Shown: positions 1-64,000 of the stretch, in pieces | Numbering within the stretch: the first letter of the stretch is position 1 | Layout of the letters: each line of letters starts with the position of its first letter | Source of the DNA: Micromonospora luteifusca | GTDB lineage: Bacteria; Actinomycetota; Actinomycetes; Mycobacteriales; Micromonosporaceae | Length of the DNA: 64,000 nucleotides | Assembly: GCF_016907275.1 (NCBI RefSeq) | Contig: NZ_JAFBBP010000001.1 | Coordinates: 5,508,001-5,572,000, forward strand | Direction: 5' to 3' | The notes under the pieces: generated by a model | What the model saw: only the letters and a program-made list of their open reading frames with translations | Databases searched by the model: none | Told to the model about the DNA's origin: nothing | Program-made: the position numbers and the translations under genes

Positions 1-449
1 TGCGGGAAGATTCGCTGACTCTCTACGGCTTCGCCGACGACGACGCCAAGTCACTGTTCGAGTTGCTCCAGACGGCCAGCGGGGTGGGTCCGCGGTTGGC
101 GCAGGCGGTGCTGGCGGTGCACACCCCGGACGCGGTGCGCAAGGCGATCGCCAACGCTGACACGGCCGCGCTGACCCGGGTGCCCGGGATCGGCAAGAAG
201 GGCGCCGAACGCCTGGTGCTGGAGCTGCGTGACCGGATCGGCCCGGTGCCGATCGGCGCCGACGGCGTGACCGGGGTGACCCGTGGAAGCTGGCCCGACC
301 AGGTTCGGCAGGCACTTGTCGGGCTGGGCTGGACAGCTGGTCAGGCCGATCAGGCGGTGGCTGCCGTGGCGGAGACGATCGAGGGCGAGACGCCGCCGGT
401 GCCGGTCCTGCTCAAGCAGGCCATCCGCCTGCTTGGCCGTACCCGATGA
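1..449 (+). CDS. ruvA: Holliday junction DNA helicase RuvA, C-terminal part (5' truncated by window edge)
   Basis: The open frame runs in from the window edge (first full codon at base 3) and stops at 447-449, so about 148 C-terminal residues are visible. RuvA binds four-way junctions as a tetramer and loads RuvB for branch migration. Two helix-hairpin-helix segments are visible (ASGVGPRLAQAVL and RVPGIGKKGAERLVLEL), followed by a short linker and the C-terminal three-helix domain (VRQALVGLGWTAGQADQA) that contacts RuvB. ruvB follows after about 100 bp, as is usual in actinobacteria. The N-terminal OB-fold domain lies outside the window. Confidence 0.95.
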   Translation, partial: REDSLTLYGFADDDAKSLFELLQTASGVGPRLAQAVLAVHTPDAVRKAIANADTAALTRVPGIGKKGAERLVLELRDRIGPVPIGADGVTGVTRGSWPDQVRQALVGLGWTAGQADQAVAAVAETIEGETPPVPVLLKQAIRLLGRTR

Positions 450-459
450 GCGCCCGGCC

Positions 460-550
460 GCGAGCCCCGCAGTCGCGAATGAAGAGGGCACGATGAGCGC
501 GAGGAGTGAGTCGGGTTTGCGAGCCCCGCAGTCGCGAATGAAGAGGGCAC
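460..550 (+). repeat. Tandem direct repeat between ruvA and ruvB (two 32-bp copies, 59-bp period)
   Basis: Bases 460-491 and 519-550 are identical 32-bp copies (GCGAGCCCCGCAGTCGCGAA at the start, GAAGAGGGCAC at the end). Each ends in a purine-rich GAAGAGGG that can act as a ribosome binding site: the second copy serves ruvB (GTG at 552), and the first serves an ATG at 493 that opens a 20-codon frame. I associate repeats of this kind placed just before start codons with Micromonosporaceae genomes; that is recollection, not a search. Confidence 0.85.
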
Positions 551-555
551 AGTGA
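493..555 (+). CDS. Possible 20-codon leader ORF made of repeat sequence, overlapping the ruvB start
   Basis: ATG at 493 sits 5-6 bases after GAAGAGGG of the first repeat copy. The frame encodes 20 residues rich in Ser and Arg and stops with TGA at 553-555, which overlaps the ruvB GTG (552-554) in a GTGA junction. This is the geometry of translational coupling. There is no recognisable protein family, and the frame could simply be a by-product of the repeat duplication. Confidence 0.25.
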
Positions 556-1619
556 GCGAGACCGACGGGCTTGTCTCGGCGTACGTCAGCGACGCGGATC
601 GGGACGCGGAGGTGACGGTGCGGCCGAAGCGGCTGGCCGAGTTCATCGCCCAGGACCGGGTGCGCGATCAGCTCGACCTGTTGTTGCAGGGCGCGATGCG
701 GCGGGGGTCGCCACCGGATCACATCCTGCTCTCCGGCCCGCCGGGGTTGGGCAAGACGAGTCTGGCCAACATCGTCGCCGCCGAGTTGGGCGCGGGCATC
801 CGGGTGACCAGCGGCCCGGCGATCGAGCGTTCCGGGGATCTGGCGGCGATCCTGACCAGTCTCGCCGAGGGCGACGTGCTCTTCATCGACGAGATCCACC
901 GCATCGCGCGGCCGGCCGAGGAGCTGCTCTACAGCGCCATGGAGGACTTCCGGGTCGACGTGGTGGTCGGCAAGGGGCCGGGGGCGACGGCGATCCCGCT
1001 GGACGTCGAGCCGTTCACCCTGGTGGGCGCGACGACTCGATCGGGTCTGTTGACGGGGCCGATGCGGGACCGGTTCGGCTTCGTCGCGCACCTGGACTTC
1101 TACGCCCCGGCGGATCTGGAGACGCTGTTGCACCGCTCGGCGCGGATTCTCGGCGTGCCGATCACGCCCGAGGGGGCGACCGAGATCGCCGGTCGGTCCC
1201 GGGGCACGCCGCGGATCGCCAACCGGCTGTTGCGCCGGGTCCGCGACTACGCGGAGGTCCGCGCCGACGGGGTGGTCGATCTCGACACCGCCCGTTCCGC
1301 ATTGATCGTGTACGACGTGGACGCGCTCGGGCTGGATCGGCTGGACCGCGCGGTGCTGACGGCCCTGGTCGATTCGTTCCGGGGTGGCCCGGTGGGTCTG
1401 TCCACCCTTGCCGTGGCGGTGGGGGAGCAGCCGGACACGGTCGAGGAGGTCTGTGAGCCGTTCCTGGTCCGCGCGGGTCTGCTGGCCCGTACGCCTCGGG
1501 GGCGGGTGGCCACCGAGGCCGCCTGGCGCCATCTGGGGCGCACTCCACCAAATGGTATCTTTGGTACGGATAGTCCTGCTGTGCCCGATCTGTTCTCCTT
1601 GGACACCGAACAGCCGTGA
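552..1619 (+). CDS. ruvB: Holliday junction branch migration ATPase RuvB
   Basis: This is a 355-residue AAA+ motor that drives branch migration of Holliday junctions with RuvA and hands the junction to RuvC. Walker A is GPPGLGKTS (about 62-70), Walker B is FIDEIHR (about 111-117), sensor 1 is ATTRSG (about 160), and the arginine-finger segment is MRDRFGF (about 171-177). The C-terminal winged-helix DNA-binding domain covers roughly 260-340. Length is normal for the family. The GTG at 552 is chosen because GAAGAGGG lies 4-5 bases upstream and the sequence then matches the family N-terminus. Confidence 0.97.
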
Positions 1620-1641
1620 TGTGAACGTGATCTGTGCCGCA

Positions 1642-1671
1642 TTCGGTGTTCTCAGGTGCAGGGTTTAGACT
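1642..1671 (+). promoter_or_regulatory. Candidate promoter for yajC-secD-secF
   Basis: TTCGGT (1642-1647) and TAGACT (1666-1671) are separated by 18 bp in the 140-bp gap after ruvB. The -10 fits the TAnnnT pattern of actinobacterial housekeeping promoters; the -35 is a weak match. Transcription from here would give a leader of about 80 nt before yajC. Inferred from sequence only. Confidence 0.35.
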
Positions 1672-1759
1672 TCGCCGCGGTCTGTACAGGACGTGAGAAT
1701 CCGCCTCCGCTCCGGCACCCCATGTGCCGGGCAGGTGGCCAATGGGAAGGTCAGTAACC

Positions 1760-2098
1760 GTGCAGTACTTAGCAGCGGGCAGCGGAGCCGGCGGTTTCAC
1801 GCCGATTCTGATGATCGCCCTGCTCTTCGGCGTCATGTATTTCATGATGATCCGGCCCCAGCAGAAGCGCCGTCGCGAGGCGGAGTCGATGCAGTCCAAC
1901 CTCGGCCCTGGCGACGAGGTCGTGACCATCGGCGGGCTCTACGGCACGGTCACCGGCATCGAGGACGACACCGTCCTGATCGAGGTCGCTCCGGGCGTGC
2001 AGACCCGCTACGCCCGCCCGGCCATCGCGCGCGTGGTCACCCGCGCGGAGCTGCCGAGCGAGCCGGTCACCGAGGACGCCGACACCGTCAAGGACTGA
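1760..2098 (+). CDS. yajC: Preprotein translocase auxiliary subunit YajC
   Basis: A 112-residue membrane protein that associates with SecDF in the Sec translocon. One transmembrane helix spans about residues 11-29 (TPILMIALLFGVMYFMMI), followed at once by the family signature RPQQKRRRE and a small cytoplasmic domain containing GDEVVTIGGLYGTV. GTG at 1760 is preferred over an in-frame GTG at 1724 because GGGAAGG lies about 10 bases before it and the protein then starts right before the helix. It precedes secD-secF, its functional partners. Confidence 0.92.
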   Translation: MQYLAAGSGAGGFTPILMIALLFGVMYFMMIRPQQKRRREAESMQSNLGPGDEVVTIGGLYGTVTGIEDDTVLIEVAPGVQTRYARPAIARVVTRAELPSEPVTEDADTVKD

Positions 2099-2376
2099 CC
2101 CCTTCTCCCGGGGGTGGCGAAAACCGGCGTACGGCCGGTCGACCGGCTTCCGGGTCACCGCGCCCGACGGGGCAGCGGACGAGACGTGAAAACTGGATAG
2201 TTGGGTCGACGCCGGACATCGGCACGATCCCGTGACCGTCGGCGTTCCGCGCCGGTGTGTCCGGTCCTCGTGTCGGCATCTCGTCGGCTCAGGTCAGACC
2301 CGTCGGCCGGGACCCCCGGCCCGACACCGCCGCCGCTGCGCACAGCGGCGCGACCGTACAGGGAGACAGGACAGCC

Positions 2377-4281
2377 GTGGCACCACCTCAGGGACAGATG
2401 CGCCCCGGGCGGCAGCTCGCCGTGCTCGGGTTCATCTTCGTGGTCCTCTATCTTCTGGTGTTCTTCTCTGGTGCCAGCGGCAGCTTGAAGGACCGGCTCG
2501 AGCCCAAGCTCGGCCTGGACCTCATCGGCGGCACCCGGATGACACTGGAGGCGACCAACAGCGTCGACGGCAAGCCTCCGACGGCGGAGAACCTCGAGGA
2601 GGCCCGCCAGATCATCGAAAGCCGGGTCAACGCGTTCGGCGTGGCCGAGGCCGAGGTGGTCACCGAGGGCAACCGGAACATCGTCATCTCCCTGCCCGGT
2701 GAAAACCGGGACCTCACCGACGTGGGCAGCGCCGCCGAGTTGCGCTTCCGCAAGGTGCTCAAGGGTGCCGACGGCAGCGGAACGGCCGCCGTGCCGCCGC
2801 CGGCCGCGACGCCGGCCCCGTCGGGCAGCCCGGCCCCGTCCGGCAGCGCCACTCCGACTCCGTCCGGCAGCGCCGCGCCGAAGGTGACCTCGTCGCCCAG
2901 CGGCGGTCAGGGCGGGATGGCCCCGGCGTCGCCCAGCGCCACGCCGACCCCTTCCGCGTCCGCCTCGGCCACGCCGAGCGCCGCGCCCAGCGCCAGCGAA
3001 GAGCCGGTGCCGGCCAGCATCGAGGAGCAGCGCAAGGCCGTCGAGCAGAAGGTCGGCGCCCCGGCCTGGCAGGCCGCGACCGGGCTGCAGGCCCCCGCCG
3101 ACCTGACCGCCGACCCGTCGCTGGCTGACAAGCTCAAGCCGTTCGGCACGCTGTCGCCGCAAGAGGTCGCGGTGCTGCCGGCGCAGATGCAGTTCAACGT
3201 GCCGACCATCGGCTGTGCGCAGCTCGACAAGCGCCCCCCGGCGTCGATCTCCGACCCGAAGCAGCAGGTCGTCTCCTGCGAGGACGGCGCCTCCAAGTAC
3301 CTGCTCGACCAGGCCAAGGTCGAGGGCACCGACGTGGACGACGCCGACGCGGTGCTCGACCAGACCAACTCCTGGGTGGTCAGCCTGGACTTCTCGGGCG
3401 ATGGCCAGGGCAAGTGGACCGCGCTGACCCGTGAGGCGTTCAACAACGAGGGTCAGGCCTGCGACGCGACCGCGCTGGGTCAGGACGGCAAGTGCCGGGT
3501 GGCCGTGGTGCTCGACAACGAGATCGTCTCCTCGCCGGAGATCCAGGGCGTGCTGACCGGCAATTCCCAGATCACCGGCAACTTCACCCAGAAGGACGCC
3601 AGCGCGCTGGCCAGCCAGCTCCGCTACGGCGCGCTGCCGGTGACCTTCGAGCCGCAGGAGTCGCAGAACGTCACCGCCACCCTGGGCGCCAGCCACCTGC
3701 GGGCGGGTCTGCTCGCGGCCGGCATCGGCATGCTGCTGGTCATCATCTACGCGTTCTTCTACTACCGGCTGCTCGGCTCGGTGATCTTCCTGAGCCTCAT
3801 CCTCTCCGCGCTGCTGGTCTTCGGCGCGCTGGTGGTGCTCGGCCGGCAGATCGGCTTCACGCTCACCCTCGCCGGCATCGCCGGCATGATCGTCTCGCTA
3901 GGTGTGGCGGCGGACTCGTTCGTCATCTACTTCGAACGGTTGAAGGACGAGATCCGGGAGGGGCGCAGCCCGCGTAGCGCGGTGCCCCGTGCCTGGATCC
4001 GGGCCCGCCGGACGATCATCTCGGCCAACGCGATCACCCTGCTCTCCGCGGTGGTGCTCTACGTGGTCTCGGTCGGCACGGTCAAGGGCTTCGCCTTCGC
4101 CCTCGGTCTGGCCACCGTGCTGGACCTGGTCGTGGTCTTCCTCTTCCGGCACCCGATCATGACGATGTTCGCCCGGACCCGGGCGTTCCTGTCCCCGCGG
4201 GTCAGCGGTCTGGGTCGGGCGCTTCCGGCCCGTAACCAGCAGCAGACTCAGCCCCGTAACCCGCGCGCCAAGGAGGCCTGA
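2377..4281 (+). CDS. secD: Protein translocase subunit SecD
   Basis: SecD with SecF forms an RND-type, proton-motive-force driven complex that pulls exported proteins out of SecYEG on the outer side of the membrane. The 634-residue protein has a first transmembrane helix at about 13-31, the GLDLIGGTRM segment shortly after, a large extracytoplasmic domain, and five more helices from about residue 443, including the conserved GMIVSLGVAADSFVIYFER region. An Ala/Pro/Ser/Thr-rich insert of about 80 residues (about 131-211) lies within the first periplasmic domain; such inserts are common in actinobacterial SecD. GTG at 2377 is chosen because GGGAGACAGGA precedes it and upstream residues are low-quality. 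secF starts one base after the stop. Confidence 0.95.
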   Translation: MAPPQGQMRPGRQLAVLGFIFVVLYLLVFFSGASGSLKDRLEPKLGLDLIGGTRMTLEATNSVDGKPPTAENLEEARQIIESRVNAFGVAEAEVVTEGNRNIVISLPGENRDLTDVGSAAELRFRKVLKGADGSGTAAVPPPAATPAPSGSPAPSGSATPTPSGSAAPKVTSSPSGGQGGMAPASPSATPTPSASASATPSAAPSASEEPVPASIEEQRKAVEQKVGAPAWQAATGLQAPADLTADPSLADKLKPFGTLSPQEVAVLPAQMQFNVPTIGCAQLDKRPPASISDPKQQVVSCEDGASKYLLDQAKVEGTDVDDADAVLDQTNSWVVSLDFSGDGQGKWTALTREAFNNEGQACDATALGQDGKCRVAVVLDNEIVSSPEIQGVLTGNSQITGNFTQKDASALASQLRYGALPVTFEPQESQNVTATLGASHLRAGLLAAGIGMLLVIIYAFFYYRLLGSVIFLSLILSALLVFGALVVLGRQIGFTLTLAGIAGMIVSLGVAADSFVIYFERLKDEIREGRSPRSAVPRAWIRARRTIISANAITLLSAVVLYVVSVGTVKGFAFALGLATVLDLVVVFLFRHPIMTMFARTRAFLSPRVSGLGRALPARNQQQTQPRNPRAKEA

Positions 4282-4282
4282 G

Positions 4283-5476
4283 ATGGCTCAAAACGGTCTG
4301 GCGAGCCGCCTCTACAACGGCGAGGCTGGTCTCAACGTCGTCGGCCGCCGCAAGCTCTGGTTCAGCGTCGCCGGCGTCCTGATCCTGATCGCGCTCCTCA
4401 GCTTCGGGCTGCGCGGCTTCAGCCTCGGCATCGAGTTCGCCGGTGGCAACTCGTTCCAGGTGCCGGCCAGCGTCGGCACCCTGGAGGACGCCGAGCGGGA
4501 GGTCAACTCCGCCCTCGCCGCCCAGAACACCGGCATCGAGGTGGCCACCGCACAGAAGGTCGGCGGCACCGGCGGCGACACCTACGAGCTGCGCACTCCG
4601 CAGCTCAGCGCCGACCAGACCACCGCGGTCAAGGGTCAGATCGCCGAGGACCTCGGCATCAACGCGGACCAGATCAGCGGCAACCAGGTCAGCGAGGCGT
4701 GGGGCAGCCAGGTCACCTCGCGGGCCTTGCTCGGTCTGGTCATCTTCATCGCGCTGGTGATGGTCTACCTGATCCTGCGTTTCGAGTGGCGGATGGCGGT
4801 CGCCGCGGTCGCGTCACTGTTCACGAACCTGATCCTCACCGCCGGCATCTACTCGTTGGTCGGCTTCGAGGTCACCCCGTCGACGATCATCGGTTTCCTC
4901 ACGATCCTGGGCTTCGCGCTCTACGACGTGGTGGTGGTCTTCGACAAGGTCCAGGAGAACACCCGGGGCATCACCGCCAACAACAACCAGACGTACGGCG
5001 AGGCGGCCAACCTGGCCGTCAACCAGAGCCTGATGCGGTCACTGAACACCTCGGTGGTCGCCCTGCTGCCGGTCGGTGGTCTGCTCTTCATCGGTGCCGG
5101 CCTGCTCGGCGCCGGCACGCTGAAGGACCTCGGCCTGGTGCTGTTCGTCGGTATGGCGGTCGCGTTCCTCACCTCCATCCTGGTGGCCACGCCGCTGCTG
5201 GCACTGCTGAAGAACTACGACCCGCGGATCCAGGCGCACAACAAGCGCGTCCTGGCCCGCCGGGGCGCGCTCGCCCGCGGCGAGGTCACCGGGAAGGGCG
5301 CCGTGGGTCCGGCCCCGGCCGACGCGACCGATGAGCCGCTCGACCCGGATGCCGCCGCGTTGGCCGGTGCCGCTCCCAAGGTGGGCGCTCGGCCGGCGGG
5401 CAAGCGGCCGACCGGTACCCGGGGCGGTCGCCCGGGTGGCGGGGGCAACCGGCCGGGTGGCGCCAAGCGGCGCTGA
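4283..5476 (+). CDS. secF: Protein translocase subunit SecF
   Basis: A 397-residue partner of SecD in the Sec export motor. One helix lies near the N-terminus (WFSVAGVLILIALLSFGL), followed by the conserved GIEFAGGNSFQV, an extracytoplasmic domain and five C-terminal helices including FLTILGFALYDVVVVFDKV. The last 60 or so residues form a Pro/Gly/Arg-rich cytoplasmic tail (GRRPTG-type composition), a feature seen in actinobacterial SecF. ATG at 4283 follows the secD stop after one base, with AAGGAGG inside the secD end as ribosome binding site, so the two are translationally coupled. Confidence 0.95.
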   Translation: MAQNGLASRLYNGEAGLNVVGRRKLWFSVAGVLILIALLSFGLRGFSLGIEFAGGNSFQVPASVGTLEDAEREVNSALAAQNTGIEVATAQKVGGTGGDTYELRTPQLSADQTTAVKGQIAEDLGINADQISGNQVSEAWGSQVTSRALLGLVIFIALVMVYLILRFEWRMAVAAVASLFTNLILTAGIYSLVGFEVTPSTIIGFLTILGFALYDVVVVFDKVQENTRGITANNNQTYGEAANLAVNQSLMRSLNTSVVALLPVGGLLFIGAGLLGAGTLKDLGLVLFVGMAVAFLTSILVATPLLALLKNYDPRIQAHNKRVLARRGALARGEVTGKGAVGPAPADATDEPLDPDAAALAGAAPKVGARPAGKRPTGTRGGRPGGGGNRPGGAKRR

Positions 5477-5556
5477 CCCGCCAGGAAACACCCGAACGGC
5501 GTCCGGCATGCTGTGCGTGCCGGACGCCGTCGTCGTTGAAGGGAAACGAAACAGCC

Positions 5557-6123
5557 GTGACGGAGACCCACAGCACCGCGGCGCGCGGGGACAGCGGCCC
5601 GGAGGCCGCCCGACTGGTGGCCAGCCGGGTGCTGGACGTGCCCGACTTCCCCAAGCCCGGCGTCATGTTCAAGGACCTGATGCCGTTGTTCGCCGACGGG
5701 AAGGCCTTCCGTGAGGTGACCGACGGGATCGTCGCGTACCACGGGCGGGACACCTTCGACGTGGTGGTCGGCATCGAGGCGCGCGGGTTCGTCGTTGCCG
5801 CGGCCATCGCGTACGCCGCCGGGGTGGGCGTGGTGCCGGTACGCAAGGCCGGCAAGCTGCCCCGCGCGGCGCACTCGGTCTCCTACGCCCTCGAATACGG
5901 CGAGGCCACCCTGGAGGTGCACGAGGACGCGTTCACCGCCGGGCACCGGGTGCTGGTGGTCGACGACGTGCTGGCGACCGGCGGCACCGCCGAGGCGACA
6001 CTGGACCTGGTCGAGCGGGCCGGCGGGACCGTCACCGGTTTCACCGTGCTGTTGGAGCTCGGCTTCCTGGGCGGGCGGAAGCGGCTGGCCCCGCGATCCG
6101 TCCATGCTCTGTTGACCGTCTGA
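5557..6123 (+). CDS. apt: Adenine phosphoribosyltransferase
   Basis: Apt salvages adenine to AMP using PRPP. The 188-residue protein has the family N-terminal DFPKPGVMFKDL, the GIEARGFVVAAAIA segment and the PRPP-binding loop VLVVDDVLATGGT (about 132-144). GTG at 5557 is chosen with GAAGGGA about 12 bases upstream; an in-frame TTG at 5536 would overlap that site. The order secF-apt-rel is conserved in actinobacteria. The last codons (ALLTV) lie within the first unit of a tandem repeat that continues into the intergenic region. Confidence 0.95.
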   Translation: MTETHSTAARGDSGPEAARLVASRVLDVPDFPKPGVMFKDLMPLFADGKAFREVTDGIVAYHGRDTFDVVVGIEARGFVVAAAIAYAAGVGVVPVRKAGKLPRAAHSVSYALEYGEATLEVHEDAFTAGHRVLVVDDVLATGGTAEATLDLVERAGGTVTGFTVLLELGFLGGRKRLAPRSVHALLTV

Positions 6124-6211
6124 ACCGGTCGGGGCCCTGTTGACGGGTTGAACCGGTCGGGGTCCTGTTGACCCGTTTGAACCGGTCGGTACCCTGCTGA
6201 CCGTTTGACCC
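6110..6211 (+). repeat. Tandem repeat, 28-29 bp unit, about 3.6 copies, overlapping the end of apt
   Basis: Units start at 6110, 6138, 6166 and 6195 (the last truncated). Each reads TGTTGACC/GGG...TTGAACCGGTCGGGGCCC with small differences. The first unit supplies the last four codons and stop of apt. Each unit contains TTGAC, like a -35 hexamer, and the palindromic core ACCGGT. It lies 170 bp before rel. Confidence 0.9.
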
Positions 6212-6377
6212 AGCGTCGTCGGGCGGAGCTCGCGCCGACCGTCCGGCGGAGCGGCAGGGGACCGTGCGTGCGGGTAGCATTGCCCTTTGCTGACGCCGGC
6301 GGTACACCGTCCGGCGGCGCGCGACCAGGCCGGCCGATGTTCGGTCGGTGTGTTTCCGGCGAGCGGTGAGGAGGCCG

Positions 6378-8894
6378 GTGTCCCACGATGTCGTCCCTCC
6401 GGCGGAGGGCACGGTGCACCCGACAGGCGACGCTGACGGCTCGGTGACCGACCGGACAGGCGACGCGCCGGCCCGGGTGACGGGCAACGGTTCCGGCAAA
6501 GCGGCGGGCGAGAGCGCGGTGCGTCCGACCAGCGGCCCGCCGAGCGCCGAGGCGTCCCCCGGCGCCGATGGGGTGGTGGTGCCGTTCCCGAGCGACGCCG
6601 GCGTCGATTCGTCGCCGAGCGGTGGCTTCGGGCTGTCCAACGCGCCCACCGGCCGGCGGGTCCGGGCCCGGCTGGCCCGGTTCAACGCGCCCTGGCAGAC
6701 CTCGCAGGTCAGCGAGGTGCTGGAGCCGCTCATCGCGAGCCACCGTGACAATCACCCCAAGGCAGACGCCCGACTGCTCCAGCGCGCCTTCGACACGGCC
6801 GCGCGGTGGCACTCCGGGCAGTACCGCAAGTCCGGCGACCCGTACATCACCCACCCGCTCGCGGTGGCGACCATCCTCGGCAACCTGGGGATGGACACCA
6901 CCACGCTGGTCGCCGCGTTGCTGCACGACACCATCGAGGACACCGAATACACCCTCGACGCGATGCGCGCGGACTTCGGTGGCGAGGTCGCCCTGCTGGT
7001 CGACGGCGTCACGAAGCTGGACAAGGTCAAGCTCGGCGATGCGGCCAAGGCCGAGACGATTCGCAAGATGGTCGTGGCGATGGCCAAGGACCCGCGGGTG
7101 CTGGTGATCAAGCTGGCCGACCGGTTGCACAACATGCGCACCCTGACGTTCCTGCCTCGCCCCAAGCAGGAGCAGAAGGCCAAGGAGACACTGGAGATCC
7201 TGGCTCCCCTCGCGCACCGACTCGGTATGAACACGATCAAGTGGGAGCTGGAGGATCTCTCCTTCGGCACGTTGTTCCCGAAGCGCTACGAGGAGATCAA
7301 CCGGCTGATCGGGGAGCACCAGCCGCAGCGTGAGGCGTTGCTGCGGCAGGTGACGCAGAAGGTGCAGACCGACCTGAAGGCCGCCAAGATCAAGGCGGAG
7401 ACCACGGGGCGGCCGAAGCACCTCTACTCGATCTACCAGAAGATGATCGTGCGGGGTCGTGACTTCAACGACATCTACGACCTGGTGGGCGTACGGATCC
7501 TGGTCGACACGGTGCGCGACTGCTACGCGGCGCTGGGTGTGATCCACGCCAACTGGCAGCCGGTGCCGGGCCGCTTCAAGGACTACATCGCGATGCCCAA
7601 GTTCAACATGTACCAGTCGTTGCACACGACGGTCATCGGGCCCACCGGCAAGCCGGTGGAGATGCAGATCCGCACGTACGCGATGCACCGCACCGCGGAG
7701 TTCGGCATCGCCGCGCACTGGAAGTACAAGGAGCACAAGGGCACCCAGATCGTCGGCCCGCCGGCGCACATCGACGAGATGACCTGGCTGCGGCAGTTGC
7801 TCGACTGGCAGCGGGAGGCGGCCGACCCGAGCGAGTTCCTGGACGCGCTGCGCTTCGACCTGTCCAGCCAGGAGGTGTACGTCTTCACCCCGAAGGGTGA
7901 CGTCATCCCGCTGCCGACCGGGTCGACGCCTGTGGACTTCGCGTACGCGGTGCACACCGAGGTGGGGCACAAGTGCATCGGGGCGCGGGTCAACGGCAAG
8001 TTGGTGCCGTTGGAGTCGACGCTGTCCAACGGCGACGTGATCGAGATCTTCACCTCGAAGTCCGAGACCGCCGGCCCGACTCAGGACTGGCTGGGCTTCG
8101 TCAAGAGCCCCCGCGCCCGGACGAAGATCCGCCAGTACTTCAACAAGGAGCGGCGCGAGGAGGCGATCGAGGCCGGCAAGGACGCGATCGTCAAGGCGAT
8201 GCGTAAGCAGGGCATGCCGTTGCAGCGGATGCTCACCTCCGACGCTCTCATGTCGATCGCCCGGGACCTGCACCTGGCCGACGTGGCCTCGCTCTACGCG
8301 GCGGTCGGCGACAGTCAGGTCTCCGCGCAGTCGGTGGTGCAGAAGCTGATGGCCGCGTACGGCGGCGAGGAGGGCGCGGCGGAGGACATCGCCGAGACCG
8401 CCGTCGCCACCCGGCCTCCGCGTAGTCGGCAGAGCAGCAACGACCCCGGTGTCGTGGTCCGGGGCGTCAGCGACGTCTGGATCAAGCTGGCCCGCTGCTG
8501 CACCCCGGTCCCACCGGATTCGGTGTTCGGTTTCGTCACCCGCTCCGGCGGTGTGAGCGTGCACCGCGACGACTGCGCCAACGCCGAGGACCTGCGCGCG
8601 CAGAGCGAGCGGGTGGTCGAGGTGAGTTGGAAGCTCACCTCCGCCTCGACGTTCCTGGTCGCCATCCAGGTCGAGGCACTGGACCGGCACAAGCTGCTGG
8701 CCGACGTCACCCGGGTGCTCTCCGACGAGCGGGTCAACATCCTCTCCGCCACCGTCACCACCACCCGCGACCGGGTGGCGGTGAGCCGGTTCAGCTTCGA
8801 GATGGCCGACCCGAAGCACCTGGGCCACCTGCTTGCCACGGTCCGCAAGGTCGACGGCGTCTTCGACGCGTACCGCGTCACCTCTGGCGCCTGA
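6378..8894 (+). CDS. rel: Bifunctional (p)ppGpp synthetase/hydrolase (Rel)
   Basis: This RelA/SpoT homologue makes (p)ppGpp from ATP and GTP/GDP during starvation and also degrades it. Domains in order (838 residues from the chosen start): an Ala/Pro/Ser-rich N-terminal extension of about 110 residues, the HD hydrolase domain with intact [10 protein letters not shown] (about 180-189), the synthetase domain with [20 protein letters not shown] (about 398-417), a TGS domain (about 498-560), a Zn-finger-like region with RCCTPV and DDC, and a C-terminal ACT domain. The RFKD motif is the basic form found in bifunctional enzymes. GTG at 6378 is preferred because GAGGAGG precedes it, though its spacing is short; GTG at 6366 is the alternative. 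Confidence 0.95.
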
Positions 8895-8925
8895 CCCCTC
8901 CCCACCCCGCGCACCTCGGACACGG

Positions 8926-8956
8926 AAGCGCCCGCCGGCTCAGCCGGCGGGCGCTT
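8926..8956. terminator. Bidirectional hairpin terminator between rel and the cyclophilin gene
   Basis: A perfect 15-bp inverted repeat (AAGCGCCCGCCGGCT and its complement) around one central base lies between the convergent ends of rel (8894) and the cyclophilin gene (8974). In RNA it folds with a small loop. No U-run follows on either side. Confidence 0.75.
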
Positions 8957-8973
8957 CGTCGTCTGCTCGGGCG

Positions 8974-9816
8974 TCAGCCCTGCGGCGCGCTCATCGCGAG
9001 GTCCTTGATGACGACCTCCTTCTTCGGGTGGCCACCACCGGCCTGCTGGGCGAACGCCCCGTCGTCGCCGGCCTTGGCCACGTCCTTGACGATGTCCAGG
9101 CCACCGGTGATGGTGCCGAGGACCGTGTACGCGGGGTCCAGCGGCGAATCGCCGTAGACGATGAAGAACTGGCTGCCGGTGCTGCCCGGCTGGCCGGAGT
9201 TGGCCATCGCGATGACACCCTCCGGGTACGGCGGGCGCTTGTCGGTGGGCAGGTTCTCCTCGGGCAGGCGGTAGCTCGGGCCGCCCTGGCCGTCGGTGTC
9301 CCGCCAGCCGTTGCCGGTGGCGCTCGGGTCACCGCACTGCAACACCTTGATGCCCTCGGTCACGAGGCGGTGGCACTTGGTGTTGTCGAAGAAGTTCTTC
9401 TCCGCGAGGTAGCTGAAGCTGCCCGCCGTGCAGGGCACCAACGACCGGTCGACCTTGGCGGTGATCGGGCCCAGGTTGGTGTCGATCGTCATGGTCTGCA
9501 CGCCGGTGCCGGACTGCTCGTTGCTGGGCAGCCCGACGTCCTTGATCTGCGGGGGCCGCTGGTCCGTGGGCAGCGCGTTGTACACGCACTCGGAGGCGCC
9601 GGCCGCCGCGGTGTTGGTGGCGGGCTTGTCGTCGTCGTCGCCGCCGAGGGTCACCGCCAGCCAGACGGTGCCGGCGACCACGAGCACCAGAACGGCGCCC
9701 GCGCTGATGATCGCCTGCGTCTGCCGACGCTTGCGGGCCTTGCCCGCGCGCTCGGCCATCTCCTTCTCGAGCCGGGCGCGTGCCGCCGCGCGCTGCCGCT
9801 CTCTGGTGGACGTCAC
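8974..9816 (-). CDS. Membrane-anchored cyclophilin-type peptidyl-prolyl isomerase
   Basis: A 280-residue protein with a charged N-terminal segment (many Arg/Lys/Glu), one transmembrane helix at about 33-57 (ISAGAVLVLVVAGTVWLAV) and an extracytoplasmic cyclophilin domain. Family motifs remain: FFDNTKCHRLV (with the catalytic Arg), MANSGQPGSTGSQFFIVYG and the late TVLGTITGGLDIVKDV. It probably assists folding of exported proteins. GTG with first base at 9816 is chosen because AGGAGG lies 8 bases upstream; longer versions give low-complexity sequence. It is the downstream gene of a tandem pair, 61 bp after the next entry. Confidence 0.9.
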   Translation of the reverse strand: MTSTRERQRAAARARLEKEMAERAGKARKRRQTQAIISAGAVLVLVVAGTVWLAVTLGGDDDDKPATNTAAAGASECVYNALPTDQRPPQIKDVGLPSNEQSGTGVQTMTIDTNLGPITAKVDRSLVPCTAGSFSYLAEKNFFDNTKCHRLVTEGIKVLQCGDPSATGNGWRDTDGQGGPSYRLPEENLPTDKRPPYPEGVIAMANSGQPGSTGSQFFIVYGDSPLDPAYTVLGTITGGLDIVKDVAKAGDDGAFAQQAGGGHPKKEVVIKDLAMSAPQG

Positions 9817-9877
9817 GCCTGGATCCTCCTGGCTGTCTGCTGCTGGGTGCCGCTTCTGGGTGGGTGGTGGCGGCCGG

Positions 9878-10762
9878 TCAGCCGGCGCTCGGGCTGCTGG
9901 CCGGGGCGCCGGAGGCCGACGGTGCCGGTGCCGCACCGGTGACCGGCTCACCGACGGTCAGGGTCTGGATCGTCACGTCGGTGCTGGGCTTGACCTTGGC
10001 CCCGGTCCCATTGTCCACGGTCGGCAGGGCGCCGATTTTTTCCACCACGTCGAGCCCGCCGGTCACCCGGCCGATGACCGGGTACTTCGGGTCGGTGGTG
10101 GTGAAGTCCTTGAAGAAGATCAGGAACTGGCTGCCGTTGTTGCCCGGCGGGTTGGCGATCATCGCCACGGTGCCCTTCGGGTACGTCGGCGGCTGGCCGG
10201 GGGCCGGGCTGGCCGACGGTGACGCCGACGGCACGGTCGGCAGCTCCTCGTCGTAGAACGAGTAGGTCGGCCCACCGAGGCCGGTGCCGCTCGGGTCGCC
10301 GCAGCGCAGCGCGCCGTCGGCGGTGATCTCGTGGCACTTGGTGTTGTCGTAGAACGACCGGCTCGCCAGGTGGGCGATGCTCGCCGCCGCACAGGGCGAG
10401 TTGGTCAGGCTCAGCTCCGCGGTGATCGGCGCGCCCTGGTTGGTGGTCACGGTCATCGCCCGCGTGCCCTCGGTGGGCAGATCCTTGGTCGCCGGCGTGC
10501 CGACGTCCTTGAGGTTGGTGTTGGCCGTCGCGTCCTGCGGCGTCCAGAGGCAGGTTTCCTCCGCGGCCGTGTTCTGCTTCTGGTCGGAGTCGAACGCCCC
10601 GAGCGCCCAGGCCGAGCCCGCCACGACCAACACGAGGATCAGGGCGGCACCGACACCGGCCTGGATCTGCCGACGGCGCCGCGTGGCGGCGGCCCGGCGA
10701 GCCAACTGCCGGTCGAGCTTGGCACGCGCCAGTTTGCGCTGCCGGTCCCTGCTGGAAGCCAC
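9878..10762 (-). CDS. Cyclophilin-like membrane protein, catalytic Arg replaced
   Basis: A 294-residue paralogue of the downstream cyclophilin with the same layout: basic N-terminus (SRDRQRKLARAKL), transmembrane helix at about 36-54 and an exported cyclophilin fold (SFYDNTKCHEI, GNNGSQFLIFFKDF, VIGRVTGGLDVVEKI). At the position where cyclophilins carry the catalytic arginine (FHRV in the family, CHRL in the neighbour) this copy has CHEI, a Glu. Loop insertions rich in Ser/Pro/Ala occur in the middle and at the C-terminus. GTG at 10762 follows AGGGGAG. It may bind proline peptides without efficient isomerisation. Confidence 0.85.
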   Translation of the reverse strand: MASSRDRQRKLARAKLDRQLARRAAATRRRRQIQAGVGAALILVLVVAGSAWALGAFDSDQKQNTAAEETCLWTPQDATANTNLKDVGTPATKDLPTEGTRAMTVTTNQGAPITAELSLTNSPCAAASIAHLASRSFYDNTKCHEITADGALRCGDPSGTGLGGPTYSFYDEELPTVPSASPSASPAPGQPPTYPKGTVAMIANPPGNNGSQFLIFFKDFTTTDPKYPVIGRVTGGLDVVEKIGALPTVDNGTGAKVKPSTDVTIQTLTVGEPVTGAAPAPSASGAPASSPSAG

Positions 10763-11031
10763 CCGTGCTCCCCTTTCCTCTACCTGGTCGTCGCCGGCGG
10801 CCGGGCGTCCCGGCCCGTCCTGGCGTCACGTGTGCCGCGCCACACGCCCGCCAGAGTGTACGGCTAGCGACTGAGAATGTGGTGTACGAGGTCCACCCCG
10901 TCCCGAGCAGCGCTTATCGGGCGTTGTCACTGTGCTCCGCGGGGCGCGAGGGACGGACGCGGCAAACTCGCTCGGCACGCCCGTTAGGCTGCTCGGGAGA
11001 CGACAGCTGCTCGACGGAAAGGACAGCGCCC

Positions 11032-11751
11032 GTGCTCGTGGCCGGCTTTCCCGCGGACGCCTTCGGCACCAACTGCTACGTGGTCGCCACCGCGCCGGGG
11101 GAGCAGTGCGTGGTGGTCGACCCCGGCATCGGGGTGCTCGACCAGCTCGACGCGCTACTCGCCGAGCACCGCCTGCATCCGGCCGCCGTGCTGCTCACCC
11201 ACGGCCACCTCGACCACACCTTCTCGGTCGCGCCGGTCTGCGGTGCGCGTGGCATCACCGCCTACGTGCACCCGGGTGACCGGGAGATGCTGGCCGACCC
11301 GTCCAAGGGTCTCTCGGCGGACCTGACGGCGCTCTTCGGCGGTCGGCTGAGCTACACCGAGCCGGATGACGTGGCGGAGCTGACCGACGGCGCCACCCTC
11401 ACCCTCGCCGGCCTGGAGATCGCCGTCGACCATGCCCCGGGCCATACCGGCGGGTCGGTGCTGTTCCGGCTGCCGGGTGCCGGTTCGAGCTGGGAGGCTG
11501 ACGAGCTGTGCCTCTCCGGTGACGTCCTCTTCGCCGGGTCGATCGGCCGCACCGACCTGCCGGGCGGGAGCATGCCGGCCATGCTCACCAGCCTGCGCGA
11601 CAAGATCCTCCCGCTGGCCGACGACACCGTCGTGCTGCCCGGCCACGGCCCCAGCACCACCATCGGCCGCGAGCGCGCCAGCAACCCGTACCTCATCGAG
11701 GTGGCGCAGGTCGGCGGCGGCCGACCGGCGGCACCCACCCGGGGCCTCTAG
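11032..11751 (+). CDS. Metallo-beta-lactamase-fold hydrolase (glyoxalase II-like)
   Basis: A 239-residue cytosolic enzyme of the MBL superfamily, in the group often called hydroxyacylglutathione hydrolase-like. Metal ligands are visible: THGHLDH (about 56-62), HAPGHTGGS, LSGDVLF and VLPGHG. Actinobacteria lack glutathione, so the substrate may be a mycothiol thioester or another small ester; this is inference. GTG at 11032 follows GGAAAGGA. A TAGGCT hexamer at 10985-10990 could be its -10. It sits 71 bp before hisS, a neighbourhood conserved in many actinobacteria. Confidence 0.88.
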   Translation: MLVAGFPADAFGTNCYVVATAPGEQCVVVDPGIGVLDQLDALLAEHRLHPAAVLLTHGHLDHTFSVAPVCGARGITAYVHPGDREMLADPSKGLSADLTALFGGRLSYTEPDDVAELTDGATLTLAGLEIAVDHAPGHTGGSVLFRLPGAGSSWEADELCLSGDVLFAGSIGRTDLPGGSMPAMLTSLRDKILPLADDTVVLPGHGPSTTIGRERASNPYLIEVAQVGGGRPAAPTRGL

Positions 11752-11822
11752 ACCTTCTCCGCGCCGCGCGCGGACCCACGACACCACCGCGCCGCGGGCG
11801 CGGAACCGCAAGGAGTACGCCG

Positions 11823-13151
11823 ATGAGCAAGCCCACGCCCATCTCCGGTTTCCCGGAGTGGACCCCCGGCCAGCGGATGGTCGAGCAGTTCGTGCTCGGG
11901 AAGATCCGGGACACCTTCGAGCTGTACGGCTTCGCGCCGCTGGAGACCCGCGCGGTGGAGCCGCTGGACCAGTTGCTGCGCAAGGGCGAGACCTCGAAGG
12001 AGGTCTACGTGATTCGGCGGCTGCACGCCGACGCCGAGGGTGCCGGGGGTGACGACCAGCTCGGCCTGCACTTCGACCTGACCGTGCCGTTCGCCCGGTA
12101 CGTGCTGGAGAACGCCGGCAAGCTCACCTTCCCGTTCCGCCGCTACCAGATCCAGAAGGTGTGGCGGGGGGAGCGGCCGCAGGAGGGGCGCTACCGGGAG
12201 TTCGTCCAGGCCGACATCGACATCGTCGACCGGGACACCCTGGCGCCGCACCACGAGGCGGAGATGCCGCTGGTCATCGGGGACGCCCTGCGGTCGCTGC
12301 CGATCCCACCGGTGACGATCCAGGTGAACAACCGCAAGATCTCCGAGGGCTTCTATCGGGGCATCGGGTTGACCGACCCGGAGGCGGCGCTGCGGGCGAT
12401 CGACAAGCTCGACAAGCTCGGTCCGGCGAAGGTGGCCGACCTGCTGGCCCAGACCGCCGGGGCGAGCGAGGCCCAGGCCAAGGCGTGCCTCGCGCTGGCC
12501 GAGATCTCCGCCCCGGACGCCTCGTTCGCCGACGCCGTCCGGGCGCTCGGGGTGAGCAACCCACTGCTCGACGAGGGCCTCGAGGAACTGGTCCGGGTGG
12601 TGGAGACCGCCGCCGAACACTCGCCCGGCCTCTGCGTGGCCGACCTGCGCATCGCCCGCGGCCTGGATTACTACACGGGCACCGTCTACGAGACCCAGCT
12701 GCGCGGCTACGAGCGGTTCGGCTCGATCTGCTCCGGCGGCCGGTACGACAACCTGGCCAGCGCCGGCGCCACCTCGTTCCCCGGGGTGGGGATCTCGATC
12801 GGGGTGACCCGACTGCTCGGGTTGCTCTTCGGTGCGGGTGAGCTGTCCATCTCCCGTTCGGTGCCCACCTGTGTCCTGGTGGCGTTGGCCGACGAGGAAC
12901 ACCGCCCGGCCAGTGGCCGGATCGCGGCGGCGCTGCGGGGGCGTGGCATCGCCACCGAGGTCTCGCCGACCGCGGCGAAGTTCGGCAAGCAGATCCGCTA
13001 CGCCGAGCGCCGTGGCATTCCGTACGTCTGGTTCCCGGGTGCCGACGGGGCACCGGACGAGGTGAAGGACATCCGGTCCGGTGCGCAGGTCACGGCCGGT
13101 GCCGAGGAGTGGATGCCACCTCTGGAGGACCTCAAGCCGGCGGTCAGCTGA
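11823..13151 (+). CDS. hisS: Histidyl-tRNA synthetase
   Basis: This class II synthetase charges tRNA-His. The 442-residue protein shows motif 2 (FRRYQIQKVWRGERPQEGRYREF), the histidine-specific LDYYTGTVYE and SGGRYDNL segments, motif 3 around GVGISIGVTRL and an anticodon-binding domain from about residue 345. An internal helical region of about 60 residues (DKLDKLGPAKVADLLAQ onward) separates the catalytic halves; it makes this enzyme a little longer than the shortest HisRS. ATG at 11823 follows AAGGAG. Confidence 0.95.
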   Translation: MSKPTPISGFPEWTPGQRMVEQFVLGKIRDTFELYGFAPLETRAVEPLDQLLRKGETSKEVYVIRRLHADAEGAGGDDQLGLHFDLTVPFARYVLENAGKLTFPFRRYQIQKVWRGERPQEGRYREFVQADIDIVDRDTLAPHHEAEMPLVIGDALRSLPIPPVTIQVNNRKISEGFYRGIGLTDPEAALRAIDKLDKLGPAKVADLLAQTAGASEAQAKACLALAEISAPDASFADAVRALGVSNPLLDEGLEELVRVVETAAEHSPGLCVADLRIARGLDYYTGTVYETQLRGYERFGSICSGGRYDNLASAGATSFPGVGISIGVTRLLGLLFGAGELSISRSVPTCVLVALADEEHRPASGRIAAALRGRGIATEVSPTAAKFGKQIRYAERRGIPYVWFPGADGAPDEVKDIRSGAQVTAGAEEWMPPLEDLKPAVS

Positions 13152-13183
13152 GTCTCCCCACTGGCGCGTACGGCCGCGGGGAC

Positions 13184-13212
13184 CTACGGTAGCGTAAGTT
13201 ACGCCACCGTAG
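13184..13212. promoter_or_regulatory. Near-perfect 29-bp palindromic operator before the acyl desaturase
   Basis: Left arm CTACGGTAGCGTAA (13184-13197), one central base, right arm TTACGCCACCGTAG (13199-13212); 13 of 14 positions pair. It ends on the ribosome binding site (AGGGAG, 13211-13216) and 10 bp before the start codon. Size and symmetry fit a TetR-type repressor of lipid genes, which would block initiation or translation of the desaturase. No such regulator gene is adjacent. Confidence 0.8.
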
Positions 13213-13222
13213 GGAGTTTCTC

Positions 13223-14164
13223 GTGACCATGAGCACCACACTGAGCCAGACCGCGCTCCTCGTCGAGTTGGAGCCGGTGGTTGCCCGCAACCTCGACCGT
13301 CACCTCTCGCTGGCCAAGGAGTGGTTCCCGCACGAGTACGTGCCGTGGAGCGAAGGGCGGACCTTCGACGGGCCGCTCGGCGGCGAGGCGTGGTCGCCGA
13401 CGGACTCCACCATCCCCGACGTGGCCCGCACCGCGCTGATCGTCAACCTGCTGACCGAGGACAACCTGCCCTCGTACCACCACGAGATCGCCACCCTGTT
13501 CGGCCGGGACGGCGCATGGGGTACCTGGGTGCACCGGTGGACCGCCGAGGAGGGTCGGCACGGTGTCGCGATCCGCGACTACCTGACCGTCACCCGGGCG
13601 GTCGACCCGGTGGCGTTGGAGCGGGCCCGGATGACGCACATGTCCGAGGGCTACACCAACGCCCACGGCGACGAGGTGCTGCACTCGCTGGCGTACGTCT
13701 CGTTCCAGGAGTTGGCCACCCGGATCTCGCACCGCAACACCGGCAAGGCCACCGGCGACCCGGCCTGCGAGGCGCTGCTGGCCCGCGTGGCCGCCGACGA
13801 GAACCTGCACATGGTCTTCTACCGCAACCTGCTCGCCGCCGCGTTCGAGCTGGCCCCGAGCCAGGCCATGCGGGCCGTTGCCGACGTGGTGGCCGACTTC
13901 CAGATGCCGGGTAGCGGCATCGACGGTTTCGCCCGCAAGTCGGTGGCGATCGCCCTGGCCGGCATCTACGACCTGCGCCAGCACCGCGACGAGGTGCTGC
14001 AGCCGGTGCTCCGCCAGTGGGACGTCTTCAACGTGACCGGCCTCGACGCCGACGGCGAAGCCGCCCGCGAGCAGCTGGCCAGCCAGCTGGAAACCCTGGA
14101 CCGCGCCGCGAGCCGCTTCGAAGAGAAGCGCGACGCCCGAGCAGCCCGCCTCTCCCTCCGCTAA
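13223..14164 (+). CDS. Acyl-ACP desaturase (stearoyl-ACP desaturase family, DesA-like)
   Basis: A 313-residue soluble diiron enzyme that introduces a double bond into acyl-ACP or acyl-CoA. The diiron ligands are visible as ExxH motifs EEGRH (about 109-113) and DENLH (about 192-196), with further Glu in the LTEDNLPSYHHE helix. The C-terminus is helical and charged. GTG at 13223 is chosen with AGGGAG upstream. The palindrome just upstream indicates dedicated repression, probably linked to membrane lipid status. hisS ends 71 bp before and is not functionally related. Confidence 0.9.
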   Translation: MTMSTTLSQTALLVELEPVVARNLDRHLSLAKEWFPHEYVPWSEGRTFDGPLGGEAWSPTDSTIPDVARTALIVNLLTEDNLPSYHHEIATLFGRDGAWGTWVHRWTAEEGRHGVAIRDYLTVTRAVDPVALERARMTHMSEGYTNAHGDEVLHSLAYVSFQELATRISHRNTGKATGDPACEALLARVAADENLHMVFYRNLLAAAFELAPSQAMRAVADVVADFQMPGSGIDGFARKSVAIALAGIYDLRQHRDEVLQPVLRQWDVFNVTGLDADGEAAREQLASQLETLDRAASRFEEKRDARAARLSLR

Positions 14165-14204
14165 CCCCAACCGGCCCCCTACCCCCCACCCCCACCCCGC
14201 CCCA

Positions 14205-14299
14205 CCCCCGCCCCCTCCCGCGTTGATCATGACGTTATTGCCACTCGCATCGGCGTGTCAGGGCAATAACTCCATGATCAACGCGGGAAGGGGCGGGGG
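14205..14299. repeat. Large palindromic element between convergent genes
   Basis: The arms 14217-14242 and 14262-14287 pair at 24 of 26 positions (core CGCGTTGATCATG and ATGATCAACGCG), around a 19-base loop. Pairing extends outward into C-rich (14205-14216) and G-rich (14288-14299) flanks, giving a stem near 38 bp. It could end transcription of both the desaturase and the thioesterase gene. The TTGATCATG core makes me think of dispersed intergenic palindromes of Micromonospora. Confidence 0.85.
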
Positions 14300-14322
14300 G
14301 AGGGGGAGGGGGGTCAGAGGGG

Positions 14323-14838
14323 TCAGGGTTGGGGTTCTTGGGGGAGTAGTAGGCAGGTGCTGGTCGCGTGGGCGATCAGGCGGGAGCGGGCGTCGGTGAT
14401 GCGGGCTTCGGCCAGAGCCGTGCGGCGGCCGCGTTGCAGCACCGTTCCCTCGCAGCGCAGGGTGCCGCTGTCGACCGTGACCGGGCGGAGGAACTTCACG
14501 TTGAGGTCCAGCGAGGTGTAGCCGACGCCGGCCGGCAGGGTGGTGTGCACGGCACATGCCGCAGCGGTGTCCAGCAGCGTCGAGAGGACGCCACCGTGGA
14601 CGCTGCCGAGCGGGTTGTAGTGGAACTCCTGCGGGGTCAGCTCGACGACGACCCGACCTTCGTCGGCTTCCATCCGGGCCATGTCGATGAGGTGCATCAC
14701 CGGTGGCGCGGCCAGTTCGCCGGCGATCATCGCCCGGAGCATGTCGATGCCGCTGCGTCGACCGACCTGGGCGGCGTTGGCCGCCGGGTCCGCCCAGGTG
14801 AAGGTACGGCTGCGCGCCGGTTCCTGCGTCTGCGTCAT
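14323..14838 (-). CDS. PaaI-type hotdog-fold thioesterase
   Basis: A 171-residue acyl-CoA thioesterase-like protein of the 4HBT/PaaI group. The signature HYNPLGSVHGGVLSTLLDTA holds the typical Asn and HGG-(x)n-D elements, followed by the YTSLDLNVKFLRPV strand and a C-terminal strand pair. The substrate cannot be read from sequence. ATG at 14838 is chosen; an in-frame TTG at 14874 lies inside the divergent promoter region and is unlikely. It is divergent from the HxlR regulator, which probably controls it. Confidence 0.85.
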   Translation of the reverse strand: MTQTQEPARSRTFTWADPAANAAQVGRRSGIDMLRAMIAGELAAPPVMHLIDMARMEADEGRVVVELTPQEFHYNPLGSVHGGVLSTLLDTAAACAVHTTLPAGVGYTSLDLNVKFLRPVTVDSGTLRCEGTVLQRGRRTALAEARITDARSRLIAHATSTCLLLPQEPQP

Positions 14839-14858
14839 GGACGCAGCCTGGCAGCCGC

Positions 14859-14887
14859 TTGCTGAGTCTGTCAATGAGACTTAGCCT
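14859..14887 (+). promoter_or_regulatory. Promoter and operator of the HxlR-type regulator
   Basis: TTGCTG (14859-14864), a 17-bp spacer and TAGCCT (14882-14887) precede the ATG at 14894 by 6 bases, so the transcript may be leaderless. An imperfect inverted repeat TGAGTCT-N7-AGACTTA (14863-14883) lies between the hexamers and is a likely regulator site. On the other strand TTGACA (14874-14869) can be the -35 for the thioesterase gene, so one site could control both. Confidence 0.5.
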
Positions 14888-14893
14888 GGTCGG

Positions 14894-15370
14894 ATGCGAC
14901 CCGCGGCACTGGACTGGTCGGTGGAGAACTGCACCATCGCCCGCGCGATGGAGGTTCTCGGTGAGCGGTGGACCCTGGTGGTGCTCCGCGAGGTGTTCAC
15001 CGGCGTACGCCGCTTCGACGACATGCGGGTGCGCACCGGCATTCCGCGTCAGGTGCTGACCAACCGACTGACCACCCTGGTGCAGCAGGGCGTGCTGAGT
15101 CGCGAGCCGTACCGGGAGCCGGGCAGCCGGCTGCGCCACGAGTACCGGCTGACGGAGAAGGGCCTGGACCTGTGGCCGGTGCTGGTCGCCGTGCTCGGGT
15201 GGGGCGACCGGTACCTCGCGGACGCGGAGGGCTCGCCCGTGAGCGTGGGTCATCGCGACTGCGGAGCCCAGGTGCGCGTCGAGCTGCGATGTGCCGACGG
15301 GCACGAGGTGGGTCAGGTGCGCGACGTGGTGCCCCGCCCGGGTCCAGGCGCCCGCCGCCGTACCCCCTGA
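14894..15370 (+). CDS. HxlR-family transcriptional regulator
   Basis: A 158-residue winged-helix regulator. The HxlR signature is clear: a Cys near the N-terminus (ENCTIARAMEVLGERWTLVVL), RRFDDMRVRTGIPRQVLTNR as recognition region, and the wing EYRLTEKGLDLWPVL. The C-terminal 45 residues carry a second small region with two Cys (HRDCGAQV, ELRCADG) that could bind metal or sense oxidants or aldehydes; this is inference. It is divergent from the thioesterase gene with 55 bp between starts. Confidence 0.9.
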   Translation: MRPAALDWSVENCTIARAMEVLGERWTLVVLREVFTGVRRFDDMRVRTGIPRQVLTNRLTTLVQQGVLSREPYREPGSRLRHEYRLTEKGLDLWPVLVAVLGWGDRYLADAEGSPVSVGHRDCGAQVRVELRCADGHEVGQVRDVVPRPGPGARRRTP

Positions 15371-15518
15371 CGCGCGGCACCCGCACCCGTCCAAGACATC
15401 GACGAGAGTCCGTTCCGTTGGCCGATTCGGTGTGACGGTGCTTGTTCGTCAACGTGTCAGGGGTGTTGCGGCGATGTGGCCGGCCAAGATCGGCTAATCC
15501 GGGCGGAACCAAGTCTTG

Positions 15519-15545
15519 TTAAGGATCTTAAGTATGTGAATACTT
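15519..15545. promoter_or_regulatory. AT-rich pair of inverted repeats upstream of the secreted protease
   Basis: TTAAG-GAT-CTTAA (15519-15531) directly abuts AAGTAT-GTGA-ATACTT (15530-15545). Both are perfect, and this is the most AT-rich patch near the gene, about 95 bp before its start. It is likely a promoter/operator region, since proteases of this type are often expressed only in stationary phase or on protein substrates. No specific regulator can be assigned. Confidence 0.5.
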
Positions 15546-15639
15546 CACTTCATTCGGCCGGTTTCCCCAGATCGGCCGGGTTGCCATCGGGTCAGCCGAC
15601 CTCGGCGAGACCCGCTCCCCCGCCCAGGAGGTTTGTTAC

Positions 15640-16686
15640 ATGCGACCCACGAGGTCCTCATTCCGCGTTGCGGCCACAGTCGCCGTTTCCGGAAGCCTGG
15701 TCGTCGGCGCGCTCATCGGCGCACCCGCCCAGGCCGCTCCCGCCGCCTCGCCCGACGCCGCCGCCGCGCTCTCCGCGGAACTCGGCGACCGCTCCGCCGG
15801 CTCGTACATCGACGCCAGCGGAAGGTCCGTCGTCACGGTGACCGACGCGGCTGCCGCCAGCAAGGCGAGCAAGGCCGGCGCTGTCGTCCGTTACGTCACC
15901 CGCGGTGCCGCCGAGCTCAACCGGGCCACCGCCGACCTGGAGCGCTCCGCCAAGATCCCGGGCACCGCCTGGTGGAGCGACCCGGTCACCAACCAGGTTG
16001 TCGTCTCCGTCGACAGCACCGTCACCGGCGCCAAGCTGGAGCGGGTCAAGGCTGCCGCCGCGCGGGCCAACGGCGCGGTCCGGGTCGAGGCCGAGGCCGG
16101 CGTGCTGAGCACCCGGATCTCCGGTGGCCAGGCCATCTACGCCGGTGGGGGCGGGCGCTGCTCGCTCGGCTTCAACGTGCGCAGCGGCAGCACCTACTAC
16201 TTCCTGACGGCCGGGCACTGCACCAACATCTCGGCCAGCTGGTACTCGAACTCGGCCCAGACCGCGCTGATCGGCACCCGTACCGGCACCAGCTTCCCGG
16301 GCAACGACTACGGCATCGTGCGCCACAGCAACTCGGCCAACGCCGCCGGCAACGTCTCCCTCTACAACGGCAGCTACCGGGACATCACCGGCTCCGGCAA
16401 CGCCTCCGTCGGCCAGTCGGTGCAGCGCTCCGGCAGCACCACCGGCCTGCGTAGCGGTTCGGTGAACGCGACCAACGCCACGGTGAACTACGCCGAGGGT
16501 TCGGTCTCCGGCCTGATCCGCACCAACGTCTGCGCCGAGCCGGGCGACAGCGGCGGCTCGCTGTTCAGCGGCGGCACCGCCCTGGGCATGACCTCCGGTG
16601 GTAGCGGCAACTGCCGCACCGGTGGCACGACGTACTTCCAGCCCGTCACCGAGGCCCTGAGCCGCTACGGCGTCAGCGTCTTCTGA
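15640..16686 (+). CDS. Secreted S1-family serine protease (streptogrisin-like)
   Basis: A 348-residue preproprotein. The signal peptide covers about 1-32 (basic start, then [19 protein letters not shown], cleavage near AQA-AP); a propeptide with an alpha-lytic-type pro domain follows to about 158; and a chymotrypsin-fold mature part starts near [11 protein letters not shown]. The catalytic triad is readable: His193 in TAGHC, Asp223 in GNDYG and Ser304 in GDSGG. Cys pairs flank His193 and Ser304. The fold matches streptogrisins of Streptomyces. ATG at 15640 follows GGAGG with good spacing. Confidence 0.95.
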
Positions 16687-16698
16687 TCGATCCACCGC

Positions 16699-16732
16699 AC
16701 GCGGGCCGTCGGATCATTCCGGCGGCCCGCGT
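16699..16732. terminator. Hairpin terminator between protease and DUF998 gene
   Basis: The arms ACGCGGGCCGTCGG (16699-16712) and CCGGCGGCCCGCGT (16719-16732) pair at 13 of 14 positions around a 6-base loop, 12 bp after the protease stop and before the convergent membrane protein gene. No U-tract is present. Confidence 0.7.
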
Positions 16733-16749
16733 CGCGCGCGGGGCCCGCC

Positions 16750-17463
16750 TCACGCGAGCCGATCGGGCCCGTCCGCTGGTCGCAGGGGATCCGGGGGTAC
16801 GACGCCAGGCAGCGCCGGACCGACGGAGGTGGTGCCTCTGGTGGCCCAGGCGACGTGCGCTCGGCGGGCCGAGAGGACCGCCAGCAACGGCCAGAGCGAC
16901 ACGGCTACCGCCGTCACCCGCTCGGCCAACCCGGTGCGGGACCCACTGGTCACCTCGAACGCGCTCCACCCGAAGAGGGCGAGCAGCACGAGCGTGGCAC
17001 CGAGCCCCACGGTGCGGCGGAACGCCCACGGCAGCTGCGCGGCGTCCGGGTGCGTGGCGTCCGGGCCGCGGGGCAGCCGCAACGCCGAGCCGGCCGGCCA
17101 CAGCGCCAGGGCGAGGACGGCCACCGTCGCCGCGATGCCGTGGCTGAGCGAACCACCGACCGGCGGCCGGGGAAACGCGACAAGCGCGATGGTCGCCACC
17201 CCACCGACTGCCAGCAGGAAACGGCTGGGCAATCCGGCCGCGTGCAACACGGCAGCGACCGCCAGATAGCAGCAGCCGAGCAGCACCAGGGCACCAACCA
17301 TGATCCAGGCGTCGGTGGCGTCCTGCCCCGCCAGCTCGCTGATGGTGTCCCGGATCGGGTCGTACCCGGCGGGTTGCCGGGCCTGCGCGACCGTCCAACC
17401 GGTCACCAACAGCAGGGGTGCGGCCGCCGCGGTGGCGACGGCCCAGTTCGGTACGGCGCGCAT
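16750..17463 (-). CDS. DUF998-family integral membrane protein
   Basis: A 237-residue protein with about six hydrophobic helices. The first is at about 9-25, followed by the family-typical YDPIRDTISELAGQDATDAWIM, and then PRPPVGGSLSHGIAA between the middle helices. DUF998 proteins have no established function. The C-terminal 25 residues are Pro-rich and cytoplasmic or extracellular. It is a single gene, convergent with the protease and divergent from aspS (155 bp between starts). Confidence 0.8.
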   Translation of the reverse strand: MRAVPNWAVATAAAAPLLLVTGWTVAQARQPAGYDPIRDTISELAGQDATDAWIMVGALVLLGCCYLAVAAVLHAAGLPSRFLLAVGGVATIALVAFPRPPVGGSLSHGIAATVAVLALALWPAGSALRLPRGPDATHPDAAQLPWAFRRTVGLGATLVLLALFGWSAFEVTSGSRTGLAERVTAVAVSLWPLLAVLSARRAHVAWATRGTTSVGPALPGVVPPDPLRPADGPDRLA

Positions 17464-17618
17464 TTCGCCACGTTAACCGGCACGACTGCCGGCTGACCCG
17501 GGTTCGCCGGTCCACCCCACCAGCGAATCGCGCCGGCCTGCCGGGTGCCCCGGAGGCGGGACGGCCACCCCTGACAGAATGCGGGTGAGGACTGTTCCAC
17601 GATGAGGAGTTGCCAGCC

Positions 17619-19424
17619 GTGATCCGTACCCACAATGCCGGAAGCCTGCGCGCCGCGGACGCCGGCTCGACGGTGACGCTCGCCGGCTGGGTGGCCCGCC
17701 GACGCGACCACGGCGGGGTCATCTTCGTCGACCTGCGCGACGGTTCCGGCGTCGTCCAGGTGGTGTTCCGCGAGGAGGACGCGCACGCGCTGCGCAACGA
17801 GTTCTGCGTGAAGGTCGTCGGCGAGGTGACCCGCCGGCCGGCCGGCAACGAGAACCCGGAGCTGCCCACCGGTGAGGTCGAGGTGACCGTCACCGAGCTG
17901 GAGGTGCTCTCCGAGGCGGCGCCGCTGCCGCTGCCGGTGGACGACCAGGTCGAGGCCGGCGACGACATCCGGCTCAAGTACCGCTACCTGGACCTGCGCC
18001 GCAGTGGCCCGGCGAACGCGCTGCGGCTGCGTTCGCGCGCCAGCCACCTCGCCCGGGGTGTGCTGCACGAGCGGGACTTCCTGGAGATCGAGACGCCGAC
18101 GCTGACCCGGTCGACGCCCGAGGGTGCCCGCGACTTCCTGGTGCCGGTGCGGCTGCAGCCCGGCAGCTGGTACGCGCTGCCGCAGTCGCCGCAGCTGTTC
18201 AAGCAGCTGCTGATGGTGGGCGGCATGGAGCGGTATTACCAGATTGCCCGCTGCTACCGCGACGAGGACTTCCGCGCCGACCGGCAGCCCGAGTTCACCC
18301 AGCTCGACATCGAGATGTCCTTCGTCACCGAGGACGACGTGATCGACCTTGGTGAGGCGATCGTCTCGACGCTGTGGAAGGACCTGGCCGGGCACGAGAT
18401 CTCCGGGCCGATCCCGCGCATCACCTGGCACGACGCCATGGCCCGGTACGGCTCCGACAAGCCGGACCTGCGTTACGGAGTCGAGCTGACCGAGCTGACC
18501 GACTATCTGCGCGGCACCGCGTTCCGGGTGTTCGCCGGTGCGATCGACGCGGGCGGTTACGTCGGCGCGGTCGTGATGCCGGGCGGCGCGGCGCAGAGCC
18601 GCAAGGAGCTGGACGGCTGGCAGGACTGGGCCAAGGCGCGCGGCGCACGCGGCCTGGCGTACGTGGTCCTGGACGCCGAGACCGGTGAGGCGCGCGGCCC
18701 GGTGGCCAAGAACCTCTCCGCCGAGCACCTGGGCGGGCTCGCCGACGCGGTCGGCGCCAAGCCGGGCGACGCGGTCTTCTTCGCCGCCAGCACCACCACC
18801 CGGGAGGCGCAGGAGCTGCTCGGCGCGGCCCGGGTCGAGATCGCCAAGCGGTCCGGCCTGATCGACGAGAGCGCCTGGGCGTTCTGCTGGGTGGTCGACG
18901 CGCCGATGTTCGAACGCACGGACGAGGGCGGCTGGACGGCCGTGCACCACCCGTTCACCTCGCCGAACGCCGAGTGGGTGGACCGGTTCGAGGAGGCCCC
19001 GGACCGGGCCCTGGCGTACGCGTACGACATCGTCTGCAACGGCAACGAGATCGGTGGCGGCTCGATCCGTATCCACCGGGGCGACGTGCAGAAGCGGGTC
19101 TTCGACCTGCTCGGCATCACGCCCGAGGAGGCGCAGGACAAGTTCGGCTTCCTGCTGGAGGCGTTCAAGTACGGCGCCCCGCCGCACGGCGGCGTCGCCT
19201 TCGGCTGGGACCGGGTGTGCATGCTGCTCGCCGGGGCCGACTCGATCCGTGAGGTCATCGCCTTCCCGAAGACCCGGGGTGGGTTCGACCCGCTGACCAG
19301 CGCGCCGACGCCGATCACCGCCCAGCAGCGCACCGAGGCCGGCATCGACGCCAAGCCCAAGCCCCCCGCCACCGCCCACACCGGAACGGCCGGCCCAGCG
19401 GCCCCGGTAGCCGACCCGGTCTAA
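17619..19424 (+). CDS. aspS: Aspartyl-tRNA synthetase
   Basis: A 601-residue class II enzyme of the bacterial AspRS type: N-terminal OB-fold anticodon domain ([18 protein letters not shown]), catalytic motif 2 ([20 protein letters not shown]), a GAD insertion domain in the middle (about 290-410) and motif 3 ([15 protein letters not shown]). The last 45 residues are a Pro/Ala-rich tail. GTG at 17619 is chosen with GAGGAG nine bases upstream; the TTG at 17610 is in frame but overlaps that site. Whether it also charges tRNA-Asn cannot be decided here. Confidence 0.95.
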
Positions 19425-19459
19425 CCCTTCTCACCTCCCGGTCCGGTCCGGTCCGGCGC

Positions 19460-19537
19460 ATGATCGACTTCATATCGCCGATGTTGCGGTGTCCGGCTGC
19501 TCGGATGCCGCGATGTCGCCGATATGGAGTCGATCAC
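19460..19537. repeat. Imperfect palindromic element after aspS
   Basis: The arms 19460-19489 and 19508-19537 pair at 24 of 30 positions (ATGATCGACTTCATATCG on the left, its near complement on the right) around an 18-base loop. The flanks contain GGTCCGGTCCGGTCC (19439-19456) and short CGCACGA tandem copies (19559-19600). The motif CATGATCGACG recurs at 19641, directly before the next gene. It resembles the element at 14205 in having a TGATC-containing outer arm but differs in sequence. Confidence 0.8.
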
Positions 19538-19680
19538 GACCGCCTGGTCAGCTCCGGCCGCACGACGCACGACGCACGGACGCGGGCCGCACGACGCGCA
19601 CACGTCGGGGCCCGCGCTCCGGCGTGTCGCTCGTTAACCTCATGATCGACGTAGGCGGCGTGGTGGGGGAGTGGGTCGGC

Positions 19681-20493
19681 GTGCGGGTGCTTGTTGTTGG
19701 GGGTAGTGGGCTACTCGGGCGCGAGGTTTGTCGGCGGGGCGTCGACGCCGGGTTGTCGGTGGTTGGGACGTTCCACTCCGGTGAGATCGTTGTGCCGGGC
19801 GTCGCGGCGCGGCGGTTGGACGTGACCGACCGGGCCGCCGTGCGCACGCTTGTCGCCGAGGTGCGGCCGGACGCGGTGGTCGGGACCCCATACCGGTACG
19901 GCGACTGGGCGGTCACCGCCGACGGGGCGGCACACGTGGCGGTCGCCGCCGCCGAGGTGGGTGCCCGGTTGGTGCACGTGTCCAGCGACGCCCTGCACGC
20001 CGGCCGTCCCACGCCCTACGCCGACGACGATCCACCCACTCCCGTGCACGCGTACGGCGCCGCGAAGGCGGCGGCGGAGACCGCCGTGCGGGCGATCGAT
20101 CCGGGCGCGGCGCTGGTGCGTACCTCGCTGATCCTGGGGGAGGGCAGCAAGCAGATCCAGCTCTGCCGGGACGCGTTCGCCGGTCGGGCCGCCCTGTTCA
20201 CCGACGAGTTCCGCTGCCCGGTCGACGTCACCGACCTGGCCGACGCCGTACTGGAACTGGTCGCCTCGTCGTACGCGGGTCTGCTCAACGTGGCCGGCCC
20301 CGATGCCGTGAGCCGGGCCGACCTGGGCCTGCTGGTCGCCGAGCGGTTCGGCCTGGACGCGGCCGGGCTCAAGACCACCACCGGGGTCGCCGTCGGCCTG
20401 TCCCGCCCCCTCGACGTACGCCTCGACTCCGCTCGCGCCGTCGGCCTGCTGCGCACGCGACTGCGGGGAGTGCGCGAACTCCTGGCACCCTGA
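19681..20493 (+). CDS. NAD(P)-dependent sugar reductase/epimerase family protein (RmlD-like)
   Basis: A 270-residue short-chain dehydrogenase of the RmlD/extended SDR group. The Rossmann motif VLVVGGSGLLGREV is at the N-terminus, HVSSDALHAG is the catalytic Ser/Thr strand, and YGAAKAAAE carries the YxxxK pair. RmlD proteins reduce dTDP-4-keto-6-deoxysugars, but this one stands alone without rmlABC, so the substrate is open. GTG at 19681 is chosen with GGGGGAG about 10 bases upstream; ATG at 19642 is in frame but lies in repeat-like sequence. Confidence 0.8.
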   Translation: MRVLVVGGSGLLGREVCRRGVDAGLSVVGTFHSGEIVVPGVAARRLDVTDRAAVRTLVAEVRPDAVVGTPYRYGDWAVTADGAAHVAVAAAEVGARLVHVSSDALHAGRPTPYADDDPPTPVHAYGAAKAAAETAVRAIDPGAALVRTSLILGEGSKQIQLCRDAFAGRAALFTDEFRCPVDVTDLADAVLELVASSYAGLLNVAGPDAVSRADLGLLVAERFGLDAAGLKTTTGVAVGLSRPLDVRLDSARAVGLLRTRLRGVRELLAP

Positions 20494-20500
20494 GCGCATT

Positions 20501-20541
20501 GCACACTTCCTGTGCATAACTCTTGTGCACAGGAAGTGTGC
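20501..20541. promoter_or_regulatory. Perfect 16-bp inverted repeat: operator of the ArsR-MFS operon
   Basis: GCACACTTCCTGTGCA (20501-20516) and TGCACAGGAAGTGTGC (20526-20541) are exact complements with 9 bases between. Each arm, with one flanking base, is itself a dyad TGCACA-N5-TGTGCA, so two identical dimer sites face each other. A candidate promoter TTGTGC (20523-20528), 18 bp, TAGTGT (20547-20552) overlaps the right site and ends 6 bases before the regulator's ATG. This arrangement is typical of autorepression. Confidence 0.85.
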
Positions 20542-20558
20542 AGAGATAGTGTGCTGTC

Positions 20559-21173
20559 ATGGCGAACGACGAAGTGACCCCGCGGCCAGCACCGCGGGAG
20601 GTACGGATCGACAGGCGGCAGGTCCGGGTGCTGGCGCACCCGCTGCGGATGCGGCTGGTCGGAGCCCTGCGCGTGAAGGGACCCGCCACCGCCACCACCC
20701 TGGCGGAGCTGCTCGGCACCAACACCGGCGCGACCAGCTACCACCTGCGCCAACTCGCCGAGGTTGGGCTGGTCGTCGAGGATCCCGACCGGGGCGGTGG
20801 GCGGCAGCGCTGGTGGCAGGCCGCACACGACGTCACCAGCTGGGATCCGAGCGACTTCGACGACGACCCCGATGCCCGGGCCGCGATCGAGTGGATCCAG
20901 GGCGACCAGGTGCGTCTCCTGGTCGACACCGCCGACCACTGGTTCGCCAACCAGCACGAGTGGTCGCCCGCCTGGCGGGACGGCTTCGGCATGAGCGACA
21001 TCGTCCTGACCATCCCGCCGGCCCGGCTGGAGGAACTCAAGACGGAGATGTGGCAGCTGCTGGAGCGATACCACCGCGAGGCCACCGCCGCTGACTCCGC
21101 TGATTCCGTCGACCCGGAGGCCCGCCCGGTGCAGGTCTTCATGGCCGCCTACCCGTTGCGCGAGGGCCTCTAA
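20559..21173 (+). CDS. ArsR-type winged-helix transcriptional regulator
   Basis: A 204-residue protein with an N-terminal ArsR/HTH_20 domain: VRVLAHPLRMRLVGAL, ATTLAELLGTNTGATSYHLR as recognition helix region, and the wing around VVEDPDRGGGRQRWW. A C-terminal acidic and helical part of about 110 residues has no metal-binding Cys pattern, so it is not a classical arsenic or cadmium sensor; it probably senses a small molecule exported by the downstream MFS pump. There is no clear ribosome site before ATG 20559, and a -10 lies 6 bases upstream, suggesting a leaderless mRNA. Confidence 0.88.
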   Translation: MANDEVTPRPAPREVRIDRRQVRVLAHPLRMRLVGALRVKGPATATTLAELLGTNTGATSYHLRQLAEVGLVVEDPDRGGGRQRWWQAAHDVTSWDPSDFDDDPDARAAIEWIQGDQVRLLVDTADHWFANQHEWSPAWRDGFGMSDIVLTIPPARLEELKTEMWQLLERYHREATAADSADSVDPEARPVQVFMAAYPLREGL

Positions 21174-22471
21174 TGAGCGCTCTATCCGTACGTCAGGTCC
21201 GGCGTCGCTACCTGACGCTCTACGGCCTGCGCTGGCTGCCCACGGGTCTGATGATCCCGGTGATGATCCTGCTGATGCAGGAGCGCGGCCTGTCGCTGCC
21301 GCAGATCGGCCTGGTCGGCACCGCGCAGGGGCTGCTCGTACTCGCACTGGAGCTGCCGACCGGCGGCCTCGCCGACGCCCTCGGTCGCCGACCGGTGCTG
21401 CTCGCCGCCGGAGCGCTCAACCTCGCCTCGCTGGCGCTGTTCGCGGTGGCCGACTCGTTCGCGCTGTTCTTTCTGGTCTGGGCGTTGCAGGGGGTCTACC
21501 GGGCGTTGGACAGCGGCCCGTTGGAGTCCTGGTACGTGGATGCGACCCTGGCTGCCGACCCGGAGGCCGAGTACGAGCGGGGCCTCGGCTATGCCGGCAC
21601 CGTCGCCGGCGGTGCCATCGGTGCGGGTGCCCTGCTCAGCGGTGGCCTGATCGCGCTCGGTCCGATCGGGCCGGTCACCGCGCTCACGGTGCCGGTGCTG
21701 GCCGCGATCGTCGCGCAGGCGGTCGCGCTGGTCACACTGCTCGTTCTGCTGGTCGAGCAGCGACCGGCCACCAGACTCGGGGCGGTGCGGGCCTCGGTGG
21801 TCCAGGCGCCCAGGATGATCGGCCAGGCGGTCGGGCTCCTGCGCCGCTCCCGGGTGCTGCTGGCCCTGGTGACGGTGGAGCTGTTCTGGGGCTTTGGCAT
21901 GGTCACCTTCGAGTCGCTGCTGCCGGTTCGGCTCGCCGAGGTGATCGGCAACCCGGAACGCGCCGCCGCGCTGCTCGGACCGGCCAATTCGGCTGCCTGG
22001 CTCGCCTCGGCTGCCGGCGCGGCACTTACCCCGCTGCTGCTGCGCTGGCTGGGCGCCGCGCCCGGCGCGGCCCTGCTGCGCATCCTGCAGGGCGTGACGG
22101 TGGTCGGGATGGGGCTGTTCGCCGGGCCGGTCGGCGTGCTGGTGGCCTACCTGGCCTGCTACGCCGTGCACGGCGCGTCCAACCCGCTGCACAGTGGCCT
22201 GTTGCACCGGCAGGTCGACGGCCCGTACCGGACCAGCGTGCTGTCACTGAACTCGATGATGGCGCAGCCGGCCGGCGCGCTCGGCGGGGTGGTCCTGACG
22301 GCACTTGCCGCCGCCACCAGCGTCGGCACCGCGATGGTGGTCGGCGCGGTGGTGCTGGCCCTCGCCGCTCCGCTCTACCTGCCCGCCTGGCGGGCCGGCC
22401 GCCGGGTCGCCGTGGATCCGATCGACCCACCCGTGACCCCCGCACCCGCCGAGCAGCACGCGAGTCAATAG
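21173..22471 (+). CDS. MFS transporter (probable drug or metabolite exporter)
   Basis: A 432-residue permease with about twelve helices. The loop 2-3 signature is LADALGRRPVLLAAGAL, close to the MFS consensus DxxGRR, and helix 5 carries GGAIGAGALLSGG. It overlaps the ArsR gene by one base (TAATG), so both are one operon under the inverted-repeat operator. This gene pair is a standard inducible efflux layout; the ligand is unknown. Confidence 0.88.
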   Translation: MSALSVRQVRRRYLTLYGLRWLPTGLMIPVMILLMQERGLSLPQIGLVGTAQGLLVLALELPTGGLADALGRRPVLLAAGALNLASLALFAVADSFALFFLVWALQGVYRALDSGPLESWYVDATLAADPEAEYERGLGYAGTVAGGAIGAGALLSGGLIALGPIGPVTALTVPVLAAIVAQAVALVTLLVLLVEQRPATRLGAVRASVVQAPRMIGQAVGLLRRSRVLLALVTVELFWGFGMVTFESLLPVRLAEVIGNPERAAALLGPANSAAWLASAAGAALTPLLLRWLGAAPGAALLRILQGVTVVGMGLFAGPVGVLVAYLACYAVHGASNPLHSGLLHRQVDGPYRTSVLSLNSMMAQPAGALGGVVLTALAAATSVGTAMVVGAVVLALAAPLYLPAWRAGRRVAVDPIDPPVTPAPAEQHASQ

Positions 22472-22506
22472 CCGTCGAGCGGCACGGGAGCCGTCGGGAA
22501 GGCCGA

Positions 22507-23247
22507 TCAGGCGAGGCGGATCGAGGTCAGATGGTGGGTGTTGGTGAAGCCGAGCCGCCGGTAGAGGCGTACCGCACCGACGTTGTCCGGGTAGACGCCG
22601 AGCCCGACGGTGTCGTGGCGGGCCAGCAGCGCCCGGGTCATTCCGGCGGTGAGCGCCGCGCCCAACCCTCGTCCTCGCTGGTCGGGAGCGACGGTCAGGC
22701 CGGCGAGGAAGCCGATGTCGCCCCGACTGCGGTCCGCCCCGCACGCCACGAGTCGGCCGCCGGCGCGGATGCCGTACCAGTCCACCACCCGCGGGTCGCC
22801 GGGACGGGAGGTGGAGGTCGGGAACGCCTCGTCGATCAGCGCCTCCAGCGCCGGGTTGTCGGCCCCGGTGAGTCGTACGACCCGCTGCTCGTCCGGCTGC
22901 TCCGGTGGGGGCGTGCCGGTCCAGAGGAAGTCCCAGTCGTCGTGCCGGCTCACCGTCAGTCGACCCGACAACAGCTCACGGCCGTGCCGGGGCAGGTGCA
23001 GCGGCTGCCCCGGGCGCAGCACCCCGTCGGCGACCAGCGCGGCACAGATCTCGATCGCCGGCTCGGCCGGGCCGATCGCGTCGCCGCCGTTGCTGTGCTC
23101 GGGCGGAAACACCCAGAGCACCGCACCGTCGCGCTGGTAGCCGCGCGCCTCCAGGCCACGCCAGAGCACCGCCCTGGCGTACGGGTGGTGGCCGGCGGCG
23201 GCCAGGACGGCGTCCCGGCCCTGCAGCACCCGGTCGATGATGATCAT
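22507..23247 (-). CDS. GNAT-family N-acetyltransferase
   Basis: A 246-residue protein whose C-terminal half is a GNAT domain: FLAGLTVAPDQRGRGLGAALTA is motif A with the acetyl-CoA pyrophosphate loop (Q/RxxGxG), and LGVYPDNVGAVRLYRRLGF is motif B. The N-terminal half is a less conserved, possibly degenerate GNAT fold. The substrate is not predictable. ATG at 23247 starts the hydrophobic MIIIDRVL strand. It is convergent with the MFS gene (35 bp gap). Confidence 0.82.
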   Translation of the reverse strand: MIIIDRVLQGRDAVLAAAGHHPYARAVLWRGLEARGYQRDGAVLWVFPPEHSNGGDAIGPAEPAIEICAALVADGVLRPGQPLHLPRHGRELLSGRLTVSRHDDWDFLWTGTPPPEQPDEQRVVRLTGADNPALEALIDEAFPTSTSRPGDPRVVDWYGIRAGGRLVACGADRSRGDIGFLAGLTVAPDQRGRGLGAALTAGMTRALLARHDTVGLGVYPDNVGAVRLYRRLGFTNTHHLTSIRLA

Positions 23248-23318
23248 GGTGTCGAGCTTAGGAGCTGGGCACGGGGGCGACCGTGAGGGGGCACCCGACA
23301 TACCCGATCCATGGTGGA

Positions 23319-23344
23319 GATTGGCGAGCCGACCGATTGGGTAC
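23319..23344 (+). promoter_or_regulatory. Candidate sigma-B-type stress promoter
   Basis: GATT (23319-23322), 16 bp, GGGTAC (23339-23344) matches the Streptomyces sigma-B consensus GNNT-N14-16-GGGTAC/T exactly. It lies 43 bp before a 70-codon membrane protein gene. The match is direct; the assignment to a sigma-B/F-type factor in this organism is inference. Confidence 0.5.
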
Positions 23345-23386
23345 ATCACGCGCCGACCTACTGGGAACCCCCACCGGAGGACCGAC

Positions 23387-23599
23387 ATGCTCGCCATTCT
23401 CGCTGCCATCGTCTTTGGCTTCGCCCTGCTGCTCGACCTGCTCAACACAGACTTCGGAGCACCCGACCTGTTCAACTGGAACACTCTCGTGCTCATCGGG
23501 CTGCTCCTGCTCTCGCTCTACCTGGGTGGCGTGGGCAACGGCCCGCGCGGCGGTGGCGGCGGCCGTTGGTACCGGGGTCGGCGCCCCGGGCGTGGCTGA
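23387..23599 (+). CDS. Small two-helix membrane protein (70 aa)
   Basis: The ATG at 23387 follows CCGGAGG with a 6-base spacer. Two hydrophobic helices ([18 protein letters not shown] and [17 protein letters not shown]) are joined by a short acidic loop, and the tail is Gly/Arg-rich ([16 protein letters not shown]). Proteins of this size and layout are common uncharacterised actinobacterial membrane proteins. A sigma-B-like promoter upstream suggests a role under osmotic or general stress. I do not recognise a named family. Confidence 0.7.
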
Positions 23600-23673
23600 C
23601 CGGAACCGATCACCGGTGGCGGGCCCGCGGCGCGATTCCGGCGTCGTGGGTCCGGCCCGGTACTGTCTTCGTG

Positions 23674-25242
23674 ATGGAGTCCGACGCCCTCTTCTCCCTC
23701 GGTGAACCCGCCGGGCCGCGCAGCGCGCCCGACGGTCCCGCCGGTGTCGACGGCTTCACTGCGGTGGCCGACGACTCGCCCCTGCCCGTCCGGATGCGTC
23801 CGGTCACCCTCGACGAGTTGGTCGGGCAGAACCACCTGCTCGCCCCCGGTGCCCCACTGCGGCAGCTGGTCTCCGGCGGCGCCCCGATGTCGGTGATCCT
23901 CTGGGGCCCGCCGGGCAGCGGCAAGACCACCATCGCGCACCTGGTGGCCGGGGCGACCGATCGCCGCTTCGTCGCCATGTCGGCGCTCTCCGCCGGCGTC
24001 AAGGACGTGCGGGCGGTGATCGAGACGGCCCGCCGCCAGCGCCGCTCGGGCGGCCCGCAGACGGTGCTCTTCATCGACGAGGTGCACCGGTTCAGCAAGA
24101 CCCAGCAGGATTCGCTGCTCGCCGCGGTCGAGGACCGTACGGTCACGTTGCTGGCGGCGACCACCGAGAATCCGTACTTCTCGGTCATCTCTCCGCTGCT
24201 GTCGCGATGCGTGCTACTCACCCTGCAACCGCTGGACGACGAGGCGGTGCGGGGCCTGCTGCGCCGCGCGGTCGTCGACAAGCGTGGCCTGGACGGCCTG
24301 CTCGCCCTGACCGCCGAGGCCGAGGACCATCTGGTCCGGCTCGCCGCCGGTGACGTCCGCAAGGCCCTCACCGCGCTGGAGGCGGCGGCGGCCTCCGCCA
24401 CGGCGCTCGGCGGCGGGCAGATCGACCTGGCCACCGCCGAGCAGGCGGTCGACGTGGCGGCGGTGCGCTACGACCGCGACGGCGACGCCCACTACGACGT
24501 GGTCAGCGCGTTCATCAAGAGCATGCGCGGCTCGGACGTGGACGCCGCGGTGCACTGGTTGGCCCGCATGCTGGTCGCCGGTGAGGACGCCCGGTTCATC
24601 GCCCGCCGTCTGGTCATCTTCGCCAGCGAGGACGTGGGCATGGCCGACCCCGGTGCCCTGAGCGTCGCCACCGCCGCCGCGCACGCCGTCGAGTACGTCG
24701 GGCTGCCCGAAGCACAGCTCAACCTGGCCCAAGCGGTGATCCACCTGGCCACCGCGCCCAAATCGAACTCGGCCACCACCGCCATCGGCGCCGCGATCGC
24801 CGACGTCCGGGCGGGTCGCGGTGGCCCGGTGCCGCGTGGGCTGCGCGACGCGCACTACGCCGGTGCCCGAGGGCTGGGCCACGGCACGGGCTACCGCTAC
24901 CCGCACGACGACCAGCGCGGCGTGGTCACCCAGCAGTACGTCCCGGACGACCTGGTGGGCACCGACTACTACCAGCCCAGCCCGCACGGCGCGGAACGTG
25001 CGGTGGCCACCCGGCTGCCGCTGCTGCGCCGGATCGTGCGTGGCCTGCCGGCCGCGGCGGCCCGTCCGGAGACTCCGCCATCCGCGCCGTCGGTAACGGC
25101 GCAGACCGCATCCGAGCCGTCGGTAACGGCGCAGACCGCATCCGCGCCTTCTGACGAGATCGGTCACCCGACGACGGGCGCGGGCGCCCCCGGCACGACG
25201 CAGGACAGCGGCGCTGACGCCGCAGGAGAGGGTCAACAGTGA
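23674..25242 (+). CDS. rarA: Replication-associated recombination protein A (RarA/MgsA AAA ATPase)
   Basis: A 522-residue AAA+ clamp-loader-like ATPase that acts at stalled replication forks. Walker A is GPPGSGKTT (about 79-87), Walker B is [15 protein letters not shown], and sensor 1 is [13 protein letters not shown]; the C-terminal MgsA domain contains [16 protein letters not shown] and SEDVGMADP. The extreme C-terminus is disordered and carries a 10-residue tandem duplication. ATG at 23674 lies 7 bases after a TACTGT -10-like hexamer, so it may be leaderless; GTG at 23671 is the alternative. It overlaps the next gene by 4 bases. Confidence 0.92.
25086..25145 (+). repeat. 30-bp in-frame tandem duplication in the rarA 3' end
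   Basis: Bases 25086-25115 and 25116-25145 are the same 30-bp unit apart from the last position, encoding [13 protein letters not shown] decapeptides in the disordered RarA tail. Its integer codon length keeps the frame. Probably neutral slippage. Confidence 0.85.
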
Positions 25243-28200
25243 GATCGCGTGGTGGGGACCGCCCGGACGAGGGCCCGGACGAGCGGCGCGATCCCCGCGC
25301 CAAGGCGCGCCGCTGGGGTCGAGGGCGGGCAGCCGAGGCTGAGCCGGAGGAGCCGGTCGCCGGCGAGGAGTTCGGCTGGATCGACGATCTTCGGTCGGCC
25401 AAGCAGGAACGCACCGAGCTGGGTCCGGACGGCGCCCCGGCACAGCCCGACCGCCCCCGCGGCGGTACGCCCGCGGAACCCGCCGGGCGCCGTCCGGGTG
25501 CGCCGGCGGAGTCGGCCGGTGCGCGCGGAGGTGGGCCGGTGCCGCCGGAGGCCTCGGCGCCGCCTGCCCCGCGCCCGAGCGACCCGGGCGGTGCCGCCCC
25601 ACGCCGCGGAGTCGACGGCCCGTGGCCGGGGGAGACGCCGCCAGCGGGCCGCCGCCCGGACGACCGGTCACCCGCCGCTGGCCCCGTTGCCCCCAGCCAG
25701 GGCAAGCCGACGCGTCGCGGTGTGCAGCCGGCGGCTGGCGCCCGCGCCGCCGTACCGCCGTCGCCACCCGCCGCCCGCCCGGTCGGCGGCGACCCGGCCA
25801 GCCCGCAGGGGCCTCGCCCGACTCCCGACGCGGCGCCCGGCCCGGCCCGGCCCCGGGCGGCAACGGCTCCCCCCGGCCCACCGGTGGGCCCACCGACCTC
25901 GGACGCCCCGCCCGGCCGTCGGCCGGAGGCTGTCGTTCCGCCCGATCGTCGCCCAGATGCCGGTGTTCCGCCGGGTCGTCGTCCAGACGCTGCGGTTCCA
26001 CCTGGCCGCCGGCCGGATGCGTCGGTGCCGCCGGGTCGTCGTCCGGAGGCCGCGGTTCCACCGGGTCGTCGGCCGGACGCCGCGGTTCCCGGGGGGAATC
26101 CCGACGCGATGCCGCCGCTGCGTCGTCCGGAGGCCGGTGCTCCGGGTCGCCGACCCGGCCCGGAGCCGACCGAGCCCGGTCGGCCACTGCCGCCCACCGA
26201 CGGCACGCCAGGCGGTCGACGCGCCGCCGGACCGGCACCCGATCCGGCGCGGGCCGCCGGGTCAGCTGCCGCCGGCCCGGCCCGCTTCGACGGCGGGTCG
26301 GCGGGCGTCGTGCCGCCAGCCGCGGACGGCCTGCGGCCCGACCCCGCCATCGACCGTGACCCGCGTACCGCGCGGCGTCGCCCAGGCCCGGCCGACCCGG
26401 GGGCACCGGAGCCCACCGGCCGCCGTGGCGCCGAGCGCTCCCGTCCGGCCGCCGCCGGCCGCCGCCGGGCTGCGGAGCCCGACGAGCCCGCGGTTCCCCG
26501 CTCGGGTAACGCGCCGCCGGTGCCCGAGGCCTCCGGCGGTCACAGCGGCGCCACGCCCACCATCGGCCCGGCCGACGGCACCGGTCGCCGCCGGGCCGTC
26601 TCCGATGAGCCGGAGCGACGTACGCCGGCCGGCGGGGAGCCCCGGGTGGACCGTCCGGAGCGGCCCGCCGACTGGCTGCGCCAGGCCGGTCGCCTGCCGC
26701 ACACCGACCCCGGCCTGCCGGTGGTCAACCGCCGAGGCGGCACCCCCCCGGCCGCGGGCACCGGGGACCTCGTTGACCACACGTCCGGTCGCCTCGGCGT
26801 GCCCGACCCGGCCGTGGAGCGCCCCGCCGGCAGCCGGCCCTCCGGCCCGCCGGCTGACCCGGGCGCGGACGCACCGACGGGTCGTCGTGTCGGCCGACCG
26901 GACGCGCCGGCAGCCACCGGCGAACAGGCTCTGCCCTATTCGCCGGCGTCCGGCGAACGCGCCACCCGTGGCCGGGGCGCTGCGGCGCCCGGCTCGGACC
27001 CGACCGGACGGCGCGGTCGTCCGGTGGCCGCGCCCGGCCCGGACGCAACCCCCGTGCCCGACCCGAACGGCCGACGACGTCGCCCGCCGGCCGAGGCGGG
27101 CCCGGACGGCCCGGTCGGCCCAGGTCGGCCCGGCCCCGCGGGCGACCACGGCGACGACGCCTACGCCGGTGGACGACCCGCGCCCGGCGCCGGTCCCGCC
27201 GCACCGGTGCGGGGCGCCGCCCGCTCCGCCCCGCCCGGCCGGGCCCGGCCCGTCCCGGGTGACGCACCGGTGCCCGGCGCCGAGCGCCGTGGCGCCGAAG
27301 GCCCGCCGCCCCGACCCGGCTCGGGTGCCGAGGCGGCCCCCCGGGACGCCGCCCGCCCGGACGGCCCGGCTCGTGCCGCGGTGCCCGGTGTGGATGGTCC
27401 GCCGCGTTCGCGTCCGGACGGTCCGGCTCGTGCCGCCGTCCGCCCACCGGGCGGTGCGCAGCCGCCCCTCGCCGACGATCGGCCACCTGGTGAGCCGGGC
27501 ACCGGTCCCGGGTCCCCGGCACCGGCCCGTGGCGGTGCCGCGGTCGGTCGGCCCGCGCCGTCCGACCGTGCCGCGGGGCGTGCCCTGCCTCCGCACCGCG
27601 AGCCCGGCCGTCCCGAGCCGAGTGGCGTTGCCCCGGTGCCACCGCCCGCCCGCCCCGGCGAGCCGGTCGCTGTGGCCCGTGCTGCCGCAGTGGTGCCGTC
27701 ACCCGCCGGGCCGCCGGACCGTCCGGCCCCGGAGCCGTCCGGCGGGACCGCGTTGCGCTCGGCCGGTCCGGACACGCCCGACGACGCCGCACCCGCACCG
27801 GAGGCCCGATCGGAGTTGCGCCGGCAGTCGCGTGAACGGCGTCGCCTGCGTGCGGCGGTGCTGGTGCTGGTCAGCGTCGTGCTGCTCGGTGCGGTGCCGC
27901 TGTTCTTCGGCATCCGGACGCTGAGCCGTGACCCGGTCTTCGACAACCTGGACCAGCTCAACGTGCCCGGCTGGGCCGCCGCGAAGACGGTCGACGATGT
28001 CAGCGGAAGCCGCTGGTGCCTGCTCGACTGCCGGCTGCGTGAACGCACCGTGACCTCGGAGAAGCCGCCGACGGACACGGCGCAGGTCTACGAGGACGCA
28101 CTGCGCCAGGACGGCTGGCAGCCGTGGAAGGTGAGCCGCTGCCCGGAGCAGAAGACGAAGGGCAGTTACACCTGCTGGCGCCGCGACGAGTTGACCCTCG

Positions 28201-28451
28201 ACCTGTGGGTACGCGAGCCGACCTGCGTACCGCCGCCGGTCGACGGTGAGCCGGCCGTCGTGCCGTCTCCGGACCCGTCGGCCGCTGCGACGGAGTGCAC
28301 CGGCTCGTTGGTGTCGGTGAAGGTACGCAACGCGATCGACGACGAGAGGACCAGACCGCAGCCGTCCACCGACCCGTCACTGACCGGAGAGGATCCGTTC
28401 CCGACGGTCAGCGGGGATCCGCTGGGGGAGCTGACACCCTCACCGTCGTGA
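25239..28451 (+). CDS. 1070-residue Pro/Arg/Ala-rich disordered protein with C-terminal membrane anchor and Cys-containing outer domain
   Basis: I do not recognise a named family. Roughly residues 1-865 are low-complexity, dominated by Pro, Ala, Gly, Arg and Asp, with no signal peptide. A run of near-identical 10-residue units (type [10 protein letters not shown]) covers about 224-290. One transmembrane helix follows at about 868-888 ([22 protein letters not shown]), then an extracytoplasmic domain of about 180 residues with six Cys (WCLLDC, SRCPE, YTCWRR, PTCVP, ECTGS) that could form three disulfides. The topology is N-in/C-out. GTG at 25239 overlaps the rarA stop (GTGA), so it is co-translated. 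Codon third positions are strongly GC in this frame, which supports it over other long open frames here. Confidence 0.75.
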
Positions 28452-28600
28452 GCCGGGTTCCATCACGGACGGTAGGGTCTGGGGCTGGCGGGCACGCCCG
28501 CCACCGGTGACCGCCGACGGCATGGCGACCGGTACGGGTACCACGGTTGTGTGTTCCGGGGACGTCGGGTCCTGCGGAACTCTGCTTGAGGAGGACAGGC

Positions 28601-29065
28601 GTGGGCGACATTGGAGCGATCGCGGCGCTGGTCGCGGCGTGCGCGTTCGCGGTGCTGGTGCTCATCCTGACGTTGCCCATCCTGCGGCTGCGGCACACGG
28701 TTGACGCCACCACCCGGATGATCAACGACCTCAACGATCGGACGGGGCCCCTGCTCGGTGACGTGAACACCACGGTGAAGAACGTCAACACCGCGCTGGA
28801 GCAGGTGCAGACCTCGCTCGACGGCGTGAACCTCCAGCTGGCGAAGGTCGACACCATGACCAGCCACGCGCAGAACGTCACCGCCAACGTCGCCAACCTC
28901 GCCACCGTCGTCTCCGCAGCGGCCGCCAACCCGCTGGTCAAGGTGGCCGCTTTCGGTTACGGCGTGCGCAAGGCCGCCGCCGGCCGTCGGCACGCCGAGA
29001 CCGAGCGCGAGGTGCGCGACACCATCAAGCAGCAGCGACGGGCCGCACGGCGCGGCAACAGCTGA
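28601..29065 (+). CDS. DUF948 single-pass membrane protein
   Basis: A 154-residue protein with an N-terminal helix at about 6-28 (ALVAACAFAVLVLILTLPIL), a coiled-coil-like helical middle (TRMINDLNDRTGPLLGDVNTTVKNVNTALEQ region) typical of DUF948, and a basic C-terminus (IKQQRRAARRG). The function is unknown; DUF948 genes often lie before alaS in actinobacteria. GTG at 28601 follows GAGGAGGACA. It is 31 bp from the next gene, in one operon. Confidence 0.85.
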   Translation: MGDIGAIAALVAACAFAVLVLILTLPILRLRHTVDATTRMINDLNDRTGPLLGDVNTTVKNVNTALEQVQTSLDGVNLQLAKVDTMTSHAQNVTANVANLATVVSAAAANPLVKVAAFGYGVRKAAAGRRHAETEREVRDTIKQQRRAARRGNS

Positions 29066-29096
29066 CACCGGCCGGGGCACCAGGAGGTAGCGAGAC

Positions 29097-29402
29097 ATGA
29101 GGCGTCTGTTCTGGCTCGGTATCGGGGTGGCCGTCGGTGTGGTCGTGGTCCGCAAGGCGACCCGGACCGCCCAGGCGTACACGCCGGCCGGCATCGCCAG
29201 CACGGTGACACAATCCGCTGGCGGGCTCGTCGAGTCGTTGCGTAGCTTCGTGGAGGACATCCGGGTAGGGATGGCCGAGCGCGAGCAGGAGATCCACCAG
29301 GCGTTCGCCCAGGGCGTGGCGTTCGACGATCAGTTCGCCGACCTGCGGGAAGACCCGCGGATCGGCGATCGAGACATATTTCCGGAGGAACACCAGCGAT
29401 GA
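29097..29402 (+). CDS. Small membrane protein upstream of alaS (DUF6167-like)
   Basis: A 101-residue protein. The N-terminal helix [19 protein letters not shown] is followed by an amphipathic, acidic region ([23 protein letters not shown]). It follows DUF948 in conserved order and overlaps alaS by four bases (ATGA), so alaS translation is probably coupled to it. ATG at 29097 follows AGGAGG. The family name is my best recollection; the function is unknown. Confidence 0.8.
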
Positions 29403-32077
29403 AGACGGCGGAGATCAAGCGGCGGTATCTCGCCCATTTCGAGGCGAATGGCCACGCTGTGGTGCCGTCCGCTCCGCTGCCCGCCATCAGCGACCCGAAC
29501 CTGCTGTTCGTCAACGCCGGCATGGTGCAGTTCGTTCCGTACTTCCTGGGTCAGCAGACTGCCCCGTACCAGCGGGCGGTCAGCGTGCAGAAGTGCATCC
29601 GCACCCCGGACATCGACGAGGTCGGCAAGACCAGCCGGCACGGCACGTTCTTCCAGATGAACGGCAACTTCTCCTTCGGCGACTACTTCAAGGCCGGCGC
29701 GATCCCGCTCGCGTGGGAGTTGTCCACGAAGCCGATCGCCGAGGGTGGTTACGGTCTGGATCCGGAGCGGATCTGGCCGACGGTCTACCTCGACGACGAC
29801 GAGGCGTACGAGATCTGGCGGTCGGTGGGCGTGCCGGCCGAGCGGATCGTCCGCCGGGGTAAGGCGGACAACTTCTGGTCGATGGGCATTCCCGGGCCGT
29901 GCGGCCCGTCGTCGGAGCTGTTCTACGACCGCGGCCCGGAGTACGGCCGCGAGGGCGGCCCGGCGGTCGACGAGGACCGGTACATGGAGTACTGGAACCT
30001 CGTCTTCATGCAGTTCGAGCGCGGTCCGGGCACGACCAAGGAGGACTACCCGATCCTGGGTGACCTGCCGGCGAAGAACATCGACACCGGCATGGGCCTG
30101 GAACGGATGGCCTCGATCCTGCAGGGTGTCGACAACCTCTACGAGATCGATGAGGTGCGGCCGATCCTGGCGCGGGCGGCCGAGCTGACCGGCAAGCGCT
30201 ACGGCGCGCACTCCGGCCACGTGGCGAGTGAGTCGCACCCGGACGACGTGCGGCTGCGGGTGATCGCGGATCACGTGCGGACGGCGCTGATGCTGATCGG
30301 CGACGGTGTGACCCCGTCCAACGAGGGTCGCGGTTACGTGCTGCGGCGGATCATGCGTAGGGCGATCCGGTCGATCCGGCTGCTCGGCTGGCAGGACCGG
30401 GCGCTGCCCGAGCTGCTGCCGGTGGCCCGGGACTGCATGGCCCCGTCGTATCCGGAGCTGGCGACCGACTTCGACCGGATCGCGGATTACGCGTACGCGG
30501 AGGAGGAGGCGTTCCTGTCCACCCTGCGTGCGGGGACCACGATCCTGGACACCGCGATCGCCGAGACCCGTACCGCGGGTGGTTCCGCGTTGTCCGGGGC
30601 GAAGGCGTTTCAGCTGCACGACACGTACGGCTTCCCGATCGACCTGACCCTGGAGATCGCCGCGGAGCAGGGTCTCGCGGTCGACGACGAGGGTTTCCGG
30701 CGGCTGATGGCCGACCAGCGGACCCGGGCGAAGGCGGACGCGCAGGCCCGTAAGACGGGGCATGTCGACCTGTCGTCGTACCGGTCGGTGCTCGACTCGG
30801 GTGGTCCGGTGACGTTCACCGGTTACAGCGAGGTGGCCCGCGAGTCGACGGTGCGGGCGCTGCTCGGCGCCGACGGCCCGCGCCAGGCGGCGACCGAGGG
30901 CGACACCATCGAGTTGGTCCTCGACACGACCCCGTTCTACGCCGAGGGCGGTGGCCAGCAGCCCGACCAGGGCATGATCACCGTTGGTGGCGGGCAGGTC
31001 GAGGTGCTCGACGTGCAGCAGCCGGTGCCCGGTCTGATCGTGCACCGGGCCCGGGTGATCCGGGGCGAGGTGCGCGCCGGTGAGACGGGGTACGCCGAGA
31101 TCGACACGACTCGGCGGCGGGCGATCTCCCGGTCGCACACGGCCACCCACCTGGTGCACCAGACCATGCGGAACTTCCTCGGTGAGTCGGCCACGCAGGC
31201 GGGTTCGCTGAACGCGCCTGGCCGGCTCCGGTTCGACTTCAACACCCCGACCGGTGTGTCGCCAACCGTCCTGCGGGATGTGGAGCAGCAGGTCAACGAG
31301 GTGCTCCTGGCCGACCTGGAGGTGCACGCCTTCATCACCTCGCTGGACGAGGCGCGGCGGATCGGGGCGATGGCGCTCTTCGGTGAGAAGTACGGCGAGG
31401 AGGTGCGGGTCGTCGAGGTGGGTGACTACGCCCGGGAGTTGTGCGGCGGCACGCACGTGGCCCGGTCGGCCCAGCTCGGCCTCGTGAAGATCCTCTCGGA
31501 GTCGTCGATCGGGTCCGGCGTCCGCCGGGTCGAGGCGCTGGTCGGCATGGATGCCTTCGGCTTCCTGGCCCGTGAGCACCTGCTGGTCTCCCGGCTGGCC
31601 GAGTTGTACCGGGTGCCCAACGATCAGGTCGCCGACCGGGTGGAGCAGACCGTCACCCAGCTCCGGGACGCGGAGAAGGAGTTGGAGAAGCTGCGCGCCC
31701 AGCTGGTGCTGGGTGGCGCGGCGGCGCTCGCGGCGCAGGCCAAGGACGTACGCGGGGTCGCGTACGTGGGCACCGAGGCGCCGGAGGGCGCGGCCGGCAA
31801 CGACGTGCGGACGCTGGCCCAGGAGATTCGCGGCAAGATCGACCCGGCTCGGCCGGCGGTGGTCGCGGTGGCGGCCCGGTCGAACGGCAAGGCGTCCCTG
31901 GTGGTGGCGGTCAATGCGGCGGCGCGCGGTCAGGGCCTGGCCGCCTCGGATCTGGTGAAGGCGGCGTTCTCCGGGCGTGGTGGTGGCAGCCCCGACCTGG
32001 CCCAGGGTGGCGGCCTGCCCGCGGCCGAGGCACCGAACCTGCTGCTCACCGTCGAGAAGGCGATCACCGAGGCGTGA
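29399..32077 (+). CDS. alaS: Alanyl-tRNA synthetase
   Basis: An 892-residue class II synthetase with editing activity. The N-terminal catalytic domain shows [15 protein letters not shown] and [33 protein letters not shown] is motif 3. The editing domain carries HTATH (about 580-584) and CGGTH (about 682-686), the zinc-binding set that hydrolyses Ser-tRNA-Ala and Gly-tRNA-Ala. The C-terminal C-Ala domain (about 750-892) mediates tRNA binding. ATG at 29399 overlaps the upstream small gene. Confidence 0.97.
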
Positions 32078-32094
32078 TGGACGGTCACTGTCAG

Positions 32095-32122
32095 CCAGGG
32101 CGGACCGATTGGTCCGCCCTGG
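32095..32122. terminator. Perfect 12-bp hairpin between alaS and ruvX
   Basis: CCAGGGCGGACC-GATT-GGTCCGCCCTGG is a perfect stem with a tetraloop, 18 bp after the alaS stop and 28 bp before the ruvX start. With no U-tract it may only partly terminate, or may stabilise the alaS 3' end. Confidence 0.7.
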
Positions 32123-32149
32123 CGCGTTCAGCTTCGGTGGTGACCGTCG

Positions 32150-32608
32150 GTGGCTGAGTTGACGCGTGGTGTGCGGATCGGGGTGGATGTCGGTCAGGTT
32201 CGGGTGGGGATCTCCCGCTCGGACCCGGACGGGATCCTGGCTACGCCGCTGGTCACGCTGGCCCGGGATCTCACGGCGGAGCCGGACGTGGTGCCGAGCG
32301 ACCTCGCCGAGCTGGCCGCGCTCGTCGCCGAGCATGAGGCCGTCGGGGTTGTCGTCGGCCTTCCGGTCAATCTCGCCGGCAAGCACGGTCCCGCAGCCAT
32401 CCATGTGAAGGCGTACGCTGACCGACTGGTCGATGTGATAGCGCCCGTCCCGGTAACCCTCACTGACGAGAGGATGTCGACCGTGGTCGCTTCTCGTAGG
32501 CTTGCCGAGCGTGGCGTCCGAGGTAAACGTCAACGTGCGGTTGTCGATCAGGCAGCCGCAGTGGAGATCCTGCAGAGCTGGCTGGACGCGCAGCGGAGGC
32601 GGACGTAA
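32150..32608 (+). CDS. ruvX: Putative pre-16S rRNA nuclease / Holliday junction resolvase (YqgF/RuvX)
   Basis: A 152-residue RNase H-fold protein of the YqgF family. GVDVGQVRVGISRSDPDG is the first strand pair with its acidic residue, VVVGLPVNLAGKHGPAA is the next, and LTDERMSTVVASRRL carries the conserved DER. In bacteria this protein acts in 16S rRNA 5' maturation; a resolvase role has also been proposed. Start GTG 32150 has only a weak ribosome site. It overlaps mltG by one base and follows alaS as in other actinobacteria. Confidence 0.9.
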   Translation: MAELTRGVRIGVDVGQVRVGISRSDPDGILATPLVTLARDLTAEPDVVPSDLAELAALVAEHEAVGVVVGLPVNLAGKHGPAAIHVKAYADRLVDVIAPVPVTLTDERMSTVVASRRLAERGVRGKRQRAVVDQAAAVEILQSWLDAQRRRT

Positions 32609-33804
32609 TGATCGACGATCTGGACCTTGGGTTTGACGAGCCGGAGCGGGGGGAGAAGGGCCGGCACCGGCGCAGCTTCCGCAAGCGCAACGGCGGGTCC
32701 GGTGGTGGCCGGGGCAAGACATTCCTGGCCCTGCTGATGGCCCTGGTCCTGTTGGGCGGCATCGGCGGCGGCGCGTTCTACGGCTTCGACCGCATCCAGA
32801 ACTACTTCGTCACCCCCGACTACGACGGCGACGGGTCCGGCGAGATCACCGTCGAGATCAAGAGCGGTGCGCTGCTGGCCGACATGGCCGACGCCCTGGT
32901 GACGGCCGATGTGGTCAAGAGTCAGAAGGCGTTCATCGAGGCGGCTGAGGCCAACTCGCGCAGCAAGAACATCCAGCCGGGCACGTACAAGCTGCGTAAG
33001 CAGATGAGTGGCGCGAGCGCCGTCTCCGCGATGCTCGACCTGAAGAACAAGATCGTCAACGGGCTGACGATCCCCGAGGGTCGCACCAGCATGAACGTCT
33101 ACAAGCTGCTCTCCGAGAAGACCAAGATCCCGGTCAAGAACTTCCAGGCCGCGGCGAAGGACCCGGAGGCGCTCGGCGTCCCGGACTGGTGGTTCACCCG
33201 CGGCGACGGCAAGAAGGTCGTCAAGTCCATCGAGGGTTTCCTCTATCCGGACACGTACGAGATCCCGCCGAAGGCCACCGCGGAGAGCATTCTCAAGCTG
33301 ATGGTGAACCGCTTCCTCTCGGTGACCGGGGAGATGAAGTTCGCCGACCGGGTGCAGAAGGAACGGGGCGGTGTCAGCCCGTACGAGGCGTTGATCGTCG
33401 CCTCGCTGGCGCAGGCCGAGGCGGGCAACGCCGACGACCTGGGCAAGGTCGCCCGGGTGGCCTACAACCGGGCGTACGGCGAATTCCCCTGCAACTGCCT
33501 GGAGATGGACGTCACGGTCAACTACTACCTGGAGTCGGTCGGCAGGCCGACCAAGTCCTCCAAGCAGATGACCGAGTCCGAGCTGAACGACCCGAAGAAC
33601 CCGTACAACCGCAAGCTGCGGGGAATGATCCCCACGCCGATCAACAGCCCCGGCAAGCAGGCGCTGGAAGGGGCGATGGCCCCGCCGCCCGGCAAGTGGC
33701 TCTTCTTCGTGGCGATCGACAAGCAGGGCCACTCGGAGTTCGCCGAGACGCCTGAGCAGCACGAGCGGAACAAGGACAAGGCCCGGGAGGCCGGCATCAT
33801 CTGA
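32608..33804 (+). CDS. mltG: Endolytic murein transglycosylase MltG (YceG-like)
   Basis: A 398-residue membrane protein: charged cytoplasmic N-terminus (about 36 residues), one helix at about 37-60, and an outer YceG domain. MltG cuts nascent glycan strands and sets chain ends. The catalytic region is IVASLAQAEAGNADDLGKVARVAYNRA, with Glu in the QAEAG position that matches the family; NPYNRKLRGMIPTPINSPG is the second conserved block. ATG at 32608 overlaps the ruvX stop (TAATG). It is followed by aroE in conserved order. Confidence 0.92.
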   Translation: MIDDLDLGFDEPERGEKGRHRRSFRKRNGGSGGGRGKTFLALLMALVLLGGIGGGAFYGFDRIQNYFVTPDYDGDGSGEITVEIKSGALLADMADALVTADVVKSQKAFIEAAEANSRSKNIQPGTYKLRKQMSGASAVSAMLDLKNKIVNGLTIPEGRTSMNVYKLLSEKTKIPVKNFQAAAKDPEALGVPDWWFTRGDGKKVVKSIEGFLYPDTYEIPPKATAESILKLMVNRFLSVTGEMKFADRVQKERGGVSPYEALIVASLAQAEAGNADDLGKVARVAYNRAYGEFPCNCLEMDVTVNYYLESVGRPTKSSKQMTESELNDPKNPYNRKLRGMIPTPINSPGKQALEGAMAPPPGKWLFFVAIDKQGHSEFAETPEQHERNKDKAREAGII

Positions 33805-33881
33805 GGGCGTGCTGAGCAGGTCGGTCCGACAGATGTGAGAGAGCGGGGAAGTGATGCCGAGCGTGGCGAGGGCAGCCGGCG

Positions 33882-34712
33882 GTGACCGTGTCGACCCGTA
33901 GGGCCGCGGTGCTGGGTAAGCCGATCGCGCACTCCCTCTCCCCGGTGATCCACAACGCCGGGTATGCCGCCGCCGGGCTGACCGGCTGGTCGTACACCCG
34001 GATCGAGTGCGCGGCCGCGGAGCTGCCGGATCTGGTCGCCGGCCTGGGCCCGGAGTGGGCCGGTCTGTCGGTGACCATGCCGGGCAAGGAGGCGGCGCTC
34101 GCCGTGGCCGACGCCGCGTCGCCGGTCGCCGTCGCCGTTGGCGCGGCCAACACGTTGGTACGCCGTCCCGACGGCTCCTGGTACGCGGACAACACCGACG
34201 TCGCCGGCATGGTGCGGGTGCTGACCGATGCCGGGGTGGTGGCCGGCGCTGCCGTGACGGTGCTCGGCGCGGGCGGCACGGCCCGCGCCGCGCTCGCCGC
34301 CGCCGCGCAGTTGGCCTGCTCGTCGGTGACGGTGGTGGCCCGCCGTGCGGCGGCGGTCGACGAGCTGCGGCCGGTGGCGGGCGCCCTCGGTGTCGCGCTG
34401 ACCTCCGCCGGCTGGGCCGACGCGCACCGGCACCTGTCCGCCGCCGAGGTGGCTGTCTCCACCGTGCCCAAGGGGGTCGCCGACCCGTTGGCCACCGAGG
34501 TGGCCTGGCGACCGGGCGCGGTGTTCTTCGACGCGCTCTACGACCCGTGGCCCACCCCGTTGGCCGCGTGCGCCGTCGCGGCCGGCCTGCGTGTGGTGTC
34601 CGGCCTGGACCTGCTGCTGGCCCAGGCGGTAGGGCAGTTCGAGCAGTTCACCGGCGTGACCGCGCCGAGGTCGGCGATGGCCGCCGCGCTGGCGGCGGCG
34701 CGGGCCGGCTGA
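33882..34712 (+). CDS. aroE: Shikimate dehydrogenase
   Basis: A 276-residue NADPH enzyme that reduces 3-dehydroshikimate. The substrate domain has GKPIAHSLSPVIHNAGY and SVTMPGKEAALAV (catalytic Lys); AANTLV and NTDVAGM follow; the nucleotide domain has TVLGAGGTARAAL. GTG at 33882 gives the full family N-terminus; GTG at 33888 is possible. It closes the conserved alaS-ruvX-mltG-aroE block; the usual next genes aroC-aroK-aroB are not in the remaining 29 kb. The convergent regulator gene ends 11 bp later. Confidence 0.92.
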   Translation: MTVSTRRAAVLGKPIAHSLSPVIHNAGYAAAGLTGWSYTRIECAAAELPDLVAGLGPEWAGLSVTMPGKEAALAVADAASPVAVAVGAANTLVRRPDGSWYADNTDVAGMVRVLTDAGVVAGAAVTVLGAGGTARAALAAAAQLACSSVTVVARRAAAVDELRPVAGALGVALTSAGWADAHRHLSAAEVAVSTVPKGVADPLATEVAWRPGAVFFDALYDPWPTPLAACAVAAGLRVVSGLDLLLAQAVGQFEQFTGVTAPRSAMAAALAAARAG

Positions 34713-34723
34713 CGCACCGCCTC

Positions 34724-35422
34724 TCACGCGTCGGGGCTGACCAGTCCTGTTTGGTAGGCGATGACAACCAGTTGCGCTCGGTCACGGGCGCCCAGTTTCG
34801 CCATCGCGTGGCTGACGTGGGTGCGCGCGGTCGCCGGGCTGAGGAACAGCTCAGCACCGATCTCGTCGTTGTTCAGGCCCCGCCCCACCAGGGCGAGCAC
34901 CTCTCGCTCGCGCTCGGTGAGCACGGCGAGCCGGTCCTCCGCAGCACTGGCTGCCGTTCGTCGCGCTGTGAACTGGCTGATGAGTCGTCTGGTGATCCGC
35001 GGCGCGAGCAGGGCTTCTCCTGCGGCGACCACCCGGATGGCATGCAGGAGCTCGGCCGGTCCGGCGTCCTTGAGCAGAAAGCCGCTGGCACCGGCTTGCA
35101 GAGCTTCGAAAACGTAAGCGTCGGTGTCGTAGGTGGTGAGGATGAGGACTCGGACGCGCTCCAGCCCGCGCAGCTGGGTGATCTGGGCTGTGGCCTGGAT
35201 TCCGTCCAGCTTCGGCATGCGGATGTCCATGAGGACGACGTCCGGGCGGGCGGTGCGGGCACCCTCGACGGCTTCGGCGCCGTTGGTCGCTTCTCCGACC
35301 ACGGTGATGTTGTCTTCGACGTCGAGCAGCAACTTGAACCCGGATCGCACAAGCCTCTCGTCGTCGGCGAGCAGCACCCTGATCGTCGCCGCGGTCGACG
35401 GTGGAACATAGGCCGTGTTCAT
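34724..35422 (-). CDS. NarL/FixJ-family response regulator
   Basis: A 232-residue regulator. The receiver domain has the acidic pair Asp20/Asp21, the phospho-acceptor Asp66 in VVLMDIRMP, Thr in ILTTYDTD and Lys in FLLKDAG. The LuxR-type HTH lies at about 167-220 (LTEREREVLALVGRGLNNDE, SPATARTHVSHAMAKL). It overlaps the histidine kinase gene by four bases (ATGA) and is its partner. The pair faces away from the multicopper oxidase operon, which it probably controls. Confidence 0.93.
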   Translation of the reverse strand: MNTAYVPPSTAATIRVLLADDERLVRSGFKLLLDVEDNITVVGEATNGAEAVEGARTARPDVVLMDIRMPKLDGIQATAQITQLRGLERVRVLILTTYDTDAYVFEALQAGASGFLLKDAGPAELLHAIRVVAAGEALLAPRITRRLISQFTARRTAASAAEDRLAVLTEREREVLALVGRGLNNDEIGAELFLSPATARTHVSHAMAKLGARDRAQLVVIAYQTGLVSPDA

Positions 35423-36651
35423 AGCCGCGACCCGGTCGGTGCGAGGGGAAGCCGGGCCCTGACCTCGAAACCTCCGTACGGCGTCGGCTTGGCGTCGAGT
35501 TCGCCGCCGAGCAGTTGACAGCGCTCGCGCATGCCAACGATCCCGCGGCGAGGCTTGGCCGACGTGTCCGTATCGATGTCGGTCGGTCGATCCGCGAAGT
35601 CGTCACCGGAGACGGTGCGGCGGCCCTCGTCGGTCACGCAGATCTCCAGGACGTCGATCCCCGAGGTCAGTGCGACCGTCACCCGGGTTGGGCCGACGTG
35701 ACGGATCACATTGGTGATCGCCTCCTGCAGGATGCGGTAGGCGGCGCTTCCGACCGCGCCTGGCAACGGCGTCGCGGGCGAAGTCGCCTCAAGCGTGACG
35801 TCCAGTCCGGCGTCGCGTGCCTTGGCGGTGAGTTCGTCGATCTGTTCCAGGCCAGGTTGCGGCACGCGACCGCCGCTGTCGTCGCGGAGCACGCCGAGGA
35901 TGGCTCGCATCTCCCGCAGCGCCTGGGCGCTGGTCTGCTCGATGGCCTGCAACGCTTCGCGTGCCTGTTCCGGTCTCTTGTCCAGCACGTGCGCGGTGAC
36001 CCCGGACTGCACGTTGATGATTGCGATGGCGTGCGCGACAGTGTCGTGGACCTCGCGCGCGATCCGGAGCCGTTCGGCGTCGACCCGCGCTCGCGCTTCC
36101 TCCTCGCGGGTCCGTTCTGCCAGTTCTGCACGCGCCTGAGCTTCGGCTGCGATGACGTGCCGGGACCGGACGGACTCGCCGAGGGCTGCGCTCATGACCG
36201 ACGCGCCGATGCGGAAGAACACCCAGCCGATGGCGGCGCGTGGCTCGATGTCGGCCGCTGCGATCAGCCAGCCGGTGGCGAGTACCGCGGTGCCCACACC
36301 AGCGATCATCAATGACCGGCGCCCGTCACCGTAGGCGGCGAGGGTGTAGAGGGCGACGAATAGCCCGAGCCAGCCGGGGCCGTCCGGGAAGTCGAGACCG
36401 TAGTACACCAGGCTGGCGAGTGCGGCGGTGACGAACGCCGCAACCGGCCACCGGCGGCGGACGGCCACGACCAGGCCACTCACCGCCAGCAGCGCGTACC
36501 CGAGGTTTCCGAGATCGGCGAGCGGGCGCTGTGCCCCCTCTGCGGCAACGCGGACGACCGTGCCCTGCACCTGCATCGCGGTGATGAAGAACGCGAGCAC
36601 CACGTCCTGCGCTACCACAGGCAGGCGGAGCGACCTGACGCGGTGTTTCAT
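35419..36651 (-). CDS. Sensor histidine kinase (HisKA_3 type)
   Basis: A 410-residue kinase with about five N-terminal membrane helices (up to about residue 155), a linker coiled coil rich in Glu/Arg (about 168-195), and the dimerisation/phosphoacceptor helix with His202 in AREVHDTVAHAI. The ATPase domain shows the N box AYRILQEAITNVIRH and the G box RRGIVGMRERCQLLGGEL. There is no large extracellular loop, so the signal is probably felt in or near the membrane. TAGGGT on the minus strand ends 6 bases before the ATG, suggesting a leaderless mRNA. Confidence 0.93.
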   Translation of the reverse strand: MKHRVRSLRLPVVAQDVVLAFFITAMQVQGTVVRVAAEGAQRPLADLGNLGYALLAVSGLVVAVRRRWPVAAFVTAALASLVYYGLDFPDGPGWLGLFVALYTLAAYGDGRRSLMIAGVGTAVLATGWLIAAADIEPRAAIGWVFFRIGASVMSAALGESVRSRHVIAAEAQARAELAERTREEEARARVDAERLRIAREVHDTVAHAIAIINVQSGVTAHVLDKRPEQAREALQAIEQTSAQALREMRAILGVLRDDSGGRVPQPGLEQIDELTAKARDAGLDVTLEATSPATPLPGAVGSAAYRILQEAITNVIRHVGPTRVTVALTSGIDVLEICVTDEGRRTVSGDDFADRPTDIDTDTSAKPRRGIVGMRERCQLLGGELDAKPTPYGGFEVRARLPLAPTGSRL

Positions 36652-36657
36652 GCCGTG

Positions 36658-36663
36658 ACCCTA
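36658..36663 (-). promoter_or_regulatory. -10 element of the histidine kinase operon
   Basis: On the minus strand TAGGGT occupies 36663-36658, and the ATG begins at 36651, leaving 6 bases. The expected start of transcription coincides with the initiation codon. The -35 is not convincing. Confidence 0.35.
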
Positions 36664-36809
36664 CCGTTCTCACCCACGGCCAACGCTCTGCCCAGATGCG
36701 CGACCGCCTACGACGGCAGGCGTAGCGAGGCACGAACCATCCGCGCCCAATCGCGTAGACGCTGCCGTCCGCTGCCGGGCGCGGTGGTCGCCGCACCGGC
36801 GCGACGATC

Positions 36810-36839
36810 TTGTCTATGAACGGTCACCTTCACTTACCT
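36810..36839 (+). promoter_or_regulatory. Candidate promoter of the DUF6220/multicopper oxidase operon
   Basis: TTGTCT (36810-36815), 18 bp, TTACCT (36834-36839), followed by AGGAG and the GTG start at 36853. The leader would be very short. The region between the divergent kinase and this operon (36652-36852) has no clear operator palindrome. Confidence 0.3.
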
Positions 36840-36852
36840 TTAGGAGTGCGCC

Positions 36853-37275
36853 GTGCGTAAAGCTTTTGCGGGCCTGGCGGCCCTGCTGATGCTGGCCGTC
36901 GTCGCACAGTTCTTCCTGGCTGCTAGCGGCGCGTTCGACACCGCACCCAACGACGAGTCGTTCCAGCCGCACCGCATGCTGGGCGGCGGAATCGTTCTGC
37001 TCTCGGTCCTCGTGACCATCGCCGCCGCGACAGCTCGGATGCCCGGGCGGCTCATCGGGCTGAGCGGCCTGGTCGCCGGACTCGCGGTTGTCCAGTTCCT
37101 GATCAAGGCGGTCGCCACAGCGTTCGACGGCACCGGCGGCAGCACGACCGCCGGCCAGCTCGTCTTCGGTCTGCACGCGGTCAACGGTCTCGCTATCGTG
37201 GCAGTGGCCGGGAGGATCGTTCGCCAGGCCGGACAGCTGTCCAGGTCGGCCGCACCCGCGCGACAGGTGCCATGA
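36853..37275 (+). CDS. Four-helix membrane protein (DUF6220-like)
   Basis: A 140-residue protein with four predicted helices (about 5-24, 44-62, 67-86 and 104-120), and conserved-looking His residues in FQPHRMLGGG and FGLHAVNGL that could bind heme or metal. It resembles the DUF6220 group; the function is unknown. GTG at 36853 follows AGGAG with a 7-base spacer. It overlaps the multicopper oxidase gene by four bases (ATGA), so the two proteins are made together and may interact in the membrane. Confidence 0.75.
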   Translation: MRKAFAGLAALLMLAVVAQFFLAASGAFDTAPNDESFQPHRMLGGGIVLLSVLVTIAAATARMPGRLIGLSGLVAGLAVVQFLIKAVATAFDGTGGSTTAGQLVFGLHAVNGLAIVAVAGRIVRQAGQLSRSAAPARQVP

Positions 37276-39269
37276 CCACCGCGCTGTGGATCATCGTGGA
37301 CCACGCTGTGGCGCTGTTGAGCGTTGCCACGTGGTTCGCGGCCGGCGTCACCCTGGCGCTCCGGCGCACCCGGCTGGCGCTCGCCCTCCTCGTCGCGGCG
37401 GTGCTCGTGACGCTTGTCCGGGTGGTCACCGTGGCGATGCTGGCAGGCCGGGGCTGGTGGTTCGTACAGGAGAAGGTGCTCCTGGGGCTGCCGATGCTCG
37501 GGGCTGCCGGGGCCGTCGCCGCGTTGCTCGCCGGCCGGCAACTGCTCTCGGCGAGGCGGGGGCAGGGCGACGGTTGGTCGGCAGGTGGCGTGGTCTCGGT
37601 GCTCACTGCGGGTTACGCGGCACTGGCCGGTCTTGTGGTGACCTTCCTGGTCGGATACCCGCTCACCTTGAGCACTGTCTTGATCACGATCTCGGTCGTG
37701 GGCACCGCCGCGTTGCTGACCGCGCGAGTGGTCGCGCCTCCCGGAGAGAACACCGCTGACGCGGGCGTCGCGCAGGCGTCTGAGGGTCGACGCCCGATGT
37801 CGCGCCGCCGGTTCATCGGCTGGACCGGTGGCGCGGTCGTGGTGACCGCAGCCGGTGCCGGCAGTGGTATGTCTTTCCTCCCTGCCGACTCAGCGACCAT
37901 GGGAGGCGGTCCTGGACGCTCATCGCGCGTGCCCGTGTCGGTGGCCGACCTTCGGGGCTCCGGCCCACCGGCACCGGGTGGCACCGTGCGGCGGTACGTG
38001 CTCACCGCGAAGAAGGCCACCGTACGGCTTCCGTCCGGACGGGAGATCGATGCGTGGACCTACAACGGCCAGGTCCCGGGTCCGGCGATCACCGCGACGC
38101 AGGGTGACCTGATCGAAGTGCGGCTGTGCAACGCCGACATCGACGGCGGCGTGACCCTGCACTGGCACGGCTATGACGTACCGTGCGGGGAGGACGGCGC
38201 GCCGGGTGTGACCCAGTTGACGGTGAGACCCGGTGCGGACTTTCTCTACCGATTCCGCGCCGACCAAGTGGGCACCTACTGGTACCACACCCATCACGCG
38301 TCCCACGTCGGCGTACGCAAAGGTCTGTACGGAACTCTCGTCGTGAAACCGCGCGACGGACAGCGAGCAGACGAGTACACGGCGGCGGACCAGGTGGACC
38401 TGACCCTGCCCGTGCACACGTTCGGCGGCACCGTCGTGATCGCCGACAGGGACGGCCAAACCGAACACCCCGCACCACCCGCTACACCCGTGCGGCTGCG
38501 ATTGATCAACACCGACTCGGAGCCGCACCGGATCGTCCTCGCCGGAACCCGGTTCCAGTTGGCGGCCGTCGACGGCCGGGACCTCAACCAGCCCGGCGAG
38601 GTCAGCGACGTCGGACTGCACCTGCCCGCAGGCGGGCGGTACGACCTGGTGTTCCTCATGCCGGACACGTCCGTGGCCCTCGCTGTCGACGACGATCGTG
38701 ACGGCGGACTGCGCCTGCGCCCGCATGGCGATGCCCCCGGTGAAACGCGCATCGAGGACACGTCCGGTTTGCCGGAGCTCGACTTGCTGCGGTACGGCGC
38801 TCCGGTCGCCGTGCCCTTCGACACCCGCAACGCAGACCGGCACTTCACCATGGTCCTCGATCGCGGAGTGGCCATGGTCGACGGCCGACCGGCGTATGCG
38901 CACACCATCAACGGCCGAGGCCACCCGTCCATCCCGGACCAGATCGTTGCCAACGGCGACCTCGTCCGGTTCACCGTCGTCAACCGCAGTCCGGAAACGC
39001 ACCCCTGGCACCTGCACGGCCATTCCTTGCTGATCCTGTCCAGGGACGGGAAGCCGTCCATCGGTAGTCCGGTGTGGATGGACACGTTCGATGTTCGGCC
39101 AGGCGAGAAATGGGAGGTCGCGTTCCGCGCTACGAATCCCGGAATCTGGATGAACCATTGCCACAATCTGCCCCACGCGCATCAGGGCATGATGCTGCGA
39201 CTCCACTACGACGGTGTCACGACGCCATTCGGTGGTCCGCGCGGCGGAAGCCCGGACCATGACCACTGA
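37272..39269 (+). CDS. Membrane-fused multicopper oxidase with internal Tat-like motif
   Basis: A 665-residue fusion. Residues 1 to about 155 form an integral membrane domain of about five helices. MSRRRFIGWTGGAVVV (from about 176) looks like a twin-arginine signal followed by a hydrophobic stretch. Then comes a multicopper oxidase domain with all copper motifs: HWHG (about 297), HTHH (about 338), HPWHLHGH (about 577) and HCHNLPHAHQGMM (about 630). It probably oxidises Cu(I) or organic substrates on the outer face. The C-terminus ends in a His/Asp tail (SPDHDH). The membrane part plus the coupled upstream protein suggests electron flow from the membrane to the copper centre; this is inference. 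Confidence 0.9.
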   Translation: MTTALWIIVDHAVALLSVATWFAAGVTLALRRTRLALALLVAAVLVTLVRVVTVAMLAGRGWWFVQEKVLLGLPMLGAAGAVAALLAGRQLLSARRGQGDGWSAGGVVSVLTAGYAALAGLVVTFLVGYPLTLSTVLITISVVGTAALLTARVVAPPGENTADAGVAQASEGRRPMSRRRFIGWTGGAVVVTAAGAGSGMSFLPADSATMGGGPGRSSRVPVSVADLRGSGPPAPGGTVRRYVLTAKKATVRLPSGREIDAWTYNGQVPGPAITATQGDLIEVRLCNADIDGGVTLHWHGYDVPCGEDGAPGVTQLTVRPGADFLYRFRADQVGTYWYHTHHASHVGVRKGLYGTLVVKPRDGQRADEYTAADQVDLTLPVHTFGGTVVIADRDGQTEHPAPPATPVRLRLINTDSEPHRIVLAGTRFQLAAVDGRDLNQPGEVSDVGLHLPAGGRYDLVFLMPDTSVALAVDDDRDGGLRLRPHGDAPGETRIEDTSGLPELDLLRYGAPVAVPFDTRNADRHFTMVLDRGVAMVDGRPAYAHTINGRGHPSIPDQIVANGDLVRFTVVNRSPETHPWHLHGHSLLILSRDGKPSIGSPVWMDTFDVRPGEKWEVAFRATNPGIWMNHCHNLPHAHQGMMLRLHYDGVTTPFGGPRGGSPDHDH

Positions 39270-39457
39270 TCTGGCCCGCGACGCGCACCGGTGGGCTGGG
39301 CGCGAAACGCACCGAGGGACAGGGCGCCTCTGCTGACGCGCATTTTCGGTGCCGAAATGAACCCCGATGACATGAGAACGGAAATAGATGGTGCGCGGCG
39401 AACGGTAGTGATGCCGGCTGCACGATCGAGTGCGACGCTCAACCACTTGAGGAGAAG

Positions 39458-41638
39458 ATGATGACAACAGACGACTCCCGTACGAACGGAGCTCTGGCGG
39501 GACTGGCCAGGTTCTGTTTCCGGCGCCGTCGCCTGGTCCTCTTGACTTGGATCGTCGGCGTGATCGCCGTGGCGTTCATTGGCTTCGGTAACGGCGCCGC
39601 TTCCGACAACGACTTCACTGGCGGAAACTCGGAATCCGCCGAGGCGCAGAAGCTGATCGAGCAGCATTTCCCCGAGCAGCAAGGAGACACGCTGACTCTC
39701 GCGATCAAGGCAGAAAAGGGAATCGATGATCCCGCCGCCCGGCAAAAGATCGATAAGGTCGTCGCCGAACTCGCCGGCTCACCTGTTACCGGACCGGTGA
39801 TTTCGCCCTATCAGGACAAGAACCTGGTGACGGAGGATCGTCGTGTCGCCCGTATGACCATCCCGCTGAGCGACAAGGGCGTGACCAATACCGAGGTCAA
39901 GCCCCTGGTGGACATCGTCAAGGTCGCCTCCGATGACAGCGTCACGCTCGGGCTGGGCGGGTACATGGCGGAGAAGGCCGAGACGCCCTCGCAGGGTTCG
40001 GCCGAAAGCGTGGGCATCCTGGCAGCAGCAGTGATCTTGTTCATCGCCTTCGGGTCACTGGTGGCCATGGGCTTGCCGATCGTGACCGCCCTCCTGGCCA
40101 TTGTGGGCGGCCTCGCGTTGATGAAGCTGGTCGGGCACGTGGTTCCCGCGCCGAATTTCGCTTCGATCTTCGGCGCGATGATCGGGCTCGGCGTCGGTAT
40201 TGACTACGCACTGTTCATCGTGACCCGCTACAAGGACGGCCTGCGGGGCGGTGATGACCCCGAAAGCGCCACGGTCAAGGCCATCACCACTGCCGGTCGC
40301 GCGGTGCTGTTCGCCGGTACGACCGTCGTGATCGCGTTGCTGGGCCTGCTCGTGATGGGACAGCGGCTGATGACCGGGGTGGCCGTCGCCACGTCGGTGA
40401 TCGTGCTGGTGACGATGATCGCCGCGGTGACACTGCTGCCCGCGTTCCTGGGCTTCACCGGATACAAGATCAACTCACTGCGTCTACCCCGTCGCACGTC
40501 CCGCCGGAATCAGCCCGCCAGCGCCCCTTTTCAGGAGCGCCACAGCCTCGCCGAGCGTTGGGCCGGAGTGGTGCAGCGCAAGCCGGTGATTGCCGCGATC
40601 CTGGCCAGCGTGATCTTGCTGGTCCTGGCGGCACCCACGCTGTCGATGCGGCTGAGTCAGCCCGACGCCAGCGTCCAACCCCGCGACAGGAGCAGCTACA
40701 TCTCGCACGAGATTCTTTCCGAGGGCTTCGGTCCCGGCTACGGAGCACCCCTGATCTTCGTCACCCAGGTCGACTCCAAGGACGCCGATCTGCGTCCAAT
40801 CGTCGAGGCGATCAGCAAGACCGAGGGCATCGCCCACGCCACGCCACCTCGGTTCAGCAAGGACGGGCAGGCCGTCACGTTCACTGCCTTCCCCACGACC
40901 GGGTATCAGGAGGAGGCAACCGCGAATCTGGTGCACAAACTCCGCGACGACGTGCTGCCCAACGCACCCGGCGGCCAACGGGTCCACGTCGGCGGACCGA
41001 ACGCCAGCACCATCGACCTCGCCGAGGAGTCTGGCTCGCGCCTGCCCCTGATGATCGCGGTCGTCATCGCGATTTCCATGGTGCTGCTGATCGCGATGGT
41101 CCGGTCGGTCACGATCGCCCTGCAGGCCGCCGTCATGAACCTGTTGTCGATCGGTGCCGCCTACGGCGTGATCGTCGCGGTCGTACAGTGGGGATGGCTC
41201 GGCCCGGCCCTCGGGTTTCCGACCGCCATGCCGGTCACGACCTGGGTTCCGATGATGATGTTCCCGGTCCTGTTCGGCCTGTCCATGGACTACCAGGTCT
41301 TCCTGACCTCACGGGTCCGTGAGGAATACGAGCGAACCGGCGACACCCGCACGGCCGTTGCCCGAGGGTTGGCGCGAACCGCCATGGTCATCACGGCTGC
41401 GGCCGCCATCATGATCGCCGTCTTCACCACCTCCCTCCTCGGCCCCGACATCGCGGTCAAGCAGGGGGGCCTCGGCATGGCCGTCGCCGTGCTCATCGAC
41501 GCCACGATCGTCCGAATGATCCTTGTCCCCGCGGTGATGGAACTATGCGGCAAGGCGAACTGGTGGATGCCCGGACGCTGGGCACCGAAGGCGGCCTCCG
41601 CCCCGCAGGCCGCGGTCGGAGTAGAGGTCAGAGTCTGA
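39458..41638 (+). CDS. MMPL/RND-family transporter
   Basis: A 726-residue proton-driven transporter with about eleven or twelve helices and two outer domains. The relay regions GLGVGIDYALFIVTRYKDG (first half) and GLSMDYQVFLTSRVREEYE (second half) are the MMPL signatures. Actinobacterial MMPL proteins export lipids or siderophores or resist drugs. ATG at 39458 follows GAGGAG. It is 188 bp downstream of the multicopper oxidase in the same direction, perhaps with its own promoter. Codon use is a little less GC-biased than in flanking core genes. Confidence 0.92.
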   Translation: MMTTDDSRTNGALAGLARFCFRRRRLVLLTWIVGVIAVAFIGFGNGAASDNDFTGGNSESAEAQKLIEQHFPEQQGDTLTLAIKAEKGIDDPAARQKIDKVVAELAGSPVTGPVISPYQDKNLVTEDRRVARMTIPLSDKGVTNTEVKPLVDIVKVASDDSVTLGLGGYMAEKAETPSQGSAESVGILAAAVILFIAFGSLVAMGLPIVTALLAIVGGLALMKLVGHVVPAPNFASIFGAMIGLGVGIDYALFIVTRYKDGLRGGDDPESATVKAITTAGRAVLFAGTTVVIALLGLLVMGQRLMTGVAVATSVIVLVTMIAAVTLLPAFLGFTGYKINSLRLPRRTSRRNQPASAPFQERHSLAERWAGVVQRKPVIAAILASVILLVLAAPTLSMRLSQPDASVQPRDRSSYISHEILSEGFGPGYGAPLIFVTQVDSKDADLRPIVEAISKTEGIAHATPPRFSKDGQAVTFTAFPTTGYQEEATANLVHKLRDDVLPNAPGGQRVHVGGPNASTIDLAEESGSRLPLMIAVVIAISMVLLIAMVRSVTIALQAAVMNLLSIGAAYGVIVAVVQWGWLGPALGFPTAMPVTTWVPMMMFPVLFGLSMDYQVFLTSRVREEYERTGDTRTAVARGLARTAMVITAAAAIMIAVFTTSLLGPDIAVKQGGLGMAVAVLIDATIVRMILVPAVMELCGKANWWMPGRWAPKAASAPQAAVGVEVRV

Positions 41639-41650
41639 CCCGACTCGAGT

Positions 41651-41690
41651 CGACAGTGCGGGGAACCCCGGGCGGTTCCCCGCACTGTCG
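41651..41690. terminator. Perfect 17-bp hairpin after the MMPL gene
   Basis: CGACAGTGCGGGGAACC (41651-41667), a 6-base loop, and its exact complement (41674-41690). It lies 13 bp after the MMPL stop. It is followed by CAGAGCTTTAG, no real U-tract. It separates the copper-oxidase/MMPL region from the polysaccharide locus. Confidence 0.8.
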
Positions 41691-41802
41691 CAGAGCTTTA
41701 GCTGACGGTTAAGACGCGCTTACGGGAAACTGTCCTACGTACGACATTGCCTGGTCATCGATACGCTTCTGACCGTTACGGAAGCAGATACAGGGAGTGT
41801 CC

Positions 41803-43500
41803 TTGGCCAGGCATGGACTGCACCGCAGAACTCGGATCCGCAGCGCACGTCGGCGCCGGGCGATCGCCGTCAGCGTTGTCGGCGGTGCGGTGGTCGCCGG
41901 CCTCGTGGCGACCATGATGCCGCTGCTGGCCAGCGACGATCTGTCGATCCGGGCGGCGGCCGACACCACCGCGACCGCGGTGTCGCAGGACGGTGACAAC
42001 GCGGCCAAGTCGACGTTGGCCACCTGCCCGACGCGGTGCGACGGCAATTCGCACGGTGGACGGGAGGCGGTCATCGAGTTCGCCGTGACCACCGTGCCGG
42101 CCGCCGCGGTCAACCTTCGGGCGACGCTGCGGGTGCACGCCTGGGAGCAGGTCGCCGCCGTCGTGACGGCGCACGCCTCACCGCTGAGCGCGCGCGAGGC
42201 GCGGCCGGCTCTGGCGTCGCCTGGTGACGCGCTGGACAGCGTGTCCGCGGTGTCCGAAGGCTTCAACGAGTGGGACATCTCCAAGCTGGTCACCGGTAAC
42301 GGCACCTGGACGGTCTCGCTGGCTCAGAGTGGCCTGGAGCGCCGGATCTACTGGGCGTCGGTCGACAACCGCAATCCGGACCTGCGCCCCAGTCTGGTGG
42401 TCAGCTACGACATCGGGGCCGCGCCGTCGTCGCCGCCGGTCACCCGGCCGACGGCGAGCGCGTCGCCGACCATCAGCGTCCCGAAGCCCTCGCCGACGGT
42501 CGTGCCGACGACCCGGGCGCCCTCCGCCACGGCTGCCCCCACCAACCCGCCCGGCGGGTGCGACTCGGTGTCGGACAAGCTCGTGCCCTCCTGTGGCGCC
42601 TGGTGGGGGATGTACTCACCCGCCGGGGCGGCCGGCGGCTGGGACCACGGCAAGGCTGTCACCGATGTGGAGACGCAGGTCGGGCGGCGGTTCGACATCG
42701 TGCACCGCTATCACGACTTCTCCAACGCCGGCAGCAATGGTGCGTTCCCCGACGCGTACGAACTGCGGCAGTTGCGTGAGGGCCGGTTGTTGTTCTTCGC
42801 CTGGGAGTCCCGCGACTTCTCCGCCGGCACCACCCTCACCTGGGCCGATGTCTACAGCGGCAGGCACGATGCGACCATCGACGCGGTCGCGGGTCGTGTT
42901 CGCGCCGTCGGGGTGCCGGTCTTCATGGGTTTCGACCACGAGCCGGAGGACGAGCCGGCCAAGGGCAGCGACGCCGACTTCGTCCGTGCCTGGCGCTACG
43001 TCCACGAGCGGTTCGCCACGGCGGGTACGACCAACGCGGTCTGGGTCTGGACGATGATGGGCTGGTCAGGCCACTATTCACGGTACGCCGGCCTGTACCC
43101 GGGTGACCGTTACGTCGACTGGGTGGCCTACGACCCGTACAACTTCCACGTCTGCAACGGCAGCACGGTGTGGAGGAGCCCGAGCACGACGGTCGGCGGC
43201 TTCTACGACTGGCTGGACGACAGCGGCATCGGGGCCGACAAGCCCCGGATGCTCGCCGAGTTCGGCACCAACTTCGACGCCGCCGACCCGGGCGCCAAAC
43301 AGCGCTGGTTCCAGGAGTTCCCGGCGGCGCTGAAAGCGCACCCGAAGATCAAGGCCGCCATCTACTTCAACTCGGCCGGCATGACCAGCCGTACGGCAAG
43401 TTGCGACATGACGATGAACCACGACGCCTCGGCGGTGGCGGGCTTTGCGCAGGCCGGACAGGACCCGTACCTGCGGCAGCCCACCGGAGGCAGTCGCTGA
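41803..43500 (+). CDS. Secreted GH26-type glycoside hydrolase with N-terminal CBM/DNRLRE-like domain
   Basis: A 565-residue exported protein: basic start, hydrophobic anchor or signal at about 20-43, a beta-rich module (about 50-205, ending WASVDNRNPDLRPSLVVSYD, as in DNRLRE/CBM96 modules), a Pro/Ser/Thr linker (about 208-245), and a GH26-like barrel. The acid/base Glu380 is in GFDHEPEDE and the likely nucleophile Glu486 is in LAEFGTNFD. GH26 enzymes cut mannans or related beta-glycans; here it may trim or release the polymer made by this locus. TTG at 41803 is chosen with GGGAG five bases upstream; GTG at 41797 overlaps that site. Confidence 0.85.
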   Translation: MARHGLHRRTRIRSARRRRAIAVSVVGGAVVAGLVATMMPLLASDDLSIRAAADTTATAVSQDGDNAAKSTLATCPTRCDGNSHGGREAVIEFAVTTVPAAAVNLRATLRVHAWEQVAAVVTAHASPLSAREARPALASPGDALDSVSAVSEGFNEWDISKLVTGNGTWTVSLAQSGLERRIYWASVDNRNPDLRPSLVVSYDIGAAPSSPPVTRPTASASPTISVPKPSPTVVPTTRAPSATAAPTNPPGGCDSVSDKLVPSCGAWWGMYSPAGAAGGWDHGKAVTDVETQVGRRFDIVHRYHDFSNAGSNGAFPDAYELRQLREGRLLFFAWESRDFSAGTTLTWADVYSGRHDATIDAVAGRVRAVGVPVFMGFDHEPEDEPAKGSDADFVRAWRYVHERFATAGTTNAVWVWTMMGWSGHYSRYAGLYPGDRYVDWVAYDPYNFHVCNGSTVWRSPSTTVGGFYDWLDDSGIGADKPRMLAEFGTNFDAADPGAKQRWFQEFPAALKAHPKIKAAIYFNSAGMTSRTASCDMTMNHDASAVAGFAQAGQDPYLRQPTGGSR

Positions 43501-43528
43501 CGATCGCACGGACGGTGGAGGAGGACCG

Positions 43529-43621
43529 ATGGCGCTGACGGATGGCAGGTGGCCGCGTGCCGTGGACGTGGCGGGGCCGGTGGCCGGTCCACCGGACGGC
43601 GGTGTCCGGCCGTGGTGCTGA
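43529..43621 (+). CDS. Possible 30-codon leader ORF overlapping the PAP2 start
   Basis: The ATG at 43529 has the best ribosome binding site of the area (GGAGGAGG, 43517-43524). The frame ends after 30 codons at TGA 43619-43621, which overlaps the PAP2 GTG at 43615 (GTGCTGA). This would couple PAP2 translation to a leader peptide. The alternative is a one- or two-base frameshift in a longer PAP2 N-terminus. Confidence 0.3.
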   Translation: MALTDGRWPRAVDVAGPVAGPPDGGVRPWC

Positions 43622-44442
43622 TCTACGCTCTGGGGGCAGCGTCGGTGCTGGTGCCGGCCGTCCTGATCCCCGTGGCGGCGACCCGTTGGGTTCCGGCCGC
43701 CCAGCAGAGCCGAGCGGCGGACCGACTACGCGTCGCGGTGGCCGGGCTCACCGAGGCACTCGGCCGAAACGGGGCCGCTCTCGTCGTCCTGCTCGCCGGG
43801 TCGGCGGCGGTGGTGACGATCTGCTGGCCCCTCGGTGAGGCGCTGTCCAGACTGGAGCCGTCCGTCGATCACCCGGTCTTCGACTACGTGCACGCCCGCC
43901 GTGTCGACGGGTGGGCCGACCTCAACTCGTTCGTCACCCAGGTCGGGGACCGGTACCCGCTCAAGTGGGTGACGGTGGTCGCGGCGGTCGCCTTCGTCAT
44001 CGCCTGGCGGCACCGTCGCTGGTGGATCCCGCTGGTCGCGCTGCCGTTGCAGTTCGTGGTGGAGCAGTACACCCAGCAGATCCTGGCGGTGACCGTGGAC
44101 CGGGGCCACCCACCCACCGACGTCGGCACCTATCCCTCTGGCGGCTGCGCCCGGGTCATGCTCACGTTCGGCGTCATCGCGGTGCTGGCGGGGCTGACCT
44201 GGAACGTCCCGCGACGGGGACGAATCGCCATCGCGACCGCGCTGGCCGTGCTGGTCTCCGTGGAGGGTTACACCCGCATCTATGCCGAGAAGCACTGGCT
44301 CACGGACGTGCTCGGTGGCTGGATCTTCGGCACTCTGCTGTTCGGCGTGCTGGTGCTGACGGTGCTCGTCGCCGACGGGCGGGTGCGTCCACCCACCCGG
44401 TCCGCGAACGTGGCGCCCGTCGAGGCCACGACCATCGCCTGA
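43615..44442 (+). CDS. PAP2-family membrane phosphatase with altered signature
   Basis: A 275-residue protein with about six helices. The phosphatase motifs are partly kept: KWVTVVAAVAF and DRGHPPTD in the first region, YPSGGCARVMLTFG in place of PSGH, and YTRIYAEKHWLTDVLGG in place of SRxxxxxHxxxD. The PSGH histidine is Gly here. In polysaccharide loci PAP2 proteins recycle undecaprenyl diphosphate. GTG at 43615 is chosen because it is coupled to the short leader; an in-frame GTG at 43549 would add 22 Arg/Gly-rich residues with no good ribosome site. Confidence 0.78.
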   Translation: MLIYALGAASVLVPAVLIPVAATRWVPAAQQSRAADRLRVAVAGLTEALGRNGAALVVLLAGSAAVVTICWPLGEALSRLEPSVDHPVFDYVHARRVDGWADLNSFVTQVGDRYPLKWVTVVAAVAFVIAWRHRRWWIPLVALPLQFVVEQYTQQILAVTVDRGHPPTDVGTYPSGGCARVMLTFGVIAVLAGLTWNVPRRGRIAIATALAVLVSVEGYTRIYAEKHWLTDVLGGWIFGTLLFGVLVLTVLVADGRVRPPTRSANVAPVEATTIA

Positions 44443-44613
44443 CCCGTTCCGCGCATCGCCGCCGACCACGGCTCACCCGGGGTGTCTGACACCCGACAGC
44501 GAAACGGCCCGCGGCCGTGGCGTTTGTGCCAGCGACCGCCCAATCGGCGGATATCGCCAACGGTGACGGAGGGGGCACGCTACGTGGGTTCTCGTCCAAC
44601 CTGGAGGCGTAGC

Positions 44614-46599
44614 GTGCCCAAAGTTTGGCCCTCTCGGCGATCTGCACGATGTCGTATCCGCGCGGCGGCAGTCGGTCTGATGACCGTGGCCGCGGTGTTG
44701 ACGGTCCCCTCCGCCGCCTCGGCCGCGGTGGTGCCGGCCCCCGAGACGGCGACCCTGGTGTCGACCAACCCCGCCGACGTCACACCGCACGGCCGCGATG
44801 GTGAGAGCCGCGCCTTCGCGCAGGTCGGCTCGCGGGTGTACGTGGGGGGCAGCTTCACCCAGATTCGGCAGACCGCCGCCGCGGGGTGGGTCAACCAGAG
44901 CTACCTGTTCGCGTACGACAATTTCAGCGGAACCATTTCGACGACGTTCCTGCCGGTCCTCGACGGCCCGGTCAACACCCTGGTCGCCGGCCCGAACGGC
45001 ACGCTCATCGTCGGCGGTGGGTTCAAGACCGTCAACGGCGTCTCCCGGAAGAACCTGGTGGCGCTGGACCCGACGACCGGGGCGACCATCGACAGCTGGG
45101 TCGGTCGTTCCGACGGCGGCATGATCCGGGACATGGTGCTGCGCGGCAACTGGCTCTACGTCGCGGGCGCCTTCAACTGGTTGAACGGTGCCGCGCACTC
45201 CGGGCTGGGGCGACTCAACGCCACCACCGGTGCGATCGACCCGACGTTCAACATCAACGCCACGGTCGGACGGCACGGCACCGGCTCGTACGGCTGGACG
45301 ATCGATGTCACGCCGAACGGGCAGACCATGATCGCCGCCGGCAACTTCACCCTCGTGAACGGACTGTCCCGGAACCAGATGGCGATGATCGATCTTGCGG
45401 GCACGCCCACGCTGCTGGATTGGAGCACCGAGAAGTTCGTCGCGCCGTGTGCGGCGCCCGCGACCTTCGTGCACTACGTCCAGGATGTGAAGTTCGGTGC
45501 GGACGGCAGTTGGTTCGTCGTCGGCACCAACGGCGGTGCCGGTTGGCCGGCGGCGTACTGCGACGCGCTGATCCGGTTCGAGACCGCCAACCGGGGTGGG
45601 GGCCAGCTCGGCACCTGGGTCGACTACACCGGCAACGACACGATCACCTCAGTCGAGGTGGCCGACAACGTCATCTACCTGGGCGGGCACTTCCGCTGGC
45701 TGAACAACCCGAACGCCACCGACGCGGCCGGCGACGGCGCGATCGACCGACTCGGTATCGCCGCCGTGACGCCGGCGACCGGCCTGCCGGTGGCCTGGAA
45801 TCCCGGCCGGCGCGGCAGCGCGTCCATGCCGGACGGCACGAGCACCTGGGGTTCGCAGGTTCCCGTGTTGTGGCGAGGTAGCGACGGGCTCTACTTCGGG
45901 CACAACTCCGATGGGATGGGCAGCGAGTACCACGGCCGGCTCGGCATGTTCCCGCTCGATGGTGGCCGCACCGTGGTCCCGAAGAACCCGCCGACCGCGA
46001 CGACCGGCAACCTCTACCTCGGCACCGGCGAAGGTCAGCTGGCCAAGGCGTCGTTCAACGGCGTGAGTGTCGGCGCCCCCACCACGGTCAGCCAACCCAA
46101 CTACACAAGTGCCGGTGCGACCTGGCGGGTGAGCGACCGCATCTACTGGGCGCACACCGTGGCCGGTGCCCCCACCGGCAGCCGGATCGACGTCTCGATG
46201 TTCAACGGTGGTGCCATCGGCGTTCCCTGGGAGTCGTCGGGGTTCAACGACTGGTTCAACGCCGCGGGCATGACCGGCGCGTTCTATCTCGGCGGCCGGT
46301 TGTACTACACCCGCAGCGGTGCCAACGCGCTCTACTATCGCTACTTCGAGATCGACGGCAACTACCTGGGCGCCACCGAGTTCAGCCTGCCGACCACGGG
46401 TGTCACCTGGTCGTCGGTGCGCGGCATGGCCTGGGTCGGCGGCCGGATCGTGTACGGCGGTAGCGACGGCACGTTGCGCAGCGTGTCGTTCGATCCCACG
46501 GCCGGCCTGGCGGTCAACGGCGCGACCAGCACGGGGATCGCACCGGCGGGCGGGGGGCTGACCTGGTCGACGCCCCGGATCTTCTTCTCCGTGCAGTGA
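44614..46599 (+). CDS. Secreted beta-propeller-like surface protein
   Basis: A 661-residue protein with a signal peptide (basic start SRRSARCRIRAAAVG, hydrophobic core to about 36, cleavage near ASAAVV). The rest is beta-strand repeats, such as VGGSFTQI, VGGGFKTVNGVSRKNLVALDPTTGA, VAGAFNWLNGAAHSGLGRLN and AAGNFTLVNGLSRNQMAMID, of about 50-60 residues, the delta-60/kelch-like propeller pattern. The second half is more divergent. It may bind or anchor the polysaccharide at the cell surface. GTG at 44614 follows CTGGAGG. I know of no assigned function for this family. Confidence 0.8.
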   Translation: MPKVWPSRRSARCRIRAAAVGLMTVAAVLTVPSAASAAVVPAPETATLVSTNPADVTPHGRDGESRAFAQVGSRVYVGGSFTQIRQTAAAGWVNQSYLFAYDNFSGTISTTFLPVLDGPVNTLVAGPNGTLIVGGGFKTVNGVSRKNLVALDPTTGATIDSWVGRSDGGMIRDMVLRGNWLYVAGAFNWLNGAAHSGLGRLNATTGAIDPTFNINATVGRHGTGSYGWTIDVTPNGQTMIAAGNFTLVNGLSRNQMAMIDLAGTPTLLDWSTEKFVAPCAAPATFVHYVQDVKFGADGSWFVVGTNGGAGWPAAYCDALIRFETANRGGGQLGTWVDYTGNDTITSVEVADNVIYLGGHFRWLNNPNATDAAGDGAIDRLGIAAVTPATGLPVAWNPGRRGSASMPDGTSTWGSQVPVLWRGSDGLYFGHNSDGMGSEYHGRLGMFPLDGGRTVVPKNPPTATTGNLYLGTGEGQLAKASFNGVSVGAPTTVSQPNYTSAGATWRVSDRIYWAHTVAGAPTGSRIDVSMFNGGAIGVPWESSGFNDWFNAAGMTGAFYLGGRLYYTRSGANALYYRYFEIDGNYLGATEFSLPTTGVTWSSVRGMAWVGGRIVYGGSDGTLRSVSFDPTAGLAVNGATSTGIAPAGGGLTWSTPRIFFSVQ

Positions 46600-46670
46600 C
46601 GGTGGCCTCACCGTCAGAGAGAATCGACAGATCACGGTCGGGCCGGCGGCGGACCAGATCGCCGGCCCGA
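46597..46670 (+). terminator. Two consecutive hairpins after the propeller gene
   Basis: TGACGGTG-GCCT-CACCGTCA (46597-46616) includes the stop codon in its stem. TCGGGCCGGCG (46638-46648) pairs with CGCCGGCCCGA (46660-46670) across 11 bases. Both stems are perfect; no U-tract follows. They probably limit read-through into the Wzz gene. Confidence 0.6.
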
Positions 46671-46746
46671 AGCGTCACGAGGGATGTGCCACGCCTGTCG
46701 CAGGTGTCGACACGTCCAGGCAACTCACGACAGACGGTGAAGTTTC

Positions 46747-48417
46747 ATGGCTGATGCACCCTCCGGTACCTGGTCCGCCGACGCACTCGGCGGTGGGGGC
46801 ACGTCGGTCCGGACGGTCACCCTGACGGACCTGCTCCGTGTCCCGCTGCACCGGATCCGGCTGGTGGGGGCGGTCGCCGCCGTCGGCCTCCTCGCCGTCC
46901 TCGGGTACGTCGTCCTCATGCCCAGCGCGGTCACCGCGAGCGCCGTGGTGGCGGTACGCCCGGTCGTCACCGACGCGTTCACCCCCAGCGGCGCCGCCGC
47001 CGACCGGGCGGTGAACATGAACGTGGAGAGCGGCATCGCCACCGGGACCGAGGTCGTGCAACGGCTCGCCGCCGAGGGTGGGGACCCGCGCGAGGTGCGC
47101 GACGCCCTTGAGGTGGAGGTGCCCACCGGCGGGCAGATCCTCCGCTTCTCGTACACCGGTCGCTCGGCCGACGAGGCCGTACGCAACGTCAACCTCGCCG
47201 CGCAGACCTACCTCGACGTGCGCCGGACGATGTACGAGAAGCAGCGGGCCGAGATGTTGAAGCGCTACGACGAGAGCATCGTGGAGGTGGACAAGCAGCG
47301 GGAGATTCTGCAGCGGCGGATCGTGAGCGCGCGGGATGGTTCGCTGGACGCCGCCATTGCCGAATTGGGCGGCACCAACAGTCAGCTCACCCAGTTGAGG
47401 TCGGCGCGGACGGAAATTGCGGCGGTCGACGTCAACCCGGGTTGGATCACGCAGAGCGCGGAAAATGTTCTGGTCTCCTCCGGCCGGCACATCCTGCTCT
47501 ACGTGCTGGCCGGGCTTCTCGGCGGCACGCTGCTGGGCGTGGTGCTGGCGTTCGCCTGGGAGTCGGCCGACCGCCGGGTCCGATCGGTCCACGACGGACG
47601 CGACGTCACCGGCCTGCCGCTGCTCGGCACGGTGCGCGGCGGCCTGACCGCCGGCGGCCTGTTCGGGCGCGGGCTGCTCGGCGGCGGGGGACTCGGTGGC
47701 GGCCTGTTCGGTGGCCGGCGGAAGGTGATGGACGCCGACATCCGGTACGTGGCGATGGCGATCGCCGAGCGGGTTCGTGAGCCGGCCCGGGTGGCGTTGC
47801 TGACCACGCGTGAGGACCCGACCGCCATCACCGCCTCCCTGGCGGTCGCGCTCGCCGCGCCCGGCCGGGACGTCTACGTCGCCGACGACAGCGGCCGCCT
47901 GGAGAGGCTGCGTACCGCGGTGCTGGCGGACCGGGAACACCTGCCCGCAGCGGTCAACTCGGCCCGTCCACTGGTCCCGAAGCCCCGAGGCACCGACGCG
48001 GTCAGCGGCAATGGGGCCACCGGCCAGGTCCCCACCCGCCGACCGTCCCCCTACCCGGTCGGCAGTCGTCCATTGAGGGACCCGGACGCCACCCTGACCC
48101 TGCCGCGAACGAGTCCGGACGCGACCACGAGCGGCCTGGGTACGGCCGGGACCAACGCGGGTGAGGTGCCCGTGGGCGCCGGCGGAGTGCGTTTCGGCAC
48201 GTGGCGGCAGCGCGTCACCACCGGGGTGGTGCTCTTCAACGCGCCACCCTCCGAGGCCGACGAGCGTGGCGTCGCGGTGGCCCGCCAGGGCGCCGCAGTC
48301 GTCGTGGTCGAACAGGACAGGACCCGCCACAGCGACCTGCGCCGCCTCGTGGAGCGGCTTCGTGCGGCTGGCGTCACCCCCCTGGGTTTCGTGCTCACCG
48401 GCCGCGGACGGGGCTGA
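46747..48417 (+). CDS. Wzz-type chain-length protein fused to a P-loop-less tyrosine-kinase-like domain
   Basis: A 556-residue polysaccharide co-polymerase. The first helix is at about 35-56 (LVGAVAAVGLLAVLGYVVLM), followed by an extracellular Wzz domain with a helical, coiled-coil-like section (about 160-215) and a second helix at about 248-268. The cytoplasmic part (about 330-556) aligns by eye with BY-kinases, but where the Walker A should be it reads VALLTTREDPTAITASLAVA, without the GKT/S, and the following strand VYVADDSGRLERL replaces the DxD strand. It is split by a Pro-rich insert (about 395-470). It probably regulates chain length without kinase activity. ATG at 46747. wzy follows after 2 bp. 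Confidence 0.85.
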   Translation: MADAPSGTWSADALGGGGTSVRTVTLTDLLRVPLHRIRLVGAVAAVGLLAVLGYVVLMPSAVTASAVVAVRPVVTDAFTPSGAAADRAVNMNVESGIATGTEVVQRLAAEGGDPREVRDALEVEVPTGGQILRFSYTGRSADEAVRNVNLAAQTYLDVRRTMYEKQRAEMLKRYDESIVEVDKQREILQRRIVSARDGSLDAAIAELGGTNSQLTQLRSARTEIAAVDVNPGWITQSAENVLVSSGRHILLYVLAGLLGGTLLGVVLAFAWESADRRVRSVHDGRDVTGLPLLGTVRGGLTAGGLFGRGLLGGGGLGGGLFGGRRKVMDADIRYVAMAIAERVREPARVALLTTREDPTAITASLAVALAAPGRDVYVADDSGRLERLRTAVLADREHLPAAVNSARPLVPKPRGTDAVSGNGATGQVPTRRPSPYPVGSRPLRDPDATLTLPRTSPDATTSGLGTAGTNAGEVPVGAGGVRFGTWRQRVTTGVVLFNAPPSEADERGVAVARQGAAVVVVEQDRTRHSDLRRLVERLRAAGVTPLGFVLTGRGRG

Positions 48418-48419
48418 CG

Positions 48420-49769
48420 GTGCCTGTCACCCTCGCCCTGGCGGCCAGCGAGCCGGAGGGGGAGGGCCCGTCGGCCATCGCGACGCCGCTGCCACCGCGG
48501 CTGCCCCGTTGGCCGCTGCTGATCATGTTCGGTCTGGTCCCGCTGTGGTGGTTGGCCGGCGCGTTCTACCTGGTCTGGCCTCTGTGCGGCGCGTTGCTGC
48601 TGGCGTTGCTGATCGTCCGGGGGCGGGTGCCGCTGCCTCCGGCCACCGGCGTCTGGCTGCTGTTTCTGGCGCTGGTGCTCCTCAGTGCCACCCAACTACC
48701 CTCATCAGTCTCGCTGCTCCCCTTCGGCCTGCGGCTGGGCTACTACGTCACCGCCCTCGTGGTCGGCGGGTACGTGTACGTATATGCCAGGGAGCGAGCC
48801 GACCCGGCGGCGGCGCTCGTGCCGATCTGCGCGTTCTGGTTCGGTCTGGTGCTGCTGGGCTGGCTCGGCGTGCTGGCGCCGCGATTCGCGCTGAGCACCC
48901 CGATGGAGATGTTGCTGCCCGCCGGCCTGGCCGACCACCCGTACACGCAGGATCTGGTCCACATCAGGGCCGCCGAGTACAGCGAACTGTCGCTCGACCC
49001 GATCTTCCGTCCGGCGGCGCCGTTCCCGTACACCAACAACTACGGCAGCGCGTACGCGATGACGTTGCCCTGCGTCGTGGCGTACACCATGTTGCGCCGC
49101 CGCGGATTCCTCCGTTGGGCGCTGCTCGTGTCGCTGCCGCTGTCGCTGGCACCGACCTTCCTCACCCTGAACCGGGTCATGTTCGTGAGCCTCGGGGTGG
49201 GCCTGGGCGTGCTCGGCGTGCGGGCCGCGCTGCGGGGAAACGTCCGGGTGGGCGCCTCCGTCGTCGGGGTCCTGGTCATCGGCGGGCTCACCGCTCTGTT
49301 GATCCCGGTCGGTGAGTTGATCAACAAGCGGGTCCAGTCGAGCGACACGAACACCGACCGACTCTCCCTCTACGTCGAGGTCATCCGCCGTATCGGGGAT
49401 TCGCCGTGGCTCGGTTACGGCGCGCCCGTCACCGTGGACACGGTCACGGCGCAGGTGCCCGTCGGCACCCAGGGGCAGCTCTGGATGGTGATGTTCAGCC
49501 ACGGCATACCGGCGTTGCTCTGCTTCCTCGCCTGGTTCGTGATCGTCGTGCTGAAAAGCGCGCGGGCCCGCTCGGCACCCGGGCAGTGGCTGGCGGTGGT
49601 CCCGGTGATCTGTCTGGTGCAGATCCCGTTCTACGGCATGGCCGACCCCACCATCACGATCGCCTTCTTCGGGGTCGCCGTCGCGATGGCGCTCGCCGAG
49701 CGGGAAGCCGGCCCTCGGCACCCCGACCGGGCGCACCCCGCTCGCCTGCGAAGGGCCGTTGCGGGATGA
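48420..49769 (+). CDS. O-antigen-ligase/Wzy-like polysaccharide polymerase
   Basis: A 449-residue protein with about eleven helices and a large outer loop (about 155-215; PYTQDLVHIRAAEYSELSLD). The second conserved block is FLTLNRVMFVSLGVGLGVLG, then SSDTNTDRLSLYVEVIRRIGDSPWLGYGAP, typical of the Wzy_C/WaaL family. It would polymerise lipid-linked repeat units outside the membrane. GTG at 48420 follows the Wzz stop by two bases. It overlaps the flippase gene by four bases (ATGA). Confidence 0.85.
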   Translation: MPVTLALAASEPEGEGPSAIATPLPPRLPRWPLLIMFGLVPLWWLAGAFYLVWPLCGALLLALLIVRGRVPLPPATGVWLLFLALVLLSATQLPSSVSLLPFGLRLGYYVTALVVGGYVYVYARERADPAAALVPICAFWFGLVLLGWLGVLAPRFALSTPMEMLLPAGLADHPYTQDLVHIRAAEYSELSLDPIFRPAAPFPYTNNYGSAYAMTLPCVVAYTMLRRRGFLRWALLVSLPLSLAPTFLTLNRVMFVSLGVGLGVLGVRAALRGNVRVGASVVGVLVIGGLTALLIPVGELINKRVQSSDTNTDRLSLYVEVIRRIGDSPWLGYGAPVTVDTVTAQVPVGTQGQLWMVMFSHGIPALLCFLAWFVIVVLKSARARSAPGQWLAVVPVICLVQIPFYGMADPTITIAFFGVAVAMALAEREAGPRHPDRAHPARLRRAVAG

Positions 49770-51361
49770 CGGTCGGCACCCACTCGGCCGTCTGCCCCGG
49801 TCCCGACGAGCCTCCCGTCGACGCCACGACCGCGGCGCGGCGCGGCGTCCGTACGGGGCTCGCCGGTCTCGCCGGAGCCGCCGCCAACGGTCTCTTCGGC
49901 TTTCTGCTGGTGGTCGTCATCACCCGCGGCTACGGCACGGTCGGCTCGGGGGCGTTCTTCACCGCTGTCGGCATCGTCACGGTCACCGCCGCTGTGTGCG
50001 CCCTGGGTGCTGAGACCGCCCTGATCTGGATGCTGCCTCGCCGACGCCTCGGCATGCGGGGCGATGCCGCCCGGGTGCTTCCGGTGGCCCTGCTGCCGCC
50101 GCTCGTGGCCGCGGTCGTCGTCGGCCTCCTCGGGGTTTTCGCTGCGGGTGCGCTCGGGCCCCGACTGTTGGACGCGGGCGATGGCGGTACGTCCCTGATC
50201 GCGGCCAGCTTCGCGGCGGTGCCGCTGGTGGTGGCGATGACACTCCTGCTCGCCGTGGTGCGCTGCGTCCGACCGATTCTGGCGTACGTCGGCGTGCAGT
50301 CCGTCCTCGTGCCGGTCGCCCGACCGGTGCTGGTCGGGGTGGCGGCCGTTGCCGGCGGGGGAGTGCTGGTCGGTCTGACCGGTTGGCTGCTCCCGGCGGC
50401 GTTCGCCGTTCTGGTCTGCCTGGCATTGGTGGTGGGTCCGCTCGGCGTCGGCCGGGGTGCGGCCCTGCGACCCGAGCGGGCCGACTGGTCGGCGTTCTGG
50501 AGGTTCGCGCTGCCCCGCGCCGCGTCCGCCGCGATCGACGCCAGCGCCGTGTGGGTGGGCGTCCTGCTCACCTCGGTGCTTGCCGGGCAGGCCGACGCTG
50601 GCGTCTTCGGCGCGGTCGGTCGCTACATCCTGGCCGGACAGTTGGCCATGCAGGGGCTGCGGGTCGCGGTGTCGCCGCAGTTGTCGCGGCTGCTGGGGCG
50701 CGGCGAGCGGGCCGCCGCCGCGGCGGTGCACCGGCAACTGACCAGCTGGGCGGTGGTGCTGTCGTGGCCGGTCTACCTGCTGCTTGCGGTGTTCGGGCTG
50801 GGGTTCCTTGAGCTCTTCGGGCCCGAGTTCACCTCCGGCGCCACCGCCGTGACCGTGCTCGCCCTGGCCATGCTTGTCAACACCGGTGTGGGAAACGTGC
50901 AGAGCCTGCTGCTGATGGGCGGTCGCAGCGGCCTGCACCTGACCGCGACGGTGATCGGGCTGCTGGTCACCGTCTCCCTCGGCCTGTGGCTGATCCCGGG
51001 GCACGGTGTGACCGGCGCGGCCGTCGCCTGGGCGGCCGGCATCGTCACCGAGAACCTGAGCGCGTTCGGCTGCGCCCGGGCGGTGCTGGGGCAGCCGCTG
51101 GTCGACGTGGCGCTGCTGCGCGCGGCGGCTGGGGTGGTCGTCGGGGTGGGAGCGGCGGCCCTGGCCGGCGTGCTCGCGGGCGGCCGGGGGATCCCGGGCC
51201 TGGTGGTGGCGTTGAGCGTGCTGGCTGCCGGCTGCGTCGGCTTGTCGACGATGTCCGACGTGCGGCGGTTCATCCGGGTGACGATGAGGCAACTCCGTGG
51301 CGAGATCGAGGCGGAATCGGCAGCAGCCGGTGCCACCTCCGCGTCGCCGAAGGGCAGGTGA
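49766..51361 (+). CDS. Wzx-like polysaccharide flippase (MOP superfamily)
   Basis: A 531-residue protein with about fourteen hydrophobic helices and the start typical of Wzx/RfbX: GLAGLAGAAANGLFGFLLVVVITRGYGTVGSGAFFTAVG. It moves undecaprenyl-linked repeat units across the membrane. There is a charged C-terminal tail of about 35 residues. ATG at 49766 overlaps the polymerase stop. It is followed within 6 bp by the sulfotransferase gene, all in one operon. Confidence 0.87.
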   Translation: MTVGTHSAVCPGPDEPPVDATTAARRGVRTGLAGLAGAAANGLFGFLLVVVITRGYGTVGSGAFFTAVGIVTVTAAVCALGAETALIWMLPRRRLGMRGDAARVLPVALLPPLVAAVVVGLLGVFAAGALGPRLLDAGDGGTSLIAASFAAVPLVVAMTLLLAVVRCVRPILAYVGVQSVLVPVARPVLVGVAAVAGGGVLVGLTGWLLPAAFAVLVCLALVVGPLGVGRGAALRPERADWSAFWRFALPRAASAAIDASAVWVGVLLTSVLAGQADAGVFGAVGRYILAGQLAMQGLRVAVSPQLSRLLGRGERAAAAAVHRQLTSWAVVLSWPVYLLLAVFGLGFLELFGPEFTSGATAVTVLALAMLVNTGVGNVQSLLLMGGRSGLHLTATVIGLLVTVSLGLWLIPGHGVTGAAVAWAAGIVTENLSAFGCARAVLGQPLVDVALLRAAAGVVVGVGAAALAGVLAGGRGIPGLVVALSVLAAGCVGLSTMSDVRRFIRVTMRQLRGEIEAESAAAGATSASPKGR

Positions 51362-51367
51362 GGAGCG

Positions 51368-52270
51368 GTGTCGTCCATCCGCGACCGGGTGAAGCAGATC
51401 GTGCCGAGCCAGGTGACCAACCGGGTGAAGGACTCCCTGGTCGGTTACGGCGTACGCACCAGCGGTCGGCGGCCGTTGCCGGACTTTCTCATCATCGGCA
51501 CCAAGCGGGGCGGCACCACCTCACTGTGGAACTACCTGATCCAGCACCCGCTGGTGCCGCGCCTCTTTCCCGCCTGGAACACCAAGGCCTCGCACTACTT
51601 CGAGCAGAACTGGCACCGGGGCGAGGCCTGGTACCGCTCGCACTTCCCGACGTCGCGGCAGCGGGCGACGTTGCAGCGCCGGCACGGTGGCCCGGTACGG
51701 GTGGGTGAGGCCGCTCCGCTCTACATGTTCCACCCCCTCGCCGCGCAGCGGGTCGCCGCGCTGATGCCCACGGTGCGGCTGATCGTGCTGCTGCGGGACC
51801 CGGTGGAGCGGGCGTACTCGCACTGGAAGGAGCGGTGGACGCACGGCGTCGAGCCGCTGGACTTCGCCGACGCGCTGGCCGCCGAGGAGGAGCGGACGGC
51901 GGGGGAGCGGGAGCGACTGATCGTCGAGCCGGAGGCCTTCAGCGAGCCCTACGACTGGTACACCTACCGTGCTCGGGGGCGCTACCTGGAGCACCTGGAG
52001 CCGTGGCTGGACCGGTTCGACCGCGAGCAGATCCTGTTCCTCCCCAGCGAGGACCTCTACCGCGACACCCGTGGCACCTACCGCAGGACGGTGGACTTCC
52101 TGGGGTTGCCCGCGCACGACCTGCCCGCCTTCAAGGTCTACAACGATCGCCGCTCGGCGCCACTGGATCCGCGGGTTCGAGCGGAGCTGACCGAGTACTA
52201 CCGACCGCACAACGAGGCCCTACGGCAGCGGCTGGGGTTGGACCTCGACCGGCCGGAGCGGACGCCATGA
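51368..52270 (+). CDS. Sulfotransferase (PAPS-dependent, P-loop type)
   Basis: A 300-residue cytosolic enzyme. The 5'-phosphosulfate loop is FLIIGTKRGGTTSLWNYL (about 40-57), and the 3'-phosphate motif is RLIVLLRDPVERAYSHW (about 137-153). Others: WNTKASHYFEQNW early and VYNDRRSAPLDPRVRAEL near the end. It transfers sulfate from PAPS to a hydroxyl, most likely on a sugar of the polymer or its lipid-linked unit; the acceptor is inference from the locus. GTG at 51368 has GGTGAGGAG upstream. Confidence 0.9.
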   Translation: MSSIRDRVKQIVPSQVTNRVKDSLVGYGVRTSGRRPLPDFLIIGTKRGGTTSLWNYLIQHPLVPRLFPAWNTKASHYFEQNWHRGEAWYRSHFPTSRQRATLQRRHGGPVRVGEAAPLYMFHPLAAQRVAALMPTVRLIVLLRDPVERAYSHWKERWTHGVEPLDFADALAAEEERTAGERERLIVEPEAFSEPYDWYTYRARGRYLEHLEPWLDRFDREQILFLPSEDLYRDTRGTYRRTVDFLGLPAHDLPAFKVYNDRRSAPLDPRVRAELTEYYRPHNEALRQRLGLDLDRPERTP

Positions 52271-53529
52271 CGGCCGGGGTCGCCGTCTCCAGTGATCCTC
52301 GTTCTCGTGCCGACGGACTGGGCTGGGTCACCCGGGCGGTGTTCGGCGACGAGCGCATCGCACTCACCGTGAACGGTCCACCGCCGCCCGGGCACCGCGC
52401 CGCCGCCCGGTACGCGATCGTCCCGTCGCTAACTCGGGCACGGTTCCTGCTGCCGCTCGGCGCGCCAAGCGCCACGGCTGCCTCGCTGCTGGCGTACAAC
52501 GCGTTGCGCCCGTGGAAAGTGCGGGCGGTGCGGGCCGCGCTGGGTGTGCTGGCCCGGGTCGGCGCGATGGACCTGGTGCCGTTCCCCCGGCTCACCGTGT
52601 CGCTACCCGACGAGGTCGCGGCCGACGAGGTGCTGCTGGCCGGGCAGTTGGGCACCGCGCTCGGCGGGCCCGTGGTCTACGCGGCCTGCGGGGTTCGCCC
52701 GCCGGATTCGAACCACAAGCCGACGCTGCAACTGTTCGCGCCCGACGGTCGCGCCCTCGGGTACGCGAAGATCGGCTGGAACGGTGCCACCCGGGCACTG
52801 GTGACGGCCGAGGCGGCGGCCCTGCGCGAGCTGGCTGCGGCGACCCGAACGCCGGACCACCCGGCGACACCCCGGCTTCTCGCCGAGACGGCCGCCAGCG
52901 GGCAGACGGTCGCGCTTGTCGAACCGCTGCCGCCGGCCGTGCGGGGGGTGGCGGCCGGCGCACCCCCGCGAATCGCCGCGTTGTTGGCGGTCGCCCGCCG
53001 GGGCAGCCCTCCGGAGCCACCGCGACCGCTGGCCGGGTCGCCGTTCCTGCTCCGGCTCACCGTCGAGGCGGAGCGCGCCGCGGCCGGCGCACCGGTTGGC
53101 GCTCGGGCGGTCGCCGCCGTCGCCGCGTTGGCGCGCCGGCACGGTGGCACCGCCGTTGAGTTCGGGCACTGGCACGGCGACTGGGTGCCCTGGAACCTGG
53201 GCGTGCACGCCGGCCGCCTGGTGGCCTGGGACTGGGAGCACAGTGGGCCGGGCGTTCCGCTCGGCTTCGATCTGGCCCACGACGCGTTCCAGCGGGCCCT
53301 GGTTTTCCGGGGCGCGCCAGCCGCCGCCGCGGCCCTGGCCGTCGACGCCCACCTTGACCGGTACGGCGCGGAGCTGGGGCTTGGGCCGGCGGCCCGAGGT
53401 TTGGTGGCGGACGCCTACCTGCTGGAGATGTGGCTGCGCGTCTGGCGGCTCGCCGATGCCGGCGCGGGCTGGAACGTCGCGCTGCACCCCGCCCTGCTGG
53501 ACGTCATCGAGAAACGAACCAGCGACTGA
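52267..53529 (+). CDS. Aminoglycoside-phosphotransferase-fold (APH) protein in polysaccharide locus
   Basis: A 420-residue protein. The N-terminal 170 residues are variable. The C-terminal half has the kinase-like HGDWVPWNLG (about 303-312, catalytic Asp and Asn) and VAWDWEHSG (metal-binding Asp) of the APH/choline kinase family. A Lys in LGYAKIGWNG could be the ATP-binding Lys. It may phosphorylate a sugar or activated precursor. ATG at 52267 overlaps the sulfotransferase stop by four bases, so it is expected to act with it. It is not a resistance gene by context. Confidence 0.82.
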   Translation: MTAGVAVSSDPRSRADGLGWVTRAVFGDERIALTVNGPPPPGHRAAARYAIVPSLTRARFLLPLGAPSATAASLLAYNALRPWKVRAVRAALGVLARVGAMDLVPFPRLTVSLPDEVAADEVLLAGQLGTALGGPVVYAACGVRPPDSNHKPTLQLFAPDGRALGYAKIGWNGATRALVTAEAAALRELAAATRTPDHPATPRLLAETAASGQTVALVEPLPPAVRGVAAGAPPRIAALLAVARRGSPPEPPRPLAGSPFLLRLTVEAERAAAGAPVGARAVAAVAALARRHGGTAVEFGHWHGDWVPWNLGVHAGRLVAWDWEHSGPGVPLGFDLAHDAFQRALVFRGAPAAAAALAVDAHLDRYGAELGLGPAARGLVADAYLLEMWLRVWRLADAGAGWNVALHPALLDVIEKRTSD

Positions 53530-53751
53530 TCCTTCGAGGTCGGTAAATGTCCTGATCCATCATCGACTTCGACGATGAGAAAGAAATTCCACGCCATGGT
53601 GATCATTGATGTGGGTGATCGTGTCCGTCTGCCCGGTGCTCCCACCTGCGGATCCATATGTCCGTCGATCGCTCTGTTCACCGACTGGGGACGTGTGATC
53701 TGCTGGTGCATGGCTGCCACCGAAAATCCAAGCGCACGTGTGGGGAGTCGC

Positions 53752-54234
53752 GTGGACACGACAATCGAGAATGCCAACGATCCCGGGGTTTTGCTCCTGG
53801 TGGGCTCCAGTGGCGGGCACCTGGCCCAACTGCTCGCGCTGCGTCCGTGGTACGAAAGCTGGCGGCGTTGCTGGATCACCTTCGACACACCCGAGGCGGT
53901 CTCGCAGCTCGTCGGCGAGGACGTCGTCCCGGCGCACCATCCGACCACCCGCAACGTGCCGAACCTGCTGCGCAACACCGTCCTCGCCTGGCGGGTGCTG
54001 CGGTCGCGTCGGGTCGCCGCGGTGGTTACCACCGGGGCCGGAGTGGCCGTCCCGTTCGTGCTGCTGGCCCGGCTCTGGCGCGTCCCCACCGTCTACATCG
54101 AGGTGTACGACCGCATCGACACCGCGACCGTGACGGCCCGGCTGTGTCGGCCGTTCCTCTCCGCGATGCTGGTGCAGTGGGATGAGCAGCGGCGGCAGTA
54201 CCCGGAGGCCACCGTCGTGGGGACCCTGTTGTGA
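53752..54234 (+). CDS. Alg14-like glycosyltransferase subunit (PssD/EpsF type)
   Basis: A 160-residue protein corresponding to the N-terminal half of a GT28/GT1 transferase: LLLVGSSGGHLAQLLALRPWY is the Alg14 signature, then VVTTGAGVAVPFVLLARLW and TVYIEVYDRIDT. Alg14-type proteins recruit the catalytic Alg13 half, encoded next. GTG at 53752 is chosen with GGGGAG upstream; upstream in-frame sequence is not family-like. A 222-bp gap separates it from the APH gene. Confidence 0.87.
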   Translation: MDTTIENANDPGVLLLVGSSGGHLAQLLALRPWYESWRRCWITFDTPEAVSQLVGEDVVPAHHPTTRNVPNLLRNTVLAWRVLRSRRVAAVVTTGAGVAVPFVLLARLWRVPTVYIEVYDRIDTATVTARLCRPFLSAMLVQWDEQRRQYPEATVVGTLL

Positions 54235-54923
54235 GCGCCGAGAACATCGGCAACGTCCCCGCGCACCGGGTCGCCGCGGGTCGACCCCGCCCGGCACCCA
54301 GCACCGGGTCGTTCCGACCGCGCCACTCCGGTGATCTCGCCCGGGCCCGGGTGCTGGTCGCCGTCGGCACCGACACGCACCCCTTCGACCGCCTGATCCG
54401 CTGGCTGGAGGAGTGGCACCACGGTGTGGACGAGGACGTCGGGCTGACCGTCCAGCACGGGCACACCCGCGCACCCGCGGTCCCCGGGGCGGTGACCTTC
54501 CTCGGCCACGGCGAACTCCAGGCCGCGATGGCCGAGGCCGACCTGGTGGTCTGCCACGCCGGGCCCGCCACCATTCTGGAGGCCCGTAGGCAGGGTCATC
54601 TGCCGATCGTCACCCCCCGGGACCCGGCCCGAGGCGAGCACGTCGACGACCACCAGTTGCTCTTCGCCCGTCGCCTGGGCGCAGCCGGCATGGTGGCGCT
54701 GGCCGAGACCCGCGAGGCGGTGATCGGGGCGCTCACCGAGGGGCTCGCCGATCCGTTCCGGTTCACCGTCGCGGCCGACCCGGTTGCGGCCACGACACGC
54801 CGGGCGGCGGTCGAGCAGGTCGGGCGAATCGTGGAGGAGTTGGTGGTCGCGTCGGCCAGACGGCGGCAGGGCGCGAGATGGTGGTCGTGGCTTCTACCGG
54901 ACCGGCACGGGGAGCGGCGATGA
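54231..54923 (+). CDS. Alg13-like catalytic glycosyltransferase subunit (PssE type)
   Basis: A 230-residue protein: a variable N-terminus of about 38 residues, then a GT28 C-terminal domain with VLVAVGTDTHPFDRLIRWLEEW, VTFLGHGELQAAMAEADLVVCHAGPATILEARRQG and TPRDPARGEHVDDHQLLFA, which binds the UDP-sugar. With the Alg14-like protein it makes one split glycosyltransferase, probably using UDP-GlcNAc, UDP-GlcA or a related donor. It overlaps by four bases (GTGA) with the upstream gene and by four (ATGA) with the next. Confidence 0.88.
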   Translation: MSAENIGNVPAHRVAAGRPRPAPSTGSFRPRHSGDLARARVLVAVGTDTHPFDRLIRWLEEWHHGVDEDVGLTVQHGHTRAPAVPGAVTFLGHGELQAAMAEADLVVCHAGPATILEARRQGHLPIVTPRDPARGEHVDDHQLLFARRLGAAGMVALAETREAVIGALTEGLADPFRFTVAADPVAATTRRAAVEQVGRIVEELVVASARRRQGARWWSWLLPDRHGERR

Positions 54924-55840
54924 CCGGACACCCGAGCGTGAGCACGGTCGTGCCCACCCGCGACCGTCCGGAGCTGCTCCGAGCCGCGGTGCGCGCCATC
55001 CTCGACCAGGACTATCCCGGCCCCGTCGAGGTGGTGGTGGTCCACGACCAGTCGGAACCGGATCAGTCGCTGACGCAGCTGTCTCGCCTGGACCGCCAGG
55101 TCCGAGTGATCCCCAACCAGCGGACCCCGGGCCTGGCGGGTGCGCGCAACTCCGGGACCCTCGCCGCCGTCGGGGAGTTCGTCGCGTTCTGCGACGACGA
55201 CGACGAGTGGCTGCCCGGCAAGCTGCGGGCCCAGATCGACGCGCTCGCCGCTGCCCCCGACGCACAGTTGATCAGCTGTGGCATCCGGGTCAGCTACGAC
55301 GGAAAGACCGTCGACCGGGTGCTGGCCAGCGATTCGGTCACCCTCGCCGACCTGCTGCGGGACCGGATGACCGAGCTGCACCCGTCGACGTTCCTGATCC
55401 GCGCCGCCGCGCTGCGCGCCGGGTTCGGACTGGTCGACGAGGAGATCCCCGGCAGCTACGCGGAGGACTACGAGTTTCTGCTCCGCGCGGCGCGCAGCGC
55501 GCCGCTGGTCAACCTGTGCACGCCGTACGTGCTGGTGCGCTGGCACCGACGGTCCTACTTCGCGCAGCGCTGGGACACCATCTCCGAGGCGTTGCAGTGG
55601 CTCCTGGAGCGCTACCCCGAGTTCGGGACCCAACCAGCCGGCGCGGCGCGGGTCTCGGGGCAGATCGCCTTCGCCCGCGCCGCTTGCGGCGACCGGCGGG
55701 CGGCCATGCGCTGGGCTCGGCACGCCCTCCGACGCAACCCGCGCGAGCCGCGGGCGTACCTCGCTCTCGCGGTGGCCGGGAGGGTGCTCCGCGCCGACAC
55801 GGTGCTGCGCACGCTGCACCGCCGTGGCCGGGGCATCTGA
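54920..55840 (+). CDS. GT2-family glycosyltransferase
   Basis: A 306-residue enzyme with a GT-A fold. The start VSTVVPTRDRPELLRAAVRA and the nucleotide-sugar metal site FCDDDDEWLPGKL (about 92-104) are clear; AEDYEFLLRAAR holds the acidic catalytic residue. The C-terminal 70 residues are helical, with repeated Ala/Arg, and may dock to the membrane. ATG at 54920 follows GGGGAGCGG and overlaps the Alg13-like stop. Confidence 0.9.
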   Translation: MTGHPSVSTVVPTRDRPELLRAAVRAILDQDYPGPVEVVVVHDQSEPDQSLTQLSRLDRQVRVIPNQRTPGLAGARNSGTLAAVGEFVAFCDDDDEWLPGKLRAQIDALAAAPDAQLISCGIRVSYDGKTVDRVLASDSVTLADLLRDRMTELHPSTFLIRAAALRAGFGLVDEEIPGSYAEDYEFLLRAARSAPLVNLCTPYVLVRWHRRSYFAQRWDTISEALQWLLERYPEFGTQPAGAARVSGQIAFARAACGDRRAAMRWARHALRRNPREPRAYLALAVAGRVLRADTVLRTLHRRGRGI

Positions 55841-55894
55841 CCGAGGCAACTCCTGCGTCATCGACGTCATCAGCAGACCGGAGGACACGCACCC

Positions 55895-56551
55895 ATGGGG
55901 CTCCACGCGCTCAGGTTCCGTCTCGTCGACTCACCGACCTCACTGGGTGCGAAACGGCGGGCGCTGCGCGCGGCCTGGCTGTCGGACACTTTCCCGAGCC
56001 TGGCCGACATGACCGTCCTCGACCTGGGTGGCCGGGTGGAGAGTTGGGCGCACGTCCCTGTCCGGCCGGCACACGTCCACGTGGTCAACCTGGAGGCGCT
56101 GCCCGCGGATCTGCCCGACTGGGCCGAGGCGGACCAGGCCGATGCCTGCGAGCTGCCCAGGAGCATCCTCCGCCGCGACTATGACCTCGTCTTCAGCAAC
56201 AGCGTGCTGGAGCACGTGGGTGGCCACGAGCGTCGTCGCCGGATGGCGGAGGCGGTCCGCGGGTTGGGGCGCGCGTACTGGGTGCAGACGCCGTACCGCT
56301 ACTTCCCGGTCGAGCCACACTGGGTGGCACCGGGAATGCAGTTCCTGCCGCTGTCGGCGCGGGTGGTGATGGCGCGCAGGTGGCCCCTCGCCTATTCCCC
56401 CGGCAAGTCCTACGAGGCGGCCATGAGGCAGGTCCTGACGACCGAGTTGATCGGTCGCGCCGAACTCCGGTACCTGTTTCCGGACGCCATCATCCGCAAC
56501 GAGCGTCTGCTGGGCCTGACAAAGTCGATCATCGCGATCCGACCCCACTGA
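55895..56551 (+). CDS. SAM-dependent methyltransferase
   Basis: A 218-residue class I methyltransferase. Motif I is MTVLDLGGRVESWAHV, the acidic second strand is HVVNLEALPADLP, and the post-motif is YDLVFSNSVLEHVGGHERR; the C-terminal half is less conserved and may bind the sugar acceptor. It probably O-methylates a sugar of the polymer. ATG at 55895 follows GGAGGA. It is the last gene before a strong intrinsic terminator. Confidence 0.85.
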   Translation: MGLHALRFRLVDSPTSLGAKRRALRAAWLSDTFPSLADMTVLDLGGRVESWAHVPVRPAHVHVVNLEALPADLPDWAEADQADACELPRSILRRDYDLVFSNSVLEHVGGHERRRRMAEAVRGLGRAYWVQTPYRYFPVEPHWVAPGMQFLPLSARVVMARRWPLAYSPGKSYEAAMRQVLTTELIGRAELRYLFPDAIIRNERLLGLTKSIIAIRPH

Positions 56552-56592
56552 GCGACCATCGCCGGGTCGCCAGCATAGCGGCGAAGAGGCGT

Positions 56593-56621
56593 GCAACCGG
56601 CATTATGCGGGTTGCCTTTTT
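56593..56621 (+). terminator. Classical intrinsic terminator with U-tract
   Basis: GCAACC (56593-56598) and GGTTGC (56610-56615) enclose GCAT-T-ATGC with single G bulges, followed by CTTTTT (56616-56621). It lies 42 bp after the methyltransferase stop. It is the only hairpin with a true U-run found in this window and should end the operon that begins at 53752 or earlier. Confidence 0.8.
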
Positions 56622-56894
56622 CGCTGTCGAACGCGTCGCCGGCCGCTTTAGCGTCACCTGTGTCGAGCCGCTCCCGGTGGTCGGCGCCCCGTCCATTGTC
56701 GGCAATGCGACTCTAGATCGAATCGCCGGATATCAGGCTGGCGGAGTGGGCCCCGGTCGAGCATTCTCAAGCGCAGGAAATCTCGCAGGAGGGCTGTCAT
56801 CGTCGTTTCGGAGCGGGCTGGCGGAGTCGCCGCTGTCATCCGAAAGGGACGCCACGGGCGTTAGCGACAGGTTTGCTCTGGAAGTGCGAGACGG
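56622..56894. other. Non-coding gap between terminator and convergent GT2 gene
   Basis: Together with the preceding 70 bp this forms a gene-free stretch of 343 bp. GC is lower than in the genes. GGCTGGCGGAGT occurs twice (about 56739 and 56817). No convincing ORF with a ribosome site, RNA gene or operator was seen on either strand. Confidence 0.5.
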
Positions 56895-57932
56895 TCAGCC
56901 GAATGGCGTGCGACTTGCTGCGTCGGCGCGGTCTGCCGGCGGAGGTGACCCCGTCGGCCGTGGCGCCACCTTGGAAGGATCCTGCGGCGGCCGGGGCTCG
57001 TTGATCTGCGGCCAGCCGGCCGACCAGACCTGGCGTTGCCGCCAGACCGAGACCCAGTCGACGCCACGGGACCGTTTCGAGGTGAGCAGGGCCGTGCCGA
57101 CGGCCCGCAGCCCGACACCGGCGGCCAGCAGGCCGATGCCGAGCCGGGCCCGTGACGCTGACCAGTGACGGCGGACGTAGGTGGCCTTGCCCCGGAGGAT
57201 CTTCACCCGCTGCCCCTCCGAACTCGACGAGGCGCCACCGACATGGATCACGGCGACGTCCGGGTTGAGGATCGGCCGAGCGCCGAGGGCGGCGGCCCGA
57301 GCCGCCAGGTCGATGTCGTCGCTGTACAGGAAGAACTGCGGGTCGAAGCCGCCAAGCTGGCAGAACAGGTCACGCTCGATGAGCATGAGGCAGCCGGAGA
57401 CCGCCGGTACTTCACGCACCGACTGCCGGTCGTACCGGGGCAGGCCCTCGGGATTGGCCCACTGGTAGCGGGAAAAGACTGTCGACAGGCCGGTGGCGAA
57501 GGTGAAGTGGCTCCACAGGCTCGGCAGTCCCCAGCAGGAATACCCGTCGTCCGTGGCGTTGGCGTGCAACGTCCGCCCGGTATAGACGCGGTGCCCGGGC
57601 TGGCGTCGAGCGAACGTGAGGAGGTCGGTGACCGGGTGGCCGACCGGAACGGTGTCCGGATTGAGCAGCAGGAGATAGTCCCCGTCGCTGGCGACCGCGC
57701 CCCGGTTGACGCCACGGCCCCAGCCCACGTTCTCAGCCAGTCGGATCAGCCGGACCTCGGGGAAGCGCTCCGCGATCGCGTTGGCGGAGTCGTCGAGCGA
57801 GGCGTTGTCGACGACGGTGATGTCGAACCGGACGTCCGGAGTGCGGCTGTCGGTGAGTTCCCGCAGGCAGCGGAGGGTCAGGTCGCGCGTGTTGTACGAG
57901 ACGATGACGACCGAGACGTCGGGCCGGCTCAA
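56895..57932 (-). CDS. GT2-family glycosyltransferase (rhamnosyltransferase-like)
   Basis: A 345-residue enzyme: DVSVVIVSYNTRDLTLRCL at the start, VVDNASLDDSANAI, then YLLLLNPDTVPV (metal site) and FFLYSDDIDLAARA (acceptor/base region), as in WbbL-type rhamnosyltransferases. The tail of about 40 residues is Pro-rich. TTG at 57932 is chosen: it overlaps the WecG stop as TTGA, and the protein then starts exactly at the conserved strand; upstream residues are the WecG C-terminus in another frame. Confidence 0.88.
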   Translation of the reverse strand: MSRPDVSVVIVSYNTRDLTLRCLRELTDSRTPDVRFDITVVDNASLDDSANAIAERFPEVRLIRLAENVGWGRGVNRGAVASDGDYLLLLNPDTVPVGHPVTDLLTFARRQPGHRVYTGRTLHANATDDGYSCWGLPSLWSHFTFATGLSTVFSRYQWANPEGLPRYDRQSVREVPAVSGCLMLIERDLFCQLGGFDPQFFLYSDDIDLAARAAALGARPILNPDVAVIHVGGASSSSEGQRVKILRGKATYVRRHWSASRARLGIGLLAAGVGLRAVGTALLTSKRSRGVDWVSVWRQRQVWSAGWPQINEPRPPQDPSKVAPRPTGSPPPADRADAASRTPFG

Positions 57933-58786
57933 TGCGGCCCCCCGGCCTGGACCGGCGCGTCTGGCGCAGCCGAGACCCGGTCCACGGGGGGTTCCGGGCG
58001 CAGCCGCAGCCGTTGGCGGGCGCTCATCGCCAGCAGTTCCAGCGCGAACGGAAGATCGTGTATGAGGTACCGGCGCATCAACCGTGCGGGCTCGCTGGCC
58101 AGGCGATGCGCCCACTCCAGCCCAGACAGTTGCATCCACTGCGGAGCCCGCCGGTGCGCGCCTGCGACGAAGCCGATGGCCGCCCCGCAGCCCATGAACC
58201 AGGCACGGGGCAACAGGGGACGGAGCCGGGCGATCACGCGTTCCTGTTTGGGGAAGCCGAGCCCGACGAACACCAGGTCCGGCTGGGCCGCGGCCACGGT
58301 GGCGCAGACCGCCTCGAGCTGGTCCGGGTGGGTGTCGAAGCCGAACGGCGGGCTGAGGTGGCCGGCGATCCGCAGTCGCGGGATGCGGGACCGCATGATC
58401 TGGCCCGCGCGGCTCGGGGTGTTCGGTGCGCCGCCCATCAGATAGACCGAGCGGTCCTGCTCGGCCAGCGCGGCCGACAGGCTCCAGATCAGGTCCGAGC
58501 CCGGGACCCGGGCCGGCAGTGGACGTCCGGCAATGTGGCTGGCCCAGACCAGGGGTTTGCCGTCGGCCACGACAAGGCTCGCTGATTCGACGTGCGCCCG
58601 TGATTCCCGATCTCGACGAGTAAGTCGAAGGATGTCCACATTGGGGGTGACGATCTGTCCGCCCCGTCCTGCGGCAAGTTCGGTGACGACATGCCGAATC
58701 ACGTCTTTCTCCTGCAGCGGGTCGAACTCGACCCCGTAGACGTTGACCCGGCTTCCGACACGAGAACCGTGCACATAGGAGGGCAT
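57929..58786 (-). CDS. WecG/TagA/CpsF-family glycosyltransferase
   Basis: A 285-residue enzyme of GT26. It shows TPNVDILRLTRRD, VVADGKPLVWASHIAGR, LMGGAPNTPSRAG, PDLVFVGLGFPKQERV and GCGAAIGFVAGAHRRAPQWM. The family adds ManNAc, ManNAcA or Glc to a polyprenyl-PP-sugar as the second step of repeat-unit assembly. ATG at 58786 is preferred; an in-frame GTG at 58867 would add 27 residues overlapping the divergent promoter. It is translationally coupled to the downstream GT2 gene. Confidence 0.92.
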   Translation of the reverse strand: MPSYVHGSRVGSRVNVYGVEFDPLQEKDVIRHVVTELAAGRGGQIVTPNVDILRLTRRDRESRAHVESASLVVADGKPLVWASHIAGRPLPARVPGSDLIWSLSAALAEQDRSVYLMGGAPNTPSRAGQIMRSRIPRLRIAGHLSPPFGFDTHPDQLEAVCATVAAAQPDLVFVGLGFPKQERVIARLRPLLPRAWFMGCGAAIGFVAGAHRRAPQWMQLSGLEWAHRLASEPARLMRRYLIHDLPFALELLAMSARQRLRLRPEPPVDRVSAAPDAPVQAGGPH

Positions 58787-58882
58787 GGGAAAGTAATCTA
58801 CCGACGCTGTGCGCACAGGCAAGGCATCAAACGGGCAGCATCTGTGGGCTTCCGCGGGAGACGGCACTGACCATTCGACCGG

Positions 58883-58911
58883 TTGTTGATCCGCCCCCCG
58901 ACTGGCAGCAT
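58883..58911 (+). promoter_or_regulatory. Candidate promoter of the GT2 gene at 58918, possibly leaderless
   Basis: TTGTTG (58883-58888), 17 bp, CAGCAT (58906-58911), then 6 bases to the GTG at 58918. There is no ribosome binding site before that GTG. It shares the 131-bp region with the divergent WecG gene. Confidence 0.4.
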
Positions 58912-58917
58912 CGATGC

Positions 58918-59784
58918 GTGCAAATCAGTGTCATCATGCCCGCGTTCAATGAAGCGGCCGGGATCGGTGGTGTCCTTCGACGCCTGCTCGAATCTCCGCA
59001 ATTCGGCGCGGATATGGAGGTCGTCGTCGCCGCAAACGGATGTACCGACGGCACTGCCGAAGTCGCTCGTTCTTTTGGCGTACACGTTCTGGAAATTTCG
59101 ACGCCGTCCAAATCCGCCGCGATGAACGCCGCTGACCAGGCATCGAACGGCGACGTTCGAATTTACGTGGACGCTGATGTGCCCGTCACGGCCGACGTGT
59201 TACGCCAGCTCGCCGCCGCCGTCAGCCGGCCCGGGATCGTCGCGGCGGTGCCACGGCCAGTGATCGACACCTCGGGAAGCGCCTGGCCCGTCCGCGCCTA
59301 CTACGCGATGAACGCCCGACTGCCGGTGTTTCGCAACCGCCTCTTCGGGCGCGGGATCATCGCGCTCTCCGCCGAGGCGAGGGCCCGCTTCGATCGGATT
59401 CCCGAGATCACGGCCGACGACATGTTCCTCGACGCGGTGGTCGGCGCGGACGAGAAGGTGGAGATCGAGGCGGTGGTACGCGTACGCGCGCCGCAGCGCA
59501 CGGGCGATCTCATCCGCCGGGTGGCCCGTGCGCGGGAGGGCAACGCCGAGTTCTGGCGCTTCGTCCGGTCCGCCCCGCCGGAGTACGGCCTCCCGGTCGA
59601 CCCGGTGCCCGGCCCGAGCTCCTGGTCCTGGCTGCGGCACGTGCTGCTCCGGTCGCCCCGGTTGCTGCCGGCGGCGGCCTGCTACGTCGCGATCATCCTG
59701 CTGGCGGAGGCGAAGCGGCGCTCTCCAGGGTGGAGCGTGCGCGCCGGTTGGGGACGGGGGGAGCGTCCCGAGCTCGGGCGGTAG
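58918..59784 (+). CDS. GT2-family glycosyltransferase with C-terminal membrane helix
   Basis: A 288-residue enzyme. QISVIMPAFNEAAGIGGVL, VVVAANGCTDGTAEVA and IYVDADVPVTADVLRQL (metal site) are typical. The acceptor region is AAVPRPVIDTSGSAWPVRAYYAMN, and the base region is ITADDMFLDAVV. A hydrophobic stretch near the end (LLPAAACYVAIILLAEA) probably anchors it. GTG at 58918 is the only sensible start. Confidence 0.88.
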   Translation: MQISVIMPAFNEAAGIGGVLRRLLESPQFGADMEVVVAANGCTDGTAEVARSFGVHVLEISTPSKSAAMNAADQASNGDVRIYVDADVPVTADVLRQLAAAVSRPGIVAAVPRPVIDTSGSAWPVRAYYAMNARLPVFRNRLFGRGIIALSAEARARFDRIPEITADDMFLDAVVGADEKVEIEAVVRVRAPQRTGDLIRRVARAREGNAEFWRFVRSAPPEYGLPVDPVPGPSSWSWLRHVLLRSPRLLPAAACYVAIILLAEAKRRSPGWSVRAGWGRGERPELGR

Positions 59785-60004
59785 TCCTCGGCGGCTGAAT
59801 ATCGCTTTTGCCGGATCAACGACCGGAAGGGCATTCCGGGCGATTGGGGTGCCTATTCTCAAGTCACCATTAAGTCTCTCGGAGGGCCGTACCCGACCGG
59901 CTGCTGCTCCTCGTTAGCCCGGGCAGCGGCGGCTGGCCGGAACAGCAGTAGCTGTCCGCGTCAGAAATCGCACTGGGGGGGCGTGTCCATCTCGACCAAA
60001 CGGG

Positions 60005-61990
60005 GTGGCGGCGATAAGAGATCCAACCCGAAAGGTGCCAAATCTCGTGGAAAGCCAACATCCTCCCGTTCCTCCGGCCCCCCGCCCGCCTGTCTCGCCG
60101 CCATCGGGGCGCCGCCCACGTCGTGGGCGCTTGACCTTCACCATCGCCGCTGCCCTGACCGTCCTGGTCTCGGCAACGGTCATCGCCGCCGACGCCGCGA
60201 CCAGCCGATCCGGAACCTTCTCCTTCTTCGCCGGAGCGGACGTCTCCGGCGTGCCGACCGATCCCGACACCCAGCCCGTCGAGCTCGGCCTGCGCTTCAC
60301 CTCGAGCAGCAACGGGACGCTGGCGGCCGTCCGGATCCTCAAGGCGAACGGTTCCGGAAACTCGCACCCGGTCAACGTCTGGTCCGCGAGGGGCCAGAAG
60401 CTCGCCACCGCGACCTCGACCGCGGAGTCGCCCTCAGGCTGGCAGGAGGTGAAGCTCCCGACGCCGGTCCGGATCGACGCCGGCCAGGTGTACGTCGTCT
60501 CGTACCACACGACTCGGTACCGGGCGACGCAGAACTTCTTCACTCGGACGGTGACATCCGGCCCACTGAGCACGTCGGGCGTCGCGGGTGTCTACGCGTA
60601 CGGCGCCGGTGGCTTCCCCACGTCGACCTACAAGGCCAGCAACTACTGGGTCGATGTCGTCTTCGCTCCCGCCGTGGGTGGATCGCCCACCCCGACCGCC
60701 TCGGTCCGTCCGAGCACCTCGCCGACCCCGACCCCGTCGGTGCCCCCGTCGCCGACGCGCACCCCGACGCCCAGCCCGGCGCCGACCACCACGGCCAGTC
60801 CGCTGGCCCTGCCCCGTGTTGCCTGGGAGGGCGGCCCCGCCTACTACGGGGCGTTCCCGGTCGCCCGGGGAGCGGGCTGGACCAACCCGGCCTTCTTCCC
60901 GATCGGAGTGTGGCAGGAGAGCGTGATCGAGGCGCGGGACACCGCCCTGGACAAGAGCGCGGGCATCAACACGTACGTGGCGCCGACCGACAACAGCAAC
61001 CTACGGCTCATCGAGAGCGCCGGGATGAGCGTGATCGGGGGCAACAGCGGGCAGGTCGGGCCGTCGACCGTCGCCTGGTCACTGTCCGACGAGGTTGACA
61101 TGTGGGGCGGTCCGGGCAGCTCCGCCTGGACCGGCAACCATCCCGGGCAGGGACCGGTCTGCCAACCCGCCAACAGCCGCTGTGGATACACGATCCAGGA
61201 AGCGATGCTCAAGCGGTTCCCTGCCGACGGGCGGCTGCGGTACGCCAACTATGGCAAGGGCGTCATGTTCTGGGAGACCGACGCCGAGGCGGGTCGCTTC
61301 GTCAACAGCTACACCAACGTGGTCTCCAACGACATCTACTGGTACACCGACCCCGGCGTCTGCGAGTCCCCGTCGGAGGGGCCCGGCATTGGCGTCCGGC
61401 CGGAAAACTGCCGACGCGCCGCGAACTACGGCCGGACCATGGAGCGGATGCGTCACCTCGACGGGGCCGACGGCAAGCGTCAGCCGATCTTCGCCTTCGT
61501 CGAGGTGGGGCACCCGTTCACCGAGAACGAGGCACCGACCATCACTGGTGACCAGATCGCCGGCGCGGTGATGAACTCGCTGATCCACGAGGCGCGGGGC
61601 GTCCAGTACTTCAATCACAACTTCGGTGGGTCCTGCCTCTCCCAGCATGTGCTGCGCGATCGGTGTGGCGCCGCGGTCCGACCGGCGGTGACCGAGTTGA
61701 ACCGGCGGGTGAGTTCCCTGGCGCCCGTGCTGAACACCCAGTCGTACGAGTGGCGGTTCAACCCGAACCTCGACACGATGCTCAAGGCGTACGGCAACTC
61801 GTACTACGTCTTCGCCATGCCGGGCCGGACCGGCGGGACCGGCGCCCAGACGCTGACGCTCCCGCCCGGCATGAAGGGGGCGCGGGCCGAGGTGTTGTTC
61901 GAGAACCGAACGGTGCCGATCAGCGGCGGCGCGTTGCAGGATTCGTTCGCCCGGGAGTCCGCGTACCACATCTACAAGATCACACCGTGA
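60005..61990 (+). CDS. Secreted DUF4082 protein with a putative glycosidase barrel
   Basis: A 661-residue exported protein. A Pro/Arg-rich cytoplasmic start of about 43 residues and a hydrophobic signal/anchor (FTIAAALTVLVSATVIAA) lead to a DUF4082 beta-sandwich (about 68-222; GLRFTSSSNGTLAAVRI, YVVSYHTT, YWVDVVFAP) and a Pro/Thr linker. The C-terminal domain of about 390 residues looks like a TIM-barrel hydrolase (acidic residues in SLSDEVDMW and AFVEVGHPFTENEAP) without a GH family I can name. GTG at 60005 is used; GTG at 60047 is possible. A 220-bp leader holds CCGGAA-N5-TTCCGG (59823-59839). Confidence 0.75.
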   Translation: MAAIRDPTRKVPNLVESQHPPVPPAPRPPVSPPSGRRPRRGRLTFTIAAALTVLVSATVIAADAATSRSGTFSFFAGADVSGVPTDPDTQPVELGLRFTSSSNGTLAAVRILKANGSGNSHPVNVWSARGQKLATATSTAESPSGWQEVKLPTPVRIDAGQVYVVSYHTTRYRATQNFFTRTVTSGPLSTSGVAGVYAYGAGGFPTSTYKASNYWVDVVFAPAVGGSPTPTASVRPSTSPTPTPSVPPSPTRTPTPSPAPTTTASPLALPRVAWEGGPAYYGAFPVARGAGWTNPAFFPIGVWQESVIEARDTALDKSAGINTYVAPTDNSNLRLIESAGMSVIGGNSGQVGPSTVAWSLSDEVDMWGGPGSSAWTGNHPGQGPVCQPANSRCGYTIQEAMLKRFPADGRLRYANYGKGVMFWETDAEAGRFVNSYTNVVSNDIYWYTDPGVCESPSEGPGIGVRPENCRRAANYGRTMERMRHLDGADGKRQPIFAFVEVGHPFTENEAPTITGDQIAGAVMNSLIHEARGVQYFNHNFGGSCLSQHVLRDRCGAAVRPAVTELNRRVSSLAPVLNTQSYEWRFNPNLDTMLKAYGNSYYVFAMPGRTGGTGAQTLTLPPGMKGARAEVLFENRTVPISGGALQDSFARESAYHIYKITP

Positions 61991-62007
61991 TGCCCTGAGG
62001 TACCCAC

Positions 62008-62045
62008 CCGGATTCCGGCCCCACGCTGGTGGGGCCGGAATCCGG
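62008..62045. terminator. Perfect 17-bp bidirectional hairpin between convergent genes
   Basis: CCGGATTCCGGCCCCAC (62008-62024), tetraloop GCTG, exact complement (62029-62045). It sits between the DUF4082 protein gene (+, stop at 61990) and the GT4 gene (-, stop at 62092). No U-tract is present. Confidence 0.75.
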
Positions 62046-62091
62046 CCGTCGGGGGAGCGGTGCGGGCCGTGTGGTGCGGCCACCGGCGAGG

Positions 62092-63138
62092 TCAGGGGCG
62101 GTGGCCGATCTCCTTGAAGAACGCCAGGATGCTGGCGCTCTCCCGTTCGGCCGAATATTCAGCCTGCACGTGCCGGGCTGCCTCCACGCCCCGCGACCAG
62201 CACCAGCCGGGCTGCTCGGCCTCCCGGGTCAGGCATTCCTCCAGCGCGCGACTCATGCCGAGCAGGTCGCCGGTGGGAACCGGCTGGCTGAACGTGGGAT
62301 CGAAGAACTCCCGGCCGCCGAAACCGTGGAAACCGATGACGTAGTTCCCGGACGCCATCGCCTCGACCGCCGGCAGCCCGAAACCCTCCTGGTAGCAGGA
62401 GCTCAGGAAGATCGTCGAGGCGCGTAGCCTGCGGGCGACCTCCTCCTGCGAGACGCCGTCCACCGCGTCGACGGTCCACCCGGCCAGCGCGTTTCGCGCC
62501 CGCAGCAGGTGCAGGACATTCTCGGTGTCCGCCCGCCCGCGCCGCGGCAGGTAACTGATCACACGTCCGTTGGGCCGGTCGGGGGGGTTGAACAGCGCCG
62601 TGTCGACGCTCAACCGGACCCGGTGGATCGGTCTGCGAAACGCGTACTCAAGAAGGTCCTGGCTGTGCTCCGAGACCACCATGACGCCGAGCAGACCGGG
62701 GCTGTCCAGATAATGGCGCGTGACCAACTCCGCGTCCACGTTCCAGGTGAGGTGCCCACTCTGGTTGAAGACGACGTGCCGCACGGTCGTCGGCAACCGG
62801 GGCAGCAGCCGGGCGTCGGTCTCGGGCACCACGAGGAGATCGTCGGGTCCGAGTGGGCTCGACCGCAGGTCGGTGACCTGGGTCCGATTCGGGAACCAAC
62901 TGCATCGGAAGCCGCGCCGCTCGTGCAGCACCGCAGCGGGGACCCCGGCCTCGTTGAGCACGTCGACATGTCGATAGAGGGTGCGGATGCCCCCGGAGGG
63001 CTTGTCGTAGTCGCGGGCCAGGTAGTAGATGGTCGGTGCCGCGGACGACGTCTCCCGTAACCGGATTTTGGGCGGACCGTGCTGCCGGTGCTGCTGATAG
63101 ACCCGGTACGCCCGCCGTGCCTGCTCCTCAAGGCCCAT
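62092..63138 (-). CDS. GT4-family glycosyltransferase
   Basis: A 348-residue GT-B enzyme. The N-terminal Rossmann domain has YYLARDYDKPSGGIRTLYRHV, an acceptor-side glycine loop; the C-terminal domain has VISYLPRRGRADTENVLHLL and the donor site SSCYQEGFGLPAVEAMASG with the EX7E pair. It probably adds a sugar from a nucleotide donor. It is 13 bp downstream of the ABC permease gene in the same operon, suggesting a polymer exported by that transporter. Confidence 0.88.
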   Translation of the reverse strand: MGLEEQARRAYRVYQQHRQHGPPKIRLRETSSAAPTIYYLARDYDKPSGGIRTLYRHVDVLNEAGVPAAVLHERRGFRCSWFPNRTQVTDLRSSPLGPDDLLVVPETDARLLPRLPTTVRHVVFNQSGHLTWNVDAELVTRHYLDSPGLLGVMVVSEHSQDLLEYAFRRPIHRVRLSVDTALFNPPDRPNGRVISYLPRRGRADTENVLHLLRARNALAGWTVDAVDGVSQEEVARRLRASTIFLSSCYQEGFGLPAVEAMASGNYVIGFHGFGGREFFDPTFSQPVPTGDLLGMSRALEECLTREAEQPGWCWSRGVEAARHVQAEYSAERESASILAFFKEIGHRP

Positions 63139-63151
63139 CGTCGCCTCGCCG

Positions 63152-63979
63152 TCAGATGCTCAGGATGCCGAGCTTGCGGGCGAGCCGCAGAGAGCGGTCG
63201 AAGACGGTCAGGCCGATCGCGAACATGATCACACTGAACCCGGTCAGGATCGCCAGCGAGACCAGCGGGGACAACCCCTCGGCCGGCGGGTCGGCCATGA
63301 GCAACTGCCGCTCAGCGGAGATGACGTAGGAGTGCGGCACGAGGTAGCTGACCCAGCGGATCCACTCCGGCAGCACGCTGATGGGGAAGAGGGTGCCGCC
63401 GAGCACCCCCGCGGCGAGGCTGTAGAGCATGATGACCGGCTCGCCGCGCTTGAACAGGATGATGAAGCTGGCGGCGAGGGTGCCGATGGCGTTGCAGGCG
63501 GCTATCCCGACCAGGAACACCAGCAGCGCGAGGGGGATGGAACGCCATTCGATCTGGGCACCCAACAGGCTGCCGAACGCGATCATGAAAGCCGCCATCA
63601 CGGTGCCGGTGACGCTGCGCCAGATGTTCATCGCGATCGGGATCAGAGCCCACGGCACGGGCTCCACCAGGTAGGTCTCGAGTGTGCCGCGTTCCTGCGC
63701 GAACTGGAGCCGGTTGGTCAGTGCGGTCAGCGCGTCCTGGAAGCCCGCGGTGACGCTCGCGCCGATGAGCATGAAGGCGAACGCGTCGGTGGCGTTGAGG
63801 AACGTGCCCTGGAAGAAGTAGAGCAGCACGGGGAAGACCACCGCGGCGTACCGCAGGATGGTGGTGGCCGGGAACATCCGCTCTTCCACCAGGTCGATGC
63901 GAACGTAGGCCGCACAGGTGTCGACCGACTTGCGCCAGAGGCTACGACGGCCGATCGGTGCGGTGTAGGCCAGGCTCAT
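63152..63979 (-). CDS. ABC-2 type transporter permease
   Basis: A 275-residue permease with six helices: cytoplasmic start of about 40 residues, helices at about 43-60, 66-83, 118-140, 147-172, 183-203 and 243-262. VLGGTLFPISVLPEWIRWVSYLVPHSYVISAERQLL is the conserved ABC-2 segment. The family exports polysaccharides, teichoic acids or drugs; the ATPase partner should lie just beyond the right edge. ATG at 63979 starts the frame completely inside the window. Confidence 0.85.
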   Translation of the reverse strand: MSLAYTAPIGRRSLWRKSVDTCAAYVRIDLVEERMFPATTILRYAAVVFPVLLYFFQGTFLNATDAFAFMLIGASVTAGFQDALTALTNRLQFAQERGTLETYLVEPVPWALIPIAMNIWRSVTGTVMAAFMIAFGSLLGAQIEWRSIPLALLVFLVGIAACNAIGTLAASFIILFKRGEPVIMLYSLAAGVLGGTLFPISVLPEWIRWVSYLVPHSYVISAERQLLMADPPAEGLSPLVSLAILTGFSVIMFAIGLTVFDRSLRLARKLGILSI

Positions 63980-64000
63980 GTCGCTCCGCCTTCTGCGGTC

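Follow-up and report, generated by a model that had tools for sequence, protein, structure and literature searches.

The closest described counterparts of the protein analysed here resemble it either in the probable fold of its outer domain or in its layout. LppA and MTC28, which we take to belong to the Mog1/PsbP/DcrB-like group, rank with DcrB and the N-terminal domain of PA1624 among the proteins whose structures match the outer domain best. In one published account, DcrB is a membrane-anchored periplasmic protein of the Mog1p/PsbP-like family, while the N-terminal domain of PA1624 is distantly Mog1p/PsbP-like (PMC7716261). Unlike the members of this group, the present protein has six cysteines and a giant cytoplasmic tail, and it has no sequence match in Pfam or the PDB. 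The likeness to GlpR of Corynebacterium glutamicum is one of layout. GlpR, a membrane protein of an actinobacterium, carries disordered regions in the cytoplasm and binds the scaffold proteins Glp and Wag31, so that a scaffold-type role of this kind exists in the phylum (PMC10522489). It differs in that it has three membrane helices and its two disordered regions bear opposite charges, and no such outer domain is mentioned in the text consulted; the present protein has one strongly hydrophobic helix.

The gene and its outer domain

The window is a stretch of 64,000 nucleotides from the soil bacterium Micromonospora luteifusca, whose genome is a single contig of 7.16 Mb; the top-ranked named relatives are Micromonospora species, for example M. 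inaquosa, M. lupini and M. chokoriensis. All features described lie on the forward strand. The open reading frame 25239..28451 is one gene, with a GTG start and a 4-nt overlap with the end of rarA, and encodes 1070 residues arranged as an N-terminal motif, a tail of about 800 residues, one membrane helix and a six-cysteine C-terminal domain. This anatomy is firm. The giant low-complexity tail, the single helix and the six-cysteine domain beyond it had all been described in an earlier note on this DNA and are plainly seen in the sequence of the frame; the motif and the islands within the tail were absent from that description.

The N-terminal module (25239..25433, residues 1-65), of which no second copy is found in the same genome (next best match E 0.209), contains a motif of 13 residues (25365..25403, residues 43-55). 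For the motif and the tail, comparison across genomes is based on 68 forms, obtained by seeking a single reading frame with both motifs in 141 loci, which gave 75, and removing seven second copies of a genome. The motif residues G, W, the second D, L, R and A are kept in all 68, a conservation that is partly built in because the rows were picked with the motif pattern; the motif region was also recovered independently by tblastn with the N-terminus of the window protein.

The tail (25434..27833, residues 66-865) leads to the membrane helix (27858..27914, residues 874-892), the one strongly hydrophobic helix of the protein. The 20 residues preceding it carry a median net charge of +6 across the 68 forms (range -1 to +8), while the stretch following it has a median of -1 (range -4 to 0). 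Since a basic stretch precedes the helix and lipoprotein forms of the protein exist, the C-terminal domain is placed outside the cell; the protein would then be single-pass, with its tail inside. The outer domain occupies 27933..28331 (about residues 899-1031), and its six cysteines, at 927, 931, 968, 979, 996 and 1020, all lie C-terminal of the helix. No Pfam or NCBIfam model matches the window protein at a cut-off of E 0.001.

By the earlier note, a C-terminal domain lacking conservation among relatives would have spoken against its reading. The domain is conserved, being found in all 37 same-genus genomes, the source genome included, among 61 genomes searched, and in 137 of 150 genomes of the family, with its cysteine columns kept. 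An order-wide search, with 12 candidates scored per genome, gave matches in 42 of 249 genomes, all 42 of them Micromonosporaceae. Exactly six cysteines follow the helix in 58 of 60 fetched loci, the exceptions being L104 with five and L093 with ten. The L093 gene (9182-10030) is a short form, and the end of its reading frame may be misjudged. Five of the cysteine columns are invariant and the other nearly so among 51 aligned sequences (alignment A1, 51 of 61 sequences; alignment A3 holds 40).

AlphaFold2 models of the outer domain resemble Mog1/PsbP/DcrB-like proteins with middling scores, and on these models the fold is probably of that kind. When the 51 members were searched against Pfam, the top hit was an unrelated family at E 0.034, and no sequence relative was found in the PDB. 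A search of plasmids gave no match. Two further hits were set aside: one outside the family (G055, E 2.9e-4), whose frame reads by eye as arsenate-reductase-type and which disappeared when a profile was used, and one (G131, E 0.059) on a different contig from the rarA of its genome, which was taken as chance. The domain is probably held by disulfides. A bond between the third and fourth cysteines is likely, because no other cysteines of the six survive in the lipoprotein forms; the remaining pairings are guesses.

Composition and coding status of the tail

Residues 1-865 consist of 23.0% Pro, 17.8% Ala, 15.1% Gly and 14.3% Arg, with 124 Arg, 3 Lys, 102 Asp plus Glu and no Cys. The decapeptides of the PPGRRPDA type reported in the earlier note are real, six following one another in register at a spacing of 10 residues (224 to 274) and another at 292, and Tandem Repeats Finder gives a 30-nt unit with 6.1 copies at 25908..26089. 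The array is a local expansion, however, as PPGRRP[DE] is found in only 2 of the 68 tails. Other short elements recur. The window protein has one island of 15 residues (26484..26528, residues 416-430), which belongs to the [SGT]GNA[PR] pattern, and one of 23 (26643..26711, residues 469-491), which belongs to ADW[LI]R. The pattern [SGT]GNA[PR] is present in 57 of the 68 tails, against 0.75 expected from shuffles, and spans many genera; ADW[LI]R occurs in 41 against 0.0 expected, mostly in Micromonospora and Salinispora, and G[PA]WPG in 38 against 0.75, mostly in Micromonospora and its near kin.

Since long open frames are cheap in GC-rich DNA, the coding status of the tail was tested. Among 61 loci, 15 of which have no motif match, the motif and the C-terminal domain share one stop-free frame in 41 of the 46 that hold both (p 5e-15 against an expectation of 1/3, although the loci are related). 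In L067, L074, L080, L109 and L110 the two are out of frame with each other and the frame of the domain is interrupted by stops; sequencing errors may account for these cases, or the genes may be broken. A second set of 80 named loci, which overlaps the first in part, gave the same frame in 40 of 41 testable cases and a different one in the other; 34 contigs were too short, one longer contig had no motif and four loci had no match to the domain pattern. When eight loci from six genomes were each compared with the window sequence, 139 of 141 gaps in the tail were multiples of three, and substitutions at codon positions 1, 2 and 3 numbered 801, 638 and 1963. A ninth locus named for this test, L124, has no single open reading frame and contains undetermined bases in the stretch. 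The shared frame, the multiple-of-three gaps and the recurrent short islands show that the tail is coding.

A coding tail may still be largely neutral filler, a linker lengthened by repeat growth in a very GC-rich genome, with only the motif and the outer domain of importance. The range of tail lengths, from 459 to 1646 residues in the 68 forms, the rarity of the decapeptide array and the existence of tail-free forms all fit this reading. On the other hand, every one of the 68 tails is free of Cys, contains at most 0.8% Lys and has a positive net charge (+4 to +52), [SGT]GNA[PR] and ADW[LI]R recur as described, and substitutions are fewer at the first two codon positions than at the third. GC3 is 0.80 in the tail and 0.92 in alaS, which plain GC drive would not give. 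Filler is a somewhat unlikely account of the tail.

Variants and neighbourhood

The block in which the gene lies consists of rarA (23311..25242; MgsA_C, AAA_assoc_2 and AAA), a DUF948 gene (28601..29065; PF06103) and alaS (29399..32077; Pfam and NCBIfam models). The overlap of the start with rarA and the place before DUF948 and alaS, both pointed out earlier, are borne out. In 55 of 61 loci a start codon lies across the rarA stop or directly next to it, and in 53 it opens this gene; in L075 and L083 a different frame of 157 residues overlaps the rarA stop ahead of the tailed gene. The C-terminus of RarA itself is a Pro/Ser/Thr-rich extension (25080-25240) with a short repeat (19 residues).

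Several natural variants occupy the same place as the tailed gene. Six loci (L092, L094, L095, L096, L097 and L106) have tail-free forms of 175-197 residues that lack the motif, and two sister genomes (L227 and L228) have lipoprotein forms of 131 or 132 residues, in which the third and fourth cysteines are kept. Thirteen genomes of the family have no clear match to the outer domain. In nine of these rarA is followed by DUF948, with the gene missing between them; the remainder are the two genomes with lipoprotein forms, one in which the contig ends after the motif (L236) and one without a rarA match. On an alaS tree, built by a quick method with a midpoint root and 68 rows (L094 and L100 left out), three changes are needed to account for the nine absences, and well supported branches force two of these or more. 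The tree does not settle the ancestral state of the tail, as the long form L086 falls among the short-form side.

The earlier note had suggested that the protein could form condensates or bind nucleic acid at the membrane, possibly coupling fork rescue by RarA to the envelope. The start at the rarA stop in most loci agrees with this proposal, as do the positive charge of all 68 tails, which is compatible with condensate formation or nucleic-acid binding and shows neither, and the excess of Arg beside Arg (31.6% against 22.3% in shuffles). Presence and absence do not go together, however: rarA is kept beside DUF948 in the nine genomes without the gene, and the forms without a tail stand at the same place. 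Among twelve genomes of other families, none of which has the outer domain at this site, six have rarA and DUF948 as immediate neighbours, no more than 200 bases apart. The gene appears to have entered an older rarA-DUF948-alaS block, and its place beside rarA therefore says little about its function. The link to replication-fork rescue is not supported by these genomes and is very unlikely.

Public entries carry the names 'hypothetical' or 'integrin beta 3' among the 120 listed of 286 matches, with lengths limited by the search. It is extremely unlikely that the tail is untranslated and that only a short C-terminal protein, as in these entries, is made. In favour of this reading, the listed entries (120 of 286, listable lengths 0.55 to 1.75 times the query) have about 200-330 residues, the N-terminal 75 residues matched only four long proteins, one marked partial, and start codons stand just ahead of the helix, at two columns, in 33 of 68 forms. 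Against it, the frame sharing, gap lengths and codon-position pattern speak for translation, long and short forms alike begin at the rarA stop, the best internal start column (38 of 68) lies inside the helix and the listed lengths scatter. The lower GC3 of the tail relative to alaS may be the reason why gene finders shorten the gene. In 32 of the 80 named loci (L123-L202; four without a pattern match) no more than 1.7 kb of contig precedes the cysteine pattern of the domain, and assemblies thus tend to break inside the tail.

Proposed role

The reading favoured here, though tentatively, is that the protein is an envelope adaptor in which the outer domain is the functional core and the tail an accessory, the cationic tail tethering or scaffolding from inside. 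The outer domain is taken as the core because it is present in every form seen, and its most likely action would be to bind an envelope partner. The tail is dispensable in some forms yet constrained in charge, absence of Cys and islands, as would be expected of a flexible tether, or of a scaffold, that carries short sites for recognition. Together with the motif and the islands, the cationic tail would most likely act in the cytoplasm and gather the protein at an intracellular site through binding to nucleic acid, to membrane lipid or to proteins of acidic character. A bolder form of the adaptor reading, which we regard as distinctly unlikely, is that of a lineage-specific transmembrane scaffold whose nearly Lys-free, Cys-free Arg/Pro tail of 460-1650 residues, with its short recognition islands, gathers a structure of the cytoplasm, be it the nucleoid, the septum or the growth zone, and couples it to a binder or sensor outside the cell that is rich in disulfides.

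To our knowledge, no bacterial system of such a layout has been described. A limited literature search, in which a missing paper is not proof of absence from print, found none on Micromonosporaceae with an intrinsically disordered membrane protein, on RarA with DUF948, on 'integrin beta 3' with Micromonospora or on LpqN with Mog1 and lipoprotein. The Micromonosporaceae are known for their antibiotic producers. In this family a conserved protein often appears truncated in public gene lists, and its largest part has therefore been hard to find by search. The natural tail-free and lipoprotein forms offer a direct comparison by which the contribution of a giant disordered tail to a membrane protein can be judged.
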